From the NCBI GenBank assembly GCA_021234155.1, contig JAJEKV010000051.1, positions 6,918,761 to 6,982,760 of the forward strand: a stretch of 64,000 nucleotides of DNA, read 5' to 3'. The translations under genes and the position numbers were made by a program. Shown one piece after another: positions 1-64,000 of this stretch. This DNA comes from Isoetes taiwanensis (taxonomy: Eukaryota > Streptophyta > Lycopodiopsida > Isoetales > Isoetaceae). Numbering within the stretch: position 1 is the first letter of the stretch; each line of letters starts with the position of its first letter. The notes below the pieces were generated by a model. It saw only the letters and a list, made by a program, of their open reading frames with translations, ran no database searches and had not been told where the DNA came from.

Positions 1-922
1 TGCAAGGTCTGCTACTGGTGGTGGTGCAACTCAATTTTATGTTGTGGCTGCAGGTTCTGGAAGCTCAGGCAGCACATCATCTGGGGGAACCTCTCTTGCA
101 GTGAGCAGTGGAGCTGGAAGATCTGTTTATGCTAGGACAAAGAAGGCTCAAGGGATCATCACTTGCAAGGTTAGTCCCACCATTAGATTGAAATTAAGGA
201 ACATGAAGAGAAATGTGGAAATTTTTACTCAAACACTATGAAGAGAAAAGCTCATCTCAAATAGACCTTCTAGAAAATGAATTGAGGAGTCTTAAGCTGA
301 GAGAAGACAAAGATGTTTCAAAATTCTTTAATACCTTTGACAACATAGTGGCTGACCTTAGTGGAGCAGGAGTTAATCTAACAGAAAGATACCAAGTGCT
401 TGCAATTGCTAGATCTATAGGGGAGAATGAACAGCTGGCCATGTTTATTAGAAACATGGCCAAAACCAGAGAAGAGACAGAAAACATTTTAAGAACAGAG
501 GCTGAGCAAAAGAAAATGCTAAAAGGAGAAGATGCTGAAGCATCCGAAATTTTATTTGCTGGGAAAAGAAGAGGTGAAAAGGGAGTTTGTTTCAATTGTC
601 ACTGTCAAGAATCAGGCCATTTCAAAAGCAATTGCCCAAAATTGGATAAAGAATTCAATTGCTATACATGTGGGGGAAGGGACACATAGCTGCAAAATGT
701 CCAACCCCAAAAGATTACAACAAAAATAGAGGAACTGGAAGTTCAACCAAAGGAGGACGGTCAAATTATAAGGGTCGAGGAGGAAAGAAACATGCTGGCA
801 CATATGTGGCCAAAGAACCAGGAAAGGAGGAATCAGAAGATGAAGATGAGGTAAAGTTTGCATTTGCAATACTTGACAAAGGGAAACTAATCACAAGTCG
901 ATGTACTTGTAGTTGATAGTGG
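1..922 (+). pseudogene. Copia gag with two zinc knuckles and start of protease, broken
   Basis: This is the gag part of a Ty1/Copia retrotransposon whose 5' LTR lies before the window. A helical capsid-like stretch (213-560) is followed by two CCHC zinc knuckles at about 588-635 and 655-700, which bind the element's RNA in the virus-like particle. The first knuckle has two extra residues between its second Cys and the His (CFNCHCQESGH). The second is split by a one-base frame change near 675. The frame reaches the protease active-site motif VVDSG near 905-922, and the rest of the protease is missing. The copy cannot make a working polyprotein. Confidence 0.85.
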
Positions 923-1003
923 AATTTGAAAGATCAATAGTCAATCTCGATCTTCTCAAGAATTTTTAGAGGCACACACTCAAAAAAAATATCTAAGTAG
1001 GAA

Positions 1004-2371
1004 ATGGAGCAATGTGATATCATTAATGATGTGCGTGCTTCTGAAGAAATATGGCATAGCAGATTGGCACATACTCATTTTAGCAACATTAACTTCATGG
1101 CCAAGAAAGAATGGCTTGAATGCAAAGAAATAAATCCAGAGACATTTGTTTGTGAAGGATGTGTGTTGGGGAAACTGAATAGACTTCCATTTCAAAGAAG
1201 GAAAAAAATGGCAAATGAACCATTAGAATTAATACACACTGATCTCTGTGGACCAATGAATATCAGAGGGAGAACAAACAAAAGATACTTTACATCCTTC
1301 ATAGATGATTTTAGCAGATTCTACAAAGTTTACTGTCTTGAAAAGAAGTCTCAAGCTCTCATTGCTTTTAAACAATACGTTAGTGACATTGAAAGAGAAA
1401 CAGGGAAAAAGGTGAAATGTGTAAGGTCTGATAGGGGGGAATACCTCTCAACCAAATTCAAATTGTAAATGGATTGCATTGCAAATGGAATCAAAAGACA
1501 GATGACATGTAGGTACATCCCATAACGAAATGGAGTTGTTGAACGAAAAAATAGAACAATAATGGATGCTGTGAGATCCATGATCAAACACTCTGGCTTG
1601 CCAAATTATCTTTGGGAAGAAGCCCTTAAAGCAGCTATTCTGAATCAAAACAAACTTCCTGCATCAAGTCTCAAAGGTAATATTCCTGAACTTTTATGGT
1701 CAAATTCTAAGGACAAACCAGACTTCAGCATATTCAAAACTTATGGTTGTTTAACCTATGTACATGTTCCTACTGAGCTAAGGAAGAAACTGGATGACAA
1801 AGCTCAAATTGGATACTTGATGGGATATGACAGTGAGTCCAAAGGGTACAGAATTTTTATCCCAGAAAACAGGTCTGTAATAATAAGCAGAGATGTTCTT
1901 TTTAAGGAGGATGTAGTATACAAAGACAGGAATAATTACAAAACAAGTATACCTATGGAAAACCAAGAAGATAATTCAGGAAAAACCTCACAGTCAGCAG
2001 GTTATGACACTGATGAGGAGGAAAAGAATGATAGCCAAAACCAAGTTGAGAATGGAGAAACTCAGAATAATCTTGAGTATGGCAGCACTGAAAATATTAC
2101 ATTCAAAAGGAGGAAGACTCAATCAGAGAAACTTTTAGAAGAAGCTGGAATTGACACAAAAACATATGGTAGAGATAATGCTGGAAGAAGCAAAAGACTA
2201 GACAGAATTGAAGCAGAAGAGATTGAGGAGGAAATTGAGCAAGTCATGGCAATACTTGAAGATAAAATGGTCCCACAAACATATGAAGGTGTTTTGACAT
2301 CTGCAGAAAAGGATAAATGGCTGGATGCAATGGAGGAGGAATTAAATTCCTTCAAAACAACTGAAACTTAG
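1004..2371 (+). pseudogene. Copia integrase, broken by a stop
   Basis: This is the integrase of the same Copia element, which inserts the cDNA into the host genome. The HHCC zinc domain reads HSRLAHTHFSNINF...CEGCVLGK. The catalytic core shows HTDLCGP (first Asp, about 1,236) and SDRGEY (second Asp, about 1,428). A stop at 1,466-1,468 precedes NGVVERKNRT (catalytic Glu, about 1,530-1,560). After the core comes the acidic, low-complexity linker that usually joins Copia integrase to reverse transcriptase, ending in KWLDAMEEEL, the conserved entry to RT. All three DDE residues survive, but the stop separates them. Confidence 0.9.
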
Positions 2372-2773
2372 GAAATAGGAGATTTGCCAGATGGAAAAAC
2401 AGCTATAGGAAGTAAATGAATTTTTAAAATCAAAACATGTGCTGATGGCAATCAAAAATTTAAAGCCAGATTAGTAGCAAAGGGCTTTACTCGAAGGAAA
2501 GGGAGAGATTATGATGAAACCTACTCTCCAATAGTTAAACTGACAAGTGTAAGACTGTTATTGGCTTTGGCAATAGCTTGGAACCTAGAATTACATCACA
2601 TGGATGTTAAAACTGCTTTTTTAAATGCCAAACTAGAAGAAGATATCTACATGAAACCACCAGCTGGGATTGAAATTGAAAGCAACAAAATATAGAAGTT
2701 AAAACGTGCTGTGTATGGTCTCAAACAAGCACCTAGAGAATGGTACCTTTGTATAGACAACTTTCTCAGGGAA
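2372..2773 (+). pseudogene. Copia reverse transcriptase, N-terminal half
   Basis: This half of the Copia RT contains FKARLVAKGF, YDETYSPIVK, LHHMDVKTAFLN (first catalytic Asp) and AVYGLKQAPREWY, all standard Copia RT motifs. In-frame stops occur at 2,369 and near 2,416 and 2,692. The frame is cut at the GAA at 2,771-2,773. The remaining palm, with YVDD, resumes at 24,624 with no codon lost, so the intervening 21.85 kb was inserted into this ORF. Confidence 0.9.
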
Positions 2774-2819
2774 GTCACATTTACCTTCGTTTTCAACGAA
2801 TAGATGGTAAATGGACTTC
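2771..2819. repeat. Hairpin at left end of E1
   Basis: Arms GAAGTCACATTTACC (2,771-2,785) and GGTAAATGGACTTC (2,806-2,819) pair with one bulge. Inside them TTCGTT and AACGAA also pair around a TTC loop. Confidence 0.85.
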
Positions 2820-2957
2820 TAGAGCTAGGTGACAAGTGTCCTAGGTAGTTAGGAACTGCCAGACTCTCGCCTATTTGTAGATTGGCATTTGGCTTTCTCG
2901 CATCAGCGCTTCTGTGCGCATCTCCATTCTGAAATTGTTCCTTAGCTTACTTCCCAG

Positions 2958-4994
2958 ATCCTTAGTTGCTTGTTCATTTCTATTCTCTTCGTTTTCTCTT
3001 GCTTACAATTTTTCCAGAGCATCTCCGTTTCTCTGTTTGCTTTGCCGTAGTCCGTGGCTTACGACCTTTTTCCAGTTCTATTTCATCACTGTGTCCCTGG
3101 CGGCGTACAAATTCGTGCTCTATCTAGGGTTGTTGCTGGCGAAATAACACCTCCTCTGATAATCGGCATTCACTGGGTTTTCACAGTTCGACAAGGAAAG
3201 GTTTGATTCTTAGGGTCGACTCAGAAAGAGCATTTAGGTTTGTTCTTGGGGTCGCAGCCCAGCAAAGAGCAGTTTGTGCCTTTTTGTCAAGCAATAGAAC
3301 TGAGTTTCTTTTGTGCGAGACAAGCCGTTGCTTATCCGAAACATGCCATGCCATCTGTAATCAGATCTAGGTTTCAATCTAGTGATTTAAGGAGATTTGG
3401 TTCCACTGGTTGCGGCTTTGGGGTAAGCAAACCGCTCCTTCAAAAGAGATCGGCATTAGAGGGGTTTAGTTTGCGGCTGCAACAGTTGATTGGATCTTTC
3501 TCAGAGTAGTTTTTCTCAGAAGCAGTCTTGTTGATATCAGACTAGTGCCAAGAAAATCTGTCAATCTAGGATCAACAATTATCTTCAAGATTTTCAATAC
3601 TAGGTTATGGGGACGTTATTTTCTTCATAGCCAGTAGCGTTTGTTCCAATTTATTTATCCTTCCAAAAGATGGCTGCACTTTTGCTAGCCCAGTGCTGCG
3701 CTTCAATTTTATGATTATGGCTATGGCTTTCAGCAAGCTTTGTGATGGGAATTAGATGGCATCACGAATTTCCAGATCTTAGCTTCTTGTCATTGTACTC
3801 TTGTTTTCAACTGCACTACTTAGTGTTTATCCAAGATTTCTTCAACATTTCCATATGGTTACATTTGTGCAACTGGGAGCAGAGGATAGAGGATGGAGTC
3901 AAACTAGCTCATTCCAGATAAGTGACTTTGCTTGCCCTTTTTCTTTTGTGATGCTAATGTTTAGATTTCTTTGCCATAGTTTTCTTTGCTTTGTCCGTGA
4001 TTGGACGAATATTTTCCCCCTTTCCCTTTGCCGAGTTTGGTTCCGGGCTATTAAGCAGAGCAAAGGCACGAATGCAGGCATTAGCCGTTTGCTCCTTTTC
4101 AAGTATTTGCAATTCATTTCTTCATATTGCAGAGATTTTTGCCAAGTTGGGGATTCGGTTCTTACAGCTAACAAAGATTTCCATGGGATCTTGAGCAGAC
4201 CAGTTGCCATCGGTTGCTCGGGCTTGTTGCTGGTTATGCCCAGACCTCCACCAATTTGCTTGCCAATATGACTTTTAGTGACGATACTCTCAGACCTCCA
4301 TCTTTTTCCATCAAGTTGCGGCATGGTTGAGCATAGTGCATATGATCGAGAAGTTCTTCAGATAAGTTTATTATTCATCCTTGAATGCAAGCAAGATAGA
4401 CTGCTTGGACAAACTGTAACATGTGCTTTACTATTGTCTCATTGGGTTGGTCGAGGAAGAAGATATAAACAAGGACTGTAATTTCTTTTTTTTTGCAACT
4501 AAGTCTATTTTCTTGTTCGATATTTCTTCAGTAATGGCTCTGGATCCAAGCAGTCTTAGCTCCAGTTTTAGAAATATAGCTGCTGTGGTTGTATCCACTA
4601 TATCAGGGTGAGAACAACTCCATTTGCTGACCATTTCAGTGTGAGGAGGGAGCCAATGCACCAGGTATGTGTCCTTCTAGAAGTTCCATTTTTAGAACAA
4701 GTGCACCAAACCAGTTATTAGAATTGCTCTTATTGAAGTGTTTCCAAAATTTCCATTATACTTGGTTCAGTGAGCAATTCCATTTTGAGCTTATTAGAAG
4801 ATCACATTTATGGATGCTTAGATGTCTGGTTGTTGGAGCTCATCCTAATCGTTTTTTAACCACCATGCATTGCCTAGTTTTCAAATGCAGTATTCTGATC
4901 TCATTCCTGGGAGCCTTTAATGCAGCCACTTGGGTGATTTAAGAAGTGTTCTTGCTTAAATGTGGCACTTTCCCTGGGATCGAATTTATGAACT
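2958..4994. other. Left interior of E1, no gene recognised
   Basis: About 2 kb of T-rich, transcript-like sequence. The longest frame (3,240-3,509, plus, 89 codons) shows no known domain, and other frames are short. It ends at the left target duplication of LINE-A. Confidence 0.5.
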
Positions 4995-5008
4995 TTTTTG
5001 GCTATTTC
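4995..5008. repeat. LINE-A target-site duplication, left
   Basis: TTTTTGGCTATTTC, identical to 14,931-14,944. Confidence 0.93.
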
Positions 5009-5409
5009 CTTTTTTTTTTTTTTTTTTTGAAAGTAAGAGTTGGTTTTATCATTAATTATGAAATCTCAAAATACATAGCAAAGGTATGCTTTTAGGAAAA
5101 GCATATCAAAATTATAGTCAAATCCAAACCAATTGATAGAGAGTGTAAAACAGAGTGTAAAATAATGTCTGCACTTTAAGGAAGAAGGTCGATCAGTAGC
5201 CACCCGTAGGAGGATGAAATGGAAGTAGGTAATTAGTAAGTCGCTTTTCCGGAACTGAACCGATTTCAACGAGCAGAACAAGATTGTTGAGGATTCTCGA
5301 AAGATTATGAACCTGCCAAAAATGTAATCCACCAAAAAAGTAAACCAGAACTAAATTAGATAAAAGCCAGTATATGCTTCTTAGTTTGAAGGCCAAATGG
5401 ACAGGGATT

Positions 5410-5875
5410 TCAGCAATGATCTGAGAAGTAAGAGTTGAAGTAGGCATTAAAGGCATCTGTGGAGCCAAAGAAGTATTGATCAAGGGGCCAATTGTTGTAG
5501 TAATAGAGTCGGAACATATCCCTGTCCTCCAGAAGAATTAGCAATGATCCATATAGATCAGCCAGTAACTTATGGCTGTAGTATAGTGTTCTATATCTTG
5601 AGAGCTGAGCTTCTGTGAGAATTCGATTATTGGCTGACAGGAATTTCCACAAGAAATGGATCTGGATGACCTCCCTGCAAAATATACTTGCCCACAAATC
5701 TTCACTTTCTTTCTTGTAACTCATACGTCCTCTTTTCATCAGGAATGACTCCATTGAAGTGGCAATGTCATTTTTCATGACTTGATCCAGAGATCTCATT
5801 TGAAAAGGTGAATTCTTTGGTATCAAGTTTATTGCTTCCTTCTCCTCGTAAGAAATTAAGATACTCTAGGATCAT
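5410..5875 (-). pseudogene. LINE-A ORF3, conserved ORF after ORF2
   Basis: A third reading frame begins with an ATG (5,873-5,875) that overlaps the ORF2 end by 20 bases and starts MILEYL. One frame change near 5,770-5,800 separates this start from the long open stretch ending ...NSYFSDHC at 5,410. LINE-C has the same ORF unbroken. The two proteins are about 71% identical over 125 residues (89 matches counted by eye), while third codon positions have turned over extensively. This points to selection on the protein. It is mostly helical-looking, rich in Leu and aromatic residues, and has no signal peptide or domain that I recognise. Its role is unknown. Confidence 0.75.
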
Positions 5876-8800
5876 CAGAAAGAAATAAGTTAGAGTCCAC
5901 AACATTTAGATTGGAAGCAAACAAATCATAGTGACCCCTATACAAACCATAGTCTTCCCATTTCCTGTCAAAATTAGCACCAAATTTCTTTTTATGTGCT
6001 GTAGCAATAGTCTCAAAATCAAACTGAAAGTGCAATTTTATCCAGAAGATGGACACATTCTTTTTACCATATAACACCCGATTCCTTTCTTTCCAAGTGT
6101 TCCAAAGGGCAATATTAATAACTGTATTGACAAATTTATTATCATGATTCATAAGGGACATAAGATCCTCATTAATTTCAATCCCAAATTTGTCAGAGAA
6201 CCAAGACCAGAAACCATTTAGGGTGCTACAGAAGAAAATATGGCACATGTCCTCAGGCCTATTACAAGCTAAAGGGCAATTAGCAGAAATATTCGGGTTT
6301 CTTCTGAACATGGAGACCAGATTGTTTAGACTGCCATTAGCAATGAGCCAAATGAAATATGAGACTTTTGGAGGACAATAAGAATGCTAAACATTATGAA
6401 ATAATTTTTTAAGCTGATCATAAGTAATAGACCATTTCAGCATAGCTTTACACCCCTCAATGTTGGAAGTCATGGCATTGTAAACATTTTTCACTTTGTA
6501 ATCCCCTTTTTCATTTACCCTCCAGTCACTTTTTCCAGAGTTGACAGATAAGTTTGAGAGGAAGGGTTTGATGAAAGAATAAATTTTCTTATCAGAAGAG
6601 GTGCCTCTAATAATACCTTTCAATCTAGTCCAAGAAATGATTCTACCACATACAAACATGTCTCTGATATAAACTAAACCAGCCTCATGCCATTTCTTAT
6701 AAATTCTGGGATGCTTGATAGCAAAAGGGGAGAATTTTGCTTTCGATCATGATGGGGTTCCAGAAGATTGGAACATCAGAATGTAGCTCTTCTCTTTTAA
6801 TGAAATGGAAATTAGGAGAGATAGCATTCTAAGCCTTGATGAGATTGTGCATAAGAGGGGAAATCTTTGGGACTGGTTTTGATTGATTGAAAGCGAGAAT
6901 GAGGAAGCGAGATGATGGATTGAGGGGTGACCACAAGGGTGACTTAAAGATATCAATACGATAAAGATATAAGTAGGAGATTGATTCCCATGTATTGCTT
7001 TCCAAATGAGCTTGCCCGACAAGAGATTGAGCTTGGATAAAAGATTCTTGCAACCTAAACCTCCGAGACTTTAGGCTTACATATGGAATTCCAATTAACG
7101 GATGACTTCCCTTCGGATGAAATTCCTAATTATCTTCTCAAGCTCCAAATAAACATATTTGGGAGCTACTAGAGCTAATGGAAAAGTAGACATGAGAACT
7201 GGCAAGAACAGCATTTGCAATGATAGATCTACCTGCAAGAGAGAGATAATTTCCATAATTGTTCAACTTCTTTTTGATTCTCGAAATAATAGGATCGAGA
7301 GGCCTTTGATGCTATGATTCAAAGCTATAGGCAATCAGTAATTTGGTTGCACGATTAGTAGGAAGGACATTGATACCAGCTAGAACCGGAGTCTGCGAGG
7401 TCACCAATGATCATACTTTTACACAAATTCAATTGGATACGAGGAGGCGTGAGAGAATTGTCTTAAGATCTTAAGAAAAAGATTGATATTTTGAAGATCA
7501 GCATCCAGGAAGGAGAAGGTATCATCAGCATATTGGAGAATGGATATACTATCATGAGAATTTGGAAGTTTTAAACCTTTCAACTGAGCATTATTACGAT
7601 AATCTGAGTGACCTTGGTTAAAAGCTCGTGACCACAAAAAAAGATAAGGAGCTAGAGGACATCCTTGTCTAACTCCACAAGAGAGAGGAAAGAAGCGGAA
7701 GGGACACCATTGATGAGAACGGCCGAGAATTGGACCTAGAGTTTAGACCATGTATAAGATTCATGAGTTTGGGATGAAAGCCCAATTTAGACATGGCAAA
7801 ATCCAAGAAATCCCACCTCCACAGAATCAAAGGCTCTTTTAAAATCCCGGCTTGAGAAGAATACAGTTTTGATTCGAGATTTTGTTCAGTCTGAGACCTT
7901 CCATAGCGACCACATAATTATCAAGATATATCTATTTGGAAGGAAGGCTGATTGGTTTTGGCTAATATTCCTTTGAAGGAAGCTTTTGATTCTCGGGGCA
8001 ATGATCTTAGCACAGAGCTTATAAGTGGTGTTGGTGAGAGAGATGGGTCTCAGATCTGAAACTTGGAAGGATGATCAGCTTTAGGAATCAGGAGAGATAA
8101 ACCCTTTGGAAATTAAAGGATGCAAATGATTATCATTCGAAGGCATGGACAAGGGAGATAACATCGTTTTGAGTATATCGAACTTGATGTAAAATTCAGT
8201 GGGGAAGGCCATCTGGCCCAGGAGATTTGCCCTTGCTGAAGGAATTTAGAATCTCATAAATCTCATTGTGAGATGGAATGGCAGTGATAGCATCATCCAT
8301 GATTTCACTAGGCTCAGGAAGAATAGAATCCACAGTGGAGATAAACTCATTGGCTTCTGAAGCCATGTTGGGGTCAATTGGCTTGTCACTAAAGATATCC
8401 ATATATCTGCTCTTGAAGAAATTTGCAATTTCAGAATGAGTACTATAATTGTTACCCTGATCATCAAAAGTCTCAGCAATGGAATTTCTAAGAACCCTAC
8501 TCTTGGCAACCCTGAAGAAGAATTTTGAGGAGCTAGAGTCCATTTCATTAGTATACTTAATTTTACATCTAATAGCTGAGCCCTTAGCTTCCAACTCCTC
8601 AATATTCTTAATTCTTCTCTCTAATATTTCCTCACCTACATGAAGGTTATAATTAGAAGGATCATTCTGAAGAAGAGACCTAATATCCTTCATATACACT
8701 AGGAGCTGGTTTTTTTCCTTACTTCTCTCCTCCTTGATAATTTTAGACCAGTTTTTAATCCACCCTTTGATTTGTCTGATCTTGGAGTAAAAACATTTCA

Positions 8801-9633
8801 TAGAGGGCAATTGATTACCAGCAACCACATTTGAATTATTGGAGAGAGTCTCATAAAAGGATCTGAAATGAGAGCAAAATTTCTCATTCTCCAGCAGAGA
8901 GGAATTGAACTTGTAAGGCGTGCTCCCTTCTCTTTTAATGTTGATGACATGAGAAGTATGAAGGAACTGGGGCTGATGATCAGAAATGGAAGTTCCTTCA
9001 TCACTTGTAACATAGTTGTTGTCCCAGAAGGATGCAGAAGGGTTGGAGACATAAAATCTGTCCAGAGTGCAGAAAACTCTTGCTTTATCCTTTTGTTTGT
9101 TCGACCAAGTGTAGGTGGCAGTAGAGGACATACATGTGGGGGAAGGGACAACAGTTCTGAACATATTGATTTTATTTCCCAGTTTAAGATCCCAAGATGG
9201 AGTATTGTTGAAGTCACCAGCAATAATCCAATTTTTCAAGAGATTGAGAATCCAGCCAGGAATTCATTTCAGCCCAAATTGGTTCTCTATCTTTGGGTGA
9301 GGTAGGAGCATAGACATTGATAATGCCAAATCTGGAGTTAGAAACCGAGCAAATCATGGCTTGCCAGGCTCTTGAGGGACTGTTATAAAAGGAAGAGTGA
9401 TTGATACCTTTCTTCCAGATAATGGCCATTCCACCACTTGCTCCAGATGAGCTGATCCAAATAGAGGTAGAATTAGGATAAATCCACTCCCCTAAGTTAC
9501 TACATTCAAAGGAGGGAAGTTTAAGTTCTTGAAGGATAATGATGTCTGCATTATATTGCCTAATTTGAGCAATGGCTCTTCTCCTTTTTAGAGGGCCTTT
9601 AATTCCTCTGAGATTCCAGGAAAGAATCTTCAT
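5856..9633 (-). pseudogene. LINE-A ORF2: endonuclease-reverse transcriptase
   Basis: ORF2 nicks the target and primes reverse transcription from it. The span equals about 1,259 codons, normal for plant L1. The N-terminal APE-type endonuclease starts MKILSWNLRGIKG with LQELKLP (9,633 to about 9,100) and GDFNNTPS near 9,200. RT follows with SPGPDGLP (about 8,205-8,230) and QYADD at 7,521-7,535. The C-terminus is a zf-RVT domain with NPNISANCPLACN...HIFFC (about 6,200-6,310), ending DDPRVS at 5,856. Several frame changes and stops between 6,700 and 9,240 make it inactive. Its last 20 bases overlap the start of the third ORF. Confidence 0.92.
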
Positions 9634-9671
9634 ATCAATGAGAGAAGAGAGAGATAATAAGAAAGAAGGAA

Positions 9672-9813
9672 CTAGAGCCTAATCTTTCTGGATTTTCTTT
9701 TACTTCTAGTGTTCTGAGCTGGAGTTTTATTGAAACCAGATAAAACCACATCATTTTTAATCCTATCCTTTCTGACAGATTTTTTCATAGGTTGGGGCTT
9801 AATATGCACCTGC
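9672..9813 (-). pseudogene. LINE-A ORF1, C-terminal part
   Basis: A short, very basic tail (VHIKPQPMKKSVRKDRIKND...NTRSKRKSRKIRL) followed by a stop 38 bases before the ORF2 start. It continues the ORF1 frame interrupted at 14,640. A basic C-terminus fits an RNA-binding ORF1 protein, but no named domain is visible. Confidence 0.65.
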
Positions 9814-10008
9814 AAAGGAAGGAAGGAAGGAAGGAAGTTTATTTTAACGTCCACGGAGGCCAGAGGCCTATGAGACGGTACATGCAGAGAACAGGCAAAA
9901 AAGCCAAAAACCCCAACACCAAAAACAAACAATGTAACTGTACAGTAGAACCCTACTACCGGGATGAAAAAACCCCCACTTGGGAGGAAAAACCCTAACA
10001 GTAGGCTC

Positions 10009-13000
10009 TCAAATACCATGCCCCCGAAGAGCAAGTCTGACGGCCGAAATCTGCAGGATGTAAGCTCCCAGTCGCGCTACCATAGGTGATGCGAGTAACT
10101 GATGTAGCGGTGTGTCAGAGCATCTAAGATCAGTGTGCACTGCTCGGACATGGGCATATGCTGGGCACCGTTGGAGGGCATGGTGCTCATCCTCTATCAC
10201 GTGCATCTCACAACACTGACATATCCTCTCCTCCCTGGGGATCCCGTGCCCGCCATTCACCCCCCAGCGACCTGTTTCAATTCTGAGGTAATGGGAACCC
10301 GTCCTTATGGCAGCAATAGCTCTCCGTTTCTTCACAGAGATGTGTGCTTTCAAGTACCGATGGGGTCCATGCTCAAGGCCGGGATTAAGCGTGATAGTGC
10401 TCTGTCTTGGGCTTTGCAAGAGTAGAGGCATCCCACGGGGTGGCGGCATAGCCCGCATCCAATTGCCCATTCAGCAAGGAATGCCGGTGCCACCATCATT
10501 TGGTAATCCATAGACCACCTCCTAAACCATCCCTTACGATTGCTTTCGTGCCATACCCTCTTCTTGCATTTGGGGGGCCCTGGCGTTAACAACCACGGCC
10601 TGTGGGGGCAAGCGATGCTCATCCATCCCATCCACCTTATGGAAGCAAGTAAGATGCTGCGCAAGGCGAATCTTTGTAAGGGCGAACCCCGTCTCATACA
10701 ACAAAATCGATACGATGCGGTGTCCTTCACTCCCAAGCTATATGTCAAGAAAGCTTTACGCACCCTTTCCAACCTATCCCCGTGTTTTTGCTAAGCTGGC
10801 GGGCCCCAAACCTCCACCCCATATAGCAGCACCGGCTCGACCAAAGCCCTAAGCGGTGTGCTCTCCTCGCCCGATCCGCGAGAGATCTATCCGGCAACCG
10901 CAGCGTTTTGCCTTTGCATATAAAGCCTTCCGGCACTGCAGCGGCTCTCCTCTCCACACACTCATCCCACGGCATGTTAGTAGTGAAATCAATTCCCGGA
11001 TACTTGAAGCTCGCACCATCTCCACTTCCCGCGTCCCACGTAATATAACTCGGGATAGGGTGTTGCGAGGACAGGATCGAGAAGCTTAGTTTTTGTGCAA
11101 GTTCTTTGTCATTCCGTTGCCCCACGGAACCCCAGGGGCATCCAAATGCTGCTGCATACTGCTGGCCGTGTGGGCTAGCAAAGCTACATCATCCGCATAT
11201 AGCAACTGGCTCACAGAGGTCGCCTCAGATAATTGCACCCCGGCTCCCCCATGGTGCTGCATCCACGTCTCCAAGCTATCAATGTACAACCCAAAAAGCG
11301 TTGGAGACAGCGGGGCAGCCCTGCTTAACTCCCATAGTGCTAGCTACCGCCCGATCTTCATAAGGCGGTGCGGCATGAATCCCATCATAAAGTTGGTGCA
11401 CCCCATTACGCAATCCCCGTGGAACTTCGCCAAGTCTTGCAACCTCGCCCAAAGGCATGTCTCGGGGGCGGTATCATATGCGATCTTAAAATCTACAAAG
11501 CAAACAATACAAGTCTGTCGGCGCATTAGGCTTGCCTCCATCAACACTCTCAAAGTGAAGATATGGTCGATTAGTGGAGTGAGCTGGGCGAAAAGCCCTG
11601 CTGGCCAATTGCCCGCACCCCCGCCTCCTCGGCCCACTTAGTGAGTTTCTTCTCCACCACCCACCGCTAGGAGCTTTGCAAACGGGCCGAGCTTACCATA
11701 ATCATCCGGTAATTAAGCCGGCTCATCCTTATTACCGGCTTTATGCACGGGAACAACCTTACTAACCATCCACTCGGGAGCCCCTCACTCGAGCACGGTT
11801 GATGATCACCGTCCGGGGCCCTACCACTGGATGGGCCACCCCATTTCAACGGCTCGGACTGCAGCCCTGTAAATCCTTTGCCTTGCCATTCGCGGATGCA
11901 CGAGACCTGCTTGGACATCCTCGGCGTGAGCTGCAGCACCTCTCCTACCTGATCCAGGGACCACGGCATTAGCTCACGGGGGTCATATAACTCCCATAGC
12001 GGTGCATCCATTGCTCCACACTTACATTACCAGCCACTGGCGCCACGGTATAACACCTTACGCCAAAAAGCTTTTGGCTCACGCCATGAGCATATCAAGC
12101 GGCTCACGGGTTTTACGCCATGTATCTCCCCTTCTTGGCTTTTAGGAAGAGCTTATAGTCTTGCGGGGCTGTGGCGCGAAGCTGTGGATCTATGACCAAG
12201 CGCAGCTGGCTCTTTAGAGCCTTGCAATCAGCATCAAACCACGGGTTCTCAGGAAAATGCGCGGTGTCCCTCCTTGGAGGGCCCTTCACTGCAAAGGAAG
12301 CCCCGGCCGGTACGCAAGCGGCGCCCTCACCACCATGCACACCTGTCTTGCAGTGTGTAAAAGCTATCAAACCCCTGTAACTCCCGCACCAACACAGATT
12401 CATACTGTCCCTGCTTCTGATAGCGTGGGATGTATAGTAACCCTCCACGCCCCCTGCGCGGTGTCTCCACTATTGAGTGCTCCCAATTCGGCATTGACAT
12501 AAAGCGGGTAGTGATCGACAAAGCCTCCTCATCCCACATTGGCTTGTGCCCTTTGGAGAAGTGTGTAACCATGTCAAGTCTTTGCTACTGGAGCGAGAAG
12601 GTAATCCAACACACTAGCTCCCCATCACGCCTATCACTCCCCGCAAGTAACACCCCCGAGTGTGGCCATCGCTGCATACCATTACAAATTACCATGTCAA
12701 AAACACGGCAGAGCTGGACCGGCCTGCACGCCAAATGGTCTAGCCACCATATCACGGGAGTGCCGTAGGTATCTTTGAGTAGCGGTTGTCTCAAGCCAAA
12801 GCGGATCAGCATTAAGCGTCACCTTGGAAGGTCACCGACCGCAAGCTGCGTCGTCACGAGCATTGAAATCTCCTAGCAAAACACTGTCCCTGGCTGTCTA
12901 TAGCGGTCTATGTCATCATACGAGTTCCTATCGGCATCCGGACATCCGTAATTCCGCATCATGTACTGGTAGAACTTAGAGCTGCATGGGGAATGTAGCG

Positions 13001-13480
13001 GCTAGCAAGAAACAATGGGACATGACCAGGGCTCTAATACCATTACCCACATGTAGCGGTTAAATGCATCGGACTTACGGAAGTGTGATCTTGCATGCTA
13101 AGGCGTCCCTAAAGTAGCAAGCCACTCCACCGCGTGTACGCGTCGCCATGGCTCATTAGCAAGTGAGAAATGCTGATATCCTCGAATGTCCGGCAATCGA
13201 TGCCCTTCATACTCCCATGTCTCTGCGGGAAGGCGATGTCCATGTCTGTCGCGATCCCATTCAAGCCAGCGCCCATACGCCACGGGAAGCCCCTACAATT
13301 CGAGGGAAACAATGCGAAGACACTTTCCCTATGCCGATTTGCGGGCCGTGGACCCATCGAGTGCGAGGACAACTGGGCGTGGTTGGAATAACTTCGGGCA
13401 GCCTGGCGATGGGACCACGATGGATGTCTTTGCGGTTGTGGAAGGCCTCAATCCGCCCTCTCCTTGGCACAATGCGGCCG
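10009..13480 (-). pseudogene. LINE-B ORF2: endonuclease, RT and C-terminal Cys/His domain
   Basis: The ORF2 protein is shattered into several frames, but its landmarks are in order. The endonuclease motif GDFNARDDAA is at about 12,845-12,873. RT contains CFVDFKIAYDT (first catalytic Asp, about 11,470-11,510) and LLYADDVALLA with YADD at 11,188-11,199. The C-terminal domain IRTGSHYLRIETGRW...CQCC...DEHHALQRCPAY ends at 10,009. The start is uncertain because the N-terminal endonuclease is degraded. The C-terminal domain also appears at 58,717-59,076. Confidence 0.8.
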
Positions 13481-13759
13481 ATGTTCTGGACCGCTCTGCC
13501 CTGCGACGCAGTATTTGTTCGTGGGAATGATGCCTCCTCGAATAGCCCCCGCGGCGAGGAGGCACATATACCTTCATCTTGCCATTAACCAAACCAGCAG
13601 CCCCTCCGGCTTGCCGAATCTCTCTTATCTTGACCAACTCTTGGCTTCTTTTCCCGTTGTTGCGGTGGCGTGAGATCCGGATCGGTATATGGACGTACCT
13701 TTCAAGCGGCGAGTGCGGTGCAACAACAAAGATTTTGCCTCCCAATCCAAGGCGCAAAC

Positions 13760-14624
13760 TTAACTAGCCGAGGGTCTCATGCTCGGTCCTCCGGACTCTC
13801 TGATTGGACTCTTGATAACCAAAAATCGTAATTGGAGCTTTGCAAGTACCGGGGTGGTAAGCTTACGGCAAATCCTCGCCTTGCTCCTCCGGCAATCCCG
13901 CACAATAAGGTTGGTGCGTGCACGGATGTCTTGCTCCTCCGGAAGTACCGCTGATTCCACGAGCCACCTCGGCCTGCGGCATAGGGGTGCTGGTGCGGAT
14001 GACTGTGGTGCACTCGGACTTCGTTGCACCTCCATGGGAGGTCCGCCGCATCTCTTTGCCGTAAGTGGGCCATATGGTTCTCTATATGTAAGCATCTTCG
14101 ACATCTCGCGCTCATGCGCGCCTTTGCTTCATCAAGGAATTGGAGCCGCCCCGCACCGCTTCCACATCCTTTTCCTTAGCATCTATCCGACCAGCCATGC
14201 TTGTGACTTGTACAACTGGCGCAAAGAACCCCTTCATGTCAGCCCGTGCTTGCGCCATGTCTTCCATCCACTGCTGGTGGACCTTATCCAAGCGGTGCCC
14301 CATCTCCGTGACTAGCTGCGTTGTGGCTTATATCTCCCCTCTTATCTGGTCATTAGCCTTTTGGGCTCCCCTGCAATCATAATCCCCGAGCCGAACTTCC
14401 ACAAGGGAAATTCGCTCCTTCTGTTGGAGAAGCTGCTTCTTGAGCGCAGCCCCTGGCAGATGGTCCCGTGATGCCTCCAAGCTTGCCAGCTTAGCCTGGA
14501 GGGAACCGGCCTGTTCCTGTACAACCCTGATTGCCTCGGCCTGTGATACCTGCTCTGATGGGGACGAGGTATCCAAATTGCGGGCTCTTTTCTTCAGCGC
14601 ATGCATGCTGTCAGGGGTCGCCAT
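13760..14624 (-). pseudogene. LINE-B ORF1, coiled-coil protein, broken
   Basis: The start MATPDSMHALKKRARN lies about 16 bases from the 5' end of LINE-B. A long Gln/Glu/Leu-rich stretch (AEAIRVVQEQAGSLQAKLASLEAS, then EMGHRLDKVHQQWMEDMAQARADMK) predicts a coiled coil, as in ORF1 proteins that trimerise on the element RNA. The frame changes near 14,330 and again near 14,110. Downstream the sequence is basic and Arg-rich. No RRM or zinc knuckle could be placed with confidence. Confidence 0.6.
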
Positions 14625-14640
14625 AGAGGGCCGGGACTGT

Positions 14641-14929
14641 CAGGTTCAGTACTAAGATTTTCATTTAAGTATTCTTCTTTGTCCCAGTTTTCCTTATCAC
14701 TCCCATATCCCTCACTATCAGAATAATCAGAACAACCCCCTGGGTAGAAATGAAACATAGAATTTTTATAGTTGTTTAAAGGAGCAGAATTAAGAACTTG
14801 CCTGGATGTTGCCTTCCCTTGAAGCTCCATAGTGTCAGGAACAATCTCAGGATCAGCCACAAAGTCATTATCCATCTTTGCTTCTTCTGTATCTGAAGAA
14901 TGTGAGGTACGATTTTGCAGAGAGGCCAT
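14641..14929 (-). pseudogene. LINE-A ORF1, N-terminal part
   Basis: An acidic, low-complexity N-terminus (MASLQNRTSHSSDTEEAK...YGSDKENWDKEEYLNENL) encodes the start of the LINE-A ORF1 protein, which coats the RNA of L1 elements. No zinc knuckle is visible in this part. The frame is interrupted at 14,640 by the 5' end of LINE-B and picks up again at 9,813. The ATG at 14,927-14,929 is one base from the target duplication, so this may be an internal Met of a 5'-truncated element. Confidence 0.7.
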
Positions 14930-14930
14930 C

Positions 14931-14944
14931 TTTTTGGCTATTTC
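14931..14944. repeat. LINE-A target-site duplication, right
   Basis: TTTTTGGCTATTTC, identical to 4,995-5,008, just beyond the ORF1 start. Confidence 0.93.
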
Positions 14945-16330
14945 TTGAACTTAATAAGAAGCATGATCCGTAATCTCAAATGTTGGTTACATCGCTTAAA
15001 CCTGAAGCATAGTTATAAGGGTATTTCAGAAATGTAGTTGGCTGGAACCTATATGAGTTAACCAGACTTTGTAAAACATGTTTAGGCATTCAAAAGGAAT
15101 GTCTCTTTTACCTCTTGAATTATCATTGTTCTACAACCTCTACTTGTGCTTAATACTACCTCTATTGTTTATAAAGATGCCTTAGATTTTCCCTTTCCCT
15201 GCTTGTTGCAAATACGATTTGCTAAACCAACTTTATTTACGATTTGCAATGAGTGTAACTAGTCCTCATTATGGTTTACATTTAAAGACTATCATCCATA
15301 AAGACCTCTTTCATTAGCTTCTTCTATACTTCGTTTTCATAGGCAAATTGTAAATTTAGACTTCTCGTTGTTGTGAGCTTGAGATGTAATAGTAGTTAAT
15401 CCCCTGTCTACATAGCCTTTGCTTTTCATTATTGTGCTAGCCTTTTTGTATTGGCTTCATCCATAAATGAAGTCAAAATGGTAAGTTAATATCCCGTCTG
15501 TGTAGCCTTTGCTTGTGTTTCACCCTTTTTACATTGTCTTCATCCATTTTGATGCTTCCCAATCACATATGTTAATGGTTAAGGTGGGCATTTGTGCTTT
15601 TCAATTCTGAAGGCTGGCCTCGTGTAGGGACAATGAGTGTGCATTGGATTATCATGTTATATTTTTCCATATGCATGGTTTGGCCAAAACTTAACTATTT
15701 TAAATAGTATTTTTCATTGTTTTGCCCTAACCTTTAGTTGAAAATCATCAAGTACCTAACAATATTGTAGCTTTTTGTATGGTCATCTACATGCCTTGCG
15801 TCTAAGGTGTGGCTTGATTTTTTGGATTTATAGGTGATTATCACCGCCGAAACATTAGATATGTTGTGCTTTAGTATGTTGATATTAATTATTGTGTAGA
15901 GCCATTGTGAAATATACGTGCTCGAGTTGTCTAGACATCTTTTAGGCCTACCATACCGTCTTTGTACCTTGCTTGCTCATGTGTCCAAAACATCTTAATA
16001 TCCACCTCAAATGCACTTTCTCATCCTTGTTTGCCTTCTTCTTCCACAAACCTTTATTAAATAATAGTAAGTTGGTTAAAACCATGGTTTGAGACTTGTG
16101 AAATGTTTGAATGTCATGCATATCTAGGCAATATGATATTGTAGTGCAACGTGGTGCTACCATTATGAATAACCATTGGAAAGCAATATTGGTATTGTGG
16201 AGATCATATTTCTATATGTGTCTTATTGGTCATTTCTTATGTTTTGTTCCTTCTTACAAACATTTTGTCAACATGAACCTCTCCTCCTTGCATTGGCTTG
16301 CTCTCAGCTTTCGTTACTGCTTGTCGTTAT
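14945..16330. other. E1 interior, AT-rich, no gene recognised
   Basis: About 1.4 kb of AT-rich sequence without a convincing frame. Its end (16,080-16,330) contains the first of three diverged copies of a module centred on TGTAGTGCAA...GTGGTGCT (see the repeat at 16,080-17,400). Confidence 0.5.
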
Positions 16331-17400
16331 ATTGCTCAAGCATGAACTGTGTAGGCTAACCAAATATCAAGCATGAACTGTGTAGGCTAACCAAATATAT
16401 CTTGGCACGTATTATGAGGAAATATCAGGATTTCTAAAATTGTGCATGGACACGTTTTGTTAGATACGTAATAGTGGGTCAAAGCTACAATTTTATCTTC
16501 CTTCCCAGCACTTCTCTTCCTTGCAAAGGATCATTTGCAAATTATGCTTTGTTTTATTTAACAGTAACTATTTGTATACCCTTTGTAATGGCATTTCTAA
16601 GGTAATCTTAAAAGCATAGCCTTGAACCACACATACTCCCTTGTTTTGGTGGTGCTTGTTGCTTGCCTCAATATGAGAATTCTGTTCTCTCACTTAGCTC
16701 ATGCATCCTCAACAATTTGAAATGATATCTCTCCCTTATTCACATTCCCCTTCTCTACACTTCTTTATCAATTAACAGTAGATTGCTTGATGAGCTATGA
16801 TTTATGGTTCCCTTGATATCTCTCGTTATTGTTTAAAACCATAATTTAAGATTTGTTGAATATTGGTTGTCATTAATATCTAGGCAATATGTTGATGTGG
16901 TTCAATATGGTGCTGTCTCATTAATAGCCATTGGGGAAGGTATATTGATATTTGATTAACTGTCTATATATGTCTTTATTAACCATTCTTCTACATCATT
17001 TACTTCTCCTGCTCGGTCACACTGACTATTTTGCTTTATATTTGTTCAACTCTGTGGTTGCTGGATCTTTGTTGATACTCTCTTTGATCCCTTGCCTTAT
17101 GCCAATGATATTGTTTCTTCCACATCTTACATATCTACATTATGGTCTGGTTAGTTATGAATTATGGTTGCCTTATGGTTGGCGCTAACGGTGGTTTGAT
17201 ACGTCTGTGATAATTGGTTGTAGACGTTATGATGTTGTAGTGCAATATGGTGTTGTCATGAGTAGCCATTAAGAACAATGGAGTTTACCTTCTATGTGTC
17301 ATTTCTTTGCATCCTTCCTTCTTCTAAACTTTTTCCCATGCATCTCTCCTCTTTGCATGGTCTTGCTTGTCCTACCAATTAGCCTAGCCTTATCTCATTT
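16080..17400. repeat. Three diverged copies of an ancient module
   Basis: A module with GGCAATATG, TGTAGTGCAA/GTGGTTCAA, ATGGTGCTGTC and TAGCCATT recurs at about 16,110-16,240, 16,880-16,990 and 17,220-17,300 at irregular spacing. This indicates old local duplication predating the fresh copy at 21,855. Confidence 0.6.
16337..16398. repeat. 31-bp tandem duplication
   Basis: A 31-bp unit containing GCATGAACTGTGTAGGCTAA is present at 16,337-16,367 and again at 16,368-16,398, immediately before the left breakpoint of the permuted block (16,405). Confidence 0.95.
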
Positions 17401-18683
17401 TGTCTTTTTTTTTTTTTTTTTTTTTTATCAATATTCTTACAAATAGATGCTCCAATTTAATGGAAACTAAGCTAGTTTCCTAATGACTTGATAACATTAT
17501 TTGACTGCACGTATGAAATGGAACACTGATTACTTACCACTTTGGCTGAGCACTTTGCAGTTATGAAGACAGATTTAATTTAACATTTTGCAAGGTGCAT
17601 CATTTACCTTTGTTGCGGAAAATCTAGTGTGGTGCCACTTGGAAATAGTTTGCACGCTGCTAGTATAAGGTTAGTCCCTATTTGGTTTCTATTAATAAAT
17701 TCAGTGTGGCATTGGTAATATTTGCCAAGTTAAAACCATGGATTCATTTTGCTTTTGAATCTAACCCAGGATGGAGTATATTATTAATCCCAAGTGAAGG
17801 TTTATTTGGAAAGAAATAGTCTAGTTGACATGATCGTTAGTGAACCTTTGTTAACAAAGGGATTATTCAATATGGTCTACAACATATGCTTGCATATTTT
17901 TTTTTAAAAGGGCATGCTTAACACGTGGATGTAAAGTATGCATGCTTGACATGTGGTTGTCAAGAACCAAATAGATTTGCAATGCAACTTTTATTATGAC
18001 TTTATGCTTCTTCAGAAAATGCTCGTGTGCTCTATGGGACGTGGGGCTCTTATATAAATGTGCAAGACCATTGTACATATTTTTCCTTTATAGGTACAAG
18101 AGGCTTAAGGATGGCTTATGCAAAAAAATAGCATGCACCATTCAAGGTTGCAGACTGAAGCATTATTTCAGCATGGTAGCATAGCGGTATACTTGTATAT
18201 CGTGGCACTTTGACCTAAGGGTATAGCTTGGAAACTTGGACGACACTCCTTCCACAAGACTTTTATGTGGTTAGTCCTCTAAATTCTAGGTTAGATGCAG
18301 CATGCATTGATTGCCGTAAGATGAAGGAAGATAAAGGGAATACCCTGGCAGGATATTTTAAGATTCATAGAGATCTGTTTTCTACAAACTTTATTGCTTT
18401 GGCCTTATCTTTTCCGGCCATGGGCTCCTACATTTCGGCCATGCATGATTTTGGAGCTACATAAGCTTCATCCTTGAAAATGTCTCTCATTTCGTGCATG
18501 AATCGCTCATCTGCAAGATTGCCAAAGGATACGTCTGTTGGAAATAATGATGGTAGCAGGCAAGAAACATGACAAGATTGAAACAAGATCTTTTCTGGAT
18601 ATCTTGCTTCACATTTCTGTTTACTTTGCTTCACATGAATAATTTATGTGGACGGATATGGATGAAGACATGGAGCTTGTGCA
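16405..18683. repeat. Source block A-B of a circularly permuted duplication
   Basis: Part A (16,405-17,400) recurs at 21,855-22,850 and part B (17,427-18,683) recurs at 20,601-21,857. Both copies keep a constant offset (5,450 and 3,174), so there are no indels, and only a few substitutions were seen. A T-rich tract (17,401-17,426) separates A and B here. Confidence 0.95.
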
Positions 18684-18748
18684 AGGGGTTACCCAAATGA
18701 TTAATACATTAGCTAATGATTTTGGCTTTTACTCTGACGAAAACCAGG
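18640..18748 (+). pseudogene. Possible exon of a captured gene
   Basis: One frame reads TDMDEDMELVQGVTQMINTL and on to YSDENQ, followed directly by GTAAAT, a plausible splice donor. The composition is more protein-like than the surroundings. No domain was recognised. The right breakpoint of the permuted block (18,683) lies inside it, so only its first part was copied to about 21,857. It may be a piece of a host gene carried in E1. Confidence 0.3.
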
Positions 18749-20296
18749 TAAATCTGTGATCCTGGGCAGTTTGCTATGTATACTTTATTATATGCTTGTA
18801 ATCCAAAGATAAGAGCTTGGATGGAAATGATTGATTGAGAAGCAGGACATTACCGCCCTGGATGGATTCAAGCAGTTGAATCAGTGGCTCTAAGATTATG
18901 CTTTCTTTTGGAAGTGTTTTAGTAAAAAGAGCAGGCAGATTTTTGTGTTTCTAATTATCTTGCTAGATTTCATTTCACTTATTTTTTCCATATAGCTTGA
19001 TTCTAACTCTAAGGACAAAAGGATCACAATGGGTAATCGGTGATGAACCGAGAGGCCTAATGTACCTTTTGGCCCTTGCATTGTTACCATAATCATGCTA
19101 ACAGTGTACTGATTGGCTGCAGGTACGGGCCTCTCTTCCCATTGTGGTGTCTTTTTGTCCTTAGCGTCTTGGATAAGTTTGTAGGTGATCTTGATAACCC
19201 GAAGAAGAATGAGTACAAGTGCTAATGCTATTTTGGTCAATGGTGGCTCGTGGAGCATCTGAGTTGAAGACGATAAAATTTGATACATTTGCATATTTTG
19301 CTTGGCTGAGAATGGCTTCTATTAGACATAGACTGGTTAAAGGAAAATAACCCTTTGCTTGTTAAAACTGATGCTTAGAATGGATCTGATCTGACATTTG
19401 ATCCTATTGGTTCAAGACACTAGTATAAATATTACTCCAAATTTTGGCAGGCAAATGCCTTGGTAACATGCAACATGCTGCTGTATTGGAATTTAAGGAT
19501 GGCATCCTGCTATATGATATACCAGTTTGATTAGTTTGTACATGTACCTACCTAAGCTTATTGTCAACTATGGCGGGGCAAGTGTTCTATTTCTCTATGA
19601 ATATTAGTGACCTTTTGACAATTGTTATATGCCTCACTATAACATGCTGATTGAATGTTTTAAGTCTTGAACATTCTTAGCTTATGAACAAGATATGTTA
19701 TCTTGTCTAATCATAGGATGATTTAGTATAAAGGTTGATATGTAACATCTTGGCATAAGACCTTAGAAGGTTGGTACCATCTTGGATTTTATTGTCCATG
19801 TATGGCCAGATAAGACAAATGGAGGGATTGACCAATGCTGATGTTTGTGCTAGTTTAGGCTAGTCCAAGCCGTTTTTTTTTATGACACTTCTGTGCATTG
19901 GTCTTACCAGTCTTTGCCATCCTTCTTTGGTTTGGCCTTCTTGCGATGTACTTATCTGGGTAGATAAAGTCTTGCTTTTTTTAAATGAGCTGAATTTTCT
20001 GACAGTGAGCTATGTGCTTATAATATTACAGGCAGGATATGCTAATCAGGAAGAACATGAGTTTCAGATTGGGTTACCTATCTGAAATGATGTACTAGAA
20101 GAATGAGGTGGATCCTGAATTCAAGCCATGTTCTTTTACATGGAATGAAGAAACAAAATCTCATGGATAGTTAATGGCAACATCATTGCTATATAGTACA
20201 TACTCTACCTTGTTGCATCAGAAATGAAAAGGTACATGTTCTACCATGTTGCACTAAAAATGAAAATTCAGTTGAAATGGTTGGTATATGAGACAA
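18749..20296. other. Unique spacer between the two copies
   Basis: About 1.5 kb, AT-rich, with short frames only (for example 18,896-19,294 minus) and no recognisable domain. Confidence 0.5.
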
Positions 20297-20428
20297 GAGA
20301 TATTTAATCTCTATTGCCACTTGGCCTCTCATGCCACTCGGATTTACACCAACAAATGGACAGAGATATGTTATCTCTATTGCCACTTGGCCTCTCTTGC
20401 CTCTTGGATTTACACCAACAAATTGACA
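20297..20428. repeat. 66-bp tandem duplication
   Basis: Two copies start at 20,297 and 20,363. Each has TCTCTATTGCCACTTGGCCT followed by GATTTACACCAACAAAT. Confidence 0.9.
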
Positions 20429-20490
20429 AAAGTGTTTAATGGTAGTGAATCTTGGAAATGCTTAATTGTCACTTCACATTGGGCATGACA

Positions 20491-20550
20491 TAATCATAGG
20501 GTGAGGCATGACTCCTGCTGTAATGGTAGGGGTCTGCCCCCCTATGATTA
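20491..20550. repeat. Inverted repeat beside the permuted insertion
   Basis: TAATCATAGGG (20,491-20,501) pairs with CCCTATGATTA (20,540-20,550). GAGGCAT just after the left arm pairs with ATGCCTC at about 20,564. The structure is about 45 bp left of the insertion edge. Confidence 0.75.
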
Positions 20551-20600
20551 CAATTATGCAGTGTATGCCTCTTCCTAGGGTAGGAGGTAGGGTTTTTTTT

Positions 20601-22845
20601 ATCAATATTCTTACAAATAGATGCTCCAATTTAATGGAAACTAAGCTAGTTTCCTAATGACTTGATAACATTATTTGACTGCACGTATGAAATGGAACAC
20701 TGATTACTTACCACTTTGGCTGAGCACTTTGCAGTTATGAAGACAGATTTAATTTAACATTTTGCAAGGTGCATCATTTACCTTTGTTGCGGAAAATCTA
20801 GTGTGGTGCCACTTGGAAATAGTTTGCACGCTGCTAGTATAAGGTTAGTCCCTATTTGGTTTCTATTAATAAATTCAGTGTGGCATTGGTAATATTTGCC
20901 AAGTTAAAACCATGGATTCATTTTGCTTTTGAATCTAACCCAGGATGGAGTATATTATTAATCCCAAGTGAAGGTTTATTTGGAAAGAAATAGTCTAGTT
21001 GACATGATCGTTAGTGAACCTTTGTTAACAAAGGGATTATTCAATATGGTCTACAACATATGCTTGCATGCTTTTTTTTAAAAGGGCATGCTTAACACGT
21101 GGATGTAAAGTATGCATGCTTGACATGTGGTTGTCAAGAACCAAATAGATTTGCAATGCAACTTTTATTATGACTTTATGCTTCTTCAGAAAATGCTCGT
21201 GTGCTCTATGGGACGTGGGGCTCTTATATAAATGTGCAAGACCATTGTACATATTTTTCCTTTATAGGTACAAGAGGCTTAAGGATGGCTTATGCAAAAA
21301 AATAGCATGCACCATTCAAGGTTGCAGACTGAAGCATTATTTCAGCATGGTAGCATAGCGGTATACTTGTATATCGTGGCACTTTGACCTAAGGGTATAG
21401 CTTGGAAACTTGGACGACACTCCTTCCACAAGACTTTTATGTGGTTAGTCCTCTAAATTCTAGGTTAGATGCAGCATGCATTGATTGCCGTAAGATGAAG
21501 GAAGATAAAGGGAATACCCTGGCAGGATATTTTAAGATTCATAGAGATCTGTTTTCTACAAACTTTATTGCTTTGGCCTTATCTTTTCCGGCCATGGGCT
21601 CCTACATTTCGGCCATGCATGATTTTGGAGCTACATAAGCTTCATCCTTGAAAATGTCTCTCATTTCGTGCATGAATCGCTCATCTGCAAGATTGCCAAA
21701 GGATACGTCTGTTGGAAATAATGATGGTAGCAGGCAAGAAACATGACAAGATTGAAACAAGATCTTTTCCGGATATCTTGCTTCACATTTCTGTTTACTT
21801 TGCTTCACATGAATAATTTATGTGGACGGATATGGATGAAGACATGGAGCTTGTGCACGTATTATGAGGAAATATCAGGATTTCTAAAATTGTGCATGGA
21901 CACGTTTTGTTAGATACGTAATAGTGGGTCAAAGCTACAATTTTATCTTCCTTCCCAGCACTTCTCTTCCTTGCAAAGGATCATTTGCAAATTATGCTTT
22001 GTTTTATTTAACAGTAACTATTTGTATACCCTTTGTAATGGCATTTCTAAGGTAATCTTAAAAGCATAGCCTTGAACCACACATACTCCCTTGTTTTGGT
22101 GGTGCTTGTTGCTTGCCTCAATATGAGAATTCTGTTCTCTCACTTAGCTCATGCATCCTCAACAATTTGAAATGATATCTCTCCCTTATTCACATTCCCC
22201 TTCTCTACACTTCTTTATCAATTAACAGTAGATTGCTTGATGAGCTATGATTTATGGTTCCCTTGATATCTCTCGTTATTGTTTAAAACCATAATTTAAG
22301 ATTTGTTGAATATTGGTTGTCATTAATATCTAGGCAATATGTTGATGTGGTTCAATATGGTGCTGTCTCATTAATAGCCATTGGGGAAGGTATATTGATA
22401 TTTGATTAACTGTCTATATATGTCTTTATTAACCATTCTTCTACATCATTTACTTCTCCTGCTCGGTCACACTGACTATTTTGCTTTATATTTGTTCAAC
22501 TCTGTGGTTGCTGGATCTTTGTTGATACTCTCTTTGATCCCTTGCCTTATGCCAATGATATTGTTTCTTCCACATCTTACATATCTACATTATGGTCTGG
22601 TTAGTTATGAATTATGGTTGCCTTATGGTTGGCGCTAACGGTGGTTTGATACGTCTGTGATAATTGGTTGTAGACGTTATGATGTTGTAGTGCAATATGG
22701 TGTTGTCATGAGTAGCCATTAAGAACAATGGAGTTTACCTTCTATGTGTCATTTCTTTGCATCCTTCCTTCTTCTAAACTTTTTCCCATGCATCTCTCCT
22801 CTTTGCATGGTCTTGCTTGTCCTACCAATTAGCCTAGCCTTATCT

Positions 22846-22850
<5 letters not shown>
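20601..22850. repeat. Permuted copy B'-A'
   Basis: Order B then A, same orientation as the source. The B/A junction at 21,855-21,857 shares GCA with both parental ends. The outer edges both fall at T runs, 20,593-20,600 on the left and from 22,848 on the right, matching the tract between A and B in the source. Confidence 0.95.
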
Positions 22851-22892
<42 letters not shown>

Positions 22893-23000
22893 AAGGATAA
22901 AGAATTTTCCATTTATAGGTAAACTATTACACAGCCTTATAGCAGATAGACACCCTCCTGAACAAGTTTGAAGAGGGGATAGCTACAAAGCCCTTTTAGA
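22848..23000 (-). mobile_element. Possible LINE 3' end with poly-A
   Basis: A T run (22,848-22,891) is followed by GAAGGATAAAGAATTTTCC. Read on the minus strand this is a 3' UTR ending TTTATCCTTC plus poly-A, like the tail of LINE-A (TTACTTTC plus poly-A). It would be a severely 5'-truncated insertion. Part of the T run could instead belong to the permuted copy. Confidence 0.4.
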
Positions 23001-23431
23001 ATGAATGTAGATGGCCATTATTTTGTTGCTAGCCACATCATCATTCTTTATTGTCTTCCAACCTTTTTGTGCCTCGACCTTTGTTTACTAGCTATAGTTA
23101 TGTGTTGGTTGACTTTACCCATGAGGTATGGCTATTTCTCTGATAATACTATCGTGATAACCATTGTTTTATTTTATAGAGCTTACATTCCATGCCTACT
23201 AGTATTCTTACTTTCCCATGCCTCTATAAAGTCATTTCATATGCATTGTTATATCTTCTAGGCATGTTTTTAATGTATCCATTTTGCTCTCTCCTTCTAT
23301 TATCTCAAATCTTTTCCATAGATACCATAGCGAAGAGCTCAGAGTGGTATTGTCTTACTTTCTGCCTCTTTGTCGGCATGTTTCTGTTTATGGAGATGCC
23401 CACAAGAGCCATTTTGTCCAACTTGTCTCTA

Positions 23432-23496
23432 TAGCTCTAGAAGTCACATTTACCTTCGTTTTCAACGAATAGATGGTAAATGGACTTCTAGAGCTA
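23432..23496. repeat. 65-bp hairpin at the E1/E2 junction
   Basis: The E2 copy of the end hairpin is longer because the right end of E1 (TAGCTCTAG) pairs with CTAGAGCTA at 23,488-23,496. The head-to-tail junction is therefore itself nearly palindromic. Confidence 0.85.
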
Positions 23497-23716
23497 GGTG
23501 ACAAGTGTCCTAGGTAGTTAGGAACTGCCAGACTCTCGCCTATTTGTAGATTGGCATTTGGCTTTCTCGCATCAGCGCTTCTGTGCGCATCTCCATTCTG
23601 AAATTGTTCCTTAGCTTACTTCCCACCCACCCTCCCTCCCTCATTTTGCTCCCTTTTTTGTTTTTTGCTGATATGACCTGCTTTGGTTATTGCCATAGTT
23701 TATTGGTTTATAGTAT

Positions 23717-23950
23717 ACAGCCTTGATGGCTTATTGTTGATATGTGATGTGACTTTTGGTCTATGGTTATAAAGCCTTGGTGGCTTATGTTGATATATGA
23801 CTATTGGTTTATACTTATAGAGCCTTGGTGGCTTGTTTATGGTTTTAAAGCCTTGGTGGCTGGTATATGGATATAGAGCCTTGGTGGCTTATATTGATAT
23901 GTGGGTTGTCTTGTTTTTATCTGTGTTGATGGTATTGAAGCCTGGTTGGC
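23717..23950. repeat. Minisatellite of AGCCTTGGTGGCT
   Basis: The motif AGCCTTGGTGGCTTAT recurs about seven times at irregular 28-75 bp intervals, in the interior of E2. Confidence 0.85.
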
Positions 23951-24044
23951 TATTGGGAGTTGTTGGAAACGGTAGTTGCATTGGTAGCCTCTGGTGCCAG
24001 TGGGCCCGGGGCTTTGTGTTACTTGTGCCTTTGTTTTGCAGGAC

Positions 24045-24285
24045 GACACGGTCGTGTTTACGATTTATGTTGCGAAGATGATGCTTTCGATTATGTTCTT
24101 GTATAGCTAGCAGCTCATACATCACGATGAGGCAGTCGTGTTTACGATATCGGTTGCAAAGGTGCTGCTTTCGATCTTACTTCTTGAATAGTCCTCAACA
24201 CATGTATGATGCCGCGGTCGTGTTGGCGATTTGGTTGATGAAGATGCTGCTTTAGAAATGTTCCTTCATAGTCAGCAGCTCTCAA
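24045..24285. repeat. Three diverged repeats of about 85 bp
   Basis: Units begin near 24,047, 24,135 and 24,215. Each has GGTCGTGTTTACGAT or a variant, then TGCTTTCGAT and CAGCAGCTC or a variant. Confidence 0.8.
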
Positions 24286-24473
24286 CCGCATGTGGAGTTC
24301 CTTCTACAACTTATTTGTAAACCCGAAAAGGCCTGTAGGCATGAGGGTCCCTTTTTCCTCTTCAGTTGTGTATAGTGTCTCCTAGACGGTTGTTTATCTT
24401 TAGGGTTTCCTCGAAAACCCGAAAGGGCGAGGTTTTCATCCCGGAGATAAGCTTCCTTCTTGGAGATACATCA

Positions 24474-24606
24474 GCATGTTTTTGTTTATGGAGATGCCCA
24501 CAAGGGCCATTTTCTAGCATGTTTCTGTTTATGGAGATGCCCACAAGAGCCATTTTGTATGTTTCTGTTTATGGAGATGCCCACAAGAGCCATTTTGTCC
24601 AACTTG
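24474..24606. repeat. Tandem units near the right end of E2
   Basis: Three units of 41-48 bp (from 24,474, 24,518 and 24,559) share TTTATGGAGATGCCCACAAG. The E1 end holds one such unit (23,377-23,411). This is subterminal repetition as seen in DNA transposon ends. Confidence 0.9.
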
Positions 24607-24620
24607 TCTCTATAGCTCTA

Positions 24621-24948
24621 GAACAAAAATTTGACAAACTTAAGAATTGATGGGAATATGTACATATTCAGGGCCTGAATCCAAATTCTGCATTATAGCT
24701 CTCTATGTGGATGATTGCATCATGGGTGCAAATTGTCTTGATGTGCTAAATTATTGCAACAACATGTTGAAGAAACATTTTCATATGACTGACCTTGGAG
24801 AACTACAAAAATTTTTAGGTATTGAAGTGGTAAGAAACAGGGATAAACAAGAGCTTTGCCTAAAACAGAGCAAGCATATAGACAATATGCTTACTAGGTT
24901 CAACCTGTCTGAAGCAAATATTGTCAAAACACCTATAACAAGGTTTAA
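24621..24948 (+). pseudogene. Copia reverse transcriptase, catalytic YVDD segment
   Basis: This is the continuation of the Copia RT begun before 2,773. It reads KFDKL and then, after a one-base frame change near 24,648, FCIIALYVDDCIMGA with the two catalytic Asp residues. LGELQKFLGIEV and KTPI, the usual Copia C-terminal RT motifs, follow. It is bounded on the left by E2 and on the right by the TTAA of the 24,949-28,803 element, so it is a 328-bp island of Copia between two insertions. Confidence 0.92.
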
Positions 24949-25437
24949 AATGAAACGCACTTATTTAAGAAGTGCGTTTGAAAGATTCCCTCAAAAAAAT
25001 TAGAAATTTTTAAAAAGAGCAAAAAAATAGAGGCATTCAAGTTTTTTGGATATGATTTTTGCAAAGCCGTCATGAAAACAACACTTTTGAAGAAAAATAC
25101 TCTAAAAGCATAGGACCAAAAAAAAAAAGGAAGCCATTTAGGGGGGTCAAGCAGAATTTTACGGGAGCCATAGAATTTCCATTGCCAAAATACATGCAAT
25201 TGAAGTAGGTTGTGTTGCAAAGCGTGCATGAATACTCTCACGGTAGCAGAACACATCGTTTAGCAGAAATAAATTCTTTAAACTTTTAACAGAGAAGAAA
25301 GCATTCGAAGTAAGTATTCATATTAAATAGTGTTACCAAAAGTTGTTACATAGCACTATCTGTATAAGGTCTTTAAATAACAGGGCATGTCACAGCCAAT
25401 TTGCAGAGAATGTTTCAAGTAAGAAATAGTCGGTCGC

Positions 25438-25534
25438 GGTATAAATTTATCTTGACAGTTGAAATGAAAATTGTTTCGGTATAAATTTATACCGACAGGT
25501 TGAAATGAAAACCCGTCGGTATAAATTTATACCA
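25438..25534. repeat. Palindrome cluster, left side of the TIR element
   Basis: Three tandem 40-bp units. Each has CGGTATAAATTTAT (two continue to ACC) followed by GACAGGTTGAAATGAAAA or a variant, at 25,438, 25,477 and 25,517. Confidence 0.95.
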
Positions 25535-26957
25535 CAGGTGGTGGGTCCACCCAGTCCACAAGACTCTCATCACCTTGAGATTTTGTTTTCCTTGATCTCT
25601 CCAGCATCGTTCTTCTGTATGCATTCCTTCTGTATGCATTTGTTTGATAATTTGAAGTACTTCAGCCTGCTTGTATTGACCATAAATTGTATTGACCATA
25701 AATTGTAATAATAGACGTCCAAGTCACAATGTCTTGATGTCAAAAACTAGAGTTGCCTCGTCCAAGCTTGATCTTAACAATTAGCCAACATTGTATTTAG
25801 CACTTTTTGGAGCTTGTGACGACAAAAAGAGCTTACCAAGAAACTACAATGGAAGAACCCTATTAAATCTTCTGTAGTTTTTATTAGAAAGGAACCTTAA
25901 CCTTTTCTTACAAAATCCAACACACATATTACTTTGAATCAAAAGAACATGTGATCGTTTTCAATTAGTGCCAACTCCTTGGCAGTTGCAGGAGATAGTG
26001 AATACAATTTTCATTTTCATTTTCAACACAAACATAAAAGCCTGTGTTGAAAATAAAAGAGAACATCTTACAAGACAATTCTCAAGGCTTTTACAAGAAA
26101 ACGAATTACCAAGTGAAGCATGCTCCCATTTTCCCACCTCAAAGTATGCCTCAGAATAGACTTGGTCCTGCGCTAGACCCCCCTAAATTCCGGTACTGCA
26201 AACACATCCTTCATGACATCCGCTGCATCTTCATTTCCCCTTCGGGTTATATTTTGAAGCTAGAAAAAATTCAATATTTTGTCATTTTGTCCATTTGAGA
26301 CACAAGATCAGTCAGATATACAAGATAGATAGCCGGCTCTAATTCCTTCTAGATCATCCAAAAAGCTTGTAGTTATGAACCTAATTCAGCATAATGAAGG
26401 GTGGAATTTGTAATTTACAAGAGTGCAAATTGGCTACGTTGCTACTTGGCTTTATTGAGCAACTCTAATCGTTTTCACTAACGCCTTTTGACTAGAGTAA
26501 TTCAGGTTCTGAAAATTAGTGATATACACGACATGCCCAAATATGCCAAGCAAAGTGCTTAATCATAACTACAATCCTGGGGAAATCTGATAAACCACAA
26601 TATGCACTCTTTCTTAAAATCAGAGCTGTTTTGTCAAAAAAATAGCTGGAAAATAGAGTCAACCAAGCTTGCTATTGCTCCGTGACTCCGATTCTTGAGT
26701 CTCCACAAGGAGTTTTCAAACTAATAAAAAGTTATTTTAGCTGGATAAATCCTCCACATCTGACTCATTTTTAACCTCTAATTTCTCTAATCCCTCCTAC
26801 ATCTGCACCTGTGTCATATTTGCATCTAATATCTGCCACTAATATCTGCATCTGTGAAATATTTGCAAAAAGAAACATGCTTCGAATGGAGTAATGCTCC
26901 ATGAACTAGTGCAAGGGAAAAAGAGATAGAAGCTTCTACCTGTGTCTGCAGTCACGG

Positions 26958-27028
26958 TCCAAGATCTGAACCTGTGTATCAATATCCAAGATCCGAACAT
27001 GTGTATCAATATCCAAGATCCGAACTTC
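26958..27028. repeat. 27-bp minisatellite
   Basis: Almost three units of CCAAGATCCGAAC with TGTGTATCAATAT between them. Confidence 0.9.
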
Positions 27029-27273
27029 TAAATCTGCCAGAAGAACCTGTGCTATCAGAACTTGTGTGCTACCAGAAGAATCGGCTACAAAAACCTGTAT
27101 GCCGACCCATTCAAAACACATTCAAAACCTGATAATATCTCCGGCTTGTGCGTTGTATTTGCTGGAGTAGGACCCGCACCCAAGAACAGCAGTCACTTTT
27201 GTCAGTCAGTCAGACGCCTAAACCAATCCAAGCAAAACAGAGTTTGGGCAACGCAAATAAACATTGTTCTCAC

Positions 27274-27478
27274 CTGGACAAGTTCCAGTGGTGATATTCC
27301 TGGATTTGCAGATGCACACAAAGCCTTTGGCGGTGCTGCTGCTGTTGTAGCCACAATCTACTCCGTTGTTGCTTATGCAATCACTGCAATTCGTAGCCTC
27401 TTTGGGTTGCTTCCAACCCAATCGTGGAAACCGAAACAACCTGTGAGAACCCATTCGTTGTGTGAAAACCCATTCCAC
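27274..27478 (-). pseudogene. Captured fragment of a WAK-associated (WAK_assoc) domain
   Basis: The minus strand reads NCSDCISNNGVDCGYN...GFVCICKSRN, the cysteine pattern C-x2-C-x4-G-x-x-CGYN...F-x-C-x-C of the C-terminal WAK-associated domain. That domain lies outside the membrane in LRK10-like and wall-associated receptor kinases. The frame runs to CPG and meets GTGAGAAC at 27,273, a good splice donor, so the piece still has an exon border and was copied as DNA rather than from mRNA. The kinase and signal peptide are absent. Its position in a TIR element without transposase suggests capture in the manner of Pack-TIR elements. Confidence 0.65.
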
Positions 27479-27674
27479 ATCTGAGAAAACTTGACGAAGA
27501 TGCTGGGCCGATTAAAACCCTAAAAAAAAAACAAAAAAATCTTCTTCAAAGCTTCTTCAGACTAAGAAACAAACCTTCTGCATCACTAAGAAACTGATGC
27601 CACACCAATAAAACACCTAAATCATTCGATTATCACAACCCTAAAGCTTTCCCAACACACAGTTTTCCTAGCCT

Positions 27675-28130
27675 CGGTATAAATTTATACCGTCAAAAGC
27701 ATCTGCCATGTTTTAGCCAGGCAAAAATCATGTTATATCCATGAAAGGTCAAGTTATAACCATAAATAAAATTCTGTTTACAAGACATTTCTTGTGTTAT
27801 TGAATTTATAAGGAAATGTTTTTCAAGATAATGTATTGAATTTAAAAGGAAATGTTTTTCAAGAGATCTCATGGTATAAATTTATACCGTGACTTCCTTT
27901 TTAAAAAATTTCGGTATAAATTTATACTGCTCTCAGCATTTTCATGTGGGGAGACGGTATAAACTTATACCGCTTGAGCTCACTAGCGGTATAAATTTAT
28001 ACCACTCGAGTTCTTTCCCTGTGTACTGCTTGAGCTCACGTGGTAGAAATTTGAGCTCACATGGTATAAATTTATACCGTTTGATAAATTCGTTGTATTG
28101 TTTGAACTCACCCGGTATAAATTTATACCG
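27675..28130. repeat. Palindrome cluster, right side of the TIR element
   Basis: Seven copies of CGGTATAAATTTATACCG or one- to three-base variants, at 27,675, 27,872, 27,912, 27,955, 27,987, 28,062 and 28,113. Several are preceded by TTGAGCTCAC. Confidence 0.95.
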
Positions 28131-28803
28131 TCCAATAACGTGGGGAACATTAAAGCTTTCGAACTAACACTAAAAAACACCTTTTATGAAACAACCATGT
28201 TGTATGATTACCTGGCCATGTTGTATGATTACATTTTGGAGCAACTCTAAGGCGAAGCTAACAAGTTGCATGTTGTGACTCAAACGATACTGAGGTTAGC
28301 ATGCGGGTTGCGGTTTCATTGGTAGACAATGCTGAGGAACGTATACTCATTAGCAGAGGACACGAATAGCTCTAGTGACCATGGTCTCAACATGTCAGAC
28401 GACAACATGCATTCTGAATTAGCCGCAGTGTAACTTTGTTCAAAATGAAAAATCTACACATTTTTTACAATTTTGTTCAAAAATTTGTAGTGATTTCAAA
28501 AACTTTAAATGCAGTGCCTTTTTGTCGCTCTAATGCACTTGATGTTTTATTCAATGTCTATTTTTTTTTAGTCTCTGAAATTGCTACTATTTTTCATGCT
28601 AAACTACGGGGCTAAAAAGGGGTACCAAACAATTTTGCATGGAAGTTAAGTTGAAGTAGCCCCTCAAAAATAGTACCTAAAATATTCAAATTGTCACACT
28701 TGTCACAAATTTACCTCGAAAAGGGACCTTTTTGAGGGAATTTTAGGGAATCTTTCAAAGATTCCTTTTAAAGTGCGTTTGGAGCAAATAAGTGCGTTTC
28801 ATT

Positions 28804-29593
28804 TTAAACTTTGTTCTATGGTACCAGGGCACAAATTGACAGCTGACATAGAGATGAATGAGTAGAAATTAAAGAAATGCAAGACATACCATACAGGGCT
28901 CTCATAGGTTGTCTTTTGTACTTATCAAATAATACTCGGCCAGGTATAGCATATGCAGTAAACATCTTAAGCAGGAGATGTCACAACCCTAGCAAAGCTC
29001 ATTGGACAGCAGGGAAAAGAATTCTGAGGTACCTAAAATGAACCAGAGATTTTGGAATTAAATTTGATAATTCAAACTTGAAATTGGAAGCATACAGTGA
29101 TGCTGACTGGGCAGGGGATTTAAGCATGAGAAAATCAACTTCTGGATATGTTATTTTCTTAGCAGGAGGACCTATATCCTAGAGAACCAAAAAGCAAAAT
29201 GCAATAGCAATGTCTTCTGCTGAAGCAGAATATTCAGCTGCCTCTCTAGCATCTAAAGAAGTAGTATGGCTCAGAAGACTTCTAGAAGAACTTGGATGTG
29301 TTCAAAGTGGGGCAACAAAAATCCTAACTGATAGCCAAAGTTGTATAGCAATTGTGAAAAATCCAATTGATCATGAAAGGACCAAGCATATAGAATTGTC
29401 AATGCATTTTATCGGGAATTGGCCAGCAAGAAATACATTCAAATGGAGTACATCAGCACCTCAGATCAAATAGCTGACGTATTTACTAAAGCTTTAACTG
29501 AAAGCAAGTTCACAAAGTTCAGAGACAGTTTAAATGTTTGGACTGCAGCTTAAATATTCTAATTGATCACAGACATATATGATAAAGGAGGAA
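28804..29593 (+). pseudogene. Copia RT C-terminus and RNase H
   Basis: The Copia frame resumes after the TIR element. It holds [23 protein letters not shown] and [14 protein letters not shown] (RT connection), then RNase H: LEAYSDADWAGD (first Asp), STSGY, MSSAEAEYSAAS (Glu), ILTDSQSC (Asp) and RTKHIEL. RNase H removes the RNA template during reverse transcription. Stops are present at about 29,037 and 29,179, and a frame change occurs near 29,415. The last coding motif, SDQIADVFTKAL, ends near 29,500. A polypurine tract, AAAGGAGGAA, lies at 29,584-29,593 immediately before the LTR start. Confidence 0.9.
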
Positions 29594-29760
29594 TGTTGGT
29601 AATTGACAGAGGTTATCATAATAGTAAAGGGGTTCTTACAGGCAAGATCATTTGAAGATCACAGAAACAATTAGGTCAAAGGTTGCTAAGTTATTTAAGC
29701 ACAAAACCATGACCTAAAGTATGATTTTTTTGAGTTAAGTTTATTTTGTAACATTTTTTT
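29594..29760 (+). repeat. Copia 3' LTR, start only; end not located
   Basis: The sequence opens with TGTTGGTAATTG directly after the polypurine tract, as expected for U3 of a Copia LTR. A TATA-like TATTTAAG follows near 29,692. No matching CA terminus with an obvious inverted repeat was found and the 5' LTR is outside the window, so the right edge given here is a minimum. Confidence 0.55.
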
Positions 29761-30890
29761 CCTCCAATGGTTCAAAAGAGCCGATTTCTGGGCTCACGAA
29801 TGTGGGATATATACCACATGTATTCTGGAGGGAAAAAGGCCAACCGATCCGGCACCGAATTTCGGGATTGACTGCTTACCGCTCGGATCGACACCCTTTA
29901 AAACAAGGAGAGGATCGAATGCATAGGTGAGGTCGGAAGCAGATCGAAAAGGTTGCACAAGCCTTAGAAAATTTGGTCGAAGGAAGTTCCTTGTATTTCA
30001 TGTATTAAGACCATTGACTATATTTGAACTATTGGAAGTTATGGCTTATAAGTCGTATTTAATTAAAGTGGGACTCATTCCATTCCCACTTTTTTCCGGA
30101 ACCCTGTTAATTTACACAAAAAGGAGCACCCCGACCCGAAAACTACCCTTAATTCGAATTTTTGAATAAAACTCTGCATTCAAGCTTTGCTGCAGTTTTC
30201 TCTGGTTAGCGAGTCGAGAACAAGAACAATGCAACTGAAACAAAGGAAATTCATTAAAGTTTGAAACCAAAGATCTAGTTGAAAAAGAATTTTTATTAAT
30301 AAATTGAACAGGTACAATGTATTTTACATCGGACGCAGAGACCATGGTGGTCTTCTTTGTCACCTCTGATTACATCATCTTCGTGAGGTGGTCCACCTTA
30401 GGGGATTAACTAGCGGGGCTTTCTTCGCCGATCGTAAGCCTTGGGGGCAACCTGAAGGGGTGTGGAATGCCTCACGTGGAGGTGCCTCGAGCTACCTGGG
30501 CCGACCTGTCCCACCCCGACTTCTCCACTGCCTCCCCGCAGACCTTCCATCGAATATGCTCCTTCCCCAACCTCCGTGGATGTTATGCAATGCTTGCAAG
30601 ATGCTTTGAGCTTCCTGGACTTTCTCTTTGTTCTTCGCCTGTTCTTTATCCCCAGGGTGTAGCGAGCAACCTCTGAATTCCCGAGCAACCTTATCCCAAA
30701 GGCCGGGCAAGAGTGTAGCGTGACCGGGATCCGTGCCGTAATCCGGTATTTCTTCCGCCTTTGAGCGGGATCTCATGCCCTGAGCGGTCTCTCGTGATGC
30801 CCGGCGGGATCTCGGGCGGGTGTCGGATCGTGGCTCCGAACCACCTGGAGCAAGGAGAGTATGATTAACAATTACGGTGCCATTAGTCAA
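29761..30890. other. Copia LTR remainder or flank, no gene recognised
   Basis: The stretch contains ATATATACCACATG near 29,808 and, on the minus strand, AATAAAAATTC near 30,290 that could be a polyadenylation signal for the minus-strand genes above it. A minus frame at 30,492-30,890 (132 codons, Arg/Gly-rich) has no recognisable domain. Confidence 0.4.
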
Positions 30891-30973
30891 AACGAAGAAA
30901 AGAATGTTGAAATCAAATTACAATGGAGAACATTCATTCCATACAACCGCATCCAATGGCGTGGAAGTAGTGT

Positions 30974-31180
30974 CTTTCGACTCGCGAGTCGAAAGGCCCA
31001 TAAAAGTGAAAGTACAACCGGTGCCTTTTCGACTCGCGAGTCGAGAAAGGCCCAGGAAACGCAACGTAGAAGCATCATCATAATACATTGTGGCTGCATC
31101 CAGTCACACAATCAAACATACAAATGGTCTCATCAACAGGACAAGCATGCCTTTCTCGACTCGTGAGTCGAGAAAGGCAT
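30974..31180. repeat. CGACTCGCGAGTCG palindromes, group 1
   Basis: Three copies at 30,974-30,995 (22-bp perfect palindrome), 31,024-31,050 and 31,147-31,180 (16-base arms, 2-base centre). The flanking GGCCTTT/AAAGGCC also pairs, so the unit is larger than the core. Confidence 0.95.
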
Positions 31181-31276
31181 CAAAACTCAATATACAAGTA
31201 TATTCATTACAAAATGTTCAATACATTTCACGCTTGTTTACAATATTCACACAATTTGACTATCTGAAAGCAGAGG

Positions 31277-32406
31277 TCACTCTTCTTGTTCACCAAAATA
31301 TTTGTCGTCCATAGCTTTCATGATCGCCTTGCTCTCGGATCGGGTTCCGTGGAGGCTCGGATAGTTCCTAATCACATCGGGCGACAAGAATGGCAAAGAG
31401 GGATTCCGCCAAGACAGACACACAACCAAGGACAACCACCTATCCGTCTCATATTCTTCAGGTCGATATGGCTTAGCAATGATTGTATTTTGCACGTTAT
31501 GATAGCACTTGTAGGCGGAGTCGTCTATGATCAGCGTGTTGTGTTTGCCATAGTCCTGGAATTGCTCATAAACCCTGTCCAGCCTTTTCACCATTATAGG
31601 CTTCCCCTTTGTGATGGCTGGATCGAGGTCCGACACATGCTCGACCCTTTCGCTTCCCCAAACGAACTTGAACTTCAAAACTGAAATGCCGAGAACACCA
31701 AGAACATTGACAATATTTTTCTTTGCCATACAAGACCATATGCCCACTTCGAATCCCCGTTCAATGCACCATTCAATAATTTCCTTAGCTCTAGGCCTCG
31801 GATACACTATTTTATGCTCCGTTCTGGTCGGGATCTGCGAGGTGTTAATCTCGGGGACGTCTTTATCGTGGTATACTGCAGCTAATACTCCATTGACGTC
31901 AAATATTACAAGCTTGGCGGGACCAGCTGGATCCCAGTTGGAGTTTGGCTCTGACCATATTTCCGGTTCATCGGGATCCAAATGCGGGATCATTATCTTT
32001 TCGGGTCCTTTCTGGCTGTGAGCAGTGTCTTGCTCTGGATTGTCTTTGTGGAGTGCACTCTCCTCCTCGCGACGTGAACCGCCGGTATCCAATGACAATG
32101 ATCCGGAGTCGTTGACATGGAACTCCCTGAAATGATGACATCCGTCGAGAAGGAACGAGTTTTTTTCGACTCGCTGAGTCGAGAATGAAAAGAAAAAGGT
32201 ATTGAAAGGAAACGAGTTTTCTCGACTCGCGAGTCGAGAAACACCGATAGAGCAAAGTAAACTCACCTCAATCTCAGATTCTCAAGAATGTGTTCGGCAG
32301 CATCCTTGTCTAAACCTTCGACATTCACGTCTACGTCAGCTTGGTCTCCCTCGCCCCTCGCCGCCTTTCTCGCTTCCATTTGTCTTCCTCCCCTTGAAAT
32401 GCTCAT
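31277..32406 (-). CDS. FCP1/HAD-like phosphatase family protein, two exons
   Basis: Exon 1 is 32,267-32,406 and exon 2 is 31,277-32,126, joined across a 140-bp GT-AG intron (32,127-32,266) in an AG|G phase, giving 329 residues. The HAD fold is clear: motif I FDVNGVL (Asp123), motif II region GIWSCMAKKN (about 175-184), a Lys near 220-222, and motif IV IIDDS (Asp248, Asp249). The second Asp of DxD is Asn125. The DxN form loses the general acid, so catalysis is doubtful even though plants have several DxNG family members. The N-terminus is charged and has no signal peptide. The ATG overlaps the stop of the upstream frame by four bases. The intron holds two CGACTCGCGAGTCG-type palindromes. A third domain of another gene is not excluded. 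Confidence 0.7.
32127..32266 (-). other. Intron of the HAD gene, carrying two palindromes
   Basis: The donor GTGAGT (from 32,266) and acceptor TTTCAG (ending 32,127) define the intron. Palindromes lie at 32,165-32,184 and 32,218-32,241 (24-bp perfect palindrome). Without splicing the frame also stays open, so intron retention would insert palindrome-coded residues. Confidence 0.75.
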
Positions 32407-32810
32407 GAAGCGAGATCCGGGTATGACCGAATGGTTTCAACCATGTCCTTATTTCCAACCACGGATATAGGTTTCATTCCAAACAAAGATAGCCCCCGAG
32501 AGAACAGGCCATTCATGTACCACTCGCATACAATTTGATCTTCCTCGACCAGGCTGGTTATGAAGTACTTGATAACTCTTGGCCGGATAGGAATTCTATG
32601 TATAGGACCTATCGCACCATCTTTGCTGACCTTGTCCATCGATGGAACATCCTCCATAAATCTGCCCCCCTTCCAGGGTTTCATCTGCTCTTGAGAGATC
32701 ATGAACCTGTCGAGATAGTGATGCTCGCTAGACCACCACTTATCCAGGTCTACAACCGATCTTGAAATCAAAACCAAAACTATGTTGGCAAAGCTTGGTG
32801 CCTTCGGCAA
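32403..32810 (-). pseudogene. Unrecognised coding segment, minus strand
   Basis: A 135-codon frame (MPKAPSFANIVLVLISRS...WYMNGLFSRG...SYPDLAS) with protein-like composition, rich in Trp, Tyr and Met. No known domain was recognised. It lies between the HAD gene and the 32,956-33,600 segment and is probably one exon of the same decaying gene. Its stop TGA overlaps the HAD ATG. Confidence 0.4.
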
Positions 32811-32955
32811 GCCAAGTCTACACTCATGATCAAGTTAGGTATATGGAGTACATGATCTTGTTGGTGAAGTTAATATCGGTACCCATTAGGGAGACAAAGC
32901 GGTTGTCCGATTGCCCGGCATGCAAAAGACAAGGAAACCGAAAGTATCCAGTCGG

Positions 32956-33600
32956 TCATGTCCGAACCGCCTTGTACCTTCGCTCTATGTCAGCTTTGTC
33001 ATAAAAAAGGGTGGGGTCTTCGATCATATTGATGACAAATAGTGCCACTGGTCCAGGTGCCAGTTCCAGACCACCAAATCCCTTGTGTCCCAAAGTTACC
33101 AGAAATGGGGGGGAGCTATCGTCGGCCTTAAATGGGACCACCCCGAATCCAAGCTTCCTCTTCAGAATTGCCATAGCACGTTCAGGGAAAGGAAGGGTTT
33201 TGACGTTACGCTTCAGCTTCGTGTTGATGTAGGGTTGACATAGACGATTCAATTCCTTCATGTCTTCCTCATCAAGGGCAGCCTTTTCCTTGTAAAAATC
33301 AAAGTCATGGTATTCATTAGATGCAACGTTGCAGAACTCCGTGATGCCTTCTTCTAACGCACGCTGTCGCTTTAGGACTGTGGCATAATCCTTTCGGCCC
33401 CGCATTTTAGAACTCCTAGTCTTCCTTAGCGGGATTGTTCCATCCAAGATTACGCCTTTGCAGGTCAAGCGTTTCTTTGTCCGTGAGGCCTGTATCCTCT
33501 TCATGAACCGCTTGTCAAACAACTTGGGGTCCGGCACGGATGGAAATTCTCCATTCTTTGTCCTTGACTTGCCTCTTGTCCATTGAGCCCATATCTCAGT
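32956..33600 (-). pseudogene. Unrecognised coding segment of a multi-exon gene
   Basis: A 193-codon frame starting MPDPKLFDKRFMKRIQASRT is open further upstream as WTEIWAQWTRGKSRTKNGEF, preceded by a TAA in what looks like coding sequence. Charged helices alternate with FGVVPFKADDSSPPFLVTLG and a GLELAPGPVALFVINM stretch. I do not recognise the family. The frame seems to be part of a longer gene running from 35.6 to 32.4 kb with several introns and at least one stop, so it is called a probable pseudogene. Confidence 0.45.
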
Positions 33601-33739
33601 CCATTACTCCTGCACCGCCTCGCTAAGAATGAGGTCATATTGGTCTAAGAGAGACTCCCCTGCCTTTCCTTGGTGTTCTCTTCTTCTTCTCCTCTTCTTC
33701 CTCTCCCTCATCATCTTCCCCGTCCCTCAGCAGAACATA

Positions 33740-33900
33740 TCAGTATAGTTTCTCAAAGGTCTTCCACTTATCCAGGGAGCCCGTTTCCTTTAGGACCGAG
33801 GACAACCCAATGCTTTCCATCGCTGTTGCCCTAGCGTGTATGATCCGGTCGGGGATAAGGGCTGCATTCACCAATGCACCAATGTCGAGCATGAAAGCAT
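33740..33900 (-). pseudogene. Exon of the unrecognised gene, clear splice acceptor
   Basis: The frame DAFMLDIGALVNAALIPDRI and on to DKWKTFEKLY begins right after TTTTTTGTAG, a strong acceptor ending at 33,901. The intron before it (to about 34,340) contains a cluster of palindromes. The frame ends in a TGA near 33,740, and the next segment begins after a Glu-rich run near 33,690. Confidence 0.45.
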
Positions 33901-33941
33901 CTACAAAAAACCCGCAATAAACGGTAAATAGTAGCCGGGGT

Positions 33942-34320
33942 TTTCTCGACTCGCGAGTCGAAAGTCCCTTTGAATGTCTAATTTTCTTTTTACTTATTCG
34001 GGTTTTTCGACGGCTCGCGAGTCGAAAGCTCGCGATCCTTTGCATCCTTTGATTTTCAGGAGTTACTTGGCTTTCTCGACCAAGCGAATGAGAAACCCCG
34101 CTGATAATCGGAAAATGTTAGATAGGCTTTTCACTCGAAGTCGGTAGAAAGTCCCTTGAACGCCTAATTTTCTTTTTACTTATTCGGGTTGATCATTTGG
34201 AAGTCGAAAGCTCTACATCCTTTGATTTTTCAGGAACATTCGCTTTTTCGACTCGCGAGTCGAAACCCTGATAACGGAAAATGTTAGATGGTAGTTTTTT
34301 CGACCGGGCGAATGAGAATG
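33942..34320. repeat. CGACTCGCGAGTCG palindromes, group 2
   Basis: Well-kept copies at 33,942-33,963, 34,012-34,027 and 34,246-34,265, with degenerate ones near 34,075, 34,128, 34,195 and 34,300. CCTAATTTTCTTTTTACTTATTCGGGTT or a close variant precedes two of them, so the unit including its flank has been tandemly copied at a spacing of about 190 bp. Confidence 0.9.
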
Positions 34321-34449
34321 GAAAGATTCGTAGAGTTATTTACCTTACGTATGCGGCTCTCACGCTATTGTGTTCGGCAGTTGGCTAATGCTAGCCAGTT
34401 CGGTTGTCGGGCGCTCCCGAAAAGAACTCGCAGACTCTCGCTGGCATAT

Positions 34450-34890
34450 CTATCCTTGATCCTTTGCGCACCTCCTTCTCCGGCTCTGCAATACTTTGCG
34501 CCGCCTCATCAATGCCGACCGCCTACAACCCGTAACCGGACGTCTTTTTCCCTCGGATCTTCCTCGGACTTCCGGTGAACGGCTCACCGGTCGACCGTTA
34601 AAAGGTATGACATCCGCAGCATTGGATGCAATGGGATGTCGCACCATCAGTTCGAGAATCTCCGGCATGTGTCTTTGGATTAAATTCCCCTGTGGTTGAA
34701 CAAGCGGCATCTCCGTGCAAACCTTCAGCCGTCTAATGTCCGGCGGCGGCTTGTGTGATATTCCCAACGGATAATACTGAGCTAGACGCTCCATTTTCTG
34801 TGGCCCTCTCTCGTGAAATCCGATCCGCTCATCCGGATCCATTATTGGGGACTCGACCATATCTTCGTCTCCTTCGTCATCGATTCCTCC
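34450..34890 (-). pseudogene. Unrecognised coding segment, minus strand
   Basis: The frame DPDERIGFHERGPQKMERLA, then MPEILELMVRHPIASNAADV, is protein-like and then meets GTGAGC near 34,590. A second frame, GIDEAAQSIAEPEKEVRKG, starts after TTGTAG near 34,520, so a short intron probably joins them. No domain was recognised. It fits as an upstream exon of the gene whose other pieces are at 33.7 and 33.0 kb. Confidence 0.4.
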
Positions 34891-34952
34891 CGTGTGGTGT
34901 CATCATCCCCATCTTTGTTTTTGGTGGACTTTTTTGTGTATGAACCACAACT

Positions 34953-35505
34953 TCATTCCCCACTGTAGAGTGTTGTAGAGTCTTCAGCACAGTAGAAGTG
35001 AAGCTCCCCGTATTGAACAGTTTTTCCCTGACTCTGGAAATCTCCATACCAAGCTCCCTGGATGTTAGGGTTCCGGCCTCCTTCATCCCTTCCAGATCCT
35101 TCCACCCAAGGTTTCGACAATTTAAAGCGCCCGGCCTTTTTTCTGGTGCCCTTAGCCTTGCTCATGGAAGAGTGAGAATAATTTGAACCGCTAATTTTTG
35201 GTGTGATAGAACTTACTCTTTCCGGGGGTCCTCCTCGACATGTAGTGTTAAATGCTTTGAATCTGGCGCAGAGACGGAGAGCACAACACCGATTTTCTTG
35301 TACTTGTCTCCGGAGCTCTTCTTGTCCCTTTGGTGTAGAAACAGATCTTTCTCCTTCCCACTTGTCGATACCTCGACATACCACCAAGAATCTGGCTCTT
35401 TGTTTCAAGAAGCTCGTCTCGATCCCTCGATGGCGAAGAATGGAGTTCGCCCGATGATCACCAAGTGAGTCCGAGGTGAATCTTTGCAAGAAGAAAGGAT
35501 GGATC
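34953..35505 (-). pseudogene. Unrecognised coding segment, frame uncertain
   Basis: Two overlapping minus-strand frames are open here. One reads SDSLGDHRANSILRHRGIET, the other KYKKIGVVLSVSAPDSKHLT. The second looks more protein-like but has one stop. A GTAAGT donor occurs near 35,213. I cannot choose a frame or name a family. Confidence 0.3.
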
Positions 35506-35545
35506 AGTTAAGGTATTCCGACAAAAGAAAAACCTCAGAGCTCAC

Positions 35546-35636
35546 CTGGGGTGTTTGTCTTCTTCTTCTTGCTGGTAGAAGCATCCCCTCCGGCGCCTCG
35601 CTTCTTGGACGGAGTCATGTCTGTATGCCCTCTCAT
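35546..35636 (-). CDS. Candidate first exon of the unrecognised gene
   Basis: The minus strand reads MRGHTDMTPSKKRGAGGDAS and on through KKKK to PG, then meets GTGAGCTC, a good donor (exon end 35,546). The Lys-rich stretch could be a nuclear localisation signal. Translation could begin at 35,636 or at the Met at 35,618. LINE-C inserted 33 bases upstream of this start, so the promoter is now displaced to beyond 37,147. Confidence 0.45.
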
Positions 35637-35654
35637 CCTCTTCGGACCCCTCTG

Positions 35655-35669
35655 TAAATTAAGTCTCCT
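35655..35669. repeat. LINE-C target-site duplication, left
   Basis: TAAATTAAGTCTCCT, identical to 37,132-37,146. Confidence 0.95.
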
Positions 35670-36293
35670 AATGCTATGTCCTCTAACATGGATAATTGCA
35701 AAGCTATGCTAAAATGGTCTATTTCTTATGATCAGCTTAAGAGTCTTTTCCATAATGTTTGGAATTCTTATTGTCCTCCAAAAATTTCTTATTTTATCTG
35801 GTTACTTGCTAATGGCAGTCTGAATAATCTGGTCTCTGTTTCCAAAAGAAATCCTAACATCTCAGCAAATTGCCCCTTAAATTGTAATAATCTTGAGGAC
35901 TTTTCTCATATTTTCTTTTGCTGTAAGTTAGATGATTTTTGGAACTGGATTGCTGCTAGATTTGGTATTGGGAATAATGGAGATCTTCTCTCCCTTATTC
36001 AACATAATGATATGTTTACAAATTCAATCATTTACATAGCTTTATGGAATATTTGGAAAGCAAGAAATCGCGTGTTATATGGTCATAAGAATCCTTCTAT
36101 CTTTTGGATTAAGATGCATTTTCAGTTTGACTTTGAGACTATTGCAACTGCTCATAAAAAGAAATTTGGTACTAACTTTGACAGGAAATGGGAGGTCTTT
36201 GGGCAGTTTAGGGGACACTACAGTTTATTTGCTTCAAATCTTAATGTTGTGGATTCTAATTTGTTTCTCACTGATGATCCTAGAGTATCTTGA
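35670..36293 (+). pseudogene. LINE-C ORF2, C-terminal zf-RVT part
   Basis: Open from the truncation point to the stop at 36,291-36,293 with no frame change. It carries the zf-RVT domain of L1 ORF2: WNSYCPPKISYFIWLLANGS, NPNISANCPLNCN and HIFFCCKL, then IYIALWNIWKARNRVLYG, ending DDPRVS as in LINE-A. The endonuclease and RT are missing, so it is a dead-on-arrival copy, although the retained part is undamaged. Confidence 0.9.
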
Positions 36294-36738
36294 ATTCCTG
36301 CGTGGAGAGGGGAGAAATAAATTCGACAGCAGCCAGTCTCCTTTCAGTCAGACTTCAACTGACCACATTATGAAGAATGACATTGCCTCCTCTATGGAAT
36401 CTTTTCTCATGAAAAAAGGGCATAGGAGACACCTGAAAGAAAGTGAAGATTTGTGGGCGAGCATTTTTTGCAGAGAGGTTGTGCAACTTCATTGCCTTTG
36501 GATGTTTCTGTCAATCAACAATTTCCTTCTTAATGAGACTCAGCTGACTAGGTACAGAACCATGTACTATAACCACAAACTGTTGGCCGACCTCTATGGT
36601 TCTCTTCTTTTGCTCTTGGAAGGAAGAGACATGTTCCGTCTATGCTACCATAATAATTGGGCACCCAATCATTATCTTTTCGGGACTACAGATGGATTCA
36701 ATGCATACTTCAATTCTGTCTTCTCATCCCAGACCTGA
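36274..36738 (+). CDS. LINE-C ORF3, intact 154-codon ORF overlapping ORF2
   Basis: The ATG at 36,274 overlaps the ORF2 end by 20 bases (frame +1) and opens MILEYLEFLRGEGRNKFD. LINE-A has the same overlap and start (MILEYLNFLRGEGSNK). The protein runs to ...YFNSVFSSQT and is conserved with LINE-A through MKNDIA, KESEDLWASIFCREV, HKLLADLYGSLL, RDMFRL and FNAYFNS. Silent differences are frequent in the aligned codons. No membrane segment, zinc site or catalytic signature is visible. It could be reached by termination-reinitiation or a frameshift at the overlap. The frame is also open upstream by chance. Function unknown. Confidence 0.7.
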   Translation: MILEYLEFLRGEGRNKFDSSQSPFSQTSTDHIMKNDIASSMESFLMKKGHRRHLKESEDLWASIFCREVVQLHCLWMFLSINNFLLNETQLTRYRTMYYNHKLLADLYGSLLLLLEGRDMFRLCYHNNWAPNHYLFGTTDGFNAYFNSVFSSQT

Positions 36739-37131
36739 TATATCCTTGTTGTTGGCCCATCCTCCAGGAAACACGTCTTTGCTCTTATTTGATTTAGTGC
36801 TGGCTTACCTTTTTGGTGGATTCAATTTTGGCAGGTTATCAGTACTCTCTCAAGGTTCTCAAATTCTACACGGCATTGTAGAGGTTACAAAATTTTTCTA
36901 TACTCCAAGAATGGGAGTACCATCGGATCTTCTTAAGTGTAGCTGCTCATTATTCTGACTCATCCTTTTCACTGGATACAAACTCTTTTAAGTGTCCTGT
37001 TATTACTGTTATTGGCTGATTCTGATACACTTTTTGGTATGCTTAGTTTAAGGGCATGCTATTACATTGTATCTCTGAGATTTTATAATTAATGACAAAA
37101 CCAACTCTTACTTTCAAAAAAAAAATAATAA

Positions 37132-37146
37132 TAAATTAAGTCTCCT
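37132..37146. repeat. LINE-C target-site duplication, right
   Basis: TAAATTAAGTCTCCT, identical to 35,655-35,669. Confidence 0.95.
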
Positions 37147-38200
37147 CCGCGCGTTGTGAGTTTTAGGACTGCATGTAAAAAAGATCGGGCGTGTTCTTTA
37201 ATTTGAAGTTAAGGACATGCAATCATTTATGAAAAGAAGCGGGCTAAGGGTACAGCACGGTAGGCTTTAGCCCGCCCAAACACTATTTCGAAATTTAATC
37301 ACATCAAGGGACTAAGTGAGCGGAGCCTAGTTTATCTTCCCCGCGGCATTGGGGACCTCGAAGTTCGAGGGGAGCATCGACCGTTAGCGACTTCGAATGA
37401 CGCTGCGATGCGGTAAGTCGCTAACAAACGCGCCTTTGCATATGTGTTTTTTCCCGACCGCGTCCTATTGCAAGCAGTTGATTTGATCGATGAGCACGGA
37501 GCTAAGGTAGGAAGCGGAGAGGAGCGCTGCCGGACATGGGAACTCTACACCGCGGGCGCCATGGAACGGGATACGCGAGAATCGCAAATGATACAAGTAT
37601 TAGATGCGAATACACTCTTGAAGAGACCGGCCGTAAGAAGCAAAGACTCTAGGTGAGGTGCGGGATCCGTGATACTGATGGCCCAAGGAATTACTGCGTG
37701 AAGAGGTGAGTTTCGAGATGCCTATGTTATTTCGCTTGTTGAACATGCCGTCAGTGTTTAAATAATGGAACCGGCCGATAAGCTCGACGGATTCATTGTT
37801 TCTTTGTCCAAAGATTTTTCAGCTTCGAGATGATTTACTCTCGGGTTGAGAGATGCTCGGCAAGGAAACAATGGATCGGGGTTAATGAACGATTCCGTTT
37901 TAGGTGTCTTTTTCATGGAGTGTTTTCTTGGAATGTTGTACATAGATCGGAGGCTAGGTCTAAGGCCCGGGGAGAAGCGGTTCAAATGCATCCTCTTGTA
38001 GTTAGTCTGAGGGGGCCTCACCCGGCCCCAACCACTCCTCTTCGCAATATTCGAGGAAGATGGTTCAAGGAGAGTGGCTCGCATTGTGCTAGAGGCACTT
38101 GGGACTAAAAACAGAGAATACAAAGTGCGGTACTTGTAGAGAATGCAAGCCTTGGCTTCCTCCTCCGTGGTTTCCCCGCGGTTAGTTGTAGAGGCCTCCA
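37147..38200. other. Non-coding part of the palindrome-rich domain
   Basis: No convincing gene is seen. It lies upstream of the minus-strand genes, displaced from them by LINE-C. It contains the GTTAGCGACTT hairpin at 37,383-37,425. Confidence 0.4.
37383..37425. repeat. Perfect 11-bp inverted repeat
   Basis: GTTAGCGACTT (37,383-37,393) and AAGTCGCTAAC (37,415-37,425) with a 21-base loop. The GCGACTT/AAGTCGC core resembles the CGACTTCG/AAGTCG palindromes at 38.4-39.4 kb. Confidence 0.85.
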
Positions 38201-38427
38201 CCCAACCGAGAATGCGGCCGTTATTGCTGTTTCATTCACCGACCGCAAGTCGAGAATGCCTTGTCATCCGTAACTCCGGTTAGTACACACCTGAGTGTGG
38301 TTGGTTAAGGCATTCCCGACTGCAGAGGCAGAATGCGCATGCCAAGCTCTATGGTTTCCGCGTGCAGAGTGGCTCGACGGGTAGAGGCCAATGCGACCAT
38401 AACACGTGAGAATTGGCTGGTTAGAGG

Positions 38428-39360
38428 ATTCTCGACTAGCGAAGTCGAGAATTGTAATCGCTGGCTTTCAGTCTATATTTCGACTTCGCAAGTCGAGAAT
38501 GCCTTAGCCATCGAGAACTCCGGATGGTACACATGGAGTGCCGGTTAGTAAGGCATTCCCGACTCCTGAGCCAGAATGCATAAAGAAGCTCGTGGTTTCT
38601 GTGGGTTGCAAGAGTTGGCCTCGCAGACCAAATCAACTTCCCTTCGCAATGTCCGAGGAAGATAGAAGGAGAGTTGTTAAGACCGGCCTGCAAAGCCAGC
38701 TCTAGAGTGACGGAAGCTGGCCGCTTTCTCACTCACCAGTCGAGAAAGCTGCCAGCACCTTCAGGGTTAGTCGCCGAGGCCTCCACTCAATCGAGAGCCC
38801 ATCCCTTCGCAATATTCATTTAAGATGGTTCAAGGAGACGGTCTTTGATTGGGTAGAGGCCACCGCGACCACACAATGTGAGAATTGGGTTAAAGAAAGA
38901 GTTGGCTCGCAGACGCTGAAAACCACTTCCCTTCGCAATGTCCGAGGAAGATAGAAGGAGAGTGGTTAAGACCGCTCGCAGCCAGCTCTAGAGTGCACTA
39001 GAGCTCGCTTTTCTCGACTCACGAAGTCGAGAAAGCGCCAGCAACTTCGGCGGGTTAGTCGCCGAGGCCTCCACCCGTCGGACCCGAGTCCTCTTCGCAA
39101 TATTCGATGAGCATGGTTCGAAGGAGAGTGGCTCCGGACGGGTGGAGGCACCGCGACCGCACAAAGAGCCATTGGCGTGGTATCACATTCTCGACTCACG
39201 AGTCGAGAAGGCCGCAACAGGGGTTCTAAAGAATGTGAAGACATTGGGTAGCCGCGGCAATCCCGAATCGCGAGTCGAGAATCCCTGTCGCCAACGGTCA
39301 GAGTGTACACTCCCTCTTCTCGCCTGAAGTCGGGAAGTTCTCGACTCATGAAGTCGAGAA
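38428..39360. repeat. CGACTCGCGAGTCG palindromes, group 3
   Basis: Copies at 38,428-38,453, 38,477-38,500, 39,006-39,037, 39,188-39,209, about 39,261-39,282 and 39,338-39,360, plus degenerate ones near 38,230, 38,308, 38,550, 38,725 and 39,315. The centre varies (TCGCGA, TCACGA, TCATGA, TTCGCA, TAGCGA) while both arms CTCGACT and AGTCGAG are kept. Confidence 0.9.
38637..39140. repeat. 289-bp diverged tandem repeat
   Basis: Two units start at 38,637 and 38,926 with CTTCCCTTCGCAATGTCCGA, and GTTAGTCGCCGAGGCCTCCA follows in each. Related half-units occur near 38,035 and 39,095. Each full unit contains one palindrome. Confidence 0.85.
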
Positions 39361-39479
39361 GAAGGCCTCAGACTTCCCGGATTTGCTGGCGTTGGATTTG
39401 CCGTGAGTTAGAAATGGAGATTGCGCGGAAGCAATTCCTATTCTTAGTTCTTGCTGGGAGAAAGACATTCCTAGTTATG

Positions 39480-40340
39480 TTCTGTTAATGCTCTGCAATA
39501 TCTTAGTTCCTAACACCAGTCTCTGATGATTTCTATCTCGGTTGCTTGCTACTACTCTAACCACTATTCTCACTTGTGCCACGCACAATGTATTCAATTC
39601 AACCACAAGCAAGAAAAAGATAACAAAAACAGAAAACAATACAAAGGGAAAACAGATAACAGTGAGATTAGTGAGATCAATGAGAAAACAGAGAACAGTG
39701 GAGAAGAGTACAGAGAACAGTGGAGAACAGTACAGAGAAATGAGATTAAAAAAGGGTATGATATTACAAAAACATACCTGGAAGATTTGCTGGATGAGGA
39801 GGAGGCTTCCGAGTTCGCTTCCATGTGGGTATAGTCGTTGGCAAAGCGTGAATAAGGATTTCGGGCCGTAAATTGTATCAGGGATCAATAAGAGCCTCTA
39901 ACAACAGAATATAAGTAAAAATGCACTAAAGGACTTACAGAAAACTAAAAAGCAGCACTAAAAAGGGCCTCACTTTCTTCTCAGGCGGTAACGCCCGCTC
40001 GAACAATGAATCTGCGCGAGAACTTCGGCGCTGGAAGCGTCCTGATCCGTCGACCAAGCTACTGTCATAAGATGGCCTTGGAATCGCTTCTGGTTCGATC
40101 GATCGCCCGACGTAAAAAAGCGCCCTAAGGAAACAGGGAGGATGAGTGATCGAGAAAACGGGGGAGGAAGAATGGTCGGGGGAGAGGAAGAGGGTGCAAT
40201 TACTGGCCGCACCCTCGAACCTCGTGAAAAGTGCAATAATAAAACCATTGTCGCGTGTGGGCCATGCCCTCCATGACGTGGCAAATCTGGATTGTTGACA
40301 TGGCCACGGTTTCACCTCACCAAGAGGCCACGTGGACATG
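39480..40340. other. Purine-rich stretch and flank, no gene recognised
   Basis: 39,590-39,760 is purine-rich with imperfect repeats of GAGAACAGTGGAGAA. Minus frames at 39,475-39,888 and 39,935-40,339 have no recognisable domain. Confidence 0.4.
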
Positions 40341-40620
40341 ACAAGATATGAAAGGGTAGGTTATATGTTTATATATGTTATCTTATGTATTTAATAAGGT
40401 TTCAATGGTTGAATAGTTTCAATGGTTATATATGTTTACAATGTTTACATATGGTTTAGAATGAGTGTGGTTGTATGCTTTAATATGGTTATATGATTTT
40501 AGTTAATATGGTTGTATGATTTTAGTTAATATGGTTGTATGATATAATATGATTATATTTAATATGTTTGTATGGTTTTATATGGTTCATATGGTCATAT
40601 TTGTGGTGTTTGGGGCTATA
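40340..40620. repeat. AT-rich minisatellite (ATATGGTTGTATGATTTTAG)
   Basis: Units of about 23 bp based on AATATGGTTGTATGATTTTA recur, cleanest at 40,480-40,550, with diverged copies on both sides. Confidence 0.85.
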
Positions 40621-40659
40621 TGGTTTTAATGTGAGCTTTTTCATTCAGGGAACATGTGA

Positions 40660-41005
40660 GATGAGTAAAATGGAGCCAGGGAAGTCCAAAGGAGGCCATT
40701 GCCCTAGGCTCCAATGGAGGAAGATGGGTTGCCTTTTGTTGCACCCTTGCAACCAGACGGTATTTGCAGAGGGTATAATAACTGCAGTTGATCCATTTGA
40801 TAGTGTGAATGATGAGAGGCTGGGAGATGAACATCTTGGAGTTGGCATTGTGAAGCTTCTTATCGAAGTTGATACAATCATGTCCCAGGGAAGCTCTAGT
40901 GATTGCATTGTGTGCTCAGGGCTGCTGGAGTCCCAAGCTCAGTTGAGATGGCCAATTAGATATATTACACACAAGAATGGTGATACTCTAGATTGCCCCT
41001 ACTGA
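40660..41005 (+). pseudogene. Transposase-like gene, N-terminal part
   Basis: From MSKMEPGKSKGGHCPRLQWR the frame reads VFAEGIITAVDPFDSVNDER, then LGVGIVKLLIEV and LRWPIRYI. A similar fold (AEG...DP, VxV, WP) precedes transposase cores in plant element proteins of the DUF8039 type. That link is by pattern only. It is followed at 41,117 by further pieces of the same gene, but a stop at 41,003-41,005 separates them. Confidence 0.45.
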
Positions 41006-41116
41006 ACTACACACCCCAAGGCCCACCCAAGGCCATGTGGAAGATTTGGTGGTCGATGAGCATCCTTTGATCACAAGGAAGAGACGCTATGTCTTTCATA
41101 AAAAGGCAGCAAAAAG

Positions 41117-41553
41117 GTGCCCAAGAGGCCTAGAAGTGACAAATATTTAGAAAGGATGGAAAGTATGGCACCAACCAAAGAAAACCTGGAGGCAATTAGG
41201 GGACAAGAGTGTTGCAACCTAGATTGCACAGTGCAGTACAATGTGGATGACCTCGTGCAGATAAGGTCCCAATACATTGGACACGACTTCAAAAAGATAG
41301 GATTAATTTCATTTACTCCTTGTGTAGGAATTCCAGCTATGATGAAAACACAGGACGGCTACTATATCAATTGAGGGGCATGAAGGTATGTATGAGAGCA
41401 TTGAGATGGATTCTTGGGGTGAGCAAGTCTTCATTTTACAGATACTGGGAGCAGGTTAGAAAAGGGCACACTTTGTTCCAACATGGTAATGCACTCACTT
41501 TGAAAACTAGAGCAAATACTCTAAAGGCCATTGCAGTCTTGAGAGCTTTGTGA
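41117..41553 (+). pseudogene. Transposase-like gene, helix-turn-helix part
   Basis: The pieces at 41,117-41,374 (QECCNLDCTVQY) and, in another frame, 41,320-41,553 carry GMKVCMRALRWILGVSKSSF with YRYWEQVRKG. This resembles the helix-turn-helix segment (VCxxAWxxIxGISKxTFYRY) upstream of the core in a DDE transposase-like family known from plants and animals. A frame change near 41,325 and stops make it inactive. Confidence 0.6.
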
Positions 41554-41579
41554 GATACATGTCTCAATCTATGCCTCAC

Positions 41580-42143
41580 AAGTCGAAGGTGAACGAAAGC
41601 ACCTGCAGCGAAGTGGTGCAAAGAGTGTTGCCACAACACTATATCCGAAGGAGTACCTTAAGGAGGTCAACTCCATCCTAGAAACTACCGGAGGTAGGCC
41701 TCTTTCTCAATCACATTTCAAGAAGTTATGGAGCACTCACTTCTGGGGACGTGAGTGTCCTACAACACATGCCATTCTCAAAGTGCAACACTTGCATTCA
41801 ACTCAAGGATACACTTGCATCAACTGCAATAGAGAAAGAAAGAATGGCAATTAGGGAGCAATTTGCAGATCACCAAAGGGACCAAATATCATGTAGACAG
41901 TTGTATTGGCGGTGGAGAACATTTTCCGAGATGCGGTGGGACAAATTTTTGTGTATAATTCATGATAAGATGGACCAACACAAGACTTTCTTGCCAAAGC
42001 TAGATCCTTTACCCAAGCGTTGTCAAAACGCTTTTCGGATGAAAGTAAGTCCGGGCGGGTGTATTAACACATGGTCATGGAACCTGGAACATATGGTCAT
42101 TTTGTGCTTGATCTATGGAGAGATGATCCAAACTTCCATGTGA
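41580..42143 (+). pseudogene. Transposase-like gene, first part of the DDE core
   Basis: MPHKSKVNESTCSEVVQRVL (in another frame, about 41,570-41,640) precedes FSKCNTCIQLKDTL, a CxxC site, and then YWRWRTFSEMRWDKFLCIIH with DKMDQHKTFLPKL. The family signature is a Cys pair, an aromatic/His helix and I-x-D-x-MDQ-x-KT, where the first Asp is the presumed catalytic residue. The frame breaks again near 42,060 and 42,140. Confidence 0.65.
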
Positions 42144-42493
42144 GCTCTATTTTCAAGTGCCCGAGAACACTAGAGAAAGGATCGATAGAAGGGAGGAGGT
42201 ATTCCCCTTCAGCACCCATTTTGAGGCTTTGATGGATGATCAACCGCTTTGTTACCAAAGGCGATAAAAAGCTCACATCCAAGGTGTCTAGTGAATCAAG
42301 GAGGACTTGGGATGATTTCCCCTTACTTGAGAAATCATGCACCGAGGAGCTATGTGTTCAGTTGGACAACCTGTTGGAAAGAAAACAAGAATAGATGGAT
42401 GTTTGGGGCAATGTCATACTTGGAAAGCAAAGGGGAGTATTCAAAGTTGTGAAAGTGGGATTCATGATGGTTGGGCATACGATGATGATATAG

Positions 42494-43576
42494 ATGGATT
42501 CTTTGGAACTTTCTCCACCAAGCTCAAGAGAGAAAAACGTGACCACTCTCCCCGAACTAATGGATGTGTTTGAGAGTCGCATTGACCCCAACCCAATGGC
42601 TTTCTTGATGGATGAGGTTGCAGATTGGAAATCATTTGTAGAAGGATACTTGCTAGATGGTAAGGACCGGTTGACGGGACACACAAAGCCACTTCAGTTC
42701 AAGTTTTGGGTTAGGGATGGAATACCAATCATGCAATATAAGTGGAGACCGGTGACAAGTTGTGGATGCCGTACAAGGTATCGAAGTTGTGGCAAAGGGT
42801 GCCGGCCGGTGAAGTTCTCATTCCTAAAGGGCAACCAAAACCACTACCTCCCTTCAAGACAGCCAAAGACTCTAGCCAACCCGGTGAAGGGCATCAAGGA
42901 TTACATAACACACTGGGATGATGTTCGAAATGGAAAGCACACCTCCACTCTTAAGAAAAATCAAATGGACTCCCTAATCAAGTACTGGGAGAAAGTTGTG
43001 ACATGCTTGGAAACTGAACAGCCATGTGGGAGGGAGCTAAGAGACGGGTTCTTGCCAGAGTCAAGATGGGAGGGTTCTCAAGGTGCAAGCACGTCTAAGA
43101 ATGCTCACTTGGGTCCCAACAAGGGTTCCAAGTGGTTTGTGGGAAGTAAGGCCTCAAAGCCGAAGTGGTTTGATCTTCCTGAGTGGGATCCCTTTGAGGA
43201 CATCAAGGAAGGATACTTTGTGCTAGTAAGGCCTGATGATGAGGACTGTCCAATATGGTTAGGGGTGGCACTCTCCGATGTAACCACCACTATGCACGAT
43301 GGATGGAGGAGTTGCGCCCCCGGATTCCAAATTCAATATTGGGAGCCCATTGGGAGACACAAGAAGGGCAACTTGAAGGAGCAATACACTGACTGCTGGG
43401 AGAAGAAGTGGAGGGCAAATTATGCTGACCCTCAAAGGAGGGAATTGGTGGAGTGTGTGGTATGGTCATATCCAAGTTCTCACGTTGCAAAGGACAACAC
43501 ACACAAGATCCCAAGAAGGGAGATGGACAAGGCCATGAGCAACCTCCATGCTATATCATTGTATGAGGGCACATAA
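42494..43576 (+). pseudogene. Transposase-like gene, C-terminal part (360 codons open)
   Basis: The longest undamaged piece of the gene begins before the Met at 42,494. It contains DWKSFVEGYLLDGKDRLTGH with TKPLQFKFWVRDGIPIMQYK (a C-terminal core segment), a Cys/Arg cluster CGCRTRYRSCGKGCRP, and ends with WDPFEDIKEGYFVLVRPDDE, WLGVALSD, IQYWEPIG and DPQRRELVECVVWSYPSSHV. The last block, a small beta-rich domain with W-x-G and QYxDCW, is shared by plant members of the family. With the upstream frame shifts the gene as a whole is a pseudogene. Terminal repeats were not located. Confidence 0.6.
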
Positions 43577-43599
43577 TATTGAGAAGTTTGAAAACTATC

Positions 43600-44460
43600 T
43601 CAACTAGTGGTTTGTAAAATTTATGAGGAAAACAAGTAACCCAATTCTATGTGTGTCATGTGTAATTCTATTCAAGCAATCAATTCAGAAATTTCTTTTA
43701 TGGTGTGTGAGTCCCATTTTCAGTCCGAGTCCCAAAATTCAAGATTTGTCCCACTTTAATTAAATACGACTTTTATTAGAAAATTGGAATTCATATGCTC
43801 TTGCTTGATTGAGATATATTCTAAACAAAAGGTTTTGCTTATGCTTGAAGTTTAAACTGGTCAAATACTAACACCGTCTAACCCACCTACAACCATTCTT
43901 AGAATTCTAACCTATCCATGTGCTCCTCCACATCAGCAAGAATACTTTTTATCTGTTGGATATCCATATGTTCACACTACGGTTTGGATAAAAGCTTACT
44001 GCACTACAATGATACAGGACAAAGGACATGACTAGAATGATTAGCTGGACATAGAGTATGATTTGCTGCTGTGCAAATCATGTATTAATCAGGTGTGAGA
44101 CCCTACCAAATTTGCTTGGAAATTTGTTGTTTTGACCCAGAAAAATTAATCAAATGTGAGCATGTCATATAACATCAGAAAGATCCTAGAGAGAGCTTTC
44201 TAATGCAATAAAAAACACACAGAAATGGAGTCCGGATTCAAAAGTTACAATAAAAACCATATTACCATCAAATTTGCACTTTGCAAAAAGGTATCCGAAT
44301 TGAAAAGTACAAAAAGCAGGTACCTATCTTGATGGATTTAGATAATGGAAAGCTCTCTACATAAGCTTTACAAAGATCCCAAGATCATCTGAATCTGGCC
44401 TCTGTAGCTCAAGTTACGAGCGCAGAAATAATTGACATTCTATCTCTAGCGCTTCTAGTG
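43600..44460. other. AT-rich intergenic DNA
   Basis: No coding frame, RNA gene or element end was recognised. Confidence 0.5.
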
Positions 44461-44464
44461 CTTC

Positions 44465-44600
44465 TCTTCGGTTTAGTGGCTAGTCCATTGGGTTAGCAAA
44501 TAGGAGATCTTGTGTTCAAGTCTCTGGGGGTTTGTCATATGTCCTCATGGACGTTGCCAATGTGGCATGACGTAAAAATACTATCTATCTATCTTTCTTT
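44465..44600 (+). mobile_element. tRNA-like SINE candidate
   Basis: TTTAGTGGCTAGTCC resembles a Pol III A box, and TGTTCAAGTCTC, about 35 bases later, resembles a B box (GGTTCAANTCC). A unique body and a (CTAT)n tail follow. It is about 130 bp, typical of a plant tRNA-derived SINE. No target duplication was identified. Confidence 0.45.
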
Positions 44601-44865
44601 TAAAATACTATCTATCTATCTTTATTTTATTCTTAGTGGCTTAGTTATTACATATAATGGTTTAGTAAAAAAGAATCTCTCATAATTATTTCTGATTAAA
44701 ACCATTTTTTCCCAACCAAAAATGGCATGACGTAAAAATACTATCTATCTATCTTTTTTTTTATTTTTAGTGGCTTAGTTATTACATACAATGGTTTGGT
44801 AAAAAAGAACCTCTTATAATTATTTCTGATTAAAACCATTTTTTCCCAACCAAAAATTGTAAAAA
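44564..44865. repeat. 160-bp tandem duplication with CTAT repeats
   Basis: GGCATGACGTAAAAATACTA starts both units (44,564 and 44,724). Each continues with CTAT repeats, TAGTGGCTTAGTTATTACAT and a T-rich end with CCCAACCAAAAA. Confidence 0.95.
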
Positions 44866-47800
44866 ACATTTGCGAACGTAATGAATTTATTGTATGCCTT
44901 TCCATACAACTCAAAAACACGGATTTTAATGTGATTGGTGTAGATTCTTCAGATGAACATTTGTTTAGATAATGTTACTTTGGGTTGCATTCTGAATTAG
45001 TGCATTGGACATCTAGCACCAGCTACTGACAAGTGGATGCATGCGCATAATGTCTAATAAAATTTGCTAAGGTATTTCCTTGATTCGAATCTTATTCCAT
45101 GCAGGTTATTGGTGTTTGTGCAAAGGGAAAGCTTGGGCAGTTTATAGTAGCTATGAACCGAATCATCAAACATAGAAGTTCAGCCTTGTTAAATGCTTTA
45201 TATTTCTGCGTGATGAAGGGTAACTATTTGATTATAGGACGGACATATATTTGGTGTAGGTGTGTCACTAGGTACAATAGCATTTGTCTGTCTACTATAA
45301 GAGATGTTCTGCTTGTATTTTTCTCTTGCTACTTGGATTCCATTTCACATTGCATTGTTGCACTCCTTCTTTCTAACAATTTAGTTCGTTTGAACGAGAG
45401 GGCATTTAGCAAATGTGGCACATATGCAAATGTCTAATGTATTGCTCATTTCTGAAAGATGCAAACGTCTATTGTATGCTCATTTTTTAATGATAAAGTA
45501 ATGAATCGTGCTTTTTAGATAATCAAAATTTTCACCTACCTGGTCCCATGTGGGTTCCGTACACAGACTTCTATCCTAGGAACATACGTATAGGCCTCCT
45601 AGTCCCATGTGGGTAAGACTTCTATCCTAGGAACATACTATTTATTAAGGCCTGCTCTTATCTGTAAATTCCTCTTCTCCCAATCTCTTTACCTATCAGT
45701 ACTAGACATCTTGCTTCATACATTAAAGGTGGTCAGTGTCATTAGAAGAGGCCATTCAAAATTTGTGAAAGTAACAAAATTGAAATCTTGTATGACTTGA
45801 TAGAAGAGGGCATTCCCGTTATTGTAAAAGTATTAAAGTGTGGAATCCAATATGACAAGCTTGAAATGTTAAATGGTAATGTGAAGGACGATGTGGATTG
45901 CTTGTGTTGTTTTGTTTTTGTTGTAGTTGAAGGAAATTGGACTCACATGAAGATTTGGAATGAGGAAAAGTTCCAGATCACACGCATCCATATATTAGTC
46001 ACATATATGTTTTTGCCCTATACAGTGCTACATGGGGATCCTCATGGGGATCCTCAGTGCATTCCAAGACAAATATGTTAGTCAAGGGAAGTGTGTCCAA
46101 CATATGCCCAAAAATTCGAAAAATTTTCACATTTGAAAAATATAAAATATATTCACCATGTTTGCTACATGTTACAAATTAGTTTGTGTTAGCAACCTTT
46201 TGTATTTTTTAAAACTTGTAACCATTGCTAAACCATTGAATTGTCGCATATAAACAATGAATACACCAAAATGTGCAAATACATGCACAAGTCAGTGGTT
46301 CGATGAAGCCAGCCTAAACCTGATAAGCTCCGGCGAACAAAGCCCGAACCTGATATGGAGTCGCTTCTCCAAGGATGAACAGAAATGGAAGAGGAATGAA
46401 AGCTGAATGATCGATTCTTTCTGCTCTTGATGCAGACAGTAAGCTTTTGAATCACAAACAAGGGCACGAAGTAAGCTTTGCATTTCTTCTGGCTACGGCA
46501 GATACGAAGAAACTTAAACCCTGCAGACAGCAAAATCTTTTAAGAAAAACTTTGAGAAGCGATTTCTGCTCAGCCATTTGAACCTGCGATCGAGCTGTTT
46601 GCCAGTTTTGTGGAACCAGAGCTCAAAGGGCAACCCTGTGACCCAGCTCGATTTTTAAATGAAGACCTTGTGTCAAAAGACCTTGTGGCCGAAGGTTTTC
46701 AAACTAAGACCCTATGCCAAAAACCTAGGCTCGCCACAACAACTGCTCTGCTCTATTCCATGCAACAATCTTTTGCACTGCTAGAGACGGCCAAAGGCAG
46801 CCAGATTAGAGAATCCTTGGGCAGTTTGGGTCTCAATCAAGGATGCCGGAGCTAGCCGAATTAGAGAATCCTTCGGTCTGAAGGATGCAAAGGAAGCCCA
46901 TGTGACTCTTTAAAAATAAACCTTCAAACTTACACCTAATAAAAACAAAAACAAAAAACATCAAGAAACCTCTGCAACCTTTAAAAAACCGATGGGAATC
47001 ATCTATAGCAAACCTTATCATTCAACCACATCTTGACGTACGCAATCATCTCACAACTTTCACATGAGTGAAACAAAAACTCCAATAAATTCATAACCAA
47101 GCACTACACCCTTAAATGAACAAAAAGCTACTTCAAATTCCTAACTGAACACAATCCCACCTACGCGTAGAGGAGAACTCTCCATCCATTAGCGCCTTGT
47201 TTCAAAAGTGTTTTGCTAGTCAATAAGATGTTTTGCAAGGAAGAAAAGTTTAACCCATGATCTTAAAATATTGCCTCTTGGAGCCACATCCAAGAGACAC
47301 AAACATCCTTGGAGCCACGTCTAAGACTGAAACCAAATTGGTCTAAGACTGAAACCAAATTGGTGAACCGTGCAACTAGCATATCAAATTAATATATATA
47401 TCCAGGAGCCCGAGGATGGCAATGCGATTACGGTGGCATGTATCTAGGCAGTGTCTTCCAAAAGCAGATCTGATGAGTCATTTGCACAAGATCCAGCAAT
47501 GTTCCTTCATAATGTTGCTACTATATATGTGCATCAGCGCTTGTTCAATAATGTTGTAACCATGAGACAAATTCTCGTCAAATGTGTGCCTCAATTACAT
47601 AGGTTACACAATATCTGACATCTATTTTAAAGTAATTAAACGCATCTTGGAAACGTAAAAGTTCCTGATATTTTTTTTCGTATTTCGAATGGAATGAAAA
47701 GATAAGCATCGACACAACAGCAAGAAACTTGAAAATTTAGGCCACAGAATTCTCAAAACCAAGGAAAGCATAAAATCCAAGTCGCTGTACATCAAAATCT

Positions 47801-48450
47801 AATATTTAAGATAGATCTGGTAAATCAATTGTAAACTGTTTTGTTTTGTCAGATAATAGTTAGAAATCTAACCATACAAAATGCATAAAAAAGCTCTAAA
47901 ACGCTTAGAATAATTAACAGTAATAAAAAGGAAGGCTTTATACTGATGAGTGAGTGATAAAATAAAACACATTAGCAAAACTTAAAAAGATCTCTGTTCT
48001 AAAGCTTAACGATTCAGCAAACAACGAAAGGACTAGAGTCTACATCAGCGACCATAACACTAGATTACAATATTGGACCATAAACCATTAGTTAGTGCCA
48101 ACATAATAAGAGCAATAGCTAATACGATTATGGTCCGTTTGTTGTTCCAAGCTTGTAAGAACAGTGTTTACAATGCCAAACGCTGCTTCAACTTAGCGTG
48201 GTTTGTAAGCAATCATAGCGCTCAGATAGAATGTTCGGTCTCATCGACAAACTGCGTCTCTGAAGTCTAACATGCATTTAAATGGTCATCATTGCGCTTT
48301 ATTGCTTATTGGCTTTTAAACTATTCATGCATAAGGCAATGAGCAATCACTTAATTCCAAAACAGGGATCATCAAACTGTTAAATTCAGATCATATCTGG
48401 TTCCAAAATGGCCTGAAGTCTTACAAAATAACAAGGGCTAAAAACCTCAA
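44866..48450. other. AT-rich intergenic DNA with short duplications
   Basis: No gene was recognised in about 3.6 kb. Small direct repeats occur at 45,540-45,640 (AGACTTCTATCCTAGGAACA) and 47,320-47,365 (TAAGACTGAAACCAAATTGG). The frames at 45,099-45,437, 45,788-46,081 and 46,610-46,855 show no domain and look like chance. Confidence 0.5.
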
Positions 48451-48460
48451 CATTTGCATC

Positions 48461-48782
48461 CTACAAGCCGAGTTTAGTCCTTCGCCAATGCCTACGCTTT
48501 GCATTGTACCTGTAATAAATATGAAAACATTAACAATGGCAAACAACGCAACTGAAGAAACCAGAGTTAATGCATTTTAGCTAAGAAAAATACCTGATGG
48601 TGTTACCAGTCCTCATGCGGATCCAGTGAGGAATAGGCCTATTTTGCCTCATCTTCTTTCCAAGCTTTTTTTTGATCAAAAAGGTCTTGTGCGAAGGCTA
48701 AGAATAAAAAAAGAAGGGGGAAATCTAAGAAGAAACGATGGATACCAAAAACTAAATAAGGCAAGGCAAAGAAGCGTACCAT
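48461..48782 (-). CDS. RPL39: 60S ribosomal protein eL39, three exons
   Basis: A 51-residue basic protein of the large cytoplasmic ribosomal subunit, which lines the end of the peptide exit tunnel. Exons are 48,780-48,782 (the ATG alone), 48,594-48,697 and 48,461-48,509. Introns 48,698-48,779 and 48,510-48,593 are both GT-AG. The protein reads [34 protein letters not shown] and, after the second intron, [16 protein letters not shown]. All family landmarks are present, including the full expected length, so it is almost certainly functional. It was missed by simple ORF calling because the exons are tiny. A telo-box lies upstream, and the SDR gene starts in the opposite direction 271 bp away. 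Confidence 0.97.
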
Positions 48783-49053
48783 GACTGTCGCCGGAGTAGC
48801 GCTCCCCGCAGAAAAGAAGCTTAAGATGCTTAGTATTATGTGAACCTAAATTTTAAGCCCTGGAATCCACGGCTAGGGTAGCGTCTTCCAAACCCTAAAA
48901 CGGAGGGCCCTGATCTTAGGTCATGTTTGGGTCCGATATTCTGCCTTTAGAATATTCTTGCTCCATAAAAGGTCAAGAAAAGGCCTCCTCCTAAAAAAAA
49001 CGCCTCCACCTCCCTTATTTAAGCTCGTGTCAAACAAGCAAGCTTGCTCAAAC
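48783..49053. promoter_or_regulatory. Shared head-to-head promoter region of RPL39 and the SDR
   Basis: Only 271 bp separate the two start codons, and both 5' UTRs must fit in it. AAACCCTAA at 48,890-48,898 is a telo-box, the element common in promoters of plant ribosomal protein genes. TAGGGT at 48,874-48,879 could act in the reverse direction. A stretch of As and C-rich CCTCCACCTCCC follows toward the SDR. Confidence 0.6.
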
Positions 49054-50016
49054 ATGGCTCCACACAAGCGCCTCCCAAGCTTTGATGGGAAGTCCACTGC
49101 TGAGGAGGTCACACAAGACATTGATGCTTCAAGAATTACTGCAATTGTCACTGGCGGAGCAAGTGGCCTTGGCCTAGAGACATCTAAAGTGTTGCTAGCT
49201 CGTGGAGCTCATGTGATTGTTGGTGCCAGGGATCTAGAGAAGGCCAACAAAGCAATTGAGTCCATCTTAGCTAGTAATCCCACTGCTAAGCTCGACGTAC
49301 TGCAGCTTGATCTTAATTCTATTTCTTCGGTCCGCAACTTTGCTAATGCCTTTCTAGCAAAAGGTATGCCCTTGAATTTGTTGATAAATAATGCTGGAAT
49401 AATGATGATTCCATTTGAATTATCTGACGATAGAATTGAGAAGCAATTTGCTACTAATCACCTTGGCCATTTCCTCCTCACAAATCTTCTTCTAAACAAG
49501 ATGAAAGAGACTGTTAAGGAGTGTGGCATTCAAGGCCGCATTATTAATCTCTCTTCAGTGGCTCATACACGCACATATAAAGAGGGTATCCGTTTTGATA
49601 AGCTAAATGATCAAACAAGCTATAATGAACTATTAGCTTATGGGCAGTCCAAATTGGCCAACATATTACATGCCAATGAGCTTGCAAGGCAACTTCAAGC
49701 TGAAAATGTGAATATCACGGTCAATTCTGTGCATCCAGGGATCATTTGGAGTCCTTTATGGAAGCATTCGAGTCGAATAGTGAATATTGTGACTAGAGGT
49801 CTTGGTTTATTCAAACAAAGTTACAAAACTAAGAGTTTGGCACAAGGAGCTGCAACCACTTGCTTTGTTGCATTGCATCCCAATGTTAGAGAGATTACAG
49901 GGAAGTACTTTGTTGATTGCAAAGAGAGCAAGCCCTCTAATCTTGCAATGGACATGGAACTTGCCAAGAAATTATGGGAATTCAGTGGCGAGCTTATTGA
50001 GTTCGTGTCATCTTAA
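49054..50016 (+). CDS. Short-chain dehydrogenase/reductase, TIC32-like
   Basis: A 320-residue NAD(P)-dependent SDR in one uninterrupted frame. TGGASGLG (33-40) is the nucleotide-binding loop, Arg59 after the second strand favours NADP, DLNS is at 86-89 and NNAG at 112-115. The catalytic set is Asn135, Ser167 or Ser168 (NLSS), Tyr196 and Lys200 (YGQSK). The N-terminal STAEEVTQDID matches the STAEEVT segment of TIC32/WW-oxidoreductase-like plant SDRs. The substrate is unknown. I chose the Met at 49,054 rather than an in-frame one at 48,958 because the extra 32 residues are low-complexity and lie in the shared promoter. No transit peptide or membrane segment is seen. The lack of introns is notable. 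Confidence 0.93.
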   Translation: MAPHKRLPSFDGKSTAEEVTQDIDASRITAIVTGGASGLGLETSKVLLARGAHVIVGARDLEKANKAIESILASNPTAKLDVLQLDLNSISSVRNFANAFLAKGMPLNLLINNAGIMMIPFELSDDRIEKQFATNHLGHFLLTNLLLNKMKETVKECGIQGRIINLSSVAHTRTYKEGIRFDKLNDQTSYNELLAYGQSKLANILHANELARQLQAENVNITVNSVHPGIIWSPLWKHSSRIVNIVTRGLGLFKQSYKTKSLAQGAATTCFVALHPNVREITGKYFVDCKESKPSNLAMDMELAKKLWEFSGELIEFVSS

Positions 50017-50019
50017 AAA

Positions 50020-50760
50020 TTACCTGTCTTTATCACTACGCTAATATATTGTTTTTCTTTTGTTATATTAGGGATTATAACACCTTATATTAATGTTTTA
50101 CTTCTATTATCTCACGGATTATCACCTTATATTAAGGTTCATCAACAATTTTTAATGAAAATGACTATGTTCAATTGGCATTAATGGAGGTTAATTATTG
50201 TTTCCTTGGTTCAAAGGGATAGTCTTAGCATGCTGATAATAATATGTTGGTCTTAATAAATCTTCCAGTCTTAATAAATCTTGGAAGAATCACGTTGAAA
50301 ATTAATTTTGTCTTATATACAAAAACATCACATGTTCCTTGAGGGTTAGATATATTAATTAGCAATTTGAATGTTGATGAAGAGTTTGCAATTTGAGTGC
50401 TAATGAAGAGAATGGTTGCGTACTCAATCTTGTAATAGGAATTGAATTGAATCGATTTTTATATAACATGGAGAGTGGTTGGATAAGTAAATATGAATGA
50501 GGAGGATGATTGAAAAGCAAAAAATGCATGAGGGAAATGGTTGAAAAGCAAAAAATGCATGAGATATCATTGATGACATAACTTGAAAAGCAAAAGATGC
50601 ATGATACCATTGATGACGTAACTTGAATATATGTAAGTCGTAATGGGCAAAAAGGGTGCAATTTTAAATGGCCTCAAAACATATATAAACCCTTCTTAAT
50701 AAAAATATATATACATGGCAACACCAACTTTGGTGTTGAGAGTGCTTCGGTGTTGAGAGT
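50020..50760. other. 3' flank of the SDR, no gene recognised
   Basis: AT-rich. GCAAAAAATGCATGAG is repeated at about 50,517 and 50,550 with a diverged third copy near 50,590. Confidence 0.5.
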
Positions 50761-50762
50761 AC

Positions 50763-50820
50763 AAAATTTTGAGTTCTTGACATGAGGAACACACACACCC
50801 CCCCCCAAAAAAAAAAAAAT
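50763..50820. repeat. Retroelement-like motif with C and A runs
   Basis: ACAAAATTTTGAGTTCTTGA, then GAGGAAC and a CACACA-C9-A12 run. The same ACAAAATTTTGAGTTC...GAGGAAC-C7 occurs at 52,829-52,868. Confidence 0.8.
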
Positions 50821-51107
50821 GCCGATATCTAGGAATTGGCTCGGACTAATTGTAAACCACGTAAGAACTGAAAGCAGGAAAAATCGGTCTATAGCAGATT
50901 GAAATTACTTTTCCAAATGTGATTCATTCTGCCAAAGAACTGAAATCCTTGGCCTCGAAAACCGTGACGAATTGATCAAGCTATGGTTTGATCTACAGAT
51001 ATGTGTCGGATTGGGAACCAAGGTGGGCGAAATTTAGCCTAAAGGAGAGAAGATTATCCACCAAAGGAAATTTGACTCCGGTATTGCTGATGGATCTTTG
51101 TGGCAGA

Positions 51108-51324
51108 GCCGATTTGTGACTTGGACTTTTCACTTGCTTGAGATTCTTTGGAAACTATTGTGTAACCTTGCACTACCCATGGGCAAATAAATTTGGACAA
51201 AGGATGAAGAAGAAAAGCCGATTTGTGACTTGGACTTTTCACTTGCTTGAGATTCTTTGGAAACTATTGTGTAACCTTGCACTACCCATGGGCAAATAAA
51301 TTTGGACAAAGGATGAAGAAGAAC
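51108..51324. repeat. 109-bp perfect-looking tandem duplication
   Basis: Units start at 51,108 and 51,217 with GCCGATTTGTGACTTGGACT and run through ACCCATGGGCAAATAAATTT to a GAAGAAGAA end. Confidence 0.95.
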
Positions 51325-52227
51325 CCTACCAGGGCATCATGGAAAATGAAACATGCTCGGGAGAGTGACATGGCATGCCAGGGTGGCAAGAGTTGTGATG
51401 TGGCGAAGGATGATGCAAAAGATGCCATGTTGGCGATCTGCCCTTCAAGGGGGCACATACGAAAACCAAGGGTTGTAATGATGTAGATGATGATGTGGTA
51501 GAGGTAGATTAGACTATTAATATGTGCATCACGGTTGGGATTATTCGTTTCAAGTTCTCTTTGGTGTTTCTCTTTCACGGCTCTAGCTTTTCCTCGAGTT
51601 TTCCTCGGATTGCGAGTAAAGGCTCAATATATTCGTGGTGCACTGGTCGTGAAACAAATTGTGGTGCTCATGAAGGAGATTCGCCCAAAGAAAGCCAACA
51701 CACATTAGATAGGGAAAAGGAGCCAAGCCACGATTAGAGAGAGAGCCAGACCAACTTCCTCTGTTGTTCTATGTACATGCGAGGAACCGAATCCAAGAAA
51801 GAGCATGATAGAATAATTGATGGATAGTGTTGAGAGAGGAAGTCAAGTTCAAGAAAAGAGAATTAATTGAATCAAATTGAACCACGAATAAAGAGCAAAA
51901 AAACCATTAGAGCCATTGACAAGTTTCGAGAGTGGGAAAACACGAGTGCGGGATTGCCATTACTGCAAGGACAATTTGATTGTTTCGCTCTTCACTAGCA
52001 AGGTTTGATCATGGATCAAGTCCATTTTCATCAAGTCGCAGCAGCTGTAGCAACACATTGAACTGCAACATTAGTACATTGCCTTCAAATATCACTAATA
52101 TCTATGAAAGTTCCAACACCGAAGGTGGAGATAAACAAGTTTAAAGAGGACATACTCAGAGAGTTGTCTAGAAAAGTGCTTAAGATGCAACGGTGACGAC
52201 AATTATGCAGCGAAGAAAATCTGTGCA

Positions 52228-52842
52228 ATGTTGGAGGTGTCACCAATACGACTACATTGCAAAGTATTGACCGATACAATTTGTGTATCAACTGCTTTGC
52301 GAGATCTGCAATACCCAAGGAAAGATTGTCCATATAAGTTTGAAGTCGTTAAGCCAGAACCGGTAGAGGAGCAAGAAGAGGGCATGATAAAGCTAGAAGA
52401 AAAGGAAGATGAGAAATGAGATCAAAGTGTTATTCAGAGCTAATCAAGATGGGAGACATTGGCAAAGTTATCTATTGAGGTGAAGAAAAAAGCTGCAAAG
52501 GAGGAGATTCAACGGACCCCCAATTTTCAACATTTGGAGCCCATAGAATGTGTGATTGAGCCAACATTGATAGAGCAACAGCCAATTGACGAAAAGATGG
52601 TCGAGAAGCCACTTCACACTGATGTGAGCAATCAAGTTGATAGAAACTTGAAAGATTGCCAAGAAAAGGACATATGTAAAATAGTTGATGTGGGGAATAG
52701 ACCAACATATAAGCGTGAAGAAATTGAGAAGAAAAAAGATGACGAGAACTACTCTATGAAAAAGATGCTTAGATTGGGAAAACAACCAAGGCCATCAATT
52801 GACTGGAAGGTATGGGATCCAAAGAAGTTTACAAAATTTTGA
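52228..52842 (+). pseudogene. Degenerate Lys/Glu-rich coding remnant, probably retroelement
   Basis: Two frames, 52,228-52,419 (YKFEVVKPEPVEEQEEG) and 52,459-52,842 (MAKLSIEVKKKAAKEEIQRT...WDPKKFTKF), read as one charged protein with a stop between. No conserved domain was recognised. The second frame ends just before a hairpin GTTCCTCGGGACGAGGAAC (52,843-52,861) and a C run that is shared with 50,763. This could be the end of the internal region of an LTR element. The call is an inference from position. Confidence 0.35.
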
Positions 52843-53489
52843 GTTCCTCGGGACGAGGAACATCCCCCCCTCCCCCTCCCAATTATAACGTCTGCCATAT
52901 GGAGGTAATAATTTGCAAAAAGAAATAAAATAAGTATATGTTAGTTTTGGAGGAAAATCTATGCAAATGTGAAGAAACACAAGAAATAGTACGAGAACAG
53001 TACCGCAACCATAAAAATCCACGAAGAAAATGGATAAAATGGAGATGCGTATTAGATACGACGACGGGGCTGCGATGTAAAGGGTAAAAATCTGGGAGGA
53101 ATAATCCATATAAGCAAAATACCTATGGGGAAATTAAGAGAAGAAACTTGGCAAAAATAAAGGACTTTGACAGGAACCTACTAAAAAAGAATATGCGAGA
53201 AGTATGGAAGAAATATGCTAAGATTGGCAAAGAATCTGATATATGATGAAGAAACAAGAATACAATGGTTCGAAGGGCAAGCAAAAACACGAGAGAGATG
53301 CCTAGATGCCTCAAGACTGGCATTGAACCGGAATGGTTCGACAAGAAGAAGGTGCTTCTATATATGTCTAGGCCAATAGTCAGGATCGCACCACTCCAAT
53401 GGACGAGATCATGCCAAGTGTCGCGCATGCATGTAGCTTCTAGAATATTCCAGACCCTCCTGCAATCAGCCTTGCATATAAAGGAGAAA

Positions 53490-53600
53490 TGAAGAACAAT
53501 AAGTATTGGTAGTACACTTAGCAAAGGTGGATGCCTCATAGCTAAAAGGTTGTGAGTTCAAACTTTGCTTTATGCAACTATTTTTTTGCATCCATGTGAC
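53490..53600 (+). mobile_element. Second tRNA-like SINE candidate
   Basis: GGTAGTACACTTAGCAAAGG is A-box-like, and GTGAGTTCAAACTTT, about 35 bases later, is B-box-like, followed by a T run. It is similar in layout to 44,465 but different in sequence. Confidence 0.4.
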
Positions 53601-53666
53601 GACTATCTTTTGTATATATGAGTAAAATACTCGTACGGTAAGAATACCTATATGGTCGTCACACCA
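53600..53666 (-). repeat. Start of the gypsy 3' LTR
   Basis: TGGTGTGACGACCATATAGG directly follows the polypurine tract on the minus strand. The far end was not found and may be broken by the SINE-like insertion. Confidence 0.5.
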
Positions 53667-55510
53667 TCCCCCTCCTACGACGGTGACGAGTCCTCAGAGC
53701 TGTAGCTGGAGCCGGGGTACTCGAACTTGGCTTATCCGGGTAACGTCGGTGAAACTCCGTAATTTTATTAGGAGCATTAGTTAGATTCTCGGCAGGCTCC
53801 CAGATTCTATCGCTTGATGAGTACATTCTCAATCGACAAAGTAATACGATCGTTGACGCGGAAACTTGGAGTCCAAAATCTCTCGAACCTTAAACTCCTC
53901 ACGATCATCAATTTCCACTAATGGTGGTGGCAGAGGAACGCGATCCGAAAAAGGATTAGCTGTGTAGGGCTTCAATAGCAAACAGCTGGAGGAAGATCAA
54001 TCCGGAATGCCACATCGCTGACCTGGGCTGTGATCCAGTAAGGACCAAGGCGACAATAATCAAGCTTGTTGCCGAGACGTGAGGTAGGGAGGTTCTTACG
54101 AAGAAGCCAGACAAGGTCGCCAACATGAAATACATGAGCTTCCTGCGACGTAAATCGACATAATGTCGATAGCGCTCCTGTGCTCCGAGAAGATGGTGTT
54201 GAAACTGATTGAAGAGCCTAGAGTTTCTCAAGTTGAGACCTGGCACTAAGATTGGCAGAGTTATGCCAGCTATACTAAGGGACCAACGAGGATGCTGGCC
54301 AGAGCTCAGAAGGGACGGAGTCTGGCCAGTGGAAGCATGTGATGACTTATTATAGGCGAACTCAGCTAATGAAAGATAATTGACCCACTTATCCTAATGA
54401 TAATTGATAAAGCACCTCAAATATTGTTTCACAGTCTGATTAGTGCGCTCTGTTTGCCCATTACTTTCTGGATGATGATCGAATATCAGTGGGCGATCAA
54501 TAACTTCAAAAGCCTGGAAGTCCATGAAGTCTGATTACTTCACGAAGGAAAAGATCAATTGTTCCTCACAAGTGATGGTGACATTGCAGAGAATAAAATG
54601 AGTCATCTTAAAGATGCGATCAACAACGACCATAATGGCATCATAACTCCGAGAGAGTGGCAGCTCCGGAATAAAGTCTACAGAAATATTCTGCCAAGGT
54701 CCATTTAGAGCAGGCAGTGGCTGAAGAAGACCATAAGGAAGATCTCTCGAAACCTTTGCTCGAGAGCAGATATCACAGGATCGAATAAACACTTTGACAG
54801 AGCGATGAAACCCCGGCCACCAATACTCTCGACTAATAAGTTCAAGAGTCTTGGCCACTTCAAAATGTCTAGTCATAGGTGAGTCATGACAAGCCTGAAG
54901 AACCTGAAGTCGGAAAGCATCATTGAGAACATATAAAAGTCCATCGCAGAGCAGAAGTCCATCTCGAATCTCAAAATGATCATAGCCCAATCGCATTTGC
55001 CGAGAAGATGATGCATAGTCAAGATGTGAAAATAAATCTTGAGCCAATGGATCAGAAGGTAGGAATACCCAAACAGACTCCACAAGGTTGTATCATGAGG
55101 CCTCTCGAACAAAGTGGTGGTTATAAGCTGGAACCGATCAGGTCCTAGGATAATCTGTGATTGCAGATAAAATGTAGGATCCCCCGGCTTAGGCTCAAGG
55201 TAGGAGTGTCGAGACAAGACATCATGCTTCCTTTGGAGAGGTCCAGGACGGTACTTGATCACCAAATCAATGTTGGATAATACTTGAGCATGCCACTGGG
55301 CCGGGCGATGGTTGAGCACTCGAGCAGACTGAAAGTATTCTAAATTTTGATGATCCGTATAAACTGTGACCTTATGAGGAGATTCTTCAGAAAATGTCTC
55401 TACTCTTCGAGACAATCAACTACAGTTAACAACTCCTTGTCATAGATTGGATAGTTGATTTTGGCAGCTTGGATTTTTGCGAGTGATAGGCGATTGAATG
55501 TAGTCTCTAG
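53667..55510 (-). pseudogene. Ty3/gypsy pol: RNase H, integrase and C-terminus
   Basis: On the minus strand the order is NYPIYDKELLTVVDCLEE (RNase H, about 55,400-55,460), KVTVYTDHQNLEYFQSARVL, the H2C2 zinc domain HDSPMTRHFE...CDICSRAK (about 54,750-54,890), then the integrase core WQNISVDFIPELPLSRSYDA. The sequence VGDLVWLLRKNLPTSRLGNK near 54,090-54,130 is the integrase C-terminal (GPY/F-like) module. Numerous frame changes and stops show it is dead. A purine tract, AGGAGGGGGA, at 53,667-53,676 ends the internal region, and TGGTGTGACGACC at 53,666 begins a likely 3' LTR. Confidence 0.85.
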
Positions 55511-55749
55511 TTCACCAAAACTAGAGGAAGATCCAAAATACAAGACAATTAATGGCAGTTCTCCACCCAACCGGGCCAATCAGTGTTAAGATCTGGCAGA
55601 TTTAACATCAAGCAGAAGGCAATGGCAAATCATCAGCAAGGGTCAGGATTATTGGCAAAAGAACTCGATTGGCTTAAAGGACGGAGTTGGTCGATGGCAG
55701 ATCCATTTGTAGCAGCTTGTTGGAGATGATCGGAAAACTGAATTGAGGT

Positions 55750-56070
55750 CGTTGGTGCAGACCCCTTGAAGATTCGATGCAGCCTATTTATGTCAGAAGC
55801 TTACCCCTCTTCAAAAAGTGTGTGGCCCTTTTCCAATTACAGCTCTATCTATTTTTGTCAAAGCCTTATATTTCTTTACCATTAAATAATATCTTATAAG
55901 ATATTATTTAACTACTACTACTAATATAAGATGTCTTTGCCAATTTAACTGCCTTGCCTTGCCATTAAATCACTAGTCTTACATGCCCATGCTAGTCTGC
56001 CAAGACTAACGTTCAAGGCCACTCCCCCGAGCTACCATACCCATAACAATTTCTCCCTTTCTGGAGGCAA
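55750..56070 (-). repeat. Possible LTR and polypurine tract of a gag-bearing gypsy element
   Basis: On the minus strand AGAAAGGGAGAAATTG (about 56,050-56,065) is a polypurine-type tract. TGTTATGGGTATGG follows, the usual plant gypsy border. The stretch down to about 55,750 would be the LTR. The far end is not defined. Confidence 0.4.
55882..55911. repeat. 30-bp perfect AT palindrome
   Basis: TTAAATAATATCTTA (55,882-55,896) is followed directly by its exact inverse (55,897-55,911) with no loop. Confidence 0.95.
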
Positions 56071-56570
56071 CTGTCCTCAGTTGTGTCCATAAACGATTAA
56101 GCACTATCTTAATTTGTGTAATTGAGCACCAACTCAATATGTTTTTAGGTTCAAATTTAAGTTAATGATCTCACAAATAGCACCAACTATTCATGACGGT
56201 CATATTCGTTGAGGCTAAGGAGTTAGGGTAAGGTATGACAAGTTTTAAATTACCCTACGGGGATGTAAAATAATTGTCAAGGTCTAAGATTATACTAATT
56301 TAATTAAACTTCTAATTACAAGGATTGGGTTAAGTTTATACGAATTTTGGGTTTCATTGAGGCACCAACCTCCACCAGTAGCACCAACTACCTGCTTGCA
56401 ATTTGTTTAAACACCAGTCTAAAATCGCCAAATTCATCCATTAATATTAAACAATATGGCACCAACCATAGTTTTGTACTTTATTAATGGTATGAATAAT
56501 CATCATGAGAAAACATAACAATTAAAGATATAAAATATCTAAGTTCTAGACTGAATCCTTAATCACTCTG

Positions 56571-57712
56571 CTATTTACCAGACAAATAGTAATCGATCTT
56601 TAGATTGCTCTTCTCTTCTTCCATATGCACTATATGAGCTGCTTTCTTCTCCGCTTTTAATTTCTCAGCTTCATATAGTTTTGTTTCTGATTCCTCTATA
56701 TGCACATTATACATTTTACCCTCAATGCTTTTTCTTGGTTGCAGAGGATATTCAGACCTTGTAACAACCTTATTCTTAAGACAATACCTCTTATAGTGAT
56801 TTCCACCACAATGGAAACATTGTATATCACTGGACTTAACCATGCTTCCTTTCTTTTGCTCAAATGCATTCTCGAAAGATTCCGCATCTACCTCCTTTCT
56901 CTTTTTCCGTTTCCCCGCGTTCTCATCATCTGGGTGTATGGCTGCCATGCATAACTTCTTTTTGCTTTCGGATTAATCTTTAACGCGGCAGAAGATGCAT
57001 AAGTTATGGCATCTCTTAAGTCTTTGAGCTTTGAGTAACTAACTTCGCTGGAGATCTCCATGCATAATCCATTGATGTAGTTCCTCGTCAATTCTTGAGC
57101 GTCCATGTTATTCATCTGTGCAGCCAAGTGACTGAATTTCATAGTGAAATCATTCATAGTCTCCTTCTCTGTTTGTTGAATATGATCCTATTCTCTTTGG
57201 ATTACTTGGTAATAATCTGGAGGCAGGTATTGCACTTTAAACTCCTTCCTGAAATTTTCCCAATTACTTATTATTGGATCTAGACGCTTTCTTCCCTCCC
57301 TGCCACCATAGCTGCACAGTTCCTTTCAAATATATATCCATGGCACCTAGCTTTTCTTCCTCCATTGCTTCAACTCGCTTTAAGAACGAATTCCAAGTGC
57401 TCATAAATCCAATAGCATGTGTGGGCTTAGCAGAATATCTACAGAAGGAAGACATGTCAGACTTTCCCAACCATTTGCACTTATTCTTTTTACTGCGAAG
57501 AGTTTCTTTCTCACTTGGAAGAGGCGGATTTATGGAGCAGGATCAGAAGGTAATGGAGATGATATTGCAGCTTGTACAGATTCTGGATTTGGAAAGGAAT
57601 TATTAGGAGCTACAGAAGTTCTCATATTATGCAACAATTCCTCATTTACATAACCTAGTGCAATTGCCAGATGCTCTAATTTCCTGATTGCCTCTTCTTG
57701 AGATTCAGGCAT
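56571..57712 (-). pseudogene. Ty3/gypsy gag with zinc knuckle, broken
   Basis: The minus-strand pieces in order are MPESQEEAIRKLEHLAIALG, a capsid segment (WNSFLKRVEAMEEEKLGAMD, then YLKGTVQLWWQ), MNDFTMKFSHLAAQ with YINGLCMEI (C-terminal capsid), then FHCGGNHYKRYC, a short CCHC knuckle. This is the order of a Retrotrans_gag protein, which packages element RNA. Frame changes near 57,500, 57,200 and 56,920 inactivate it. Pol is absent, so this was an internally deleted element. The pol at 53.7-55.5 kb lies beyond its LTR and may belong to another copy. Confidence 0.75.
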
Positions 57713-57972
57713 AGAACACTACAAGAGAATAAATAATCTAAGCCACTAGTTTCATCATTTATTTGCTTAAAATCGCACTTTCAATTTTTTTATTTTCATA
57801 CAATAAGTGACGGTAGCTGTTGATGAAATCACGTCATCTATATCGTCACTTGTAGCATCACCAATAACAACAGTTGTTGTATCATATTTTATAGCATTGT
57901 AGTGGCATAATAGTATCATTTGTAGCATCATCTATAGATGCAGTTGTAATATCATGCATTTGTCCTTATGGT

Positions 57973-58290
57973 GCTATAATAGTGTTAGCTATAGAATCAC
58001 ATGTATTGCTATAATTAAACCATTCATAATGTCAGCACGAGCGCTATAATAGTGTCAGCTATAGCATCACCTGTATTGCTATAATTAAACTCATAATATC
58101 AACACGAACATCGTCCTTTATATTGTCCTTTTTAATGTGATTAGTATCAAATATACCATCATTGACAATGCCACATCTAACATGATTAGTATCAAATTAG
58201 CATCATTGACAATGCCACGTATAATATTAAATATAGCATCATTTCTAACATGACTAGTATCAAATTTAGCATCATTGACAATGCCACATA
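57973..58290. repeat. Diverged AT-rich tandem repeats
   Basis: Two 70-bp units start with GCTATAATAGTGT at 57,973 and 58,043. Three units of ATTAGTATCAAAT plus AGCATCATTGACAATGCCAC follow at about 58,141, 58,187 and 58,254. Confidence 0.85.
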
Positions 58291-58500
58291 TAATTTTGCT
58301 TTCAAGCAACCGCAATGTGTTTTGCCCTTTATTCCCATGCCGACTGTGCAAGCTCTAGTTTCCTTCGTGTTCAGAACAAATCTGCAACAAAATAGGGAAC
58401 TCAAATGAAAGGGTCCAAAAACCTTCATCAATTTTGCTTTCGAGCAACCTCAATGTGTTTTGCCCTCAATTTTGCTTTCAAGCAACCTCAATGGTATAAT

Positions 58501-58560
58501 GCGGGATGCACGATGCGGGTTGCGGGATGCGGGATGTGGGATGCGCGATGCGGGTTGCGT
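58501..58560. repeat. GATGCGGG minisatellite
   Basis: About seven imperfect units of GATGCGGGTTGCGG, GATGCGGG and close variants. Confidence 0.9.
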
Positions 58561-58716
58561 TTATCAGGTAAATATCGGAACCATAATAGTAGAATAGCAT
58601 ATTGGTTGGTAAAGGACGTAAAATTGCCAATCGGGGGCAGTCTGAGGGCAGACATTACACGACCAAGAATTTCAAGAAATGCTTGTTAATTCTTAAACTT
58701 ATTCTTAGTTAATCCC

Positions 58717-59076
58717 ATGCTCACGAGGGGCCCACACCACTACCTGCGCACCCATCTACCCATGAAAAAGCGCAGGGTGATTGCTTCCATTCGCACAGGT
58801 GCACACCACCTCCGCATTGAGACAGGGAGATGGATTCGGGAGCCGCGTGAGGACAGAGTCTGTCAGTGTTGTCAACAGGGCGCCATTGAGGATGAAAGTC
58901 ACGCCCTCCAGGCCTGTCCGGCGTACGAGCATATCCGGGCTCGGTATGCTCGGTTAGTTGTGCCCCATCAGGCCTTGCATGAGCTACTGAGCACGGCCTC
59001 TGTAGGCTTGTTGGGATCGTACCTCCGGGAGGTAATGGATACGCGAACTCAGTTATGCCCCCCTGTCCGACATTAA
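58717..59076 (+). pseudogene. LINE ORF2 C-terminal Cys/His domain
   Basis: An open 119-codon piece: MKKRRVIASIRTGAHHLRIE, TGRW, RVCQCCQQGAIEDESHALQA and CPAY, ending at 59,076. The matching part of LINE-B has KKRRAIAAIRTGSHYLRIET and CQCC...DEHHALQRCPAY. The CxCC...H...C pattern is the zinc-like domain that follows the RT in several LINE clades and probably helps bind RNA or DNA at the target. The RT and endonuclease are lost, so it is not a functional protein. Confidence 0.8.
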
Positions 59077-59142
59077 CCTCAGCTGTATTTGTGATTATGT
59101 ATATAACTATGCAGTATGTCAGCATCCTTATTGCTACTAAGG

Positions 59143-59185
59143 TTTTTCCCCCGAAAACCCTTCGGGGCGGGGGTTTTTTAATCCT
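59143..59185 (+). other. Conserved GC hairpin in the LINE 3' UTR
   Basis: CCCCCGAAAACCCTTCGGGG with GCGGGGG forms a strong stem followed by TTTTTTAATCC. LINE-B has the counterpart on the minus strand near 9,965-10,000 (CCTCCCAAGTGGGGG then TTTTTTCATCC), and E2 has CCTCGAAAACCCGAAAGGGC at 24,412. Confidence 0.7.
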
Positions 59186-59281
59186 GGTAGTAATACGCCT
59201 GCTGCTCTCTCTTTGTACTTGGGTCCCATAGGCCAGTTGGTCTCCGTGGACGATAAAATCATATTCTATTCTATTCTATTC

Positions 59282-59780
59282 TTTGAGTTACCGCTCCCTT
59301 TGGGTAAACGGAACGGAAGGAACATTCGTTACTATAATATGCAACCTCATAGCAGCGATTAGAAGATAATAATGTATAATAAATCAGACATAAACTATTT
59401 TGTATCTAAATCCGGGAGCACTGGGTCATAGACGGAATGCAACCACTACGATAGCACAGAAAAGAAGACACAATTCAATGGTGTCAAGCAACCAGGGGGA
59501 GATAAGCAGTTCACACCATCCAGGCTTCTTGTCTGAGATTTGAAATTTGAAATTAATAACCGTTTAACAAATAATAGTAGGAAAATATGTGTAGCTAATC
59601 CTAAATTCTAATTCTAATTTTAAATTTTCACTGGATTCCGTACTAATATAGTCGTAGGGGAGTGGCTCGAATAAGATAAGATAAGATAATATCAAATATA
59701 TGGGCATAGCATTGCATGGAATCCTAATGACGTGCCACACATTCGATGGATGGGGGAGCCGTTAACAATGATTAGCTGCG
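59282..59780. other. Intergenic DNA, no gene recognised
   Basis: AT-rich. It contains a short AAGAT repeat near 59,672-59,690. Confidence 0.5.
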
Positions 59781-59783
59781 GGA

Positions 59784-60584
59784 GTGGAAAACCAGAGTAT
59801 GATTGTCAGAAAGGTTTATAGGGCGCAGTACGATGCTTCTTACACACACATACGAAAAACTAGAAAAAAGATAGGACAAGATAAGACAAGACTAGTAATG
59901 AATAGCGACGGGCGGATAAGAGCGGGAACAAGGAAGCGAAACCCTAAAAGTTATCAGACAATAAGAGAGGATGAAGACGAGGAAGAACTCCATCTCAAGA
60001 ATTTGACAGATCCGGCAGCAATTCTTTTACAGTCCAAGCAACTAGCTCGCCCAAAGGGCGCCGAAAAAGATATGGATAGAGGCAAGAGAATCGTCAAATC
60101 ACAACCGGCCGATGAAGCAGTAACAAGGAAGCGGTTGAGATTTGGAATTCCTAGAAACCTTACAGTTCCATGGAATCCAGAGCTTGAAGAGGCAGACCCA
60201 TGGTGCATCTGTGAGCAGGATTGTTTGTGTTTGGAAAGGGGACTTTCGTCGTGCATCAACCGCGGTAGGGTTCACTGTCTTTTCTGTGATAGAATCCATC
60301 ATTCCCAATCGATGAAAGATGCAGGTTACAGTCTCCGTTTGCTGGAAGTCATGGGAGTTATGGCTGACAAGAACGATACAGTACGGAAGCAGGACAGGGA
60401 AAGAGTGATGGAGTGCTTCAGTTGGCTGCAAATGAACGCGACAATTCAGAAGTCGACATGCTATCAACATGAGCTATTGGTCGGAGATCTTGGAAACGTT
60501 TGTGTATTTTGCTGTGAAAAAATCCAACAGAATATATTTGCAAAGTCTTCATGGCGAGAAATGTCGAGAAGAAAAAGAAGATAG
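59784..60584 (+). CDS. Unrecognised 266-residue basic, cysteine-rich protein
   Basis: An intact frame starting MENQSMIVRKVYRAQYDASY. The first half is basic with an acidic patch (REDEDEEELH). Residues of about 143-182 hold a Cys/His cluster, WCICEQDCLCLERG...CINRGRVHCLFCDRIHH, and two further Cys pairs come near the end (CVFCCEK). The spacing suggests bound zinc but matches no family I can name. It stands 1.7 kb upstream of the LINE-D ORF1 and ahead of the monomer array, so it could be a separate gene, an older retroelement gag or an extra ORF of the LINE. No intron is needed. Confidence 0.4.
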   Translation: MENQSMIVRKVYRAQYDASYTHIRKTRKKIGQDKTRLVMNSDGRIRAGTRKRNPKSYQTIREDEDEEELHLKNLTDPAAILLQSKQLARPKGAEKDMDRGKRIVKSQPADEAVTRKRLRFGIPRNLTVPWNPELEEADPWCICEQDCLCLERGLSSCINRGRVHCLFCDRIHHSQSMKDAGYSLRLLEVMGVMADKNDTVRKQDRERVMECFSWLQMNATIQKSTCYQHELLVGDLGNVCVFCCEKIQQNIFAKSSWREMSRRKRR

Positions 60585-60899
60585 GGGAATCATCTACAGG
60601 TAAGAAGTCGGAAAAATGAACAGACCAAGGATAGACCAACGGGAAGAAGCCGAGCAGGCGACCCGAAGAAATTTTGTGTTTGCCATGTGTTTATTTTTGT
60701 GTTTATTTTTTGTTTCTTTCTTTTTTATGTTTGCCAATCCTTTGCTCCATGCTACTCTTCTGAATCAGCCCCTCGGCGAATCGTCCAAGATATGTATTTT
60801 GCATGTGCCAAAAATCTGAGATTTATAAAAATGAATATTGCCTTCAGAAAGGAGTGTGAATACATCTCCCGAATTGAAGAATGTACGTTTGGGATGTGA

Positions 60900-61370
60900 A
60901 CACGAATTATTTTTGCTAGTAAGATCTTCTGATAGAATGAGAAGGTGTAGTTACACTGTATAATGCGTCACGGAAATAGATAGGCAAGTAGAAAATGTCA
61001 CCCTTAGCAAAGTCCTCAAAGATAAAGGTAAGACTCTTATAACGTGGGAGGAATACAAACTATATTGTGAATAACAGGGAGTAAAATGACATGAATCCAA
61101 CGGGAGGCGACCACAAGGTGGGAAACAGAAATAACATCGACAAGGAGAGCCATATAACCCAGGTCAACAACAGGAGGCCTAGCCAGATATTAAGAGCAAT
61201 GACAAACACGGGTGGGATACAGAACAACAAAAACAAGAGTAAAGGACCCACGGCAACGAGAGACTTATATTTTGCATCTATATCCTATATCCTATGATAG
61301 ATGGAGAAGAACCCGACATAAAGCACGATATATACACCCAAAGAATGAGCAGATTTTGTACACCAGATGA
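60900..61370. other. Spacer before the monomer array
   Basis: No gene recognised. Read on the minus strand, 61,060-61,251 is hydrophobic, but this is a shadow of purine-rich DNA. Confidence 0.4.
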
Positions 61371-61945
61371 GTAAAAGGGGGAGGAGCAAGTTACGGGATA
61401 GAGAGGCCTGGCCTCCGCCGTACACCAGGATAGCGAGGGCCAGACCCACCAACTGGTATCCCGGACCACCATAAACTCTAGGGGTACAGTGGACATGATC
61501 CACATCAGCATGGTTGACACATCAACAAGAAGACCACACCACGCTACGGACAGGGGATTAAATCTCCAAGTAAGGAGCAGATGATATCTTCCACATCGAG
61601 CAAGAGGCGGACGGAGTAAGATACGGGACAGAGAGGTCCAGCCTCCGCCGTACACTATGATAGCGAGGGCTAGACCCACCAACTGGTATCCCGAACCACC
61701 ATAAGCTTGAACTCTCGTGGCCTAGCAGACATGATCCACAGCAATATGATTGACACGTCAGCAAGGAGGCCACATCATGTTATGGACAGAGAATTAAAAC
61801 TCCAAGTAAGGAGCCAATAATATCTTCATATCGAGTAAAAGGCGGATGGAGTAAGATAGGGAACAGAGAGGCCCAGCCTCTGTCGTACACCAGGATAGCG
61901 AGGGCTAGACTCACCAACTGGTATCCCGGACCACCATAAACTTGA
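61370..61945 (+). repeat. 230-235-bp tandem monomers upstream of LINE-D ORF1
   Basis: Three units carry GAGAGGCC...CCTCCGCCGTACACCA and CACCAACTGGTATCCCGGAC, aligned at 61,401, 61,631 and 61,866. The spacing is 230 and 235 bp, and the outer units are partial. Confidence 0.95.
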
Positions 61946-62338
61946 CCCCGCTATTCGGCTCACTGCATTTGGCTCACTGTATAGTATACGTAAGATGCAT
62001 CGGCATGATTAGAGAGTCGGCAGAAAAGATACAACACAATCAGATCAAAAGGTGAGTGCGCCAACCAACAGAATCAGCGGATTGGCGACCCCAAATTCCC
62101 TCATTATCAGAACAGACGGGAGACAATAAAGACCAGAATTACGGGCACTGCGAAAATAGCAATTTGAATAATACAGAGAAGTGGGCAGAATATTAATTAT
62201 GGGATTTTCAAAACAGGTACCGTTATGATAACAAATAAAACCCTGGGAAATGAAGCGGCTTTGATACCAGAGTAGAATCCTTAGCTCTATAGCCGCAGCC
62301 GGAAGAAAGTCACTGCTACACATCACACCCAAGGCACA

Positions 62339-62956
62339 ATGACAGACCACACAGCCAACAGCCAACAGAAGAAAGGGGATACGACAAAGACACCAGTGAG
62401 CCAGCAAGATTTCAGGGATTTCTTGGCCCAAATGAACAAGCAGCTAGAGACCAGAATCCCAAGCATAGAGGCACTCAATACATTGGCGAAAACAGCCAAC
62501 CGCAACAAGATAGCCATATCCAGCATGGATGTCATAATACAAGGGGTCGAGAGGACGAGCGAAAAGATGCAACGGAGGATAGACGAAATCGAGGAAGAAA
62601 AAGCCAAGCTCATGCAGAGGTTGGTTGACCTAGAAAAGGTGAATGTTGAGTTAGATGCATGGGAATCTTTTGATAAAATAAAACTGCACATCATGGAATT
62701 TGAGGAACAAAATAGGATTAAACATGATGTTAGGCTGATAGGAGTGGCAGAGAAACCTAATGAAGATACATATCGAGTTACTGCAGAGGTACTGGAAATA
62801 GTTTTCAAGGAGCATCGAAGCATAATCGCCAAGGCAATACGCTCGGGTCAATGGAGGGGACGAGCAAGACACATAAATCTGACGCTCAGGGATATGGCAG
62901 CCAAGGAGCGAATACTGCACATGGGATCCAGATTGAGAAATGGAATCAAGGTGTAG
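62339..62956 (+). CDS. LINE-D ORF1, L1 ORF1p-like coiled-coil RNA-binding protein
   Basis: A 205-residue intact frame. The N-terminus MTDHTANSQQKKGDTTKTPV is polar. About residues 35-105 form a coiled coil (MQRRIDEIEEEKAKLMQRLV...). Residues of about 120-200 match the RRM/C-terminal layout of L1 ORF1p (Transposase_22): DVRLIGVAEKPNED, then VLEIVFKEHR, RGRARHINLTLRDMAAKERI. ORF1p trimers coat the element RNA and act as chaperones. The protein is shorter than mammalian ORF1p and may be cut at the C-terminus, because the stop comes soon after KERILHMGSRL. Confidence 0.8.
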   Translation: MTDHTANSQQKKGDTTKTPVSQQDFRDFLAQMNKQLETRIPSIEALNTLAKTANRNKIAISSMDVIIQGVERTSEKMQRRIDEIEEEKAKLMQRLVDLEKVNVELDAWESFDKIKLHIMEFEEQNRIKHDVRLIGVAEKPNEDTYRVTAEVLEIVFKEHRSIIAKAIRSGQWRGRARHINLTLRDMAAKERILHMGSRLRNGIKV

Positions 62957-63369
62957 GAAGCACTAACAGTCATGCAGCGGCAGGGGCTGCACAGAGAACT
63001 GGCCAAGGCCATGGAACTGAATCAAGCAGGGATACAAGCAGGAGTCAGGCATGGGAAAGTGTATCTGCACAAGCAGATCAGGGACCAACTAATCCTGGGA
63101 CATAACTAGAACGCAGGGAGACTGGAAGCCATAAAACACCCCACCGATGACAACACAGGGGTTGGATGGAGTGGGCCCAGTAGAGATGACTCCGCAAAGG
63201 ACCACAGCCAGTGCAACGTAAGGGAGAAGAGGAAACCGGGGGGGGGAGGAGCATGTACATCGAGACGGGAAAATGGGCCCAGTCTCAACATCAAAAAACA
63301 GGGGACGACCCAGGAGGATAAAATGGGTCAGAACAAATAGATAATCTAAAGGAACAGCCCAGAGGGAAG

Positions 63370-64000
63370 AGACGCTGACCATTTGGTACTGGAACTGCAT
63401 AGGGTATCCGTGTGATGATGAGGAAAGACTCGAGGAGGCTCATAACTACGACATAATATGCCTGGTGGAAACATGAGAGCACAATGTAAAGAGACTACCG
63501 GAGGAGGAAGGATATAGGTTATTCACGTGCTGGAAAGACAAGGATTTTAAGATAGAAGAGGGAGTGCAGGATTAGCATGCTATGTAAGAGAAAGTATAGC
63601 CAATAGTGTATGTATTTTACATTTGGATATCAATAAAAGATACATGGTACTAGGCATTCAATTGCAAAATAAAAATGGTTAACCCTTATTGTAGCATACT
63701 ACCCACCAAACAGTGACAGACTGGAATCAATGGATCTAGGGGAAAGTATGATGAAATGGAAAGATCAGGGACCTATGATACTGATGGGGGGCCTGAATGC
63801 CAGAACAGGACAGGAACAAGCATAGATCATGAATATGGACGAGAACACAAGCATGGAAAAGAAATACGGAAGACAGGGCAGAAGTCAATGCTAAAGGGGA
63901 ACTATTAATAGAAGTATGTATAGCAACAGGAGTAATTATAGCCAACGGGGCACAGAAGTGGCAAGGATCAGGGGAATTTACGAGCCAGAATGCACACGGG
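63370..64000 (+). pseudogene. LINE-D ORF2, start of the endonuclease, broken
   Basis: TIWYWNCIGYPCDDEERLEE, then AHNYDIICLVET, opens an APE-type endonuclease domain. LTLIVAYYPPNSDRLESMDL and GPMILMGGLNARTG (GDxN position, here GGLN) follow in another frame. A stop after ICLVET, a frame change near 63,560 and later stops show it is inactive. The Asp to Gly change in GDLN would also harm catalysis. It continues beyond the window. Confidence 0.8.

Follow-up and report, generated by a model that had tools for sequence, protein, structure and literature searches.

Two L1-type insertions with an ORF beyond ORF2

The window, a 64,000-nucleotide stretch of the Isoetes taiwanensis genome, contains two copies of an L1-type LINE with coding sequence beyond the end of ORF2. 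LINE-C, on the plus strand (35670 to 37132), is a 5'-truncated insertion that comprises the ORF2 tail, ORF3, a 3' UTR, and an A-rich tail; its limits were set from the direct repeats that flank it, a 14-bp target-site duplication found at 35656 to 35669 and, directly after the A-rich tail, at 37133 to 37146. The C-terminal part of ORF2 (35670 to 36293) includes a zf-RVT domain (Pfam PF13966, E = 1.4e-11) and terminates with a stop codon at 36291 to 36293. ORF3 (36274 to 36738), identified by ORF reading and codon tests, has an ATG at 36274, 154 codons (154 aa) with no internal stops, and a stop codon that ends at 36738. ORF3 and ORF2 share 20 nt at their junction: the ORF2 stop codon is 17 nt downstream of the ORF3 ATG, and ORF3 is read in the +1 frame with respect to ORF2. 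The 3' UTR (36739 to 37115) and the A-rich tail, which is interrupted by T (37116 to 37132), were assigned by reading. Just upstream of the A tail, a hairpin-like 3' end of the ATGCTT...AAGCAT type was observed at 37036 to 37059 (plus strand) and at about 5083 to 5107 (minus strand); it was seen by eye in several copies, with paired changes in genomic copy L043, and it could be a recognition site for the reverse transcriptase (RT).

The second copy, LINE-A, is on the minus strand. One ORF2 part (8196 to 9263) weakly matches the APE-type endonuclease domain expected at the ORF2 N terminus (PF03372, E = 0.00041; 20.6 bits, under the curated cut-off of 24.5), and the C-terminal part lies downstream of an in-frame TAG (5856 to 6386; zf-RVT, E = 3.2e-8). 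The ORF3 homologue spans 5410 to 5875 by ORF reading. The initial annotation placed an ORF after ORF2 in both copies; a homologue is indeed present in both, but that of LINE-A is not a single open frame, because its start (5875 to 5801) and its remainder (5811 to 5410) are in different frames. Beyond LINE-A, positions 9990 to 12700 (minus strand) contain frames of another reverse-transcriptase element with an ADDV motif; these frames did not match the RT query from genomic copy L041.

ORF3 is coding and under purifying selection

Recounting the ORF3 proteins of LINE-A and LINE-C gave 93 identical residues among 130 aligned, in line with the earlier count of 89 of 125. As had been claimed, residues are kept while third bases change: 52 of the 93 identical residues have a synonymous codon difference, and differences at codon positions 1, 2, and 3 number 27, 19, and 74. 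With a pairwise codon model (own script), dN/dS was 0.042 over 130 codons (a likelihood ratio of 107.9 when tested against 1), far below the value near 1 that would speak against selection. As controls, the remaining two frames of this alignment gave 1.98 and 5.70. The adjoining ORF2 tail gave 0.080 (169 codons).

Twenty-two further ORF3 proteins from the genome are 70 to 95% identical to the window protein, and 60 columns are invariant among these 23 proteins (alignment A2). For codon work on this first family, 22 of 43 loci were picked by hand, and the 13 with a clean ORF2 frame were used. Seventeen hand-picked diverged pairs among these 13 copies gave dN/dS values of 0.028 to 0.10 (median, 0.054; likelihood ratios, 75 to 157) for ORF3 and similar values for the ORF2 tail (0.060; range, 0.02 to 0.13). 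The values are approximate, because dS is saturated (>2) in most pairs; the tests against 1 are still strong.

A sister family (L044 and L045) was reached via longer copies that carry a further ORF, ORF0 (see below). Its ORF3 is open in L044 and broken in L045, is 32 to 36% identical to the window protein, starts before ORF2 has ended, in the frame relation seen in the first family, and in most rows has M-x-hydrophobic-x-Y-L at its N terminus. Seven of 20 loci were used for codon work; over 21 pairs of these 7 loci, the median dN/dS was 0.24, with likelihood ratios of 13 to 47. Selection is weaker here than in the first family, and the purifying selection originally proposed for the window pair extends to both. 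Across 37 ORF3 rows of both families (alignment A3, which leaves out the damaged, longer, or ATG-less L045, L057, L064, and L072 as well as near-duplicate first-family copies), 12 columns are invariant, and the best-conserved block is about FCREVVQ ... YYxHxLLADLYGSLL.

The ORF3 frame is usually open among the best 150 of 3211 first-look candidates, a set biased to intact copies because it holds the best matches: 122 have no stop and 28 have one to three, although the match to a frameshifted copy may cover only part of it and so contain no stop. In a neutral simulation with substitutions only, 1.5 to 5% of frames were open at 20 to 28% nucleotide divergence; since the 150 are the top-scoring matches, this comparison is only indicative.

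The protein and profile searches pointed to no significant relative. For ORF3, Pfam and PDB sequences gave no significant match, nor did PHROGs and NCBIfam, for which three ORF3 proteins were used; viral and prokaryote contigs gave pattern matches only and no relative by tblastn; and in profile comparison ORF3 showed no link to the ORF2 tail, ORF1, or ORF0. The structure was predicted twice, each time from just the two window copies; both models were all-helical with low confidence (mean pLDDT, 52 and 48) and support no more than a helical content. The pI was 4.4 to 6.6 in eight ORF3 proteins, which makes a basic nucleic-acid coat unlikely. Several candidate assignments were discarded. DNA ligase 4 (E = 0.13 with a single sequence) was gone with the 23-protein profile, and the PES4 RNA-binding domain fell from E = 0.02 with 23 proteins to 0.18 with 37. 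Pfam matches of the 37 members are attributable to chance (DUF7412 in four, best E = 0.023; Terpene_synth in one, E = 0.0054; the rest weaker). A zinc site was likewise rejected, with just one Cys and one His kept in at least 90% of the 37 rows.

Organization and distribution of the ORF3 lineage

Three longer copies (L041, L043, and L044) have the order ORF0, ORF1, ORF2, ORF3. The "third ORF" of the initial annotation is therefore real as an extra ORF after ORF2, but the longer copies show four ORFs, ORF0 being upstream of ORF1. ORF0 encodes 98 to 108 aa from an ATG (L041, 364 to 690; L043, 1143 to 1439; L044, 245 to 541). None of the three copies is intact: ORF1 and ORF2 are split in all three, and ORF3 of L041 is frame-shifted near its end. 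ORF2 of L041 matches RVT_1 (E = 8.3e-32) followed by zf-RVT (PF13966, E = 4.5e-12), and ORF1 matches DUF4283 under the curated cut-off (E = 1.7e-4 in L041 and 5.4e-6 in L044) and, in L041 only, the zinc knuckle zf-CCHC_3 (E = 0.029). Flanking direct repeats of L041, L043, and L044 are 14, 18, and 11 bp, with one mismatch each, and the 11 bp of L044 are weak; a 10-bp repeat match of L045, at 712, is doubtful and lies inside the element. In L042, a 447-aa open frame at 631 to 1974, which we take to resemble a Harbinger-type transposase, is perhaps nested in the LINE.

ORF0 had no significant family match in Pfam or, with one ORF0 tested, in PHROGs and NCBIfam (best PHROG, E = 0.018). Ten of 16 ORF0 frames were used for codon work (L074 and L086 failed the ORF0 motif filter); dN/dS was 0.035 to 0.154 in 5 of 10 pairs, and dS was saturated in the other 5. 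Genome matches to ORF0 (150 scored) are 52 to 100% identical, and a good part of them list stops. Among the first 40, 26 have an ORF3 match on the same strand at most 13 kb downstream. Ten of the 14 remaining loci were inspected: five have ORF3 remains, mostly partial or broken, one has sequence that stops short of ORF3, and four show no trace of the element at the expected ORF3 place.

Five further copies, L088 to L092 (C598, C907, C990, C974, and C531), have internal deletions that bring ORF0 and a piece of ORF1 next to the end of ORF2, with ORF3 behind it, and they adjoin a GGAATATTCC-type array. We considered whether they form an amplified short nonautonomous family that keeps ORF3 for a function in cis, and rejected this. 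In all five the upstream array is similar, downstream flanks are shared in two groups, and there is no clear poly(A) tail, as would fit repeated copying of a larger unit by duplication; ORF3 is damaged in four of the five.

ORF3 is confined to one group of the LINEs compared here. Eight of eight other LINE copies, drawn from 150 zf-RVT matches, had no ORF3 match better than E = 1 within ~2 kb downstream (HMM of A3, filters off); RT sequences from seven of the eight represent about four families. In an unrooted RT tree of 12 elements, all from I. taiwanensis, the five ORF3 carriers form one group (support, 0.998), with RT identities of 56 to 95% within the group and 32 to 42% to the other elements. 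The simplest reading of this single group is that ORF3 was gained once in the lineage. Between the two ORF3 families, RT identity is 56 to 69% and ORF3 identity is 32 to 36%, so that ORF3 diverges faster.

The claim that plant L1 elements normally have two ORFs agrees with the description of Celine of poplar, with DUF4283 in ORF1, in excerpts of the published account (PMC11288735). As far as those excerpts go, the quillwort lineage resembles Celine in its ORF1 DUF4283 (here just under the cut-off), its ORF2 RT and putative endonuclease (here a weak match under the cut-off), its poly(A) tail, and its target-site duplications; unlike the two-ORF Celine, it has an ORF0 upstream of ORF1 and an ORF3 that overlaps the end of ORF2, and thereby departs from the two-ORF plan. 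Partial accounts of other elements offer further comparisons. Some plant L1 elements have a C-terminal archaeal-like RNase H in ORF2 (Smyshlyaev 2013, as cited in PMC4686597) and likewise gained a coding unit behind the RT region, but there it is a known enzyme and part of ORF2, whereas ORF3 is a separate overlapping ORF with no relative found. Insect R1-type LINEs with a viral helicase domain (PMC4686597) also carry accessory coding sequence at the ORF2 3' end, but as part of the ORF2 protein, while ORF3 is separate. No LINE with a distinct conserved ORF downstream of ORF2 turned up in the searched parts of the open-licence literature, and the portion of the Isoetes sinensis paper considered here names LINEs only as a repeat class.

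Translation and possible role of ORF3

The ORF3 start is ATG in 56 of 60 rows (58 distinct loci), a count made without L040, L044, L045, L071, and L073; ATG is present in L044, L045, and L073 and absent from L071, and no start was recognized in L040. The overlap of stop and start is kept among copies in both families. Measured from the first base of the ORF3 start codon, the ORF2-frame stop ends at 20 nt in 41 of the 42 rows of the first family and at 29, 35, 44, or 56 nt in all 18 sister rows. Position −3 of the ORF3 ATG holds C, a poor initiation context, in 40 of the 42 rows of the first family; in the sister family it holds G or A in 17 of 18. Over the first ten codons of ORF3, a stretch that takes in the overlap, third positions differ by a mean of 0.28, versus 0.37 to 0.59 in later codons; the value for one block of ORF2, codons −39 to −30, is 0.18. 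An RNA element at the junction, sought as extra conservation of synonymous sites, was not adopted, the signal (0.28 versus 0.37 to 0.59) being too weak.

That ORF3 is a genuine additional protein gene of one L1-type lineage, fourth in order, follows from its open, codon-selected frame in many diverged copies. For its translation mode and function, we infer, at roughly even chances, that it is an accessory gene made by termination-reinitiation, with a product that is probably a partner of ORF2p or its RNP. Ribosomes on the full-length RNA would finish ORF2 at its stop codon and reinitiate at the ORF3 ATG just upstream, and each ORF3 protein would be made on an RNA on which ORF2 had just been completed. 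Synthesis only where ORF2 has just finished would suggest a partner of ORF2p or the RNP in cis. The small, probably helical, neutral-to-acidic ORF3p would most likely act in cis with ORF2p in the RNP, in assembly, import, or target-primed reverse transcription; the position of the gene and the presumed coupling are what point to this role. A stop-start arrangement of this kind is familiar from SART1, which couples ORF1 to ORF2. Stop-restart precedents given in part of a published account are caliciviruses, influenza B, and SART1 (PMC5972666); the ORF3 lineage is like SART1 in being a non-LTR element with overlapping stop and start and unlike it in that the overlap, seen here in sequence, involves ORF2 and a further ORF and is 20 to 56 nt long.

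A product directed at the host, which might counter silencing or RNA interference, rather than at ORF2p is somewhat unlikely but is the alternative we take most seriously. VANC proteins of VANDAL transposons would be comparable in role. No replication protein in Pfam, PHROGs, NCBIfam, or PDB sequences is significantly similar to ORF3, ORF3 diverges faster than RT between the families, and the protein is not basic; all three points are consistent with a host target. Coupling to ORF2, however, would limit the amount of such a protein and tie it to each RNA, and a dN/dS near 0.05 in the first family gives no sign of an arms race.

It is improbable that ORF3 is instead a C-terminal extension of ORF2 that ribosomes produce by a programmed +1 frameshift close to the ORF2 stop. 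In favor of it, the ORF3 frame is +1 wherever tested, and in the first family the last sense codon of ORF2 is TCT or CCT and the stop is TGA, TAA, or TAG; a few copies read from ORF2 into ORF3 in one frame (L003, L013/L042, and L040, as seen directly; L005, L007, and L009, by frame length only). A fusion needs no ATG, yet those 56 of 60 rows retain it even though the two families end ORF2 differently, and for this reason restart after termination is favored over frameshifting. The single-frame copies apparently arose by indels, the ORF2 tail being altered or shortened in L003, L042, and L040.

The location of ORF3 directly behind ORF2, together with the C-terminal domains such as RNase H that plant L1 ORF2 is known to gain (PMC4686597, in part), could also mean that ORF3 was once an ordinary C-terminal domain of L1 ORF2 and has become detached as a frame of its own. 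We regard this as quite improbable: ORF2 of copies without ORF3 ends roughly 80 to 100 residues past zf-RVT (119 in the ORF3 lineage) with no ORF3-like sequence downstream, and the ORF3 profile is unlike the ORF2 tail, ORF1, or ORF0. That ORF3 is leftover homology or an RNA element, with no protein made, is hardly credible, for despite the frameshift in LINE-A and the damage in four of five deletion derivatives, the third-position bias, the dN/dS values, the control frames, and frames that are open across about one-third identity argue against it.

With ORF3 as an accessory gene expressed by reinitiation, a broader proposal, which we hold more tentatively, is that this is a four-gene LINE lineage in which ORF0 and ORF3 may encode two accessory proteins unknown elsewhere, selected through a long radiation, ORF3 by way of ORF2-coupled reinitiation. 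Such a plan, if true, would be comparable to those of complex retroviruses or of transposons with anti-silencing genes. The usual view is that LINEs require an RNA-binding ORF1p and an ORF2p enzyme, with host factors for the remainder. A lineage in which selection maintains one additional protein, and probably two, could show which steps an element may supply itself, and it provides a natural system for asking what ORF3p replaces as well as a eukaryotic candidate for the coupling of overlapping ORFs behind a long ORF. Repeat masking would be expected to hide the ORF3 family from gene annotation; for this protein family, with no relative found here, the first look at one genome gave thousands of loose candidates (3211 and 2594, in two lists that may overlap).
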